42,694 bases of DNA from contig NZ_AADV02000012.1 in NCBI RefSeq assembly GCF_000167195.1, forward strand, positions 1-42,694, written 5' to 3'. The position numbers and the translations under genes were made by a program. The DNA comes from Crocosphaera watsonii WH 8501 (lineage in GTDB: Bacteria; Cyanobacteriota; Cyanobacteriia; Cyanobacteriales; Microcystaceae). This document shows positions 1 through 42,694 of this stretch, in pieces. The number at the start of each line of letters is the position of its first letter. Position 1 is the first letter of the stretch. The notes under the pieces were generated by a model. The model made no database searches and was not told the origin of the DNA. It saw only the letters and a program-made list of their open reading frames with translations.

Positions 1-134
1 AGAACATTATCTTGAGAAATTTGCGCCACGGGTTTTCCCCAGCCGCTATGGGTCAGAATTACCCGGTATAAAACAGGGTGTCTACCGGTTAAATTTTCGT
101 TAATCAAGGGAAAACCTTTGGGGTAATATTTCAT
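1..134 (-). CDS. Partial hypothetical protein, N-terminal end only
   Basis: An open frame runs leftward off the window edge. It begins at an ATG (132-134) and reads MKYYPKGFPLINENLTG and onward for about 44 residues, rich in aromatic residues and looking like real protein. The frame is also open upstream to a TGA at 174-176, so a non-ATG start slightly upstream is possible. No family is recognised from this fragment. The gene points away from the structured RNA and glpX. What is seen is only the open frame; coding status is inferred from its composition. Confidence 0.5.
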   Translation of the reverse strand, partial: MKYYPKGFPLINENLTGRHPVLYRVILTHSGWGKPVAQISQDNV

Positions 135-407
135 ACGTCGAAGTAAAATTTTGCCCGGACAAGCCTTAGTTAGTCATACCCGTGCCAGGAAAATAGGTTG
201 ATTTATGGGGAAGGGAGGGCACTGTATCATTTTCACGCTTCCATGAACATCAACATTTGGGGTTGTCCCCAAATATCTGAAAAATTTTTCGTTCTACGCG
301 TGATTTTTTAGGAGACCTGCGCTAAGACTAAGCACAAGTAAACATTAAGTAAAAACAGTTCAGGGAAACAGGAGTTGATGCCCATGTCAGATAGTAGTAG
401 TAAAATC

Positions 408-530
408 GTGGGTCTCTTGGTTGAAGTTAGCCGGCTGTGTGCCGGGGCCGTACTCTAGAAGTTAAGTCCCCTTGGATCTAACCTAGGCTGGAGTTCCTTC
501 CGGCAGTTAGGTTTCAACCAGAGACCCGCC
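408..530 (+). ncRNA. Structured RNA, possibly cyanobacterial 6S RNA
   Basis: A long closing stem is formed by 410-425 (GGGTCTC, one bulged T, TGGTTGAA) with 513-527 (TTCAACCAGAGACCC): 15 base pairs. It encloses smaller hairpins, including CCGGC-TGTGT-GCCGG at 431-445 and a TCC/GGA-centred hairpin near 460-485. No open frame fits. A long rod closed by a strong helix with a branched interior fits the general shape of 6S RNA, but I do not recognise the primary sequence and the enclosed part is shorter than a typical full 6S RNA. The transcript may begin upstream near 355. Strand is inferred; the helix itself is symmetric. Confidence 0.45.
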
Positions 531-541
531 AAAAAGAATTT

Positions 542-625
542 AACCCTCTAGCTCCCTTAGTCAATGACTAATTGGAACTGGGGGGTTCAAAGTATCAAGA
601 TAGGATTTGATTTCCTATCTTGAAA
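542..625. terminator. Two adjacent hairpins between the RNA and glpX
   Basis: The first hairpin pairs 542-555 with 574-587 (14 positions, one mismatch, some G-T pairs) and has an inner TTAGT/ACTAA helix. On the minus strand it is followed by a TTCTTTTT run. The second pairs TCAAGATAGGA (595-605) perfectly with TCCTATCTTGA (613-623). They lie just past the glpX stop codon and just past the structured RNA, so they probably end one or both transcripts. Neither has a classical long U-tract directly at the stem. Confidence 0.45.
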
Positions 626-631
626 AGGCTC

Positions 632-1669
632 TTATTTGAGTTCGATATACTTAGGCTGTTCTTGGATATGGATGGTATCTACAAAGCGCGCTGTCTGAGA
701 CTGACTGGAGATAACCAAACTTTGGGTTCTGGCACCACCGTGGAAGAAGCGAACACCTTCCATTAAGGTTCCTGGAGTAATACCACAAGCAGCAAATAAG
801 ACAGTTTCACCACTGGCTAATTCACTATCGGTGTAAACCCTGTCAGGGTCTTCGATACCCATCTCTTTGAGACGAGCCAAGTTTCCGTCACGGCTTTCTC
901 CAATTAATCCGGTTTTGACCACTTCAGGATCATAAATTAATTGTCCTTGGAAGTGACCGCCTAAACAACGCATGGCAGCGGCTGAAATTACCCCTTCAGG
1001 AGCAGCACCAATACCCATTAAGGCGTGAATATTGGTTCCAGCGAACCCACAGGAAATAGCAGCAGAAACGTCACCATCGCTGATGAGACGAACTCTTGCG
1101 CCAGCCGCACGAATTTCTTGAATTAATTCTTTGTGACGAGGACGATCCATCACCACAACTACTAATTCCTCAACGCTACGTTCTAAGCAGTCTCCTAAGA
1201 TTTGGAGATTTTCGGTAGCTGATTTATTGATGTCAACGTGACCTTTCGCTGCAGGAGGAGCGGCTAACTTCTTCATGTAGAAGTCAGGGGCAGCAAATAA
1301 ACCGCCTTTTTCAGAAATAGCCAATACAGCCATAGAACCGTTTTGTCCGTAAGCAACCAGGTTGGTTCCTTCACAGGGGTCAACAGCGATGTCAATTTCA
1401 ATCAATTCTTCTGGGTTACAGACATTTTTGGCATCTTCCTGGGTACAAATGCCAACTTCTTCACCGATATAGAGCATGGGAGCATCATCCCGTTCTCCTT
1501 CTCCAATGACGATCCGGCCACGCATATGAATTTTGTTCATTCTTTCGCGCATGGCTTCTACTGCTACTTCGTCAGCAGTATTTTTCTCGCCTTTACCCAT
1601 CCATTTGGCTGAAGCGATCGCCGCTTGTTCGACAACTTCAATAATTTCTAAACCTAGTGTGCTTTCCAA
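632..1669 (-). CDS. glpX: Class II fructose-1,6-/sedoheptulose-1,7-bisphosphatase
   Basis: This 345-residue enzyme dephosphorylates fructose-1,6-bisphosphate and sedoheptulose-1,7-bisphosphate in the Calvin cycle and gluconeogenesis, in the cytosol. It is the GlpX-type enzyme that in cyanobacteria does both jobs. Visible metal/phosphate motifs are [12 protein letters not shown] at residues 55-66 and DPCEGT at 97-102; the length is normal for the family. The start codon is TTG (1667-1669), chosen because it gives the usual N-terminus ([20 protein letters not shown]) and sits 7 nt after a strong Shine-Dalgarno, AGGGAGGA. It is monocistronic, and its 3' end meets the hairpins at 542-625. Confidence 0.96.
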
Positions 1670-1855
1670 GGTATGTCCTCCCTATCTGCTTATCTTAAGT
1701 TCTCAGGCGTGGTCTGAAATTTAAACCTTAGTCAAAAGTCTATCAGAGTTCGGGTATCTGATTAAATTTTTTCTTAAGAAAATGCTAAAAGAACCGATAT
1801 AACAGGGTATTAGCCAGCAAAAATTCTCAGCCTAAAAAAAAAAATTCAAAAATTC

Positions 1856-1884
1856 TTCACCAAAAGAGAATCTTGTGCTACAAT
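1856..1884 (+). promoter_or_regulatory. Likely sigma-70-type promoter of the trnL-coaD unit
   Basis: A TTCACC -35-like box (1856-1861) is followed after 17 nt by TACAAT (1879-1884), which is preceded by TG and so has an extended -10. It lies about 45 nt upstream of the tRNA 5' end with no intervening gene. The match is by eye only. Confidence 0.5.
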
Positions 1885-1928
1885 AGATAATTGTCGGTGA
1901 AAAAAGCTAATTTAGTTTCTGACCTGAC

Positions 1929-2240
1929 GGGGGCGTGGCGGAATGGTAGACGCTACGGACTTAAGTAAAATTGAGCCTTGTTAGAGAAATCTTACAAGTG
2001 TAAGCTCTCAAATTCAGGGAAACCTACGTCTATTCTAATAGATAAGGCAATCCTGAGCCAAGCTAAATCTGGAAGGGTTTAGAAGGTGCAGAGACTCGAC
2101 GGGAGCTACCCTAACAGATTAAGCTGAGGGTAAAGGGAGAGTCCAATTCTCAAAGCTCAGATGATGCAGTAGCGAAAGCTGCAAGAGAATGAAAATCCGT
2201 TGATCGCGAGATCGTGAGAGTTCAAGTCTCTCCGCCCCCA
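1929..2240 (+). tRNA. trnL-UAA: tRNA-Leu(UAA) gene interrupted by a group I intron
   Basis: The 5' exon is 1929-1962 (34 nt, ending at the first anticodon base U34) and the 3' exon is 2192-2240 (49 nt). GGGGGCG (1929-1935) pairs with CGCCCCC (2233-2239), A2240 is the discriminator, and CCA is not encoded. The anticodon stem ACGGA pairs with TCCGT. The long variable arm and the T arm around GAGAGTTCAAGTCTCTC are typical for a class II tRNA. Splicing after U34 restores the anticodon UAA. This is the classic cyanobacterial and chloroplast location for such an intron. Confidence 0.96.
1963..2191 (+). mobile_element. Group I intron in tRNA-Leu(UAA)
   Basis: A 229-nt insertion splits the anticodon after U34 and ends with G2191 directly before the 3' exon, as group I introns do. 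Core elements are visible: TCAGGGAAACCT near 2015-2026 (P/Q region) and the AAGGTGCAGAGACTCGACGG-type R region at about 2081-2102. There is no homing-endonuclease ORF. Known relatives self-splice and are mostly inherited vertically in cyanobacteria and plastids. Confidence 0.93.
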
Positions 2241-2270
2241 CTAAGTCTAATAATAAATCGAGTCCTGAAA

Positions 2271-2750
2271 ATGATTGCTATTTATCCAGGAAGTTTTGAT
2301 CCCATTACCCTTGGTCATCTTGATATTATTGAGCGAGGGGTTATATTGTTTGAAAAAGTGATTGTGACGATCATGTATAATCCCAGTAAAAAACCTTTGT
2401 TTTCTGTGGAAAAAAGGATTGAACAGATTACTGAATGTACGCAACATTTACCCACGGTTGAGGTGGATAGTTATACGGGTTTAACTGTAGATTATGCCAA
2501 GTTACGCAATGCTCAGGTATTGTTACGGGGTTTACGGGTGTTGTCTGATTTTGAGAAAGAGTTACAAATGGCTCATACTAATAAAACTCTAGCTCAAGAG
2601 GTGCAAACTGTTTTCTTGGCTACCAGTAAAGAGTATAGTTTTTTGAGTAGTAGCACCGTTAAAGAAATTGCTCAGTTTGGTGGCTCTATCTCTCATTTGG
2701 TTCCTGAAAATGTATATCAGGATCTCCTACACTATTATAACATAAATTAG
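2271..2750 (+). CDS. coaD: Phosphopantetheine adenylyltransferase
   Basis: The 159-residue protein catalyses the fourth step of coenzyme A synthesis, joining ATP and 4'-phosphopantetheine to give dephospho-CoA, in the cytosol. It has the nucleotidyltransferase signature [14 protein letters not shown] at residues 5-18, including TxGH, and the C-terminal SSSTVKE motif near residue 128; length is normal. I chose ATG 2271 because earlier in-frame codons lie inside the tRNA. There is no clear Shine-Dalgarno. The start is only 30 nt from the tRNA-Leu 3' end, so the two are probably transcribed together and the mRNA 5' end made by tRNA processing. Confidence 0.95.
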
Positions 2751-2823
2751 ACAAAAATAGTCCATTAGATTGCGCTGAAAATTAACAATATTAATGATAT
2801 TTTTTTGAGGGAGTATTAACGTT

Positions 2824-3078
2824 ATGACTATTATTCTTGATAATCTTGACCCTGAAATTTTAGAAAAGTTAGAAACTCAAGCCACTTCTCATGGTCGTAG
2901 TTTAACCGATGAAATTAAGGTTATTTTGAGAAGGGAGTTAATTAAGGAAAATTTGGAGGATAATGCTAGTCAGTTAGAATGGCATGAATTTATTGATAAA
3001 ACAGCAGGTTCTATCGATGATGATACATTTGTTAGACATCCTCAAGGAGACTATCCTATTAGAGAGGAATTAGAATGA
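2824..3078 (+). CDS. vapB: Ribbon-helix-helix antitoxin (VapB/FitA type)
   Basis: An 84-residue protein whose N-terminus (MTIILDNLDPEILEKLETQA) and following SHGRSLTDEIKVILRREL segment form a ribbon-helix-helix DNA-binding fold of FitA type; the acidic C-terminus should bind and neutralise the toxin. It is preceded by GAGGGAG as ribosome-binding site, and its stop codon overlaps the start of the PIN-domain gene by ATGA, the standard arrangement for a co-transcribed toxin-antitoxin pair that represses its own promoter. Confidence 0.87.
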   Translation: MTIILDNLDPEILEKLETQATSHGRSLTDEIKVILRRELIKENLEDNASQLEWHEFIDKTAGSIDDDTFVRHPQGDYPIREELE

Positions 3079-3482
3079 TTTATTTACTTGATAGTAACAC
3101 TTGTATTGTCTATTTAAAGTTTGCTGATTCTAGGGTAAGAACTCGTTTAGATAGTTTATCAGCTAATGATATTGCAGTTTGTTCCGTGGTTAAATCTGAG
3201 TTATTTTATGGTGCAATGAAAAGTCGGAAACGAGAGGAAAAACTGAATAAACAACGTCAATTTTTTAGCCGTTTTGTTTCTCTTCCTTTTGATGATAAGT
3301 CAGCAGAAATTTATGGGGTTATTCGAGCAGACTTAGAACGAAAAGGAACTCCCATCGGTGGTTATGATTTACAAATCGCTGCCATTGTGATCGCCAATAA
3401 TTTAACCCTTGTGACTCATAATATTCGGGAATTTGGACGTATTGAAGGGTTATTATACGAAGACTGGGAAATAGTTACGTGA
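3075..3482 (+). CDS. vapC: PIN-domain ribonuclease toxin VapC
   Basis: A 135-residue PIN-domain protein. Likely Mg-binding acidic residues are visible in LLDSNTCI near the N-terminus, KSELFYG in the middle and GGYDLQIAA near residue 98, in the order expected for VapC/FitB-like RNases that cut tRNA or rRNA. It overlaps the antitoxin gene by 4 nt. The IS junction begins 13 nt after its stop codon, but the coding sequence looks complete (ends YEDWEIVT). Confidence 0.9.
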   Translation: MIYLLDSNTCIVYLKFADSRVRTRLDSLSANDIAVCSVVKSELFYGAMKSRKREEKLNKQRQFFSRFVSLPFDDKSAEIYGVIRADLERKGTPIGGYDLQIAAIVIANNLTLVTHNIREFGRIEGLLYEDWEIVT

Positions 3483-3620
3483 GGCGCGGAGTTTTGGACT
3501 TTGGACAAAAAAGTTTGTTAGCGTATATTTTACGCTAAACTAAAATCCCAAAATATCGGCTCTGTATCAGTCAATAAAATTGGCTGACAAATAGGGCTAA
3601 TCTATAGATTCTGAGGAAAA

Positions 3621-5060
3621 CTAAGGAGCTTTTAAGTTTTCAGTTGATTTTTTGCTCCCTTTCTTGATAACATCATGACGAGTTCGTGGGGCTTTTTTGT
3701 AACCTTTAATACGTCCGGAAGAAAAACCTCGACGTTTGGGAAATTTGGCGAAAGTCCCCAAGGTCGTAATTATTCTTGAAAAGTCTCTTTGAACTAGACT
3801 AGGGGTGATTTTGATGGATTTATTAGTCTTCAAATACTGTTCCCAATCACGGGGTAAAACCACAGCTAATTTTCTGGCAGCCCACAAATTTACATAAGAA
3901 AGAAGTGTTAGTTTAAACCAATTTTCTTCATGATGTACATCGGGAGTTAAATAAGATGTCATCAATAATCTTTGTTTACCAAATCGAAAAAGATGTTCCA
4001 TGTCATAACGTTGTCGATAACACTGATAACAATCAACTAAACTTAACTCATCGCGCCGAGAACCAATAACAATAAGCCACATAGGTTTCCAAATACTATT
4101 TCTTTCTTGAGCTCTGACAACAATCTGGAGTAAAGTAAAGGGGTGATTGTTCATTTTATAGTTTTTAGTTCCTCTCATTAACATCTGTTTCCATCCCGAA
4201 ATAGTCACTGTTAATTGACGACCTTTTTTCGTTGTAAAGGGAACATGATGAACTTCATCAGGTTCAGTCCAAGTTTGGTCATCTTTAAGGTCAAATTTAT
4301 CCCCATACCAACGGGGATGTCCCGAAGTTTTGGCTTGATTTGGGTCCCGAATAAATTGACGATAAAAAACTCGGTCACTTCTAACTCTTGTAATAGTAAC
4401 TAGGTCTTCATGCTTAACTTGTTCCCCAATAAAATCCTTTTGGCTGTAGTCACTATCAGCCACTAAGACAGATAATTTATCAGAAAATAAAGAACTTTGC
4501 CAGATTTTTTTTAGTTGTTGATTGCCTTGATTTACTCCTTTATGTTTAGAGGGGACTAGCTCTCCTGATAAGGGGACAGCCCAAGGGACTTTTTCTGTGT
4601 CTATTTGGTCAGGTAAAGCGCAGACAACGGAATAACAATGTCCAATATTAATGGGTTTATTTCCCTTAATTGGATTGGGGTAATGAATAAAGGTTTTATC
4701 CGCTAACGTTTCGGCAAACGGTCGTGGACAGGGAGTTGTGTCAATACCAAATAAGTTATAATGTTTTGAAGTGGGAGGAATTGTTCTCGATACCGCTGAA
4801 AATAAAGTCTCAATTCTCTGTTCATAATTAGGGTCAGTTTGAGTGGGTAAAAACTCTTGAATTCCTCTATATAAACTGTTATAATCTCTTCTAAATAAAG
4901 GATTGAGAGACAATTCAACGACTGAGTGAGCTTGTTGGTTACTGGAGAGGGCATCGAGTAATTCTATAATAGTTTCTTTTCTAGCTTTTAGTCCTTGGAA
5001 GAGGTTAGACCTCCACACCAGGAATTCCTCGACAGACGTAGCCGTTTCATTTTTGGTCAT
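3621..5060 (-). CDS. DDE transposase of IS copy A
   Basis: A 479-residue transposase. Candidate catalytic residues are D in FGIDTTPCPR (about residue 106), D in SVLVADSDYSQ (about 205) and E in the C-terminal YRQRYDMEHLFRFGKQRL block, which resembles the Y-x-x-R-x-x-x-E signature of IS4/IS701-like enzymes. Copy C of the same gene is 458 residues because of a late stop, so this longer version is probably the ancestral form. The family assignment is inferred from the motif, not from a database hit. Confidence 0.87.
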   Translation of the reverse strand: MTKNETATSVEEFLVWRSNLFQGLKARKETIIELLDALSSNQQAHSVVELSLNPLFRRDYNSLYRGIQEFLPTQTDPNYEQRIETLFSAVSRTIPPTSKHYNLFGIDTTPCPRPFAETLADKTFIHYPNPIKGNKPINIGHCYSVVCALPDQIDTEKVPWAVPLSGELVPSKHKGVNQGNQQLKKIWQSSLFSDKLSVLVADSDYSQKDFIGEQVKHEDLVTITRVRSDRVFYRQFIRDPNQAKTSGHPRWYGDKFDLKDDQTWTEPDEVHHVPFTTKKGRQLTVTISGWKQMLMRGTKNYKMNNHPFTLLQIVVRAQERNSIWKPMWLIVIGSRRDELSLVDCYQCYRQRYDMEHLFRFGKQRLLMTSYLTPDVHHEENWFKLTLLSYVNLWAARKLAVVLPRDWEQYLKTNKSIKITPSLVQRDFSRIITTLGTFAKFPKRRGFSSGRIKGYKKAPRTRHDVIKKGSKKSTENLKAP

Positions 5061-5139
5061 TTTTAAAATTTATTACCTTATAAATTAGCTGAATATATAC
5101 GCTAACATCAAAAGAGGTTGTTTGTTACAGTTAAGGCTA

Positions 5140-5535
5140 ATGTCATCACATTCCGAACTTAAGACCAGTCAAGATGTCCACCTGAGAGCCAAACAAATTA
5201 AGAGTCTAATTCGCTCTCTTAAACAGAAAATAAAGAAAATTGAACGGGAAGGGGAAGTAGCACCAGCTAATTGTCATATTATTCGTTATCAGGTTAATCG
5301 AAAGGGAACAATCTACTGGTATTATAAACTACAGGCTGCTGAATCAATTTTTCCTATGGCCACTAATAATGAGAAAAAAACCAAATATAAATATTTAGGA
5401 CGAGCCGGAAGTTCTGCTCATATTGATGCTGTAGAAAAACTCACTAGAAGAAATCTCATTGATGAATTAGAACGAGTCATTCAATCTCTAACTGAAAGCT
5501 ACTTAGATATCTATATTGGAACCGAAACTGAATGA
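5140..5535 (+). CDS. IS accessory protein, coiled-coil, unknown function (copy A)
   Basis: A 131-residue basic protein starting MSSHSELKTSQ (ATG 5140; an in-frame TTG at 5122 would add six residues). A Lys/Arg-rich helical segment (LRAKQIKSLIRSLKQKIKKI) is followed by a compact region with IRYQVNRKGTIYWYYKLQA, KTKYKYLGRAG, and a helical C-terminus. It is transcribed away from the transposase from a shared 80-bp promoter region holding the central palindrome. It is conserved in copy C. A role as regulator or transposition helper is inference. Confidence 0.75.
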   Translation: MSSHSELKTSQDVHLRAKQIKSLIRSLKQKIKKIEREGEVAPANCHIIRYQVNRKGTIYWYYKLQAAESIFPMATNNEKKTKYKYLGRAGSSAHIDAVEKLTRRNLIDELERVIQSLTESYLDIYIGTETE

Positions 5536-5669
5536 AGCTATTTAATATTTAAAATCCCCTAAAAAGATGGAAAGAGAGTTTTTAAAATCACCTTAATTCT
5601 CTATTTTAGCTCTGGAGATATGCTTAGCGTAAAATTTACGCTAACAATTGTTTTTTATCCAAAGTCCAA

Positions 5670-6129
5670 TATTTAACTCCCGATGTACATCATGAAGAAA
5701 ATTGGTTTAAACTAACACTTCTTTCTTATGTAAATTTGTGGGCTGCCAGAAAATTAGCTGTGGTTTTACCCCGTGATTGGGAACAGTATTTGAAGACTAA
5801 TAAATCCATCAAAATCACCCCTAGTCTAGTTCAAAGAGACTTTTCAAGAATAATTACGACCTTGGGGACTTTCGCCAAATTTCCCAAACGTCGAGGTTTT
5901 TCTTCCGGACGTATTAAAGGTTACAAAAAAGCCCCACGAACTCGTCATGATGTTATCAAGAAAGGGAGCAAAAAATCAACTGAAAACTTAAAAGCTCCTT
6001 AGTTTTCCTCAGAATCTATAGATTAGCCCTATTTGTCAGCCAATTTTATTGACTGATACAGAGCCGATATTTTGGGATTTTAGTTTAGCGTAAAATATAC
6101 GCTAACAAACTTTTTTTGTCCAAAGTCCA
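5670..6129 (+). mobile_element. Truncated IS, end fragment copy B
   Basis: 460 bp almost identical, in inverted orientation, to 3495-3953 of copy A: the last third of the transposase gene, its 3' flank, and the terminal repeat ending at 6129. It abuts the right end of copy A at 5669/5670 within one or two bases. The rest of this copy is absent. Together A and B give a unit 3495-6129 with about 460-bp inverted repeats. Confidence 0.88.
5673..6002 (+). pseudogene. Transposase 3' fragment (copy B)
   Basis: The frame reads LTPDVHHEENWFKLTLLSYV and onward to the normal C-terminus ENLKAP, about 110 residues identical or nearly so to the C-terminal part of the copy A transposase. It lacks the two catalytic aspartates and any proper start (the first ATG is at 5736), so it is not functional. 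Confidence 0.85.
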
Positions 6130-6401
6130 ATTAAACCATAACCTTGTAATATTTCAGTTCTTTGACTATCGTATTCCTGAGCATTTTCCCTGTAATGACT
6201 ATCACCATCAATTTCAATTACCAACTTTAACTTAGGACAATAAAAATCAACAACAAAATTATCAATAGGCCGCTGTCGATAAACACGATATTGATAATTT
6301 ATTAAATATTTGTACCAAATTTTTTTCTCAGCTAAAGTCAGATTTTTTCTTAATTCTTTAGCCCTTGATACTAGGTTTTTATTGTATGGTAAATAGTTCA
6401 T
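6102..6401 (-). pseudogene. DUF559/Vsr-like endonuclease gene, 3' end replaced by IS
   Basis: Ninety-nine residues. The N-terminal portion (NLVSRAKELRKNLTLAEKKIWY, RQRPIDNFVVDFYCPKLKLVIEIDGDSHY, QRTEILQGYGL) is the DUF559 fold related to very-short-patch repair nucleases, with the nuclease residues D in FVVDFYCP and E in VIEIDGDSH intact. After about GYGLI the frame runs into the IS end (6129) and the usual C-terminal strand and helix are replaced by a few IS-encoded residues. It is probably inactive. Confidence 0.75.
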
Positions 6402-6407
6402 AAGATT

Positions 6408-6438
6408 GATCCCCCCAACCCCCTTTACTAAGGGGGGC
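6408..6438. repeat. C/G-rich dispersed hairpin
   Basis: GATCCCCCCAACC followed by CCCCCTT (6419-6425) pairing with AAGGGGG (6430-6436) around a TACT loop. It lies between two minus-strand genes, next to the stop of the DUF2330 gene. A similar GATCCCCCC/GGGGGGATC unit is found at 34597-34664, so it belongs to a dispersed repeat type and may also attenuate transcription. Confidence 0.5.
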
Positions 6439-6440
6439 TT

Positions 6441-7772
6441 TTAGTTTGATTTTATATAAAATCCGAAAATTTGTCGCCACCAAGGGACATCTTCAAAGTC
6501 AATAAAATCAATTTTTTTACGAATATCATAAATATTCCATCCTGTTAAACGAGATAGAGTTATAGCTTCTTTGTCTTGTCTTTCTCGAACAGATTGATAA
6601 TAACTTTTAGCTGCATCACAGTTACGTTTTTCTCGAAAAGGACGACGAATAATATATCTTCCTTGAAAGAACTGATTATTAGCCGTTTCTTGAAACTTCA
6701 AATCTTCAGGAAAATTTTCCCGTTGATAACGAATATGAAGAAGGGTAATAAATACATTATTAAAACGGTTATTATTCAACCAAAATACTCCTGTTTTTTT
6801 TAACTCTTCACGGTTTAAAGGTTGTGCCGAACAAGGATCACAATTAGCCATGTTCCAAGCATATTCAATAAAAGCTACTTTTTTGCCATTATATTCATAA
6901 CTTTTGCTAAACATAGCTTTATAAAAAGGAGCAAATTCTTGTTGAACAAACTCGGGAATTTTTAAATTAGAAGGAACTTTAACTGTGCGATAATTGGTTA
7001 ATTCTATTTGTCCTTTAGGGGATAACAAGTAAACGATTAAATCTTGTTCTCCCTGAGCATTCAACATTCCTAAACGAATGGGTAACATAAATTTAGGAGA
7101 TTCGTAGGCCATCATCAAAGGACGAAGAGATTTAAACCCTGTATTTTCGTATTCGGTTAAATTTACTTTAGCTACAAAAAATTTGAGATTTTGCTGAATA
7201 TAAGGACGTAAAATTGTACTCGCTCCGTTAGGAATTTTATAGCCATTTTCCCTTAACCAAATTTCTAAACCATTGGATTCTTTTGCGCTCAAAATAACGA
7301 TATCATACTCTCCCACGGTAAACTCTTCTTCAACCGTTACCTCCAAAGCATTATCACGACTGGAACTCATTTCTGGAGCAGATCGAGGAGCCGTCGGAGC
7401 CCTTAAAACTTCGTCTTCTAAATAGGAACGACCACAAGGATCTTCACCAAAGTATTCTACTAATCTGGGCGCACTAAAAGCATCCAATCTTTCAATAATT
7501 TCTGGTTCCCCTACCTTGACTTGTTCTTCTTTTAAAATAACAGGAACTGGAACCACCATGGCAAAGTCATCAACCTCCCCTTGATAATCATTAGCCATAG
7601 TTAAAACAGTGCGTTTTCCGTCCCTGGCAATAACCACCTGAGAAGCTTGATTATAGAGATTACTATCAGCTTTTGCCACATAAAAACCACAAAAAGCGGC
7701 AGCAGAGTTCATAGAAATCAATAAGAACAAAAAAATCAAACAGAAAAGAGTTAAACTACGACTTAATTTCAT
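6441..7772 (-). CDS. Secreted DUF2330 family protein
   Basis: 443 residues with a clear signal peptide (MKLSRSLTLFCLIFLFLLIS, cleaved after SAAA) and the DUF2330 opening FCGFYVAKADSNLYNQASQV. The mature part contains the family's repeated beta segments (TVLTMANDYQGEVDDFAMVVPVP; VTVEEEFTVGEYDIVILSA) and many Cys residues, suggesting an exported, perhaps disulphide-stabilised protein. The function of the family is not established. The last residues end in WRQIFGFYIKSN without a C-terminal anchor. It appears to be a single-gene unit. Confidence 0.83.
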   Translation of the reverse strand: MKLSRSLTLFCLIFLFLLISMNSAAAFCGFYVAKADSNLYNQASQVVIARDGKRTVLTMANDYQGEVDDFAMVVPVPVILKEEQVKVGEPEIIERLDAFSAPRLVEYFGEDPCGRSYLEDEVLRAPTAPRSAPEMSSSRDNALEVTVEEEFTVGEYDIVILSAKESNGLEIWLRENGYKIPNGASTILRPYIQQNLKFFVAKVNLTEYENTGFKSLRPLMMAYESPKFMLPIRLGMLNAQGEQDLIVYLLSPKGQIELTNYRTVKVPSNLKIPEFVQQEFAPFYKAMFSKSYEYNGKKVAFIEYAWNMANCDPCSAQPLNREELKKTGVFWLNNNRFNNVFITLLHIRYQRENFPEDLKFQETANNQFFQGRYIIRRPFREKRNCDAAKSYYQSVRERQDKEAITLSRLTGWNIYDIRKKIDFIDFEDVPWWRQIFGFYIKSN

Positions 7773-8071
7773 GGTGTCATTCCTATTTTTGCTGCCTGGG
7801 TGAGCTTTTTCTAGAAGACGAAAACCTAGACAATCCTAGATAGGGCATTAATTATTCTTGGGGCAATCGTGCTATCAATGATAACAGTAGTTACAATAAC
7901 AAAACTAAAAAAAATATTAACAAACTGGAAAGTCTTGTGTCATGGGCATTTTTCCCCTACTTTCCCCTGATCGTATTAGAGATTCAACTGAAACAAGCTC
8001 TAATAGTAGCTATCATGTAAAACTAAAACTCTATACAATAGTAGCATCTATATTAATATTATTAAAATGTT

Positions 8072-10288
8072 ATGGCTCCCCCAATTGTTAAACGATTTGC
8101 TATTTCTTTCCAACAAAACTACTGGTTAGGATTTTTGACCCTGGTAGCGGGTTGTGGGGTATCGGGTTTAATCGCCTTACAACCACCTGCACCACCCCCA
8201 GCCCCTACCTACTCAGCGTTTGGACAATTGATCCCTAAAGAACTACCACCGGCTTTCACCACCACAGGAAACGAACTACAAGCTCAAGGACGGGGAATAT
8301 CCTTGAGTAAAGGAACCCTCTTGTCTGGACGGGTATTTCAGAGAGCTACAAATAGACTGGAGAAAAATGGGGTAAAGCTATCACCTCAAGAGATTCGTAA
8401 GATGCGAGAAAGAAATTTAGTTGTAGACGTACCCGAAGAAGGAGAAGTAGGGAGAATTAGATTACAATACACCGACAGGGAATCCCCCACTCGTGCCACA
8501 CTAATCTTAGAGGTTTTTATGGAAGAGATGGTGGATAATAGCCGTTGGTTAAACACATCTGAATTGAGAAGTCGGATTGATGCCCTGAGTAGACGACTAG
8601 AGCAAGTTAAAAATGAGTTAACTGAAGCAGAAAACCGCTTTTATCGCTACGTTTCCCAGCAAGGTTCAGATTTACTGGCTATTCAATATGGTAGTCTTGT
8701 CAGTGGAATTACCAGCAGTCAACAGAGACAACGGGAATTAGGATTAGCCCTACAAGAAATCGATGGTCGAATCAACAGTTTAATCAACCAATTGGGGTTG
8801 ACACCAGAGCAGGCTTATGCCTCAGTTGCCTTGAGTGCTGACCCGATTTTAGCGGGTTTACGGGGGCAAATTCTGGGGATAGAACAACAACTCGAAAGAT
8901 TAAAACTAGATTTGCGACCGGAACACCCCACTATTGTAAAACTCCTTAAGGAAAAACAAGTCAATGAAACCCTTTTTCAACAAAGGGCGCAAGAATTAAT
9001 TGGAGCCAGAGACTTAGCTCCGGTTCCTATCAGTCAAATTCGTCAAGATAGTAGTTTAGACCCCAGTAGACAAAGGTTAGCCAATCAACTCTTAGCCCTG
9101 GAAACCAGACGTGCTGGATTATTCAGACAATTAAATTCAGTAATTGCAACAGAACAAAAATTACGGGAACAGTACGAAAAATTTCCAGATAAACAGTTAC
9201 AACAAGCAAAATTGGTTCAAGAAGTTGAATTTCAGAGGATTGTTTATCAAAACATTCTGACGGCATTAGTGGATGCACAATCAGCAGAAGCCGAAACAGT
9301 AGGCAGTTTATCAGTGGCGGTTCCTGCCAATTATCGCCCCTCTCCTCCCCCACAACCCGAACAAAAAAACAAAGTATTAATTATAGGACTTGGCGGTGGT
9401 GTTGGTTTGGTCGCAGGGTTAGGGGTCATTCTCCTACTGGCTTTAATTGACGATCGCCTACACACACCCCAAGAACTGCGAGATTCTCTGGTTGACCGTG
9501 AAGTTCCAGTTTTGGGTCAATTACCATTTATCTATAGTTCCCTTTACCGAGAGGATCTTAGTCCTGCTTTATTGGATGGAGACGCAGGTGATTTAAGTTT
9601 CTATGAGCGGTTTCGTAGTAACTTGCGTCGCTTGGGGTCGGATGTGTCTAAAGTTGTGATGATCACCAGTGTTAGTAACGAAGAAGGGAAAAGTGCAACG
9701 GCTTATAATTTGGCTATTGCTTCAGCACAAGCAGGAAAACGCACTTTGCTCGTAGAAGCTGACTTAAGATCCCCTTCTAAAGCCCAATGGTTAGAAGTTA
9801 CCCCCAACCCCAATAATCATTTAGAACCCCTACGTTTCTACAATAATCGCACTGATGCCGTTAGTTTAGTCCCTGGAGTGGCTAATTTATACCTCTTACC
9901 TAGTCCCGGTCCCCAACGTCAGGCAGCAGCTATCATGGAATCCAGTGAGCTACAATTACTCTTAAAGGATGCCAGAGGACGCTACGATATGGTGATTATT
10001 GATTCTCCATCCCTCTCACGCTGTAATGATGCTCTGTTATTAGAGTCGTTAACCGATGGCTTAGTTTTGATCACTAGACCCGGATTTACTCGCTCTAGTT
10101 TGTTAAACGAGGCTATTGATCAATTATCGGATGCAGAGGTTCCTGTTTTGGGGGCAGTGGTCAACGGTATAGAAGATTTAGTTGCACCAACGGTGGATAT
10201 ACCAGAGACAGACAATAATGAGGATGAAAATGGGAGAGGTAATGCCGATATCAGAGAAATTCCTGTACTTAGAGAAAATCCGATCTAA
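8072..10288 (+). CDS. Wzc-like polysaccharide co-polymerase / BY-kinase family protein
   Basis: 738 residues. A membrane segment near residues 17-36 opens a periplasmic region with a coiled coil (about 160-300, 320-400), followed by a second membrane segment near 434-460 (VLIIGLGGGVGLVAGLGVIL) and a cytoplasmic P-loop domain from about 520. This is the layout of chain-length regulators of exopolysaccharide export. The P-loop reads SVSNEEGKSAT rather than the usual PGEGKST, Walker A' is LLVEADLRSP (first Asp replaced by Glu), and Walker B is MVIIDSP. No tyrosine cluster is present at the C-terminus, so autokinase activity is doubtful. It has no neighbouring glycosyltransferases here. Confidence 0.82.
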   Translation: MAPPIVKRFAISFQQNYWLGFLTLVAGCGVSGLIALQPPAPPPAPTYSAFGQLIPKELPPAFTTTGNELQAQGRGISLSKGTLLSGRVFQRATNRLEKNGVKLSPQEIRKMRERNLVVDVPEEGEVGRIRLQYTDRESPTRATLILEVFMEEMVDNSRWLNTSELRSRIDALSRRLEQVKNELTEAENRFYRYVSQQGSDLLAIQYGSLVSGITSSQQRQRELGLALQEIDGRINSLINQLGLTPEQAYASVALSADPILAGLRGQILGIEQQLERLKLDLRPEHPTIVKLLKEKQVNETLFQQRAQELIGARDLAPVPISQIRQDSSLDPSRQRLANQLLALETRRAGLFRQLNSVIATEQKLREQYEKFPDKQLQQAKLVQEVEFQRIVYQNILTALVDAQSAEAETVGSLSVAVPANYRPSPPPQPEQKNKVLIIGLGGGVGLVAGLGVILLLALIDDRLHTPQELRDSLVDREVPVLGQLPFIYSSLYREDLSPALLDGDAGDLSFYERFRSNLRRLGSDVSKVVMITSVSNEEGKSATAYNLAIASAQAGKRTLLVEADLRSPSKAQWLEVTPNPNNHLEPLRFYNNRTDAVSLVPGVANLYLLPSPGPQRQAAAIMESSELQLLLKDARGRYDMVIIDSPSLSRCNDALLLESLTDGLVLITRPGFTRSSLLNEAIDQLSDAEVPVLGAVVNGIEDLVAPTVDIPETDNNEDENGRGNADIREIPVLRENPI

Positions 10289-10319
10289 ACCCTCTTGTGT
10301 CACGTCACAGAATCTTGAA

Positions 10320-10555
10320 TAATAATTCAACAACCCTAACTGAACGAAGCTACGCTGCGTTGAAGTTAGGGATTGCCAAACCCAAAGTTAGCAACGTTAA
10401 GTGTTGAATAGCCCTTTTTCGCCTAATCTTGGCACAAACTTCCAAATACTTCTCTAGTTTGGATTATCTTTAAGTCTTTTTGGGAAGACGGGCGTAATGG
10501 CAAGACATCTTAGATTAGGTGGGCAAAGAGACCACAACTTTACTCTTGAGGATTA
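10320..10555 (+). ncRNA. Probable omega-RNA of IsrB
   Basis: This non-coding segment immediately upstream of isrB has several consistent helices: ATTCAACA 10325-10332 with TGTTGAAT 10402-10409; inside it CCCTAACT 10334-10341 with AGTTAGGG 10364-10371 and AACG/CGTT; CAAACT 10435-10440 with AGTTTG 10456-10461; GTCTT 10474-10478 with AAGAC 10485-10489; and a long-range helix CCTAATCT 10422-10429 with AGATTAGG 10512-10519. Known IscB/IsrB guide RNAs are encoded in exactly this place, with the guide at the 5' end, which here would be near or before 10320. The limits are approximate. Confidence 0.62.
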
Positions 10556-10560
10556 TCTCC

Positions 10561-11700
10561 ATGTTAAGAGTCCCTGTTTTATCACCAGACGGAACCCCAT
10601 TAATGCCGACCAAAGCAAGTCGAGTTAGACGATGGATATCTGACGGGAAAGCTGTCGGAAAATTCAACGATTTAGGGCAGTTTTATGTTCAACTTTTAGT
10701 CAAATCATCTGACACCAAAACTCAGTCTGTTTCTGTAGGAATAGATCCAGGTAAGCATTTTTCTGGTATTGGTGTTCAATCCTCAAAATATACTTTATTT
10801 ACAGCACATCTTGAACTACCTTTTAAGAAAGTTCGAGAACGGATGAATAATCGTCGGATGATGCGACGAGGAAGAAGAGGGAGACGCATTAATCGTAAAT
10901 TACCTTTTCATCTAAGAGCGCATCGTCAAAAGCGATTTTCAAACCGAAAACAAAGTAAGTTACCACCGTCAATTAAAGCTAATCGACAACTTGAGTTAAG
11001 AGTTATTCAACAACTGTGCAAAGTATTTCCTATTACTGATATTTACTTTGAGTACGTCAAAGCAGATGTTGATTTAACATCTGGACGGAAAGGAGCTAAG
11101 TCAGGGAAAGGATTTTCAGCCGTTATGGTAGGACAGAAATGGATGCTCAAACAATTAGAAAAGTTGGGCAATGTTCATACTATTTACGGTTGGCAAACTT
11201 CTAATCTTAGAAAACATCTTAGGTTAGATAAATCTAAAAATAAGTCTAAACAAACAGCTAGTTCCCATGCTGTAGATGGTGTTACCTTGGCTTGTTATCA
11301 ATTTCTTGAGTATAAAGCCCATTGTTCGGGTAATAATCATGGACATATTTGGCAAGGCAATGTAACTATTACTGCTTGTCAATTCATGGTAATTAAACGT
11401 CCTCCTATTAGTCGTCGTCAACTTCACTTAATGTTACCAATTAAAGGAGGTAAAAGACGAAAGTACGGAGGGACAGTTACTCGTCATAACATCAGAAAAG
11501 GAGATTTTGTTAAAGCTATTAAGGCTGGGAAAGTCTTTTATGGCTGGTGTTCTGGTGATACGGCTAAACAAGTCTCAGTTTCCAATTTTGATTGGAAAAG
11601 ACTAGGACAATTTACTGCCTCGAAAGTAGTGTTGCTCCAACGCTCTACGGGGTTAATTTGTAAACAGGAAGCGGACTTCGTTGGAGCAACTGTTTGTTAG
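10561..11700 (+). CDS. isrB: RNA-guided nickase IsrB (RRXRR/RuvC protein, no HNH)
   Basis: 379 residues from ATG 10561; an upstream in-frame start at 10519 would run into the RNA region. It opens with the PLMP-type domain (VLSPDGTPLMPTKASRVRRW), then RuvC-I GIDPGKHFSGIG (D62), an arginine-rich bridge helix (about 96-130, RRMMRRGRRGRRINRK), RuvC-II IYFEYVKADVD (E164), RuvC-III SSHAVDGVTLA (H236, D239), and a C-terminal domain with KYGGTV and RKGDFVKA. Only about 70 residues separate RuvC-II and III and hold no HNH motif, which distinguishes IsrB from IscB. All RuvC acidic residues are kept, so it may be active. Confidence 0.88.
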   Translation: MLRVPVLSPDGTPLMPTKASRVRRWISDGKAVGKFNDLGQFYVQLLVKSSDTKTQSVSVGIDPGKHFSGIGVQSSKYTLFTAHLELPFKKVRERMNNRRMMRRGRRGRRINRKLPFHLRAHRQKRFSNRKQSKLPPSIKANRQLELRVIQQLCKVFPITDIYFEYVKADVDLTSGRKGAKSGKGFSAVMVGQKWMLKQLEKLGNVHTIYGWQTSNLRKHLRLDKSKNKSKQTASSHAVDGVTLACYQFLEYKAHCSGNNHGHIWQGNVTITACQFMVIKRPPISRRQLHLMLPIKGGKRRKYGGTVTRHNIRKGDFVKAIKAGKVFYGWCSGDTAKQVSVSNFDWKRLGQFTASKVVLLQRSTGLICKQEADFVGATVC

Positions 11701-11716
11701 TTGATGCTCGTTTCCT

Positions 11717-11740
11717 CCCCGACGTTTTCAGACGACGGGG
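11717..11740 (+). repeat. Right-end hairpin of the IsrB element
   Basis: CCCCG pairs with CGGGG, with an inner CG/CG pair across an A-A mismatch and a TTTTCAGA loop. It lies 17 nt after the isrB stop. Imperfect subterminal hairpins with a mismatched base are what Y1 transposases bind in IS200/IS605 elements. It could also act as a terminator, but the following TTTCC is a poor U-tract. Confidence 0.55.
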
Positions 11741-11774
11741 TTTCCACTCGCATATTTCACGATGACGATTTGTC

Positions 11775-13385
11775 ATGAGGGGTGCTGTGTCTCTTAATCA
11801 AAAAAAGTCCCGTTCTTTAGTGAGTATTGCTGGCCTTGTAGCTGTGGCTACCCTGGTTAGTAAAGTGTTTGGTTTAGTCCGTGAACAGGCGATCGCAGCA
11901 GCTTTCGGGGTAGGCTCCGTCTATAATGCTTACGCCTACGCTTACGTTATCCCTGGTTTTTTATTAATTTTACTGGGGGGTATCAATGGACCGTTTCATA
12001 GTGCCTTAATTAGTGTTTTAGAGAAACGAGATAAGTCAGAAGCTGCTCCCTTAGTGGAAACGGTAACTACCTTAGTCAGTCTGGTTTTATTGTTGGTTAC
12101 GGTGGTTTTAATCGTCTTTGCGGATACTTTTATCTCTATGTTGGCCCCGGGGTTGGGAGGTGAGGTTAAAGCGATCGCTGTTCAACAATTACAAATTATG
12201 GCCCCATTAGCTTTGTTGGCAGGGCTGGTTGGCATCGGTTTTGGAACCCTCAACGCTGCGGATCAATATCTCTTACCCAGTATTAGCCCCTTGTTTTCTA
12301 GTGTGGCCATTGTTATTGGTGTTGTGACCTTAATGTGGCAGTTAGGAACTAATCTGAATAACCCCGAAAATTGGTATTTAGGGGCCATGGTTTTAGCCGG
12401 AGGAACTTTAGTAGGAGGGGTTTTACAGTGGTTAGCGCAACTATGGGCCCAATGGCAAGCAGGAATGGGTAAACTAAGGTTACGCTTTAATTGGCGTATT
12501 CCTGGGGTGATGGATGTGATGAAGGTGATGGGCCCGGCTACTCTATCATCAGGGATGTTACAGATTAATACTTATACTGACTTCTTTTTTGCCTCGTTTA
12601 TCCCCAATGCAGCGGCTGCTATGCGTTATGCAAATTTTATTTATTTAACGCCTTTGGGTATTATTTCTAATATGATTTTAGTGCCGTTTATGCCGGTTTT
12701 TTCTCGTTTAACTGCCCCTGAAAATTGGCCGGAATTAAAGGTAAGAATTCGTCAAGGGTTATTATTAACGGCTTTAACTATGTTACCGTTAACGGCTATT
12801 TTTATAGCCTTAGCCCCTGTTATTATTCGGGTTGTTTATCAACGAGGTGCTTTTAAATCTGCTGATGCTGATCTGGTTATTCCTGTTTTAATGGCTTATG
12901 GAATCGGAATGTTTTTCTATTTGGCTAGGGATGTTTTAGTTAGGGTTTTTTATGCTTTAGGGGATGGAGAAACACCCTTTAGAATTAGTATTTTTAATAT
13001 TTTTCTCAATGGTTTTTTAGATTTTCTGTTATATAAACCTTTTCAAACTCCTGGTTTAGTGTTTGCAACTATTGGGGTTAATATAGTTTCTCTGGTTATT
13101 TTCTTAGGCATTCTCAATAATCGTTTAGGGGGTTTACCTTTACAAGAATGGGGTAAGGCGTTATTGGCTTTAACAGGAATTAGTTTTTTAGCTGGTGTAG
13201 GTAGTTATGGTGTTAGTTGGGGTTGGGAACAGTTTTATCCTGATAATAATTTCTTCTTACAATTGTTACGATTACTGTTATCTGTGGTTACTGCTTTTAC
13301 TATTTTTATAATCTTATCCATTCAATTAAAATTACCAGAAGTTTATATGTTACTGTCTCGAATTAAAGGAAAATTGAAAAAATAG
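11775..13385 (+). CDS. murJ: Lipid II flippase MurJ (MviN)
   Basis: 536 residues with about 14 hydrophobic segments. The N-terminus (LVSIAGLVAVATLVSKVFGLVREQAIAAAFG) is the MurJ signature with the conserved Arg, and the MATE-like repeat GNxxxAxxxA-type motifs recur. It flips undecaprenyl-linked peptidoglycan precursor across the inner membrane and is normally essential. The start at ATG 11775 is 34 nt past the IsrB hairpin, so its promoter must lie within or upstream of the IsrB element, or the element reads through into it. Confidence 0.95.
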   Translation: MRGAVSLNQKKSRSLVSIAGLVAVATLVSKVFGLVREQAIAAAFGVGSVYNAYAYAYVIPGFLLILLGGINGPFHSALISVLEKRDKSEAAPLVETVTTLVSLVLLLVTVVLIVFADTFISMLAPGLGGEVKAIAVQQLQIMAPLALLAGLVGIGFGTLNAADQYLLPSISPLFSSVAIVIGVVTLMWQLGTNLNNPENWYLGAMVLAGGTLVGGVLQWLAQLWAQWQAGMGKLRLRFNWRIPGVMDVMKVMGPATLSSGMLQINTYTDFFFASFIPNAAAAMRYANFIYLTPLGIISNMILVPFMPVFSRLTAPENWPELKVRIRQGLLLTALTMLPLTAIFIALAPVIIRVVYQRGAFKSADADLVIPVLMAYGIGMFFYLARDVLVRVFYALGDGETPFRISIFNIFLNGFLDFLLYKPFQTPGLVFATIGVNIVSLVIFLGILNNRLGGLPLQEWGKALLALTGISFLAGVGSYGVSWGWEQFYPDNNFFLQLLRLLLSVVTAFTIFIILSIQLKLPEVYMLLSRIKGKLKK

Positions 13386-13490
13386 AGTTGCTCTTTTGAT
13401 TGTACAGATAAAAAATTATCATGTTTTCAATATTTCTGACCTCTAAACTAACATCTTGCACTTTCGCTCAAACTAGCTAGTTTGCTGATC

Positions 13491-13598
13491 TATAGCAGTA
13501 CAAAAAAAGATTAGGACATTATTTTAAGGTGGGGAGTGCATCGGCCTACAAGGTTTTGCAATTTTATAGATGTCCTAACCATAACGCGTAGTGCTATA
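13491..13598. repeat. MITE-like element with TATAGCA ends
   Basis: 108 bp. TATAGCAGTAC (13491-13501) is an inverted match to GTAGTGCTATA (13588-13598) with one mismatch, and just inside TTAGGACAT (13511-13519) pairs perfectly with ATGTCCTAA (13570-13578). It has no coding capacity. A second element with TATAGCA ends but a different core is at 34555-34699. It could be mobilised by a TA-targeting transposase of the IS630 group; this is inference. Confidence 0.6.
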
Positions 13599-13666
13599 TC
13601 CTTATAGCTACAGAAAAAACGATCGCCTCTCATCAAGCGATCGCCTCTAAAATTTAATCAGTTTCT

Positions 13667-14518
13667 TTAGCGTCTTCGTCTCATACTACGGGAACGGGAA
13701 CGACGACTACTACCAAACCCGGAGCGACGTTGAACGTTAGATCGGGACTTACCACTACTATCTAAGCGACTGGAGCCAAACCCAGAACCACTGGACTTAC
13801 TAGCATTAGGAGACTGTCTGTTACGGGTGCTAGTGGAACCAGAAGAGGAACGGTTGAGGTTTCCGCTTGTCCGTAAGGTTTGACGATTTTTTACGGCTGC
13901 AGGAGGTGCATTATACTTACTTTGGTAGCGTTGACTAGCTTGGGTGAAAGTATTGCCATAACCACCATAACCAGTCATCACCCCTCCAGGTTGGTACATG
14001 GGGGGTACATAGTATTGTGGCCTAAACAACAGACTACCCAACGCTTGACCAGCTAATGCACCTGCAAAGGGGGTCCAAAAATTGGATTCTCGACGCACAA
14101 CAACTGTTTGAGGTTGTCCTGTTTGGGGGTTAGTTTGGGTTTCGGTGACAGTGTGAACGTACTCTATTTTAAAATCTTCGGTGAGGTACATCACTGCTTC
14201 ATCCCCCGTCACTTCTAGATAAGTGGTTTCCCCTTTTTCGATGTCTTCGGGGGTTAACCTCGCCATTTGTAAGTTTTGAGTCTTATAAATGGGGGGTTTT
14301 CCTGCAGGAGTATTTAACAACATTAAACTGTAGGTTCCGTCACCATCATCATATTCTGCTTGTTGAACCGGATAACGTCCCTCATTGACTTGGTTGGGAG
14401 GGGTTACAGTGGCGTTATTGTTTCGAGGAGCAGAAGATTGAACGGAGTTGGAAGAACCACAACCAACCGTGGTCAAACACAGGGTTATGGATAAGAAAAT
14501 GGCTAGTAATTTACGCAT
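13667..14518 (-). CDS. Lipoprotein with Arg/Ser-rich C-terminus, unknown function
   Basis: 283 residues with a lipoprotein signal (MRKLLAIFLSITLCLTTVGC; lipobox LTTVGC, Cys20). A mid-region of about 80 residues (DGTYSLMLLNTPAGKPPIYK to TGDEAVMYL) looks folded, then comes a Gly/Tyr/Pro segment with a short hydrophobic stretch (FAGALAGQALGSLLF) and a low-complexity basic tail rich in Ser, Arg and Gly ending RRRR. It overlaps the upstream gene by one base (TAATG), so the two form an operon. I do not recognise a named family with certainty. Confidence 0.75.
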   Translation of the reverse strand: MRKLLAIFLSITLCLTTVGCGSSNSVQSSAPRNNNATVTPPNQVNEGRYPVQQAEYDDGDGTYSLMLLNTPAGKPPIYKTQNLQMARLTPEDIEKGETTYLEVTGDEAVMYLTEDFKIEYVHTVTETQTNPQTGQPQTVVVRRESNFWTPFAGALAGQALGSLLFRPQYYVPPMYQPGGVMTGYGGYGNTFTQASQRYQSKYNAPPAAVKNRQTLRTSGNLNRSSSGSTSTRNRQSPNASKSSGSGFGSSRLDSSGKSRSNVQRRSGFGSSRRSRSRSMRRRR

Positions 14519-15117
14519 TATAAGGGTATGAGTTCAGAAAAATTCATTAATAATTGATCATTGGTGAGTTGGTCCCCAAACTGTGCCGGGGAATAGTGAA
14601 CCTGTATGGCTTCTAACCGTTGGCTATAGTGAAGGTTTATTAAGGCTTTTAATCCATATTCTAACGCTTCTCTATCGGCTAAATTTGTTTCTAAGTCGGG
14701 TTCTTCCCCCTTAAAAGCTACGGTTATCATCACTACCAAGTTACGAGTCACTGGCAAAGATAAAGGGGTGTTTTCATCTTCTGAGGAGGAGGAAACTTCA
14801 CTTAGATAACGTTGGGCCGAGTCGGTAAACAGTTCGTTAACATAGTCCCCTGCTTCTCCCTCTTTCCAAAAAAAGTCTCCCTCATTCCCAGCAGATTGCC
14901 AGTAAAGGCTCATTTGTAGAAGATTTTGAGAAATTTCAACTAAACCCTCTCCAATCACCTCTAAGTCCCCTTCTGCGTCGATGGCGTTTCTTCCTGCGCG
15001 GTTGAGGACTCCTAATAACGGAGCAATATCATCTCCGGCAAGATGCACAAAGATGCGACAAACCACATAACGGGTTTTTCCAGTAAATTTGTTCAGGCGA
15101 TCGCCCCAAGCACTCAT
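14518..15117 (-). CDS. Conserved cytosolic protein, possibly DUF1517-related
   Basis: 199 residues, no signal peptide or membrane segment, acidic. It contains TRYVVCRIFVHLAGDDIAPLLG near the N-terminus and a VVMITVAFKGEEPDLET strand region near residue 135, which brings to mind the cyanobacterial/plant DUF1517 group, but I am not certain. Its stop overlaps the start of the downstream lipoprotein gene by one base, implying translational coupling and a shared task. Confidence 0.7.
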   Translation of the reverse strand: MSAWGDRLNKFTGKTRYVVCRIFVHLAGDDIAPLLGVLNRAGRNAIDAEGDLEVIGEGLVEISQNLLQMSLYWQSAGNEGDFFWKEGEAGDYVNELFTDSAQRYLSEVSSSSEDENTPLSLPVTRNLVVMITVAFKGEEPDLETNLADREALEYGLKALINLHYSQRLEAIQVHYSPAQFGDQLTNDQLLMNFSELIPL

Positions 15118-15202
15118 AGGTTATTCTTAAGATGTTTTAAATAATAAACTTTATCTTCAAGCCTATCATTTTTCCAGTTTTGATAACAAGTTCGGCCTGA
15201 TC

Positions 15203-15270
15203 GTAGGGTGGGGTAGTTCAATGGGATAAAAACATTATAAGTTTTTATCTGCACCGTAACCCACCATTTT
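15203..15270. repeat. GTAGGGTGGG palindromic repeat, copy 1
   Basis: GGTGGG (15207-15212) pairs with CCCACC (15260-15265), with an inner ATAAAAAC/GTTTTTAT helix (15227-15234 with 15241-15248). It is the same type as the repeats at 24356-24418 and 33653-33720: GTAGGGTGGG at the left, an inverted CCCACC at the right, followed by ATTTT in two copies. Intergenic, non-coding. Confidence 0.6.
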
Positions 15271-15322
15271 AACTATGTAGTTTTTTACACTTTTAAAAAC
15301 ACACTTTTGGGGTCTTTTATTC

Positions 15323-16795
15323 TTAGTTTATTTCTGTGACCCCTGCTGCTGCCAATGCTTCTAGAAACTGGGTTTCGGAGAGTTGAGCAATGCCGAATTT
15401 TTTGGCTTTTTTTAGCTTATCTCCAGGGTTTTTCCCAACAACAACATAGTTGGTTTTAGAACTTGGAGAACTGGTTAAATTTCCTCCTACTTGCTGCACT
15501 AAAGATTTAGCTTTTTCTCTATTCATACTGTCTAAACTGCCAACAATTACCAGTTTTTTCGACTTTAAAACAAGTTCACTTTTAACTTGTTCTTTACTTT
15601 CTTCTACTTCGGCCGATTCACTTTTGACTTCTGAAATAGCTTCACCTTTCTCGTTGTTAGTTAACTGTTTTTGCTCTAAACCATTGTCCTCCTGGGATAT
15701 AGTTTCCTCTTGTTGAGTTAAACTATTGTCTAAAGATTGTTTTTCCTCAGTAATAGTTTTAACTTGCTGTTGTACTTCTTTCTCTAAACCATTGTCCTTC
15801 TGAGATATAGTTTCCTGTTGTTTGCTTAAACTACTTTCTAAAGATTGTTTTTCCTCAGTAATAGTTTTAATTTGCTGTTGCAGTTCTTTTTCTAAACTAT
15901 TTTTCTCCTGAGATGTAGTTTCTATTTGTTTCTCTAAAGAAGATATAGTTTCCTGTTGTTTGCTTAAACTACTTTCTAAAGATTGTTTTTCCTCAGTAAT
16001 AGTTTTAATTTGCTGTTGCAGTTCTTTTTCTAAACTATTTTTCTCCTGAGATGTAGTTTCTAGTTGCTTCTCTAAAGAAGATATAGTTTCCTGTTGTTTG
16101 CTTAAGCTACTTTCTAAAGATTGTTTTTCCTCAGTAATAGTTTTAATTTGCTGTTGCAGTTCTTTTTCTAAACTATTTTTCTCCTGAGATGTAGTTTCTA
16201 GTTGCTTCTCTAAAGAAGATATAGTTTCCTGTTGTTTGCTTAAACTACTTTCTAATTCTTCTCGTTTAGCTATAACTATTTTTAACTCTTGGTTTAAAGA
16301 ACCATTATTTTGAGTCGCTTCTTGTAACTGACTATGGGTTTTCTTTTGTTCCTTTTTGACAATTTCTAGTTGTTGGTAAACCTGAGTCAACTCTTTCTTA
16401 TAAGTTAGTTGCAACTGCTCTTTTTCTCCATACAAAGATTGATTTTTTTGTTCAGATATAATAAATTTATCTTGTTCCTGTTTAAGTATTTTTGATAAAC
16501 TATTTTTCTCTCCATGTAATTGACTAATATTACTTTCTAATACTGTTACTTTTTCCTTGATGTAACCATAATTTTCTTGTAAATGCTCATTTTTGTCGGT
16601 CAACTCTTGATTAATGCTATCAAGATGATCTAATTTTTCTGTAAGATTTCCTTTTTCTTGAGTTAACTGTTTTTGTTGATATAATAGAGTTTCTTCTCGT
16701 TGTAAATGACTCTTACGAAACCGTAGATAGGTGATAGCAAAAACACCTGACACAACTATTAACGAACTAATTTCGTAAACTAATGGGTTAACCAT
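15323..16795 (-). CDS. Membrane-anchored coiled-coil protein with C-terminal BRCT domain
   Basis: 490 residues. One N-terminal membrane segment (about 7-24, ISSLIVVSGVFAITYLRF) is followed by a Glu/Gln/Lys/Ser-rich coiled coil from about 30 to 390. Within it a 46-residue unit (SLSKQQETISSLEKQLETTS and onward) is repeated three times almost exactly, plus a shortened degenerate copy. Residues about 414-485 form a BRCT domain as in the C-terminus of NAD-dependent DNA ligase (KKLVIVGSLDS, VQQVGGNLTSSPSSKTNYVV, GDKLKKAKKFGI). A membrane-tethered BRCT domain is unusual; function unknown. It is not in an operon. Confidence 0.85.
   Translation of the reverse strand: MVNPLVYEISSLIVVSGVFAITYLRFRKSHLQREETLLYQQKQLTQEKGNLTEKLDHLDSINQELTDKNEHLQENYGYIKEKVTVLESNISQLHGEKNSLSKILKQEQDKFIISEQKNQSLYGEKEQLQLTYKKELTQVYQQLEIVKKEQKKTHSQLQEATQNNGSLNQELKIVIAKREELESSLSKQQETISSLEKQLETTSQEKNSLEKELQQQIKTITEEKQSLESSLSKQQETISSLEKQLETTSQEKNSLEKELQQQIKTITEEKQSLESSLSKQQETISSLEKQIETTSQEKNSLEKELQQQIKTITEEKQSLESSLSKQQETISQKDNGLEKEVQQQVKTITEEKQSLDNSLTQQEETISQEDNGLEQKQLTNNEKGEAISEVKSESAEVEESKEQVKSELVLKSKKLVIVGSLDSMNREKAKSLVQQVGGNLTSSPSSKTNYVVVGKNPGDKLKKAKKFGIAQLSETQFLEALAAAGVTEIN
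15852..16265 (-). repeat. 138-bp in-frame tandem repeats
   Basis: Three nearly identical 138-bp units inside the coiled-coil/BRCT gene: the marker CCTCAGTAATAG recurs at 15853, 15991 and 16129, exactly 138 bp apart. Each encodes 46 residues of heptad-like coiled coil. The near identity at DNA level points to recent expansion and likely copy-number variation between strains. Confidence 0.85.
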
Positions 16796-17096
16796 CTAAT
16801 ATGTCTCCTACTAAACAAATAGCAACTAGCCAGTTCCAGTGTCGAGCCTTGTAGCGTCCTAGCTGCAATCAAGACTGTCTCATGTTTCTACTTATATCAA
16901 AATGCGATCGCTTTCTTAGAGAAATCTGTTTAATGCTTACAAATCTTAACGTCCTATTAATTACCAGCACATTCGAGCGTATTTGTCAACTCTATATTTA
17001 TTAGTGATCAAGATCATGAAATAGCGCTGATCTCTTGCTTATCTTTGTTTAAAAAGTTGAGATATTCTGAAAAGGATTAGGTTTTTTAAGAGTATC
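16796..17096. other. Divergent intergenic region
   Basis: About 300 bp between two genes that point away from each other. It must contain both promoters, but no convincing pair of -35/-10 boxes stands out. One HIP1 octamer (GCGATCGC) occurs near 16904-16911. No ORF, RNA fold or repeat is seen. Confidence 0.5.
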
Positions 17097-17465
17097 ATGA
17101 ATTTACTGAAATCAAAAGCATCTTATCTCAGCTTACTACTTCTTGTATCCATATCTTATCCCGTTAATGCTCAAAATACGGAAACTCCTCCTGAGTGTGA
17201 GGAACAATCTTCCCAAATGAATAATAGAATTGGCATTGTAGAAAATCCTGTGAATGGGGCAACTTTGGCCTGGAAAAAAACCAATATTGTTATTAGTAAA
17301 ACAGAGGATCAACTAGGTTTAATTGAATCTGGGGCTAAGGTCAAAATATTATGTGAACTGTCAACAAATAGCATTCTAAAATTCGTCACACAAGTCGAAA
17401 TTTTAGAAGGAAGGTTAAAAGGCGAAATCGGTTGGGTATCCTCTTCTATGATTAAAATTAGATAA
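17097..17465 (+). CDS. Small secreted SH3-like protein
   Basis: 122 residues with a signal peptide (YLSLLLLVSISYPVNAQ, cleavage likely after VNA). The mature part has beta-rich segments including GAKVKILCELS, FVTQVEILEGRLKGEIGWVSSSMI, which match the end of bacterial SH3 (SH3b) domains (typically GxxGWVxxxxL). Two Cys residues could form a disulphide. SH3b domains bind peptidoglycan or peptides; the ligand is unknown here. It converges on the TRAP transporter genes with a 2-bp gap. Confidence 0.65.
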   Translation: MNLLKSKASYLSLLLLVSISYPVNAQNTETPPECEEQSSQMNNRIGIVENPVNGATLAWKKTNIVISKTEDQLGLIESGAKVKILCELSTNSILKFVTQVEILEGRLKGEIGWVSSSMIKIR

Positions 17466-17467
17466 GT

Positions 17468-18814
17468 TTAACCTCGTGCTGAACTTAAGGAAGGTAAAAA
17501 ACTAACAAGAGAAGGGAAAATAATAATTAACATTAAAACCAAAAGTTGTAGTAGAATAAAAGGAATAGCACCGCGATAAATATCTTCTGTTTTTAGATCT
17601 GGTGGTGCTACACCTCTGAGGTAAAATAGGGCAAAACCGAAAGGAGGAGTTAGAAAAGAAGTTTGTAAGTTAGCAGCTAAAATAACACCGTACCACATCA
17701 AATCTACCCCTAAGGTTTCAGCAACAGGTTTAAAAATGGGAATAACAATAAAGGCAATTTCAAAGAAGTCAATAAAAAAGCCCAAAATGAATACTGTAAA
17801 CATACTCACGGCTAAAAATCCATATTGTCCCCCTGGTAAATTTGTTAAAATTTCTAACATAAAATGATCCCCATTAACTCCTCGAAAGACTAAACTAAAA
17901 GCAGTTGAGCCAAAGAGAATAAAGATCACCATGGTACTAATGCGTAAGGTTGCATCACAAACCTGTTTTAAAGTTAGCCAATTTAATTCCTTATTAAAAG
18001 CAGCTAAAATAATGGTTCCCAAAGCACCCACTGCCCCTGCTTCCGTTGGTGTAGCAACGCCAAAAAAGATACTTCCTAACACCAAGAAAATCAATAATAA
18101 AGGAGGAAGCATGGCTTGAGCAACCTGTTTTATTAATGCTTTTTTACCAATATTTTGTTCTTCTGGAGGCAAAGCTGGGGCAACATCTGGGCGAATTAAA
18201 GATACAATAATAACATGAAGGGCGAAGGCACTAGCCATCATTAACCCTGGAATAATTGAGCCAATAAATAAGCTACCCACGGGAATACCTAATTGATCAG
18301 CTAACACAACCAAAACAATACTCGGAGGGATTAATTGTCCCAAAGTTCCTGAAGCAACGATCGCCCCTGCGGCCAACTCTTTGTTATAACCATAACGCAA
18401 CATAATCGGCAAAGAAATTAACCCCATCGCCACCACAGTTGCTGCCACAACCCCAGTAGTTGCTGCTAATAAAGCCCCTACAATAACCACAGCTAAAGCT
18501 ATTCCCCCGCGCAACCTACCGAATAAAATTCCCATCGTTAATAGTAATTTTTCGGCAATACCTGTCTTTTCTAACATCGAACCCAAAAATATAAAATAGG
18601 GAATAGCTAGAAGAGTATAGTTCCCCATGATGCCAAAAATTCGACTAGGTAAGGCACTCAAAAAAATGGGGTCAAATGCTCCGACAATAACTCCAATAAT
18701 AGCAAAAATAATAGAAACGCCACCCAAAGAAAAAGCAACAGGATAACCAAAAGAAAGTAAGATTAAGGCCGCAACAAACATTAAAGGGCCTAACCAATCA
18801 TACGCTAGGATCAT
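17468..18814 (-). CDS. dctM: TRAP transporter large permease (DctM family)
   Basis: 448 residues, about 12 membrane segments, the sodium-coupled transport subunit of a tripartite ATP-independent periplasmic carrier. The N-terminal FVAALILLSFGYPVAFSLGG, the PYFIFLGSMLEKTGIAEKLL and GQLIPPSIVLVVLADQLGIP segments are typical. It overlaps the small permease gene by 17 bp. Cyanobacterial relatives (GtrB in Synechocystis) belong to a glutamate transporter, so a carboxylate or amino acid substrate is likely but not proven. No binding-protein gene is in the window. Confidence 0.93.
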   Translation of the reverse strand: MILAYDWLGPLMFVAALILLSFGYPVAFSLGGVSIIFAIIGVIVGAFDPIFLSALPSRIFGIMGNYTLLAIPYFIFLGSMLEKTGIAEKLLLTMGILFGRLRGGIALAVVIVGALLAATTGVVAATVVAMGLISLPIMLRYGYNKELAAGAIVASGTLGQLIPPSIVLVVLADQLGIPVGSLFIGSIIPGLMMASAFALHVIIVSLIRPDVAPALPPEEQNIGKKALIKQVAQAMLPPLLLIFLVLGSIFFGVATPTEAGAVGALGTIILAAFNKELNWLTLKQVCDATLRISTMVIFILFGSTAFSLVFRGVNGDHFMLEILTNLPGGQYGFLAVSMFTVFILGFFIDFFEIAFIVIPIFKPVAETLGVDLMWYGVILAANLQTSFLTPPFGFALFYLRGVAPPDLKTEDIYRGAIPFILLQLLVLMLIIIFPSLVSFLPSLSSARG

Positions 18815-19352
18815 GGTGTTCCTCCTGGGGATTTAATTTACCGGTAAAGATGGCCCAATTTTTAATAGCTTCAGCGATTCCTTGAAAAATCAGTAAAACA
18901 TAACTAACAATAATCATGGACTTGATAGGATAACGGGGAAGTCCCCCAGGATCAGGAGACATTTCTAAAATTTTCCAAGAATTAATAATATTGCCCCAAG
19001 AATAATAAATAATCATTAAACAAAAAGGAATTAAAAAGATAAAAACTCCGATAAAATTTGCTAAAGCTTTGCGTTTTGGTGACCAATCTTTATAGAAAAG
19101 ATCAACCCTAACGTGTTCATCGTGTTTCAGGGTATAAGCAGCACCCAAGAGAAAGACAATATCAAACAAATACCATTGCACCTCAATAAAGGCATTAGAG
19201 GTTAAATTTTGTCCAATCAATCTCCCTAAATATCTTCCGATAACGTTCCAAACCCCAACCAATATCATGAGAAGAAGTAACCAATAGGTTAATTTTCCCA
19301 CCCATTCGTTGATAGTATCGATAATTTTGGCAATATTTAGTAACTTTTGCAA
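18798..19352 (-). CDS. dctQ: TRAP transporter small permease (DctQ family)
   Basis: 184 residues with four membrane segments (LLLLMILVGVWNVIGRYLG; VQWYLFDIVFLLGAAYTL; FIGVFIFLIPFCLMIIYYSW; MIIVSYVLLIFQGIAEAI) and the DctQ hallmarks WYLFDIVFLLGAAYTLKHDEHVRVD. It pairs with the large permease in the inner membrane. The two genes overlap by 17 bp and are surely co-transcribed. The periplasmic receptor (DctP/GtrC) must be encoded elsewhere. Confidence 0.92.
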   Translation of the reverse strand: MQKLLNIAKIIDTINEWVGKLTYWLLLLMILVGVWNVIGRYLGRLIGQNLTSNAFIEVQWYLFDIVFLLGAAYTLKHDEHVRVDLFYKDWSPKRKALANFIGVFIFLIPFCLMIIYYSWGNIINSWKILEMSPDPGGLPRYPIKSMIIVSYVLLIFQGIAEAIKNWAIFTGKLNPQEEHHDPSV

Positions 19353-19463
19353 AGGTTGACCTCGATTTCAACTGATTAGCATTCTAATATACAGCACAGG
19401 GGAAATCGTGGCAATTTTATATATTTTTAATAGTTTTGATAACAATTTTATGTTAATTTATCC

Positions 19464-20573
19464 TCAATTGATGGCGGCTAAAGCTTCTGATAAATAGTCC
19501 GCAGTTGACTCTACTAAGGGGATTGTATTTTCGTATAACATTCGAGTAGGTCCAATTAATCCTACACTTCCCACAGGAACATCTCCTTGACTATAAGTAG
19601 CCGAAATTAGACTACAGGGACGCATAGACTCTAAAGGGTTTTCTGTGCCAATTTTTACTGTAACTCGTCTATTTGATAATTCAGATTCAGGAATATCTAA
19701 AATTAAAGGTAGCAGTTTATCTTGTTCTTCTTCCAGTAAATGTAACAACATTTGAACCTGTTGTAACTGTGAAAATTCTGGTTGTCTCAGAACTTCTGAC
19801 ACTCCATGAATCATTATCTGTGTAGAGATAGATGTTTTTAAATAAGTTTGGAGTTGTTTGAGTAACCCTTTCAAAAAGTCAGCATAACTAACAAAGTTTT
19901 GGTCTATTTGCTGCCAATCTAAATTACTTAATTCTAATAGAGATTTGCCTTTTAATTCACTGTTTAAAAAATTGGAAAGGATATTTAATTCTTCCTCTAA
20001 CCACTCTTGAGCTTCTTCATTATCTCTAACTAAAGTAGCAGGAAGGTCAACTAAAATAGATTGTGTTTGATAACTATCTGTTACCACCAGTAACATCACT
20101 TGTTTTGAAGAAACGGGGATAAATTGCAGATGACGTAGTTGATTAGGAGAAGTTTGGGGTAGAGTAATTAAGGCAATATAGCCACTCAGGTTGGCTAAAA
20201 TTTGCGTTGCTCTTTGTAAAGCTGTTTCAAAATTATAGGTTTTTTGTTTGAGTTTTTGACTAAGATTTTGTTTTATTTGCTTAGCACTTTTTTGATCAGG
20301 TATCATTAAATTATCTACATAAATTCGATAGCCAAAATCAGAAGGAATACGACCTGCTGAGGTATGGGGTTGATACAAAAAACCAGCTTTTTCCAGTTTT
20401 CCTAAAGTGTTACGAATAGTGGCAGAACTCACACTAAAATCGTATTCTGTTACTAAAGTTTTTGAGCCAACCGGTTCGGCCGTGGCAATATAATGTTCTA
20501 CTGTAGCTCTTAAAATGTCTTGATGACGTTGATTTAATAAAGTGGTAACTTTCATAATGGTTAGAGCAGTCAA
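19464..20573 (-). CDS. hrcA: Heat-inducible transcription repressor HrcA
   Basis: 369 residues (or 363 if translation begins at the internal Met at 20555, MKVTTLLNQRHQDIL, which fits the family better). The N-terminal winged helix includes QDILRATVEHYIATAEPVGS and VSSATIRNTLGKLEKAGFL; PHTSAGRIPSDFGYRIYVD and the C-terminal GLIGPTRMLYENTIPLV are family signatures. HrcA binds CIRCE operators (TTAGCACTC-N9-GAGTGCTAA) at chaperone genes; no CIRCE is seen in this window, so the targets lie elsewhere. Confidence 0.95.
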   Translation of the reverse strand: MTALTIMKVTTLLNQRHQDILRATVEHYIATAEPVGSKTLVTEYDFSVSSATIRNTLGKLEKAGFLYQPHTSAGRIPSDFGYRIYVDNLMIPDQKSAKQIKQNLSQKLKQKTYNFETALQRATQILANLSGYIALITLPQTSPNQLRHLQFIPVSSKQVMLLVVTDSYQTQSILVDLPATLVRDNEEAQEWLEEELNILSNFLNSELKGKSLLELSNLDWQQIDQNFVSYADFLKGLLKQLQTYLKTSISTQIMIHGVSEVLRQPEFSQLQQVQMLLHLLEEEQDKLLPLILDIPESELSNRRVTVKIGTENPLESMRPCSLISATYSQGDVPVGSVGLIGPTRMLYENTIPLVESTADYLSEALAAIN

Positions 20574-20621
20574 TCTAAGACTTGATCAAATTATTGTTAA
20601 TATTAAAGCAGTTTTTAGTCA

Positions 20622-20972
20622 TTAATATTGAGGTATCCTCCTATCAACTTTAGCAGAGTATGCAGCAATACCTCCCGTTATATTTTTAACATTGGTAAAA
20701 CCGTTGTTGAGTAACCAAAGACACATTTGTTCCGATCGCATTCCATGATGACAGAGAACGAGGGTTTCTTTATGGGGATCAAAATTCTGAGCAATTTCTC
20801 GTGACCATTGTTCAAATTTACTTAAAGACAATACTTCAAATCCTTCGATATAGGCGATCTCCACTTCTTGTGGTTCTCTAACATCAATTAATTGTAACCC
20901 ATCAGGGTCTTGGTCTAACCGTATTCCTAGTTCCTCGACGCTAATGACAGGAGGGGATTGAAATTGATTCAT
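20622..20972 (-). CDS. Rhodanese-like domain protein
   Basis: 116 residues forming one rhodanese domain: LQLIDVREPQEVEIAYIEG at 27-45 and the active-site loop CHHGMRS with Cys74. Single-domain rhodaneses move sulfane sulfur or act as redox/phosphatase-like proteins in the cytosol. It lies 49 nt downstream of hrcA's start side on the same strand (rhodanese first, then hrcA), so co-transcription is plausible. Substrate unknown. Confidence 0.9.
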   Translation of the reverse strand: MNQFQSPPVISVEELGIRLDQDPDGLQLIDVREPQEVEIAYIEGFEVLSLSKFEQWSREIAQNFDPHKETLVLCHHGMRSEQMCLWLLNNGFTNVKNITGGIAAYSAKVDRRIPQY

Positions 20973-21192
20973 TAGGCTATTACATGGTGAATAGATTTAA
21001 GTACAGATTAACAGATTATTAAACCAATTTTCTGGACAGGATTGCTAAAGACAAAAAATAGCCAAGAAATGAGCTAAAACGAACTAATTATGATCAGTTT
21101 CGGTCGGGGCGTTAGTTTAGGGGAATTTATGGGAATGCTAAAGATGAAATCCTAAATGATATCTAATCTCTGATTCTAGAGAAAAAACCCCA

Positions 21193-22245
21193 ATGAATCA
21201 AAATATATACACCCCGATGACATCCCTCTCCGTCGACTCTCATAGTAACGTGCCTTGGTGGAATCATTCTGTGATAGGAAAAGATAGTCTGCTAGAAGAC
21301 TTGACAAGACAATTTAGTAAACCAGAAGTCTCAGAAAGTGCAGTGTTTTTGTATAGTCGGGAAATGATGAGTCTGGCAGTCTTTGCGAAAACTATAGAAG
21401 CTATTGACAGTGAGAAGTTTGGCAAAGAAGAGTTCTTAGTCTTTGTTAAAATGAAGTATTTATTGAGTTAAGGAATTAACGAGTATCAAGGAATCTATGA
21501 GAGTTTAAAACTGCTTAAAGTAGCTATTGATGCTAAAGATTGCTTTATCGCCATTGACCAAACAGAGTTACAGTATCGTGGAAAAAAACAGCAAGAGTTT
21601 TATCAGTTTGTGGAAAGTTTATTATGGGATCACAAAGATAAAGCAGCATTTAGAAAACAAGTTCATCTGAAATTAGCTGATAGTCTCCCTCAAATCAAAA
21701 CAGAGGAAGGCAAAACTGCTTTGCAAAGCTACGCTGAACATATCGAGCAATTATCAGATAATGAATTAGGATTAAAATTATTGTCTCTTTTCAAAAGATA
21801 TCAACTAGCTGACTATTCCATTTTACGAGTTATTTCTGAAATTATCCAAAGTCTAGGTAAACGGGATTTATTGGACTTTAACGGGTTACTTTCATTGGTA
21901 AGAGTTAATTATGATGTTTTTGAAAAATTACAGAATATCATTGGAATTACTGAACAACAAAGTACCCCAGAAACCTACGGTTTAATGATTCAGTATATTG
22001 GTTTATCCAATCGACATGGTCTTTCTAATCTGAAGTTTAAGGAATTAATGAATGTGATGAAAAAGTGGGATTAAGCTTACCAAACTTTGATTGGTATTCG
22101 CCAAGAACATCCCCCCAGTCAATATAAGCAACCTAAAGCTTTTAAACAAGCTATTCCAGGGGTGAAAATTTACGCAAAGTACAAGAAGTGGTTAACCGAT
22201 AAGAAGACAGGTATGGTTTTTCTTGATCTTGGGGATGAAAGTTAA
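21193..22245 (+). pseudogene. Paralogue of the 352-residue protein, with two in-frame stops
   Basis: A 350-codon frame without indels, similar along its length to the intact neighbour at 22450-23508, but with TAA at 21469-21471 and TAA at 22072-22074. Conserved blocks include PWWNHSVIGKDSLLEDL at the start, EIKTEE-type centre, STPETYGLMIQYIGLSNRHG, and KTGMVFLDLG at the end. Because the frame is otherwise intact the decay is recent, or the pieces (92 and about 154 residues) are still made. The upstream 40 bp also resembles that of the intact copy. Confidence 0.8.
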
Positions 22246-22449
22246 TCAATTAGACTGTTTGTAGATCAAAATGTTACTTCCTGGTAATTTATGAGAACAA
22301 TAAGACTACTGTATCAACCCTAGCCATATTTTAGTAAAAGGTAAAAACCTGGGTGCTTTGATTAGCTCAAGTATCTTGATGGCTATTTCAAGCGACTCGT
22401 GATGAATTCTAATTGATATTTATATCTTTGAATCTAGAAGAGAAACCCC

Positions 22450-23508
22450 ATGAATAAAAGCACTGATACTCCCGTAACATCTATTTCCCAAAACTCCGAT
22501 AAAGAGGCACCTTGGTGGAATCGTTCCGTTATGGGAAAAGATGGTCTTATGGATGACTTGCTAGGAAAGATTGGTACCCAAGAAGTCCCAGAAGATACCC
22601 TCCTCTCCCATACCCAGCACATGACTGAGCTTAAGGTTTTTGGGAAAACGGCCCAAGCTATTGATGATGAGAAGTTTGCTGAAAAAGAGTTTTTGGCTTT
22701 TGCCAAGATAAACTATTTAATGCGCAACGATATCAATGAGTATGAGGGACTTTATGAGAGTTTACAATTGTTGAAAGCGGCCATTGATGCTAAACATTAT
22801 TTTATCTCTATTGATCAAGTTGAATTGCGCTATCGTGGTCTCAAACAACAAGAATTTTATAATTTTGTAGAACGTTTATTAGATGACCATGAAAATACAA
22901 ATGCGTTCCGTGAACAACTTCAGATTAGATTGACTGATACTTTACCCGAAATTAAAACAGAGGAAGAAAAAATAGCCTTCCAAAACTACGTTAAATATCT
23001 TAATAAATTATCGAACAACGAATTAGGGCTACAATTGTTATCCCGTTTTAAAGCCTATCAACTGGATGACTACTCTATTTTACGGGTCATCTCTAATTTT
23101 ATTCGTAATCTAGACAAACGTGATTTATTAGATATTAAGGATTTAGTTTCCTTGGTAAATCATAATTATAGTATGTTTGAAAAATTACGGGATGTTATTG
23201 AACTCGATCAAAACCAAAGTACCCCAGAAACCTACGCTTTAATGATTCAATTTATAGCTCTATATAATCGTCATGGAATTCTCTATTTAAAGTTTAATGA
23301 CTTAGTAAGAGTGCTGCGACAATGGTATAAACCTTATCAAGCTATTCTCAGTATTCGTAAAGAGTATCCCTTCGGGACATATAAACAGCCTAAAGCCTTC
23401 AAAGAACCCATTCCAGGGATAGATATTTACGAGAAGTATAAAAAATTGTTGAGCGATAAGAAAACAGGGATGGTCTTTATTAATTTTAGCCATGAACATC
23501 AAATTTGA
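22450..23508 (+). CDS. Conserved cyanobacterial protein of unknown function
   Basis: 352 residues, no signal peptide or membrane segment, rich in charged helices. Recognisable features are EAPWWNRSVMGKDGLMDDLLG near the N-terminus, a helical middle (KTEEEKIAFQNYVKYLNKLS), STPETYALMIQFIALYNRHG and a C-terminal KKTGMVFINFSHEH. I do not recognise a named family. It is the intact member of a tandem duplication with the broken gene at 21193-22245 and lies upstream of rplU on the same strand. Confidence 0.75.
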   Translation: MNKSTDTPVTSISQNSDKEAPWWNRSVMGKDGLMDDLLGKIGTQEVPEDTLLSHTQHMTELKVFGKTAQAIDDEKFAEKEFLAFAKINYLMRNDINEYEGLYESLQLLKAAIDAKHYFISIDQVELRYRGLKQQEFYNFVERLLDDHENTNAFREQLQIRLTDTLPEIKTEEEKIAFQNYVKYLNKLSNNELGLQLLSRFKAYQLDDYSILRVISNFIRNLDKRDLLDIKDLVSLVNHNYSMFEKLRDVIELDQNQSTPETYALMIQFIALYNRHGILYLKFNDLVRVLRQWYKPYQAILSIRKEYPFGTYKQPKAFKEPIPGIDIYEKYKKLLSDKKTGMVFINFSHEHQI

Positions 23509-23592
23509 CGTAATTAACTAAAATGTTTTACGATAATAGATTGTGTGTCTGATTCGATGCTCGGATCAGGTTATGACATAACTAAAAAGCAC

Positions 23593-23616
23593 AAAGCTAT
23601 CAAAAAGTTTAGCTTT
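23593..23616 (+). promoter_or_regulatory. Hairpin in the rplU leader
   Basis: AAAGCTA (23593-23599) pairs with TAGCTTT (23610-23616), 38 nt before the rplU start, followed by GGGCTACC. Ribosomal protein operons often carry autoregulatory leaders, so this may be one, but the stem is short and I see no match to a known L21 leader. Confidence 0.3.
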
Positions 23617-23653
23617 GGGCTACCTGTACGGCAACTACAACAAGAACAAAATT

Positions 23654-24040
23654 ATGAGTTATGCAATCATTGAGGCTGGAGGAACTCAACTCCGTGTTGA
23701 GCCTGGCCGTTTTTATGATCTCAATCGTCTCACTGCCAACGAAGATGGTTCCTATGTTATTGATAAGGTCTTATTGATCAACAATGACGATGAGGTAACC
23801 ATTGGACAGCCTTTTATTGAGGGGGCAACGGTAGAAGGAACGGTGATGGAAGAACGACGGGGACGTAAGATAATCGTTTATAAAATGCGTCCTAAAAAGA
23901 AAACCCGTAAAAAACGGGGTCATCGTCAAGAATTAAGTCGTTTGATGATTAATTCTATCAGTGTTAATGGTTCTGTTATTGTAGATACTGCTCCAGACAC
24001 TACTCCAGAGACAACTCCAGATACCACCGAGGGAGAATAA
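23654..24040 (+). CDS. rplU: 50S ribosomal protein L21
   Basis: 128 residues starting MSYAIIEAGGTQLRVEPGRF (ATG 23654; an upstream in-frame start at 23615 would add 13 non-conserved residues). The L21 signature KMRPKKKTRKKRGHRQ is present near residue 80. The C-terminus is extended by an acidic Thr/Pro-rich tail (DTAPDTTPETTPDTTEGE), longer than in most bacteria. It is followed after 41 nt by rpmA, the normal L21-L27 operon. Confidence 0.96.
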   Translation: MSYAIIEAGGTQLRVEPGRFYDLNRLTANEDGSYVIDKVLLINNDDEVTIGQPFIEGATVEGTVMEERRGRKIIVYKMRPKKKTRKKRGHRQELSRLMINSISVNGSVIVDTAPDTTPETTPDTTEGE

Positions 24041-24081
24041 CTCTAAAATAGAACTAATATTACAAGAGAGATAACTGAATT

Positions 24082-24345
24082 ATGGCTCACAAGAAAGGAA
24101 CAGGAAGTACCAGAAACGGACGGGACTCTCGCGCCCAGCGACTGGGGGTTAAACGCTATGGTGGCCAAGTGGTCAAAGCAGGGAACATCCTCATTCGTCA
24201 ACGGGGAACTAGAGTTCACCCAGGAAACAACGTAGGGCGGGGTAAAGATGATACCCTTTTCTCTTTAATTGATGGTATTGTTACTTTTGAGTATAAAACC
24301 AAAAGTCGCAGAAAAGTCAGCGTTTATCCTGTAGCTGCTGAATAA
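24082..24345 (+). CDS. rpmA: 50S ribosomal protein L27
   Basis: 87 residues starting [20 protein letters not shown], the canonical L27 opening, with [22 protein letters not shown] in the middle. The N-terminal residues reach the peptidyl-transferase centre; there is no cleavable N-terminal extension as in Firmicutes. Second gene of the rplU-rpmA operon. Confidence 0.97.
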
Positions 24346-24355
24346 CCGCAACTTG

Positions 24356-24418
24356 TAGGGTGGGCAAGCATTTTAGGGCTTTATGATGGCTTTGAGTCTA
24401 TTCCTGACTTGCCCACCT
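24356..24418. repeat. GTAGGGTGGG palindromic repeat, copy 2 (after rpmA)
   Basis: GGTGGGCAAG (24359-24368) pairs perfectly with CTTGCCCACC near 24408-24417. It lies 10 nt after the rpmA stop codon and could help end the operon, though no U-tract follows. It shares the GTAGGGTGGG start with the repeats at 15203 and 33653 but has a different inner sequence. Confidence 0.6.
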
Positions 24419-24614
24419 CTAATTACTACTTAAATTATTCCTTAACTTCCTAAACTTGGGTTGTCTTTTTTCATAACCTATGGACTAATTGGTATATAGT
24501 GTTTTAATATATATTATTTATCAGAAATCTTAACCAAATCAAAACACTGCACTGTTGTTCATTTCCTTCCCTGACAGTTAACACCAAATTTGAAACCTCC
24601 AAGGATGATGACTC

Positions 24615-24806
24615 ATGAAAGGATATGTAATTATGAACGAACTGGGAAATTACCCCTTATATGTTTGTTTGTCTAAAGAACAAGCGGAAAACATGGTCAG
24701 GGAGATCAATATTTCTTGCTATGTTCTAGAAACTCAAGTGATAGAAGAAAAACCACAATCTAAGCCCAGCAGTATCCCCTCTCATTCCATGTTACAGGTA
24801 TGTTAA
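24615..24806 (+). CDS. Small hypothetical protein
   Basis: 63 residues beginning MKGYVIMNELGNYPLYVCLS; no membrane segment, no known motif. The region KEQAENMVREINISCYVLET could form one helix and one strand. A plausible AAGGATG ribosome-binding site lies about 12 nt upstream. Nothing in the neighbours suggests a role. It may be real because codon use is ordinary, but support is limited. Confidence 0.45.
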   Translation: MKGYVIMNELGNYPLYVCLSKEQAENMVREINISCYVLETQVIEEKPQSKPSSIPSHSMLQVC

Positions 24807-24876
24807 ATAATCAAAAAGTCTGTATGACTTTCATTTGTGCGGTAGGCAAGCTTCAATGATGGATAATTAATCATTA

Positions 24877-26082
24877 CTAGGCGTTCGCCCTTTGTTTTAC
24901 CCACATTTTAACTAAGAGAATTTCAAAGTCATATAGACTATCTATTTCCTCAATAATGTGATGTCTTAACATATATTGTAAAGCTTTTTCGCTGATATCA
25001 TCTCTATTCTTATTCGGTTGTTCTCCTTTAGCTAACTTCAACAGTAAACTTTGTCCTGCTAAAATCTCCTCTTCTGACTCACCGGTAAACTCTGTCCAAA
25101 TATTCGTAAAATAGGGTTCACCCTTAATAAAACCGTCTTCGATAGCAGCTTTTAATGGTTCTGGGGTGATAGTATCGGTGTGATGAAGATTAGCTTGAGT
25201 TACCATTGCGGCCCCCAAAAGTTGCAATAAATAGGGTTGACAACGGGTCAGTTTCAACACTTCTTCCACAATACCTTCATTGTAACGCAATGTAAAGTCT
25301 GGATCGGGATCTAATAGTAATTCTCTTGCTTCCTCTGGTTCAAGATAAAGCATTTCCATGGGAACCACACTGATAAAATAACTACTCCAGTTTGGTCCTA
25401 TTTCTTTTAGGGTTTTGACACCAGAAAAAAGAAACCATAATTGATCGTAATGTTGAATCAGATGACGCAGTTCATCAAACAATCTTAAGCTTATTTGTTT
25501 TTCATTAATAGCTGTACCAATCTTTTCAAATTCGTCTAAATTAAGTAACAGTTGTCTATCTTCTAGTTTCTCCAATGCTTCATCTAACCAGTCTTCTAAA
25601 ACAGTGTAAGGACTCTCTTGAAACTGGTTACGTTTTGGAGGTGTGGGTAATAAAACCCCTTGACTTTTGCTATCTTTATAAATAGCCCGGACTAAACCTT
25701 GACAAAAATCAGCTTCACTGCTGGTAATGGCTGCGCTTTGCATATCCAGGAATATAGGCAATACGTCACTGGGAAACATACGGGGAAGGTTATATAAAAA
25801 AGAGGTTTTACCACAACGACGAGGCCCGTAGAGGATGAGGGTGGGGCGATCGCGATTCAGAATACGGCGTACAATATCATCAGCGAACTTGCGGCGACCT
25901 TTAAATAAGCGATCGCGATTAATACGGACAGGGTTGCCAACCTGAAAGGGGTTGAGTTGTTCTCCTTGGGACTGTTTTTTCTGTTCTTCTAGTTCAAGTT
26001 CAATGACTCGCTGCCATCTAGTAATCACAGGTTGCCAACGCTTGATCTCAGGTGGTTTCAGTCCTAGTCCTGGGAGTTGCAT
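24877..26082 (-). CDS. AAA/STAND-type ATPase, probably the 3' part of a frameshifted gene
   Basis: 401 residues. Walker A is YGPRRCGKTSFLY (about residue 86) and Walker B is LLLNLDEFEKI (about 180); the tail is alpha-helical with a winged-helix-like end (KALQYMLRHHIIEEIDSL). This resembles cyanobacterial ATPases in which the domain follows PFQVGNPVRINRDRLFKGRR. It overlaps the preceding gene by 35 bp in another frame. I suspect that the two were one protein, since KPPEIKRWQPVITRWQRVIE is the usual linker into the ATPase in related proteins. The ATPase motifs are intact. Confidence 0.75.
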   Translation of the reverse strand: MQLPGLGLKPPEIKRWQPVITRWQRVIELELEEQKKQSQGEQLNPFQVGNPVRINRDRLFKGRRKFADDIVRRILNRDRPTLILYGPRRCGKTSFLYNLPRMFPSDVLPIFLDMQSAAITSSEADFCQGLVRAIYKDSKSQGVLLPTPPKRNQFQESPYTVLEDWLDEALEKLEDRQLLLNLDEFEKIGTAINEKQISLRLFDELRHLIQHYDQLWFLFSGVKTLKEIGPNWSSYFISVVPMEMLYLEPEEARELLLDPDPDFTLRYNEGIVEEVLKLTRCQPYLLQLLGAAMVTQANLHHTDTITPEPLKAAIEDGFIKGEPYFTNIWTEFTGESEEEILAGQSLLLKLAKGEQPNKNRDDISEKALQYMLRHHIIEEIDSLYDFEILLVKMWVKQRANA

Positions 26083-27031
26083 AGATAACCTTTCTAATTT
26101 CTAACTGCATTACGAGAACGCGCTCTAAACCCCGTTCTCGTAAGGCTGCATTACTTGCTTCAAGGGCTGCCTCAACATCCCTGGCAATCCCTTGTAAGCG
26201 AGGGAAAATGATAGAAAGTTCTGCTTTAATATAGGGTGAAAGTTCTGATTTAGGAGCGTTTTCTCCTTCATTGTCTGATTGATAAAAGGTTGGAACGAGT
26301 AACGGTAATAAAGGATGTTCTGCCTTGGTAACAGATACCAGTTCAGCCAAGGTTTTGACGGTGGTTAATTGATCGGCAATAATTTGGGGTAAGGCTTGTT
26401 TTATGGTGCTTTGGAAACCAGGTAAGGGTTGGCTTTGCATTTGCCTAAAGGTTTCCATTGCTGCTGAAACATCTTGACGGAAAGCAGCCGCTAAAATGCG
26501 ATCGTGATTCGGTAAAGGTAGCCAGAGTAACTCTGTTGTGTAGGGCGGAAGCCGTTTTAAAGTTTGTAGGGGTTTGAGGGCAAAACGCTTAATGAAAGGG
26601 AGTGATGGGAAGACGCTGATAGTTGTTAAGAGTAAATAATCTGGAAACAGTCGAGAATAAGTGGCTAATGTGATAGGAATGATTAACAGTGAATTTAAAC
26701 CGAATTTTTCAAAGCCAAGAGCAGTTAATGTTCCGGCTATGATCATCCCTAACCATTTTCCTTGTACTGGTGCAAGACTAAAAGCGACTAAAATGCAGAT
26801 CAAGATAAACAGGGGGAAGGGTAAATTTGTAACTCCCACCACTCCGAACGCAACAACGACTGCCATTCCGACTGTAACGAGAGCTATCATTCCGACTGAG
26901 GCAACTAACGCCATTGCTATAGTCGCTCCGACCATAACAACGACTATTATTCCTGGTATCAAAATGATCGCCAAACCAGCATTACCAGCGTTTCGTTTAT
27001 CCTTATGAAAAAAGAAAAAGAAGCTGGACAA
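26048..27031 (-). CDS. Membrane protein, probable middle part of the same locus
   Basis: 327 residues. Gly/Ile/Val-rich hydrophobic segments fill residues about 17-110 (GLAIILIPGIIVVVMVGATI; TVGMAVVVAFGVVGVTNLPF; LFILICILVAFSLAPVQG), then a helical soluble part (about 150-320). The 5' end (SSFFFFFHKDKRN) reads as the continuation of a hydrophobic segment in the neighbouring frame, so the annotated start is doubtful. No named family recognised. It likely encodes the membrane module of a membrane-linked ATPase. Confidence 0.6.
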   Translation of the reverse strand: MSSFFFFFHKDKRNAGNAGLAIILIPGIIVVVMVGATIAMALVASVGMIALVTVGMAVVVAFGVVGVTNLPFPLFILICILVAFSLAPVQGKWLGMIIAGTLTALGFEKFGLNSLLIIPITLATYSRLFPDYLLLTTISVFPSLPFIKRFALKPLQTLKRLPPYTTELLWLPLPNHDRILAAAFRQDVSAAMETFRQMQSQPLPGFQSTIKQALPQIIADQLTTVKTLAELVSVTKAEHPLLPLLVPTFYQSDNEGENAPKSELSPYIKAELSIIFPRLQGIARDVEAALEASNAALRERGLERVLVMQLEIRKVIYATPRTRTETT

Positions 27032-27109
27032 CCAAGTAATAATAGTAATGATAAATAAAAAAAAACTATTGCTGTATCCACACTGACTGGGATTGACGGT
27101 ATGAATAGT

Positions 27110-27481
27110 CTAGGTAAAGGTGCTATAATTTCCTGTGCTTTGTTTAGTCCATTTAAAAAAAATTTCAGGTTGCTCAAGATAAACAATAAACCAGATTAGT
27201 TGAAGATAAACAATAAACCAGATTAAACGAATAAATAAGCTAATAGTTAAAGTAAAACACCAAAAACTAGCACCATAACCTGCTAGTAAGACCAAGAGTA
27301 TGTGCAACAAATTAACATTTTGACTGTTGACAGCCATGTTTATAAGTATAGGAAGACTGAAGACAAGTAATAATAGAAAGTACTGAGCGAGGAAACGAAA
27401 GTTAATACGCAATTGAAGCTTGGAAGGACAAAACATTGCCCAATAAAATAATTCCCAAGTTTCGCGCAGAAAACGATTCAT
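27110..27481 (-). CDS. Membrane protein N-terminal part, probably frameshifted
   Basis: 123 residues starting MNRFLRETWELFYWAMFCPS, an opening I associate with cyanobacterial membrane-anchored ATPases, then two or three membrane segments (FLLLLVFSLPILINMAV; LLHILLVLLAGYGASFWCFT). The 9-residue unit LIWFIVYLQ/E occurs twice because of a 27-bp tandem duplication near 27178-27230. After EQPEIFFK the frame goes astray; the neighbouring frame (26959-27186) carries on with a hydrophobic segment (TAIVFFYLSLLLLLGCPASF). Confidence 0.55.
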   Translation of the reverse strand: MNRFLRETWELFYWAMFCPSKLQLRINFRFLAQYFLLLLVFSLPILINMAVNSQNVNLLHILLVLLAGYGASFWCFTLTISLFIRLIWFIVYLQLIWFIVYLEQPEIFFKWTKQSTGNYSTFT

Positions 27482-27509
27482 AGAATGTTTGTTAATAAAA
27501 GATTGAAGG

Positions 27510-27612
27510 TAGTGCGAGCATCTTGCTCGCTGGTATAGTTAATTTCAATAAAAATGAGACAAAATTTATTTCTGTTCTTGTTAGTATAGTGAGCAAGATA
27601 CTCACATTCCTA
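27510..27612. repeat. Inverted repeat GCGAGCATCTTGCTCGC type
   Basis: GCGAGC-ATCTT-GCTCGC (27514-27530) forms a hairpin, and its sequence is repeated inverted and diverged at about 27588-27607 (AGTGAGCAAGATACTCAC). About 100 bp, non-coding, between two minus-strand genes. It looks like a dispersed palindromic repeat; no other copy is in this window. Confidence 0.5.
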
Positions 27613-27681
27613 TTGACTCATTTTAGCTGAGACACTTCACTACAATTATATTCTCATCCCCATTTTTCAATGTTCCTTGAA

Positions 27682-27999
27682 TCATAGTGTATCAGAAACC
27701 CCTGTTTCATTAATTTGAAAGAGAAACGTTTTCTTATTGGGGTAAATTTGACGTATTTTCTTAAGAAGATTCATTTTATCTTGCTCAATTATATAGCTGC
27801 CACCTTCGGGTTCTATTACTATGTACCAATTATAGTGAGTTTTAATTAATTCTGGCTGAAGACGATTAAAAATTGATTGGCAACGCTGGCGATATTCTAC
27901 TATTTCAGTTTTCCACTGATCAAGTTTTTCTTGTGTCCATTGATTTTCAGTAAATATTCTTTTTGTGGGAACCTTCGGAGTTAATTTTGTTTCAGTCAT
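27682..27999 (-). CDS. Conserved hypothetical cyanobacterial protein
   Basis: 105 residues, soluble. The second half (HYNWYIVIEPEGGSYIIEQD, RQIYPNKKTFLFQINETGV) matches a small family I have seen in cyanobacteria only as hypothetical, usually one per plasmid or accessory locus; function unknown. It lies downstream of the truncated ATPase gene on the same strand and might once have been in its operon. Confidence 0.65.
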   Translation of the reverse strand: MTETKLTPKVPTKRIFTENQWTQEKLDQWKTEIVEYRQRCQSIFNRLQPELIKTHYNWYIVIEPEGGSYIIEQDKMNLLKKIRQIYPNKKTFLFQINETGVSDTL

Positions 28000-28039
28000 A
28001 ATTTTTTTCTTGTATCCCTTCTTTAGCTAAAATAATAAG

Positions 28040-28115
28040 TTTTGTAGTAAGGACTTTAGTCCTAAAGCACTGGGTAGTGGACTTTTTAAGGCTAAAGCCT
28101 TTACTACGGACTTGG
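28040..28115. repeat. Palindromic repeat with TAGTAAGG/CCTTTACTA ends
   Basis: GTAGTAAGGACTTTAGTCC at about 28046-28064 contains GGACT/AGTCC, and its start pairs with CCTTTACTAC (about 28098-28107); an inner GGCTAAAGCC is also palindromic. Roughly 70 bp, non-coding, between the ATPase fragment and its downstream neighbour. It looks like a dispersed cyanobacterial repeat, not a terminator. Confidence 0.5.
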
Positions 28116-28135
28116 GATACTGCATTAGCATTATT

Positions 28136-28783
28136 TTATCGTTGATTTTTGATAAACTCTGCAAAAACACTACTAAATAAACCACCCTCTTGACGCAATA
28201 AACCATGACGTTTAAGTATATCAATAATAGCTCTATTGCGAACTGTTAACCCTGAAACATCGGCAGCATACCGTAAAGCATGACGTTCAATTTCTGTTAA
28301 ATCTTTCCAAAGTTCCTGAAATCTTGGCGTTGCTTGGAAAATAAACTCTTTTTTTGCTTGTTCATCATCCCTATATTGCCACCATAATGAGGCTGCCATC
28401 TGCACATAATAAGGCAGTCCACCAGCTAATTCATCAATCCATGATAACGGTGCAACATCATTATTAAAGCCATCTTCTACTAAATTATGCCAAGCTTTCT
28501 CTTCTAATGGACCGAGAATAGTGGTACTGAAAATATTGGCAAAAGGAGAGGTTAAACTTAAGCTTTGATAAAGTTCACTGACAGGACGTTTACTAAAGAT
28601 TACCATGGTCAAAAGACCGGCACAACCTTTAGATCGCCACTCTTCCCCCCAGTCATTAAATGTTTCCAGTCGTCGACTAATTGCTTCAAATTCATCTAAC
28701 ATAACAATCAAGCGATCACCGTGATCCACTAATTCCTGTAACCTATCTTCTATCTCAAAGGTTGGACTTTGGATAAAAAACAA
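28136..28783 (-). pseudogene. AAA/STAND-like ATPase, N-terminus removed by IS copy C
   Basis: The genuine part begins at TFEIEDRLQELVDHGDRLIV at the IS border (28762); the first seven residues come from the IS end. Walker B is present (RLIVMLDEFEAI) but the Walker A region is gone, so ATP binding is lost. The rest (GLLTMVIFSKRPVSELYQSL, ILGPLEEKAWHNLVEDGF, a winged-helix-like tail) is typical of archaeal-ATPase-like proteins. The missing 5' part is not found on the far side of the IS, so a deletion came with or after insertion. Confidence 0.75.
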
Positions 28784-28910
28784 TTGTTAGCGTAAATTTT
28801 ACGCTAAACATATCTCCAGAGCTAAAATAGAGAATTAAGGTGATTTTAAAAACTCTCTTTCCATCTTTTTAGGGGATTTTAAATATTAAATAGCTTCATT
28901 CAGTTTCGGT

Positions 28911-29291
28911 TCAAATATAGATATCTAAGTAGCTTTCCGTTAGAGATTGAATGACTCGTTCTAATTCATCAATGAGATTTCTTCTAGTGAGTTTTTCTAC
29001 AGCATCAATATGAGCAGAACTTCCGGCTCGTCCTAAATATTTATATTTGGTTTTTTTCTCATTATTAGTGGCCATAGGAAAAATTGATTCAGCAGCCTGT
29101 AGTTTATAATACCAGTAGATTGTTCCCTTTCGATTAACCTGATAACGAATAATATGACAATTAGCTGGTGCTACTTCCCCTTCCCGTTCAATTTTCTTTA
29201 TTTTCTGTTTAAGAGAGCGAATTAGACTCTTAATTTGTTTGGCTCTCAGGTGGACATCTTGACTGGTCTTAAGTTCGGAATGTGATGACAT
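28911..29291 (-). CDS. IS accessory protein, copy C
   Basis: 126 residues from ATG 29291 (in-frame TTG at 29309 adds six). It is nearly identical to the copy A protein but ends five residues early, since GGA became TGA after DIYI. That loss at the extreme C-terminus may be harmless. Basic coiled-coil segment plus compact domain; function unknown. It is divergent from the transposase gene. Confidence 0.72.
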   Translation of the reverse strand: MSSHSELKTSQDVHLRAKQIKSLIRSLKQKIKKIEREGEVAPANCHIIRYQVNRKGTIYWYYKLQAAESIFPMATNNEKKTKYKYLGRAGSSAHIDAVEKLTRRNLIDELERVIQSLTESYLDIYI

Positions 29292-29370
29292 TAGCCTTGA
29301 CTGTAACAAACAACCTCTTTTGATGTTAGCGTATATATTCCGCTAATTTATAAGGTAATAAATTTTAAAA

Positions 29371-30747
29371 ATGACCAAAAATGAAACGGCTACGTCTGTC
29401 GAGGAATTCCTGGTGTGGAGGTCTAACCTCTTCCAAGGACTAAAAGCTAGAAAAGAAACTATTATAGAATTACTCGATGCCCTCTCCAGTAACCAACAAG
29501 CTCACTCAGTCGTTGAATTGTCTCTCAATCCTTTATTTAGAAGAGATTATAACAGTTTATATAGAGGAATTCAAGAGTTTTTACCCACTCAAACTGACCC
29601 TAATTATGAACAGAGAATTGAGACTTTATTTTCAGCGGTATCGAGAACAATTCCTCCCACTTCAAAACATTATAACTTATTTGGTATTGACACAACTCCC
29701 TGTCCACGACGGTTTGCCGGAACGTTAGCGGATAAAACCTTTATTCATTACCCCAATCCAATTAAGGGAAATAAACCCATTAATATTGGACATTGTTATT
29801 CCGTTGTCTGCGCTTTACCTGACCAAATAGACACAGAAAAAGTCCCTTGGGCTGTCCCCTTATCAGGAGAGCGAGTCCTCTCTAAACATAAAGGAGTAAA
29901 TCAAGGCAATCAACAACTAAAAAAAATCTGGCAAAGTTCTTTATTTTCTGATAAATTATCTGTCTTAGTGGCTGATAGTGACTACAGCCAAAAGGATTTT
30001 ATTGGGGAACAAGTTAAGCATGAAGACGTAGTTACTATTACAAGAGTTAGAAGTGACCGAGTTTTTTATCGTCAATTTATTCGGGACCCAAATCAAGCCA
30101 AAACTTCGGGACATCCCCGTTGGTATGGGGATAAATTTGACCTTAAAGATGACCAAACTTGGACTGAACCTGATGAAGTTCATCATGTTCCCTTTACAAC
30201 GAAAAAAGGTCGTCAATTAACAGTGACTATTTCGGGATGGAAACAGATGTTAATGAGAGGAACTAAAAACTATAAAATGAACAATCACCCCTTTACTTTA
30301 CTCCAGATTGTTGTCAGAGATCAAGAAAGAAATAGTATTTGGAAACCTATGTGGCTTATTGTTATTGCTTCTCGGCGCGATGAGTTAAGTTTAGTTGATT
30401 GTTATCAGTGTTATCGACAACGTTATGACATGGAACATCTTTTTCGATTTGGTAAACAAAGATTATTGATGACATCTTATTTAACTCCCGATGTACATCA
30501 TGAAGAAAATTGGTTTAAACTAACACTTCTTTCTTATGTAAATTTGTGGGCTGCCAGAAAATTAGCTGTGGTTTTACCCCGTGATTGGGAACAGTATTTG
30601 AAGACTAATAAATCCATCAAAATCACCCCTAGTCTAGTTCAAAGAGACTTTTCAAGAATAATTACGACCTTGGGGACTTTCGCCAAATTTCCCAAACGTC
30701 GAGGTTTTTCTTCCGGACGTATTAAAGGTTACAAAAAAGCCCCATGA
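29371..30747 (+). CDS. DDE transposase of IS copy C (C-terminally shortened)
   Basis: 458 residues, nearly identical to the 479-residue copy A protein, including the catalytic candidates GIDTTPCPR, VADSDYSQ and YDMEHLFRF. CGA in copy A is TGA here (30745-30747), removing a 21-residue basic tail rich in Lys, Arg and Ser. Scattered substitutions (PFAE to RFAG, GSRRD to ASRRD) show the copies are diverging. The lost tail could affect DNA binding. Confidence 0.85.
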   Translation: MTKNETATSVEEFLVWRSNLFQGLKARKETIIELLDALSSNQQAHSVVELSLNPLFRRDYNSLYRGIQEFLPTQTDPNYEQRIETLFSAVSRTIPPTSKHYNLFGIDTTPCPRRFAGTLADKTFIHYPNPIKGNKPINIGHCYSVVCALPDQIDTEKVPWAVPLSGERVLSKHKGVNQGNQQLKKIWQSSLFSDKLSVLVADSDYSQKDFIGEQVKHEDVVTITRVRSDRVFYRQFIRDPNQAKTSGHPRWYGDKFDLKDDQTWTEPDEVHHVPFTTKKGRQLTVTISGWKQMLMRGTKNYKMNNHPFTLLQIVVRDQERNSIWKPMWLIVIASRRDELSLVDCYQCYRQRYDMEHLFRFGKQRLLMTSYLTPDVHHEENWFKLTLLSYVNLWAARKLAVVLPRDWEQYLKTNKSIKITPSLVQRDFSRIITTLGTFAKFPKRRGFSSGRIKGYKKAP

Positions 30748-30937
30748 ACTCGTCATGATGTTATCAAGAAAGGGAGCAAAAAATCAACTGAAAACTTAAA
30801 AGCTCCTTAGTTTTCCTCAGAATCTATAGATTAGCCCTATTTGTCAGCCAATTTTATTGACTGATACAGAGCCGATATTTTGGGATTTTAGTTTAGCGTA
30901 AAATATACGCTAACAAACTTTTTTTGTCCAAAGTCCA

Positions 30938-31080
30938 AAAAATTTGCTACCCAGTTCATTAAATTTAGTTTATGAAGAATAATCTGTCTTGCCTCTGCGA
31001 TCGCAGCTTTAGCTTCGTGCCAAGCATCCAAGCTCGCAGTCACTTCTTTGATATATTCTAGACCTTTTTCATCCAAACTA
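30938..31080 (-). pseudogene. Gene remnant trapped between two IS elements
   Basis: The minus frame reads DEKGLEYIKEVTASLDAWHE and on to LHKLNLMNWVANF, a helical Ala/Glu/Lys-rich peptide that looks coding, but it is cut by copy C on one side and meets the IS630 element on the other. It has no start codon of its own other than a TTG. No family recognised. Confidence 0.4.
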
Positions 31081-31142
31081 GTGCAGCTTGGCGAAAGTAA
31101 TCCACCAGATTTTTACAGAAACTTTCGTGACTAGCCACGACA

Positions 31143-31724
31143 ATGTGTTTCAATGAAACTAACGGACGAATCTCGAAGTTGATGTCCATGATAAAAGCAT
31201 TGCCAATTAACCTCTCCAACCTACAGAAAACAGTACTCCAACAAATAGTGAGAGGGACAACAAACCCCTATCGCCTTGTTAGACGAGCCAAGCTAATCTT
31301 AGCCGCAGCATCAGGAGAGAGCAATAGTTCGATTAGTCGAAGATTAGAATTAGACCGAGTACAAGTGCGTCAGTGGCGATCGCGATGGTTTGAGGAGAGA
31401 GAAAAACTGAGTGCCGCCGAAGAACAACAGGTAACGGAGAAAGCATTAATGGTCTTGATCAAAGGAATTTTAAGCGATCGCCCAAGACCTGGAACAACAA
31501 AATCCTTTACGGTCGAACAAGTAGTCCAGATTGTAGCGATCGCTTGTGAAGAATGTGAAAAATCAGACAGACCAGTGAGCCATTGGACACCTTCAGAGTT
31601 GGCGGATGAAGCCATAAAAAGAGGAATTGTCGAAAAGATTTCCCCCCGTAGTGTGGGGCGTTTTTTAAAAAGAAGCGACATTACAACCACATCTCGTTCG
31701 TTACTGGTTAAATGCCAAAATTGA
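31143..31724 (+). CDS. IS630 transposase, N-terminal part
   Basis: 193 residues (an internal Met at 31188, MIKALPINLS, is the likelier start). It holds a helix-turn-helix (NSSISRRLELDRVQVRQWRSRW) and a second one (HWTPSELADEAIKRG, SPRSVGRFLK). The frame ends shortly after SDITTTSRS; the continuation (QPHLVRYWLNAKIDDPLKFK) lies in the +1 frame. A TTTTTTAAAAAG run just upstream could promote frameshifting, or this is a simple mutation. Confidence 0.8.
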   Translation: MCFNETNGRISKLMSMIKALPINLSNLQKTVLQQIVRGTTNPYRLVRRAKLILAAASGESNSSISRRLELDRVQVRQWRSRWFEEREKLSAAEEQQVTEKALMVLIKGILSDRPRPGTTKSFTVEQVVQIVAIACEECEKSDRPVSHWTPSELADEAIKRGIVEKISPRSVGRFLKRSDITTTSRSLLVKCQN

Positions 31725-31788
31725 TGATCCCTTAAAATTTAAAAAGCAAGTCAAATATATCTGTGAACTTCATCAAGAAGCTAAAACT

Positions 31789-32430
31789 TTGTTAGAACAA
31801 GGAATTCATTTAATTAGTACAGATGAAATGACAGGGATTCAAGCTCTTGAGAGATTATTTCCGAACAAAAGAATCAAGCCTAAACAAGTAGAAAAAATCG
31901 AATTTGAATATGAAAGACACGGAACTTTAAGCTTGATTGCGAACTGGGATGTGGCAAGAGGAAAAGTTGTTAGTCCCTCTATTGGACCGACAAGAACAGA
32001 ACAAGATTTTTCTGAACATATCCAGAGAACGATTAAGATTGATGAAAAAGCAGAATGGATTTTTATTGTAGATAAACTCAACACTCATAAATCGGAAAGC
32101 TTAGTCAAATTAGTAGCAGAAAGCTGTGGAATTACTATTGATTTGGGGAGAAAAGGAAAGGAGGGGATTTTGCAATCTATGGACAGCAGAGCAGATTTTT
32201 TATCAGATGAATCTCATCGAATTCGCTTTGTTTATGTTCCCAAACATACATCGTGGCTTAATCAAATTGAGTGTTGGTTTTCGATCTTAGTCCGGCGTTT
32301 ACTCAAAAGAATTACTGTCCGTTCAACTGAAGAACTATCCCAAAAAATTCTCAATTTTATTGATTACTTTAATCAACATTTTGCTAAGCCGTTCGTTTGG
32401 AAATTTAAGGGCTTTAAAGATCATAAGTGA
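31789..32430 (+). CDS. IS630 transposase, catalytic DDE part
   Basis: 213 residues from the first ATG, but the homologous frame opens already near 31685. It has the DDE residues: D in LISTDEMTGIQ, D in FIVDKLNTHKS and E in SWLNQIECWFSIL, as in IS630/Tc1 transposases. It would be joined to the upstream ORF by a one-base frameshift to give a protein of about 400 residues or fewer. Confidence 0.82.
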   Translation: MLEQGIHLISTDEMTGIQALERLFPNKRIKPKQVEKIEFEYERHGTLSLIANWDVARGKVVSPSIGPTRTEQDFSEHIQRTIKIDEKAEWIFIVDKLNTHKSESLVKLVAESCGITIDLGRKGKEGILQSMDSRADFLSDESHRIRFVYVPKHTSWLNQIECWFSILVRRLLKRITVRSTEELSQKILNFIDYFNQHFAKPFVWKFKGFKDHK

Positions 32431-32463
32431 CTGGTGGATTATTTTTGCTAAGCTGCACTAGGG

Positions 32464-33471
32464 ATGTTACTGACTTGTGGAAGTCTGATTCTAGCTTGCA
32501 GTGCTGAAGCAGCTTTATTGTCCTCATTTCAGTTTAATGGAAAGGGAAACTGGTCAATCGATGCAGTGGGTAGCAACAGTACACCAGTAGGTACTATCTC
32601 AGCCGATGTACCAGTAGGTTCAACCGTAGAAAAAGCCTTTCTTTATAGCACAACTTTCTTGAATAATAATAGCTTTGTCCCAACGGTCACTTTTGAAGGG
32701 ACCATCTATAGTGGGGCGGATTGGACAAATTTAGGAAGCTTTACTGGGTTTAATTTAACTGGATTTAGAACTGATGTTACCAGTCAGGTTGCCGCTCTTA
32801 TTGGCGGGGGGAGCAACTCCCTTTTCAATTTCACTGTCAATAGTGAAAGCCCTAACAACAATATTGACGGAGAGGTTTTAGCTATTGTTTACAGTAACCC
32901 TAGTGAACTTGAACGAACCATTGCCTTCTTAGATGGTGGTACAGAGCCTGCCGGAGATACTACTTCAGTAAACTTAGCCGAACCTTTAACAGCGGATCAA
33001 TTGGCTGACCCAGATTTTGAAGCCCTATTATCCTTGGGGATTGGTTTTGGACAGCAATCGGTCAGTTATAATCAGTTTTCTCTAGTCGATATTAATGGCA
33101 CTCGTCTTACCAGCGCAGCAGGAGGCGAGGATGATGGTATACAAAATAGTGATGGGGGCTTAATTACTGTTGGAGGACTTGGTGATTCTTCCGATAACCC
33201 GGCTGATCCCTTTGCCGGTCCAACGAATCCCCGTTCGGATGATGAATTGTATGACTTAACGCCCTTCCTCAGTGCAGGGGATAGCCAAATTGTCATTGAT
33301 ACCGAAAACCCCAGTAACAATGATAATATTTTCTTTGCTGGTATTAATATCACAGCCGTTGCAGGTGTTAACGAACAACCACCCACAGTCCCTGAACCTA
33401 CTTCTATTATCGGATTATTAACTTTTGGTCTTTTTGGCCTTAGTCAAGCCGTTAGAAAAGAAAGCAAATAA
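32464..33471 (+). CDS. PEP-CTERM sorted protein, 5' end probably lost
   Basis: 335 residues. The C-terminus (VPEPTSIIGLLTFGLFGLSQ then AVRKESK) is a PEP-CTERM sorting signal for processing by exosortase and export to the surface. The N-terminus (MLLTCGSLILACSAEA) looks like the hydrophobic core and cleavage site of a signal peptide without its basic start, because the IS630 element ends 4 nt upstream. The middle is Gly/Asn/Ser-rich beta structure (NGKGNWSIDAVGSN, DDELYDLTPFLSAG). It resembles extracellular matrix proteins; ligand unknown. Confidence 0.78.
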   Translation: MLLTCGSLILACSAEAALLSSFQFNGKGNWSIDAVGSNSTPVGTISADVPVGSTVEKAFLYSTTFLNNNSFVPTVTFEGTIYSGADWTNLGSFTGFNLTGFRTDVTSQVAALIGGGSNSLFNFTVNSESPNNNIDGEVLAIVYSNPSELERTIAFLDGGTEPAGDTTSVNLAEPLTADQLADPDFEALLSLGIGFGQQSVSYNQFSLVDINGTRLTSAAGGEDDGIQNSDGGLITVGGLGDSSDNPADPFAGPTNPRSDDELYDLTPFLSAGDSQIVIDTENPSNNDNIFFAGINITAVAGVNEQPPTVPEPTSIIGLLTFGLFGLSQAVRKESK

Positions 33472-33652
33472 AAAATGCAATTTAAAATTGTTCTTTGCCA
33501 ATCTTGTTCCCTAAACCAATTCTAATAAAAATAAACTAACAAAATGATTAAATATCCTCTGAGTCAATACAGGGTATATTTTTGAGTTTTTAATACTTGT
33601 TAATCAAACATTATTGAGAGATATATTTTATTGGGTAGAAACAGTGTAGTAG

Positions 33653-33720
33653 TAGGGTGGGTTAGACGGGGATAATTTAGGTTATAATTAGAGTATAAGT
33701 ATCCGTCGTAACCCACCATT
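33653..33720. repeat. GTAGGGTGGG palindromic repeat, copy 3
   Basis: GGTGGGTTAGACGG pairs with CCGTCGTAACCCACC (14 pairs, one bulge), spanning 33656-33717, preceded by GTA and followed by ATTTTT as in copy 1. The rest of the 376-bp gap (33472-33847) is AT-rich with no gene; the promoter of the following toxin-antitoxin pair must lie at about 33780-33830. Confidence 0.65.
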
Positions 33721-33847
33721 TTTGTTGAAAAGATAGATTTTATTATTTTTATGATCGGGTGAACAAATATTAACTAAAAAGTTTGCTATAATAACAGACT
33801 ATATATATCTATCTTACAACTAAAGTTAATTAGAAAAGGGACTATTT

Positions 33848-34084
33848 ATGATGATTTTTAAAGAGATAAAAGATAATATACGTTATGTTACTAATGAGAA
33901 AGGAGAAAAAACTGATGTTTTAATTCCTTTAGAACTTTGGAAAACTATCGTAGTTCAGTTATCTGAATCTGAAGAAATAGAAGATAGTCGAGAAGAAATT
34001 TTAAATGATTTAAAGCAAAGTCTTTTAGATGGAAAAATTGGTAAAACTTTTCCTTTAGAAGAACTTTGGCAAGAAACAGACTAA
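33848..34084 (+). CDS. Antitoxin of a RelE-type pair
   Basis: 78 residues, acidic C-terminal half (SESEEIEDSREEILNDLKQS), N-terminal IKDNIRYVTNEKGEKTDVLI. It is a small gene 10 nt upstream of a RelE-like toxin; both position and composition fit an antitoxin, although the DNA-binding type is not evident. A GAAAAGGGA ribosome-binding site precedes it. Confidence 0.72.
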   Translation: MMIFKEIKDNIRYVTNEKGEKTDVLIPLELWKTIVVQLSESEEIEDSREEILNDLKQSLLDGKIGKTFPLEELWQETD

Positions 34085-34094
34085 AATAACAGAT

Positions 34095-34430
34095 ATGGTA
34101 GAAATTAGATTTACCGAACCCTTTAGAAAACGCATTAAAAAACTAGCTAAACGCTATCGAAGCATACAGAAAGATATTGCTCCTATAATTAAACAATTAC
34201 AAGAAGGGATATTGATTGGAGAACAAATCACTGATATTAAAGCTACAGTTTTTAAAGTAAGAGCTAAAAATAGTGATATTCCTAGTGGCAAAAGTGGTGG
34301 TTATCGTCTGATTTATCAAGTTATCTCACCAACCTTAATTTTACTTTTAGTTATTTATGCAAAATCAGATCAAATCACAATTAGTTCCACTGAAATAAAA
34401 AGATTAATTCAAGAGACTTTTAACCAATAA
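34095..34430 (+). CDS. RelE/ParE-superfamily toxin
   Basis: 111 residues with the RelE-like outline: IRFTEPFRKRIKKLAKRYRS helix pair, VFKVRAKNSDIPSGKSGGYRLIYQV central strands with the basic Arg/Lys residues, and LLLVIYAKSDQ at the last strand. Such toxins cleave mRNA on the ribosome. Intact length; co-transcribed with the preceding antitoxin. Confidence 0.82.
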   Translation: MVEIRFTEPFRKRIKKLAKRYRSIQKDIAPIIKQLQEGILIGEQITDIKATVFKVRAKNSDIPSGKSGGYRLIYQVISPTLILLLVIYAKSDQITISSTEIKRLIQETFNQ

Positions 34431-34554
34431 ATTATCACTTTTATCTTCCATTAACCTGTGTTATTAATGTATTAAAATCACGAGAGTCAATGTTAACCAA
34501 TCTGTTACATTTAACCGTTGTTGTATTGTGTTAATTCATGTTATAATCCTCTCC

Positions 34555-34699
34555 TATAGCAATCAGTTATCAGTTGTGAGAATTAATATTGAAACTGATC
34601 CCCCCTAACCCCCAAACCCCGTCGTTAACGACGGGGTCTTAAGGGGGGAACTAAAGGGGGGATCTCGAGAATCTCATGAACCATTACTGATTGCTATAG
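34555..34699. repeat. MITE-like palindrome with nested inverted repeats
   Basis: CTATAGCAATCAGT (34555-34568) is inverted exactly at the right end ACTGATTGCTATAG (about 34686-34699). Inside, GATCCCCCC (34597-34605) pairs with GGGGGGATC (34656-34664), and in the centre 34617-34636 is a perfect 20-bp palindrome (CCCCGTCGTT/AACGACGGGG). No coding capacity. It has the same TATAGCA termini as the element at 13491-13598. The group II intron starts 12 nt later. Confidence 0.7.
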
Positions 34700-34710
34700 T
34701 TGTCTTATTT

Positions 34711-37197
34711 GTGCGATTCGTTGGGCTAGAAATCTTGTACTAAAGTATAAGCGTGTAGCCCGTTCAGAACCTAGAAATCTGAATAACTGTTGGTTTGTTG
34801 GCTAAAGGAGCCAAACTCGGAATCAAAGGAGTAATCCTAAGAGTAACGACATAACCCTCCGTTTTGGACATAGTAAACCCAGGATGGAAGCAGGGTTAAA
34901 AGGGGAACCCGTCATGAAACAGCATGGCAAGACGTTCCTCTAGTTAATCGGTCATGGTTAAACATTACGTTGAATCCTCGACTTGAACCCTCAAAACAAC
35001 TAAGTAGCCAAAACTGTTTGATAGGCTGCGTTCAAAAAGAACAAGGTGAAAAGTGGAAAGCTAGGTAACTCATCCACACAGATTCCTAAAATTAACCTGG
35101 GGGAAAGATGAAACCTAAAATCGATACACCCAAACCAACGGAACGAATTAACCCCATGATTGCTCTTATCACTGGTCGAGTAGATAAGTAGTGACAAACT
35201 TAAGCGCAAGGGTCATGGGGGTGAGAAGCAATTAAGTTGCTAATGCCTACTTGCAATAAGTATGGATATGCTGACGTATTGCTGGTTAATTAGAAGAAAT
35301 AGTCTCAATTAGAGGTAAATATGTCGAATGCGAGTATAATCAAGACTACGCCAGAATGGAACACAATCAACTGGGCAAAAGTCCAGAGAAAAGTGTTTAA
35401 GCTTCAAAAAAAGAATATTTCAAGCTGTTAAATCAGGTAATAAAGTTAAAGCTAAACAGCTTCAAAAGTTACTGTTAAAGTCACATTATGCAAAGCTCTT
35501 AGCCATACGCAAAGTGACCCAAGACAACCAAGGCAAGAAAACTGCTGGAGTTGACGGGAAAAAGGCACTACGCCCTAACCAAAGGTTAAAGTTAGTTAAA
35601 GAACTAGCATTTAAGGGTTACAAAGCAAAGGCACTCCGACGAGTTTGGATTCCCAAACCTGGAAGAGATGAAAAACGTGGCTTGGGGATACCCACCATAA
35701 AAGATAGAGTAATGCAAGCCTTGGTTAAATCAGCCTTAGAGCCATAATGGGAAGCTCAATTTGAAGGAACCAGTTATGGTTTTCGTCCAGGCAGAAGCGC
35801 ACACGACGCAATCGGCAGAATATTCTCGACAATCAATCAATGTCCCAAATATGTTTTAGATGCTGATATCGCCAAATGCTTCGACAAGATTAATCATGAT
35901 TACCTACTGTCCAAAGTAGAGTGTCCACACAACATCAAAAGAATCATCAAACAATGGTTGGAATGTGGTGTTATGGACAAAGGCATATTTGAGGAAACCG
36001 ATTCAGGTACACCTCAAGGTGGTGTTATAAGCCCTCTATTGGCTAACATAGCACTACACGGAATGATAAAAGATTTAGAAAAACACTTCCCCAATTCAAA
36101 GAAAAGGGAGGGTGGCTCTATAAATCGAAGGTTTAAACCCAGATTCATCCGTTACGCCGATGATTTTGTAATTCTCCATGAGGATTACGACGTTATTCTA
36201 CAATGTAAAAAACTGATTGCGCAATGGTTAGAAAAGGTTGGACTGGAACTAAAACAAGAAAAGACCTCCATCAGACACACCTTAAAAAGTATCAAACAGG
36301 ATGGCAAAATCGTTGACCCTGGCTTTGATTTTCTTGGATTCAATATCAGGTCATACCCCGTTGGGAAACACCACTCAGGTAATACAGGTGGTAAACACCC
36401 CAGAATCATTGGATTCAAGACAATAATCAAACCAAGCAAGAAGAAAATACTAGCTCATCACGAGGCAATCAAAGAGGTTATTAAAGCCAACAAGAAAGCC
36501 CCACAAGCAGCATTAATCGCAAGATTAAACCCCATAATTAGAGGATGGTGCAATTACTACCGAACTGTAGCCAGTAAGGAAACGTTCTCATCCGAAGCCC
36601 ACATATTATGGAATATGCTTAGAGCATGGACAGTCAGCAGGAAAAAGAAAAAGACAACGTTGAATAAAGCTCTCAGAAAATATTTCTCAAACGGAAAACA
36701 CGGACTCTGGACGTTCCAAACCAAGGATTGTGTCCTTTACCACCATGCCGAAACGGAAATAAGGAGACATCAACTGGTTAAGCTTGAAGCATAGCCCTAT
36801 GACGGAAACTGGACATACTGGAGCATACATACGAGGTGCATATACTGGGACACCAAATAGGGTTTCAAAACTCTTAAAGAAACAAAAAGGTATATGTCCT
36901 CAATGCAAGCAACACTTTACGCCTGAAGACTTGATAGAAGTTGACCACATTATCCCTAAATCGAAAGGTGGAAAGGATACCTACAACAACCTTCAAGCCC
37001 TGCATCGTCACTGTCATGATGTCAAAAGCAAAAATGACTACCTCTATGATTGGCTAGATAATGGCTATAAATGGAAAGACGATGTATTAACAGTACCCAT
37101 GACAAGGGACTAATTGCCGAAAGCCGTGTGAGGTGAAAGTCTCATGCACGGTTTGGAATGGGAGGAGAGGTAAGCGATTACCTTTTCGACCCCTAAT
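34711..37197 (+). mobile_element. Group II intron with degraded reverse transcriptase
   Basis: The 5' end GTGCGATT matches the GUGYG consensus. Domain V is recognisable at about 37123-37158 (AGCCGTG, GAAAG loop, CACGGTTT), domain VI follows (AGGTAA-GCGA-TTACCT) with a candidate branch-point A near 37189, so the 3' end is near 37197, give or take a few bases. A possible EBS1 (AGATAAG, 35182-35188) can pair with the last 7 nt of the 5' exon (CTTATTT). It is inserted about 20 nt upstream of the YciI gene. Confidence 0.87.
35321..37113 (+). pseudogene. Group II intron-encoded RT-maturase-HNH protein, multiply broken
   Basis: The start MSNASIIKTTPEWNTINWAK (ATG 35321) is followed by a frameshift in a run of seven A's (about 35408-35414), a stop TAA at 35745-35747 (EP-stop-WEAQFEG), a stop TAG at 36792-36794 (before PYDGNW) and a 4-bp duplication (ATACATAC, about 36827) that shifts the frame. 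Recognisable parts are the RT core (KPGRDEKRGLGIPTIKDRVM, YGFRPGRSAHDAI, GTPQGGVISPLLANI, RYADDFVIL), the maturase region, and an HNH nuclease (CPQCKQHFT, EVDHIIPKSKGG, LHRHCHD) at 36784-37113. It cannot make an active protein. Confidence 0.9.
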
Positions 37198-37218
37198 TAT
37201 TTCTTATTGGTTAAAATT

Positions 37219-37488
37219 ATGCCTAAATACGTTTTATTTGGTAGTTACTGCGAAAATGCTTTAGAAAAAAGAACTCCTTACCGTCAAGATCATTTAGAAG
37301 GTTTAAAACAGCAACAAGAAGCAGGTATTTTAATTACCATTGGACCCACTAAAGATAATACTAAAGTTTTCGGTATTTATGATGCAGAAAACGCCGAAAA
37401 AGTCAAGGAATTAATTGAAAATGATCCCTATTGGAAAAATGGAATTTGGACAGATTATGAAATAAAAGAATGGATACAAGCTTTTTAA
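37219..37488 (+). CDS. YciI-like protein
   Basis: 89 residues (ATG 37219): PKYVLFGSYCENALEKRTPY, DHLEGLKQQQEAGILITIGP, FGIYDAENAEKVKELIENDPY. This is the ferredoxin-like alpha/beta YciI fold with the conserved His in the DHL segment, found in small putative catalytic proteins whose reaction is largely unknown. The group II intron is inserted about 20 nt upstream, so its mRNA leader depends on intron splicing or on a promoter within the intron end. Confidence 0.88.
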   Translation: MPKYVLFGSYCENALEKRTPYRQDHLEGLKQQQEAGILITIGPTKDNTKVFGIYDAENAEKVKELIENDPYWKNGIWTDYEIKEWIQAF

Positions 37489-37514
37489 TCAATTTGAAAA
37501 TTAGTCGTAATAGT

Positions 37515-37700
37515 TTATCTCTCTGACTTATTTGTATTTTGTAGTTTTTCTAACTTTTGCTGGCGTAAATCAGCTTCTATAATGGCAATTAATTCATCAA
37601 ACATCAAGGTCACTAAATCTAATTTTCTGCAAGCTTCTCTCCATTGAGTAACATTTTTACTTCTTGTTTCTAGATCGGGAATATAAGATTTATTAGTCAT
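37515..37700 (-). CDS. Small hypothetical protein, second of a pair
   Basis: 61 residues, helical and charged (MTNKSYIPDLETRSKNVTQW; LVTLMFDELIAIIEADLRQQ). Its start overlaps the stop of the upstream gene by ATGA, so the two are translationally coupled. No known family. It converges with the YciI gene. Confidence 0.6.
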   Translation of the reverse strand: MTNKSYIPDLETRSKNVTQWREACRKLDLVTLMFDELIAIIEADLRQQKLEKLQNTNKSER

Positions 37701-38041
37701 GATAAACCCCAGTTTTTTTTAGTTTCAGATAGACTGGCTTCTACCACATCCACTGATATTTCAGCTTGTTCAATGGTTTCATCCAATAATTCCAGGATAG
37801 CAGAAGGAGCGATGGGATAGTATTCAGCAATTCTTAAAGTTAAGGTATGGAGGCGAGAGTAAGGATTTGTCAATCTTTCGAGACAGTTCTGCATTTGTTC
37901 TAATTCTGGTAGTGTCTCCTCTGTTTCACCATATTGTTCAAACAGATTAAATTCTGTTATTTTTATTTCAGCAATCAATTCTATTAATCGTCTTTGTAAA
38001 CTAAAAATTTTGGTTAATGATTCGGGAGACAGTTTAGCCAA
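37697..38041 (-). CDS. Small helical hypothetical protein, first of a pair
   Basis: 114 residues, all-helical and acidic (SLQRRLIELIAEIKITEFNL; ETLPELEQMQNCLERLTNPY; SAILELLDETIEQAEISVDV). It overlaps the following small gene by 4 nt. The size and coupling are like a toxin-antitoxin or partner pair, but no motif supports a specific function. Confidence 0.62.
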   Translation of the reverse strand: MAKLSPESLTKIFSLQRRLIELIAEIKITEFNLFEQYGETEETLPELEQMQNCLERLTNPYSRLHTLTLRIAEYYPIAPSAILELLDETIEQAEISVDVVEASLSETKKNWGLS

Positions 38042-38170
38042 AAGTCACAATTTCCTTTAATTATTTGACTACTTTTTATTGTACAGTATTGTTTTACATA
38101 TTGAAAGTAAATATAAAAAAGTGTGTTAAAATTTATGAATAATCAAGAAACCTAAGATCATACTTAAGTT

Positions 38171-38718
38171 ATGACTATGCCAACATTAGTAAAATGGACA
38201 ATAGAAGATTATCATAACATGATTACTGCTGGTATTCTATCACAAAAAAGAGTGGAGTTAATTGCAGGAGAAATCATGAAAATGACTCCAGAAAAACCCT
38301 TTCATCGAAGAGTTACTTTTAAGCTTGCCGACTATTTCAGAGAAAAATTAAGAGGAAAAGCAATCATCTTGAGGCACATCCGATTATGCTTTTTGATTCT
38401 GAACCTGAACCAGATATTGTCATAGCAAAACTGCCCCTAGAACGTTATGATAATCGTCACCCTTATCCAGAAGATATTGAGTTACTGATTGAAGTTTCAG
38501 ACACCACATTAAAATATGATCTTGATACCAAACAAAAAATTTATGCTCTTGCTAAGATTAAAGAGTATTGGGTTATTCACCTTTAAAACGGTCAATTAAT
38601 AGTCTTTCAAAAACCAGAAAATAATTGTTATTTAAAACAATTTAACTTGACTCAAGGTGTTATTTCTCCCTTAGCTTTTCGGGATATTGAGATAGACAGT
38701 CAAACAATTTTAAATTGA
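38171..38718 (+). pseudogene. Uma2/DUF820 family nuclease-like gene, broken
   Basis: The first part (MTMPTLVKWTIEDYHNMITAG, RVELIAGEIMKMTPEKPFHR) and second part (EPEPDIVIAKLPLERY, PEDIELLIEVSDTTLKYDLD, KIYALAKIKEYWVI) are the two halves of a Uma2-like PD-(D/E)XK protein. A frameshift near 38370 separates them, a TAA at 38584-38586 interrupts the tail, and the frame then runs on to TGA 38716-38718. The nuclease motif (PDIVI, ELLIEVSD) is intact but the gene is not. Uma2 genes are abundant in cyanobacteria; function unclear. Confidence 0.82.
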
Positions 38719-38750
38719 TAACTGATAACTGATAACTGATAACTGATAAC
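38716..38750. repeat. Heptanucleotide tandem repeat TGATAAC x5
   Basis: Five exact head-to-tail copies of TGATAAC directly between the broken Uma2 gene (whose stop is the first TGA) and the stop of hflX. Tandem heptamers of this sort are known from cyanobacteria (STRR sequences). Copy number likely differs between strains. Confidence 0.85.
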
Positions 38751-38752
38751 TG

Positions 38753-40465
38753 TTAAAAACTAGAATTCTTTAACGCATATTGAACCAACTGACTTAACTT
38801 ATGACGTAACGTTTCTAAACCTAACCGTTGACTGGCAGAAATAAACACAGCTAAAGGATACTCTTCTTGTGCAACCTTTAAGGTTTCTCCATCTACTGTA
38901 TCAATCTTATTAAAGACTAATAAAATGGGACCCGGAACTAAAGGCATTTCCTGTAAAATATTCATCACCGACTGTATATGATGTTGCCACGCAGGGTGAG
39001 ATAAATCAACTAAATGTAACAACGCATCCGCTTCTGTTACCTCTTCTAAAGTAGCGCGAAACGCATCAACCAAAGATGGGGGTAACTCATGAATAAATCC
39101 TACCGTATCTGTTAACAAGAAAGTGTAAGGTTGCCCTGTGTTATCATCAATACCAGATAAACGACGAGTAGTGGGATCAAGGGTAGCAAATAGTTGATCT
39201 GCGGTATAGACTTCTGCATTGGTTAACGCATTGATCAAGGTTGACTTACCTGCATTGGTATAACCAACGATCGCAATACTGGGAACCTCCTGTTTTTGAC
39301 GCTGTTGACGCAAACGGGAACGATGAGACTGTAACTTATTAACTTCCTGTTGTAGGCGAGAAATACGCTTTTGAATGGCCCGACGTTCCGTTTCTAACTT
39401 GGTTTCCCCTGGTCCTCTGGTACCAATACCACCCCCTAACCTAGACATAGCTTGACCCCTACCAACCAACCGAGGCAACATATATTCTAACTGGGCCAAC
39501 TCTACTTGTAACTTACCGGCCCGTGACTGGGCCCGTTGGGCAAAAATATCTAAAATAACCTCAGTCCGATCAACCACTTTAACCCCTAACTGGGTTTCCA
39601 GGTTGCGAACTTGTGCAGGAGATAGGTCCAGACTAAACACCACTAGATTAGCCCTTAACGTTTGCACCCGTAAAGCGATCTCTTCTACCTTACCCTTTCC
39701 CACAAGGGTTTGAGGATGGGGTTTAGGGCGTTTTTGTTGGATGGTTTCCACGGTTTCACCACCAGCAGTGTCCACCAGTCGCTTTACCTCGGCCAACTCC
39801 TCAGCAAACGCGCGATCGCTCATTTTATCTGTTTGTAAGCCAACGATAAGAACCCGTTCGTGATCTCCTTCTACCTGTTGGGCCACATATTCCCGACTAA
39901 ACTCCTCTTCTAACCCTTCTACTAAGCCAAAAAAGTCTTGTTCTGAGAGGGTTTCTATGGTCATGGCCGGGGAAACAGTCCAGTAATAGGCATGGTTGGG
40001 GTTAAACTCTGAAGGGGGCAGTAAATGAGCAATATAAGCCTCTTTAATATACCCTGTAGCCCCACCACCTCGTCGCGTTTTCCCTTCTGAGGTTATGGAC
40101 AACACCACCAAACTATCCAGACGTTGCAGTACCATTGCTGTCAAACTAGACTCTTTGGGGGGATCGCTTTTGAGTTGGGTGGCAATGCAGCGAATACCAC
40201 AAAGCCGTTCAGCCCCATAACGTGGCAATTCTAGGGCAGGTATTTGGGTTTGTCTAGGGGTCCCAACTCCTACCCGAATAACCTGGCCACGACGGTTAAT
40301 ATAGGCGCATACCCCTTGACCGAGATCCGAACTTACGGCGGCCAGTCTTTCGGCAAACTCTGGAGACGTGAAGCGATCGCCCCGTAGTTTTTGATGATAA
40401 AGTCGTTTTAACTGCTTGACTTGGTTGGGTTTTAACCCTTGCAGGTTTCCGTAAATGGTATCGAT
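38753..40465 (-). CDS. hflX: Ribosome-associated GTPase HflX
   Basis: 570 residues if read from AUC at 40463-40465. The GTPase domain has G1 GYTNAGKST, G3 DTVGF and G4 NKID; the upstream HflX domain includes VGKGKVEEIALRVQTL and GGIGTRGPGETKLETERR. HflX splits stalled 70S ribosomes. The homologous N-terminus (DTIYGNLQGLKPNQVKQLKR) has no ATG, GTG or TTG; the first common start in frame is TTG 40228, deep inside the domain. AAGGAGG lies 7 nt before the AUC and an in-frame stop 13 codons or fewer upstream closes the frame. It follows the ykgJ-like gene after about 20 nt. Confidence 0.9.
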   Translation of the reverse strand: MDTIYGNLQGLKPNQVKQLKRLYHQKLRGDRFTSPEFAERLAAVSSDLGQGVCAYINRRGQVIRVGVGTPRQTQIPALELPRYGAERLCGIRCIATQLKSDPPKESSLTAMVLQRLDSLVVLSITSEGKTRRGGGATGYIKEAYIAHLLPPSEFNPNHAYYWTVSPAMTIETLSEQDFFGLVEGLEEEFSREYVAQQVEGDHERVLIVGLQTDKMSDRAFAEELAEVKRLVDTAGGETVETIQQKRPKPHPQTLVGKGKVEEIALRVQTLRANLVVFSLDLSPAQVRNLETQLGVKVVDRTEVILDIFAQRAQSRAGKLQVELAQLEYMLPRLVGRGQAMSRLGGGIGTRGPGETKLETERRAIQKRISRLQQEVNKLQSHRSRLRQQRQKQEVPSIAIVGYTNAGKSTLINALTNAEVYTADQLFATLDPTTRRLSGIDDNTGQPYTFLLTDTVGFIHELPPSLVDAFRATLEEVTEADALLHLVDLSHPAWQHHIQSVMNILQEMPLVPGPILLVFNKIDTVDGETLKVAQEEYPLAVFISASQRLGLETLRHKLSQLVQYALKNSSF

Positions 40466-40472
40466 GGGCGAA

Positions 40473-40479
40473 CCTCCTT
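40473..40479 (-). promoter_or_regulatory. Strong Shine-Dalgarno that sets the hflX start
   Basis: AAGGAGG, a full anti-16S match, 7 nt before AUC (40465-40463). It shows where ribosomes should start even though no AUG, GUG or UUG is present there. Confidence 0.7.
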
Positions 40480-40486
40480 ACTGTGG

Positions 40487-40855
40487 TTAGTTAATTTGAG
40501 TAATTTCTCTATTATAGTGTTTCATCTCGGTACTTTTGCCTCCGTAAACTCCTTCTATTTGTTGGCGACAACATTCAATGGCAAAGTCGTTAAACTCAGA
40601 GGGATCAATATCATACATTTCTTGAAAACTATCTGGTTGTACCCGACAAAAACGGGGACGTTGTTCATAAATTAAACATTTTCGAGTTTCTTGCTCAAAA
40701 TTAATACACCAACCTTTCTCTCCCACTAAACTTAAATAATGGTCTAATTCTTCTGGGGTTAAATAGTCTTCTAAGTCGGGGCGATCGCTTGGATCTAAGT
40801 TACAACAGGCTCCACACCCTTCTACACATTTCCATGTTTCTATTTTGGTCTTCAT
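40487..40855 (-). CDS. YkgJ-like cysteine cluster protein
   Basis: 122 residues with the N-terminal CVEGCGACCNL cluster plus later Cys in GWCINFEQETRKCLIYEQRP, RFCRV and ECC: the UPF0153/YkgJ zinc- or iron-binding family (CxxxCxxCC). Its role is not established. It is immediately upstream of hflX on the same strand, so an operon is likely. Confidence 0.88.
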   Translation of the reverse strand: MKTKIETWKCVEGCGACCNLDPSDRPDLEDYLTPEELDHYLSLVGEKGWCINFEQETRKCLIYEQRPRFCRVQPDSFQEMYDIDPSEFNDFAIECCRQQIEGVYGGKSTEMKHYNREITQIN

Positions 40856-40994
40856 GAAGTTTCAATGTTTGAGTTTCTTTTTTTATTTTAATATCATTTT
40901 TAGTCTTTTCCTATAATTTTAATTGATCTTATCTCATTGATTAAGTATGATATTCTACAAGACCATTTAATTTTAAGAGATTTTACCAAATAAT

Positions 40995-41258
40995 ATGAGA
41001 CAAAAGCTAAACATTACAAATAATCCAGAAGATTTAAACAATCTGATCAAATCTGTTACTGAAGACGATGTTATTTATGAAATACAAAATCAAAATGATT
41101 CTGCTATACTTATTTCCCAAAAAAGTTATGAAAGCTTACAAGAAACCATTGAATTACTTTCTATTCCCAAATTAAGAGAAAGCTTACAAAGATCCTTAGA
41201 ACAAATTAATAATAATGAGACTTACTCCCTAGATGAAGTCTTGGGAGATACTGATTGA
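40995..41258 (+). CDS. Phd/YefM-like antitoxin
   Basis: 87 residues: DDVIYEIQNQNDSAILISQKSYESLQETIELLS resembles the Phd/YefM fold (VxIT...AVLISxxxYxSLxET), followed by an acidic tail. Its TGA overlaps by one base the ATG of a broken RelE-type toxin gene, so it is the surviving antitoxin of a dead module. Confidence 0.78.
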   Translation: MRQKLNITNNPEDLNNLIKSVTEDDVIYEIQNQNDSAILISQKSYESLQETIELLSIPKLRESLQRSLEQINNNETYSLDEVLGDTD

Positions 41259-41374
41259 TGGTCTATCAAGTCTGATTTACCAAAGAAGCTAAAAAAGATG
41301 TTAATAAACTTAACCAAAAATTAAAGAAAAAACTAAAAAAAATTATTCAAGAAAGAATTTCTATCAATCCTTAA
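41258..41374 (+). pseudogene. RelE/Txe-like toxin, nonsense and truncated
   Basis: The frame reads MVYQV-stop-FTKEAKKDVNKLNQKL and continues to NP-stop at 41374. The sixth codon is TGA where CGA (Arg) is expected, and the C-terminal half with the catalytic strands is missing. It directly follows the antitoxin gene. Confidence 0.72.
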
Positions 41375-41420
41375 TTATTATGTCCCTACAAATCAATCAA
41401 TTAAATTGTTATCTGAAAAT

Positions 41421-42008
41421 TTAACCAAGATTACGCTTCTTGTTAAGTTTTCTTTTAAAAAATCCTCCAAATCCCAGAGCGGTTAAACTACCTAAAATGG
41501 TTAATGGTTCAGGTACAGTTTCCTTCGAGGTTTCGATATTAAATGACCATGTTTCAACGGCTGCTTGTGGGGGAACTGTATAGCTGAGCAAGTCAATAGT
41601 AATAGTATCATCAGTAAAAGAAATACCAGAGATTAAACTAGCATCCCCTGATGTCAAGGTCACACCTGTAATAATTCCAGGAGTATCTACCCAGTCAAGA
41701 TCAGACAAAATCCAAGTTGTGTCAGCACCTACACCTGATGTTACTCCTAGGTCGTAAATAATATCAAAAGAATCATTTTTGACATCAAGTTCAAGGCCAT
41801 TTGACCCGAAAGGTAAACTAAATTCAGTCCCTGGGTCAACAACCGTATCTGTTTCATCCAGGAATGTTCCAATACCAGCAGCAGTGAATTCTGCTCTGAC
41901 AGTATCACCCAGCAAAGCAGCTTGAGCAGGTGCATAAGCTACCATCAAACCACTAGAAGCAGCCACTGTTCCTAATGCAAGTTTAGTTAATCTATTCATC
42001 GAATGCAA
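41421..42008 (-). CDS. PEP-CTERM sorted protein
   Basis: 195 residues (192 from the likelier Met at 41999, MNRLTKLALG). A signal peptide (LALGTVAASSGLMVAYAPAQA) and a C-terminal VPEPLTILGSLTALGFGGFF plus KRKLNKKR are the two ends of an exosortase-processed protein. The middle is beta-rich with VDPGTEF, DLDWVDTPGIITGV. It is secreted and possibly part of the surface matrix; no binding partner is evident. Confidence 0.87.
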   Translation of the reverse strand: MHSMNRLTKLALGTVAASSGLMVAYAPAQAALLGDTVRAEFTAAGIGTFLDETDTVVDPGTEFSLPFGSNGLELDVKNDSFDIIYDLGVTSGVGADTTWILSDLDWVDTPGIITGVTLTSGDASLISGISFTDDTITIDLLSYTVPPQAAVETWSFNIETSKETVPEPLTILGSLTALGFGGFFKRKLNKKRNLG

Positions 42009-42172
42009 ATCCTCAAAATAAAATCTGTAAAATTACAAGATTAATCACTATATAAGAGCAAAATAACTCTTAAACTAGAATTAATCTAAAAATAGTTTTG
42101 AAAACGCTCCTATCCTCCCCCCCCGTTGATTTTGTCAAAGTATTGTCAACAAACTTAATATTTGCTTTAGGT

Positions 42173-42307
42173 TTAGGGTTGCTGGTCATCCTCTGGGGAT
42201 AGAGGTTTTTGTGCGGAGTGCCTAACATAGAGGATATGCACCGTTTGTTCAACGACGGTGAAAAGAATGCGGTAGGTGTTTTTGCCTTTACCGTAGACCC
42301 GGATTTC
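42173..42307 (-). pseudogene. RelE/ParE-type toxin fragment
   Basis: An open stretch reads EIRVYGKGKNTYRILFTVVE and on to HILYVRHSAQKPLSPEDDQQP before TAA; a TGA precedes it. It matches the C-terminal half of RelE/ParE toxins (YRILF..., VxILxVRHxA). No start codon and no antitoxin gene are beside it, so it is a remnant. The rest of 42009-42172 and 42308-42542 shows no gene; an 8-C run occurs near 42117-42124. Confidence 0.65.
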
Positions 42308-42542
42308 TCACAAATTAATTTGAAAGCCCAATCCAGAGATAAAAAATGATAATTTTTAGGACTAATAGAAATTTTGAATATAGATGAATAAAAAAATTGA
42401 CTTTGATTATCCAAAAATTGAGTTTAAGAGGGAATAATTATATTAACTTTTGATTTTCTCCACGATAAATAAGACTAAATGAAAGTATCAGTCAGTCAAC
42501 AACTTATGATAGATATCTTTTTTAAAAAACAACTTATTCTAC

Positions 42543-42694
42543 TTATCCAGTATTAGGAATAGTTTTAATTCCTTTGTTAGCAATAGACAAAATATCTTGA
42601 TAAGGACAAGCACTAGCTATAGCGATAATAATTCTTCTACAACTAATCTTTATTCTGGCTCCCAACTTAAGAAGATTTAGACGTATTCTTCCCA
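42543..42694 (-). pseudogene. IS1380-like transposase, C-terminal end (partial at window edge)
   Basis: The minus frame from the window edge reads IRLNLLKLGARIKISCRRII and on to ACPYQDILSIANK before a stop at 42543-42545, matching the C-terminal KIGARVKxSVRRIxIAxxSxxP block of IS1380-family transposases. Only about 50 residues are in view, so it is unclear whether the gene is complete beyond the edge. Confidence 0.6.

What the first reader, a model, noticed from the sequence alone, without database searches (positions are those of the whole stretch)
10300..11745. A complete-looking IsrB RNA-guided nickase locus in a cyanobacterial chromosome
The 379-residue protein has every RuvC catalytic residue (D62, E164, H236/D239), a PLMP-type N-terminus and an arginine-rich bridge helix, but no HNH domain between RuvC-II and III. 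That is the definition of IsrB, the smallest Cas9-lineage relative. It is preceded by a structured non-coding segment and followed by an IS200/IS605-type hairpin. Few IsrB systems have been characterised, and this one comes from a distinct cyanobacterial background.
Basis: partly seen in the sequence, partly recalled or inferred. Interest (0 to 1): 0.85.

Follow-up and report, generated by a model that had tools for sequence, protein, structure and literature searches.

The report
IsrB guided-nickase element upstream of murJ
This is an intact copy of a known small RNA-guided DNA-nicking mobile element (IsrB) in a Crocosphaera-type cyanobacterium, and comparing its relatives shows that such elements, and shortened copies reduced to the guide RNA, often sit exactly at the start codons of host genes.

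Summary
Window 10561-11700 encodes a 379-residue IsrB; DtIsrB (8dmb) is its best solved match by sequence and by predicted fold. The four RuvC residues and both TAM-reading residues are invariant in 24 of 24 aligned relatives, and no HNH domain is present. An omega RNA (10326 to about 10540) precedes it; 35 of 48 predicted pairs show compensatory changes. Empty sites in sister genomes place the element at 10326-11761, inserted without duplication before ATGA (11762-11765) in the murJ leader; the predicted guide is 10306-10325. Three copies lie in this genome.

The biochemistry is not new: Hirano 2022 nicked DNA with IsrB from Crocosphaera watsonii and Dolichospermum. This is a new member of a known kind.

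The surprise lies outside the window. Of 50 cyanobacterial IsrB insertions with both ends mapped, 46 are non-genic, and 27 of those abut a downstream ORF's start codon, the TAM ATGA being ATG+A (59%, against 29% of control non-genic ATGA sites). Elements reduced to the omega RNA or its 3' part, in Crocosphaera-type genomes, do so in 14 of 16 assessable cases (query aside). At dxs this genome has lost the end of the native leader and keeps an element's 3' end instead. The window's own copy is an exception.

The parts
10306..10325 (+). Predicted 20-nt guide: genomic flank directly 5' of the omega RNA scaffold, equal to the pre-insertion target next to ATGA. The 20-nt length is taken from DtIsrB.
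   Evidence: Empty sites in sister genomes, e.g. L065 ..GTCACGGAATCTTGAATAATAA|ATGACAATTTG. Guide length from Hirano 2022. Inferred, not shown.
10326..10540 (+). omega RNA scaffold (HEARO-like); its 5' end is the element's left end
   Evidence: HEARO RF02033 full-length 10326-10538, 32.6 bits, below the gathering score of 83; consensus fold with 35 of 48 pairs compensated in 20 sequences; DNA fold of 10326-10412 z -5.07.
10561..11700 (+). isrB gene: PLMP domain, RuvC-I (D62), arginine-rich bridge helix, RuvC-II (E164), RuvC-III (H236, D239), C-terminal TAM-interacting domain (R347, Q350)
11717..11740 (+). Right-end hairpin (CCCCG..CGGGG), followed by 21 nt up to the element end
   Evidence: DNA fold of 11690-11765, z -1.91; present in the copies.
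10326..11761 (+). Whole element, 1436 bp, no TnpA ORF inside, no target-site duplication
   Evidence: Homology to the two other copies in the genome (83-84%) runs from 10324/10325 to 11765, ATGA included; copies' ends; empty sites in sister genomes; ORF list.
11762..11765 (+). TAM ATGA (target-adjacent motif), part of the pre-insertion site
   Evidence: ATGA directly follows the right end in 10 of 10 Crocosphaera-type copies printed; position checked; DtIsrB TAM NTGA (Hirano 2022).
11787..13385 (+). murJ (lipid II flippase) downstream, likely starting at GTG 11787 (ATG 11775 is also in frame)
   Evidence: PF03023 MurJ E 1.7e-112; among the sister genomes the leader varies up to about GTG-TCT. 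The choice of start is inferred.

Best explanation
A complete, probably functional IsrB element of the IS200/IS605 kind. The transcript across its left end gives an omega RNA whose first ~20 nt are copied from the flank (the old target). IsrB with this RNA should bind the same 20 nt followed by NTGA, which exists only in an allele that lacks the element, and nick the non-target strand. The resident copy is protected because the element separates guide sequence and TAM. Nicking the empty allele would favour recopying the element by recombination after excision or in a sister replicon. Mobility needs a TnpA supplied in trans. Shown here: protein family and fold, intact catalytic and TAM residues, covarying RNA, exact ends, TAM, empty site, several copies. 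Inferred: transcription, nicking, recopying, TnpA in trans.
For: Protein. RNA. Ends, TAM and empty site. Copies: 3 in the genome; the two others have open frames at 86 and 87% identity; 30 of 59 genomes, own included, have a match; weak IscB-like hits are counted there. Biochemistry of CwIsrB and DtIsrB: Hirano 2022, sections 6-8 read.
Against: No activity or RNA data. The HEARO score lies under Rfam's gathering score. The ends gave only 9-13 nt matches in the 11 Y1_Tnp loci of the genome, and ORFs from five of those loci had no match in 51 related IsrB loci, so no transposase partner was found. A promoter-like site overlaps the guide (10297-10326; such sites are at chance level there); if real it would start transcription inside the scaffold and miss the guide.
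Confidence: 0.9

Rival explanations
1. An IscB (with a cryptic or displaced HNH domain) rather than an IsrB.
For: The NCBIfam guided_IscB model matches, best over residues 6-171.
Against: Score below cut-off; 71 residues between RuvC-II and RuvC-III; the tree separates it from four IscB-like proteins whose sequences show HNH-type motifs, by eye; best fold match is DtIsrB.
Confidence: 0.02
2. A resident, no longer mobile copy kept because the murJ leader now depends on it (leader capture), or exapted as a regulator of murJ.
For: The insertion separates a conserved sequence (GTCAC.GAATCTTGAATAAT) from murJ; at dxs in the same genome only an element's 3' part remains, as leader.
Against: The frame, the catalytic residues and the RNA are intact, and copies elsewhere in the genus sit at other sites, which fits a still active family.
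Confidence: 0.12
3. The excess of start codons among the related insertions reflects survival only: insertions elsewhere decay or kill, while those at start codons persist because the downstream gene comes to need the element's right end as leader.
For: Reduced elements show it more strongly (15 of 17, the query included) than full IsrB copies (27 of 46 non-genic), p 0.02.
Against: Insertion between leader and start codon should do more harm than insertion in plain intergenic DNA, yet it is the commoner class; one start codon carries elements of two types in three genomes, so at least two insertions.
Confidence: 0.5

Closest known systems
CwIsrB (Crocosphaera watsonii) and DsIsrB (Dolichospermum sp.), Hirano et al. 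2022, PMC9581776 (section 8 read)
   Same: Same protein family; CwIsrB is probably from the same genus; NTG-type TAM. Their omega RNAs are of the authors' group B2; the group of the window RNA was not tested.
DtIsrB (Desulfovirgula thermocuniculi; PDB 8dmb)
   Same: Domain order, RuvC residues, TAM-reading Arg and Gln (R323/Q326, here R347/Q350), NTGA TAM, fold.
   Different: 32% identity in the structural alignment; the window protein has extra residues after RuvC-II, between RuvC-III and the C-terminal domain, and at the C-terminus; DtIsrB is from a thermophile.
HEARO RNA (Rfam RF02033)
   Same: All 211 model positions align, from the left end to just before the gene; in the related locus L039 it reaches 94.7 bits.
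   Different: The window copy scores 32.6 bits, below the gathering score of 83; of 20 related loci scanned only L039 passed.
IscB
   Same: PLMP, RuvC, bridge helix, omega RNA on the 5' side, TAM on the 3' side.
   Different: IscB has HNH between RuvC-II and RuvC-III; absent here.

Membership tests
IsrB | RuvC-like nuclease with intact catalytic residues in three motifs | tested here: met
   D62, E164, H236, D239 invariant in 24 of 24 and aligned with DtIsrB.
IsrB | N-terminal PLMP domain | tested here: met
   PLMP at residues 13-16; M15 and P16 in 24 of 24, P13 and L14 in 22 of 24; PF14239 E 6.6e-52.
IsrB | Arginine-rich bridge helix interrupting RuvC | tested here: met
   13 Arg in residues 94-125; helix 88-109 in the model, though pLDDT is about 55-65 over much of it.
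IsrB | No HNH domain between RuvC-II and RuvC-III | tested here: met
   71 residues between E164 and H236; no HNH family; model shows a loop at 169-184 (pLDDT under 50) and helix 192-200.
IsrB | C-terminal TAM-interacting domain with Arg/Gln reading TGA | tested here: met
   R347 and Q350 invariant in 24 of 24, aligned to DtIsrB R323/Q326.
IsrB | omega RNA encoded 5' of the gene | tested here: met
   35 of 48 predicted pairs compensated over 20 sequences; HEARO full length, sub-threshold. Transcription not tested.
IsrB | Insertion beside an NTGA target-adjacent motif with the guide in the other flank | tested here: met
   Empty sites; ends of the copies.
IsrB | RNA-guided nicking of DNA | not testable with these tools
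   Needs an in vitro assay.
IS200/IS605 element | Mobilised by a Y1 TnpA transposase acting on hairpin ends | tested here: inconclusive
   Hairpins can form at both ends; no TnpA ORF inside; 11 Y1_Tnp matches in the genome, none with recognisably similar ends.
IscB | HNH domain | tested here: not met
HEARO RNA RF02033 | Score at or above the gathering score | tested here: not met
   32.6 vs 83 bits, although all 211 model positions align.

The most novel reading that the evidence does not exclude
Cyanobacterial IsrB elements and their omega-RNA-only derivatives are start-codon-docking elements. Their TAM ATGA coincides with the start codon ATG+A, the RNA guide is the displaced native 5' leader of a host gene, and the element's right end becomes that gene's new leader. 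This makes insertion tolerable, ties the element's 3' end to the expression of (often housekeeping) genes, and lets a nuclease-free omega-RNA remnant persist. The bias would come from target choice, from leader capture, or from both.
Probability: 0.5. Interest if true: 0.75.

Novelty: new member of a known kind. Interest (0 to 1): 0.5.

Why it matters
The copy itself adds an intact IsrB with a known empty site, predicted guide and TAM, useful for testing what a nickase (rather than a double-strand cutter) does for a transposon. The comparative result matters more: if OMEGA elements whose TAM is ATGA often settle on start codons and lend genes a new leader, it would explain how nuclease-free guide-RNA remnants persist beside housekeeping genes such as dxs, and it links TAM choice to host tolerance. 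That is testable with existing genomes and simple transposition assays.

Tried and rejected
TnpA partner: short-BLAST of both ends against the 11 Y1_Tnp loci of the genome gave only 9-13 nt matches; tblastn of ORFs from five of those loci against 51 related IsrB loci gave none. HEARO at gathering threshold: not reported for the window; of 20 related loci only L039 passed. Terminator/promoter scan: at chance level. Papers of Weinberg 2009, Kapitonov 2016, Altae-Tran 2021 and Meers 2023 were sought by id and are not held, so a remark there on ATGA sites and start codons may exist; I recall from Weinberg 2009 that HEARO lies next to ATGA or GTGA. Searches for such a statement; I saw only their listings and noticed none. 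Papers seen: PMC9581776 (abstract, outline, sections 6-8, passages), PMC9755519 (passages); all others listings only.

Limits of the start-codon count. The right-end pattern demands ATGA, so TAM identity is circular; independent support is the end of homology in 10 Crocosphaera-type copies and the empty sites. Of 13 loci where the pattern failed, by eye: L039, L041, L115 ATGA; L034 GTGA; L040, L042 perhaps TTGA; 7 nothing recognisable. Gene models are plain ORFs; controls are the window + 20 x 20 kb from 12 other genomes and 20 x 20 kb of the own genome. The genic test differs slightly: cases use any covering ORF of 100 codons or more, controls a greedy set of ORFs. Sites in one genome are not fully independent. 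For the 10 Crocosphaera-type IsrB copies alone the excess is not significant (5 of 10 vs 26%, p 0.09). The reduced-element search started from an element chosen because it sat at a start codon (L144 = L162), so that one must be left out; L170 and L175 lack a left end, so the upstream-frame test could not be applied to them; L175 is a right half beside a truncated TnpB-like ORF.

Full report
What is there. The window (a contig of a draft genome of the Crocosphaera/Cyanothece kind; judged from titles of the nearest relatives) carries at 10561-11700 a 379-residue ORF. Pfam gives RRXRR PF14239 at 6.6e-52 and nothing else. The NCBIfam IscB model scores 116 bits, below its cut-off of 175. The best solved relative is DtIsrB, chain 8dmb_P, E 9e-48 over residues 2-371. 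A 24-row alignment (A4) shows D62, E164, H236, D239, the bridge-helix arginines tested and the TAM-reading pair R347/Q350 (DtIsrB R323/Q326) invariant in 24 of 24. The AlphaFold2 model (mean pLDDT 77.9, pTM 0.76) matches 8dmb_P best (Foldseek E 8.7e-30, TM 0.67/0.77), then IscB structures. Stretches 124-131, 169-184 and 284-303 are of low confidence. In a 32-row tree the window protein groups with the IsrBs and DtIsrB, apart from four IscB-like proteins (100/100), with the program's warning that DtIsrB and two short RRXRR proteins are long branches.

The RNA. HEARO (RF02033) aligns over its full length at 10326-10538 but at 32.6 bits, below the gathering score of 83. An alignment of 20 left ends (17 from IsrB loci, 3 from ORF-less elements) folds with 48 pairs, 35 of which have compensatory changes.

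The ends and the empty site. Homology to the two other copies in the genome (83-84%) runs from 10324/10325 to 11765. The murJ start was found in 7 of 8 sister genomes. Five have an empty site (L062, L064-L067): the flank ..GAATCTTGAATAAT or a variant, two bases (AA or GA), then ATGACAATTTG or a variant; L062 reads TTGA in place of ATGA. L063 reads the same flank and ATGA but carries a TnpB-type ORF just 3' of it. L068 looks empty by eye. So the element is 10326-11761, the TAM is ATGA at 11762-11765, there is no duplication, and the predicted guide is the 20 nt before 10326.

How it probably works. [quoted passage not shown] With the element in place, guide target and TAM are parted, so self-nicking is prevented; the empty allele is the target. 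The recopying step is inferred from what is known for TnpB and IscB (recalled, not read).

Is it new? The same paper assayed IsrB from Crocosphaera watsonii and Dolichospermum. Related proteins are patchy: 30 of 59 genomes (own included) have some match, IscB-like hits included, and 22 of 292 spread over the phylum (own included) at 1e-70. In the phage collection 9 records match, 8 of them over 80% of the query; 7 of these 8 are records of five Microcystis-type phages. Nine IMG/VR loci match and 14 plasmid records. The locus is a new member of a known kind.

The unexpected pattern. 88 loci had an IsrB match and 78 distinct downstream flanks. 65 of the 78 gave a right end with the pattern; 58 sites were kept and 20 dropped (13 without right end, 2 of another type, 5 repeats of a site). 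In 33 of these 58 the ATG of the TAM opens an ORF of 60 codons or more, or one of at least 40 that runs off the locus. 50 of the 58 also gave a left end: 27 start-like, 19 other intergenic, 3 inside another ORF, 1 in-frame internal. Controls: 3728 ATGA sites in the window plus 20 x 20 kb of 12 other genomes gave 295 start-like and 710 other non-genic (29%); the own genome gave 259 and 750 (26%). Fisher: 27/46 vs 295/1005, OR 3.4, p 5e-5; non-genic 46/50 vs 1005/3728, p 9e-22. Then 13 further loci, the rows not yet in the set, were tested: 7 gave a right end and 7 of 7 are start-like, but only 4 are new unique sites; 3 had no recognised gene and 3 no right end. The sites with a right end come from one unnamed genus (g7, probably Microcystis, since its IsrB groups with that of a Microcystis phage).

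Elements reduced to the RNA. A 318-nt ORF-less element lies at a start codon in genome G002 (L144 1183-1500; HEARO 39 bits). A genus search with it gave 21 matches, itself included. With the pattern and enough sequence, 13 of 13 are start-like, the query included. By hand, L173 (amidase family, gatA-like) and L176 (dxs) are too; L180 and L182 are not; L163 and L178 lie at contig ends; L167 has no right end; L179 is a right-end fragment followed by GTAA. That makes 15 of 17, or 14 of 16 without the query (p 5e-7), 14 of 17 with L179 as a miss (p 2e-6), and 12 of 14 with one site per gene (p 5e-6), all against the own-genome control. Downstream families include ATP synthase A chain, Mg-chelatase-like, CN_hydrolase, 2Fe-2S ferredoxin-like, Phd/YefM and DUF3110; two of ten had no hit. 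At dxs (PF13292) five genomes have the native leader, G002 has the element exactly between that leader (..gatggtaaaaagcaaaccatt, as in L235) and ATGA, and the genome of this window has lost the end of the native leader and keeps about 108 nt of an element's 3' part in its place. At a subtilase gene (PF00082) G001 has a full IsrB element, G002 the ORF-less element of another type and G005 a right half beside a truncated TnpB-like ORF, all ending at the same start codon, while five others are empty.

Against over-reading: the window's own copy is not at a start codon (its TAM opens 11 codons; the likely murJ start, GTG 11787, is 25 nt on). At a second start-codon site (L008) seven sister genomes were all empty. 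Ten Crocosphaera-type IsrB copies alone are not significant. ORF-based gene models are crude, and survival alone could make the bias. Published remarks on this may exist in papers not held here.

Noticed in passing
L069 3682-3801 (Microcystis phage Ma-LMM01), L070-L072; viral contigs L241, L243-L247: Upstream of phage-borne isrB the 5' handle of the omega RNA (TGTCACTAACCC..) recurs: 4 to 5 copies 28-38 nt apart, the RNA's own included, in the four phage records scanned, and 2 or more in 6 of 9 viral-contig loci by pattern (L240, L242 and L248 show fewer). Reminiscent of a guide array, but the spacers look alike between phages.
   Followed up: partly
L069-L073, position 5158 (gp170 in Ma-LMM01): In five Microcystis-type phage records the IsrB element's ATGA is the annotated start codon of the next gene, between uracil-DNA glycosylase-side and clamp-loader genes.
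   Followed up: partly
L063 88-1490 (genome G005): A TnpB-type ORF (411 aa) lies just 3' of the same murJ leader site that holds the IsrB element in the window.
   Followed up: partly
L232 / G000:C323 near 295394-295501: In the window's own genome the dxs leader is a fragment of an omega-RNA element's 3' end.
   Followed up: yes
L077 (G000:C273:10474-10536): Isolated remnant of an IsrB right end, 63 bp, 83% identical.
   Followed up: no
window 1930-2240: Group I intron (1953-2157) inside what reads by eye as tRNA-Leu(UAA); ARAGORN found no tRNA in the window. Ordinary for cyanobacteria (recalled).
   Followed up: partly
window 35958-37197: Group II intron end (RF00029 at 37119-37197) downstream of an ORF (35958-36794) that may be its maturase; not searched.
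   Followed up: no
window 11631-11690: Perfect 12-bp inverted repeat GTTGCTCCAACG..CGTTGGAGCAAC inside the 3' end of isrB; the last stretch of L001 and L002 looks more alike than the rest in the alignment (not measured).
   Followed up: no
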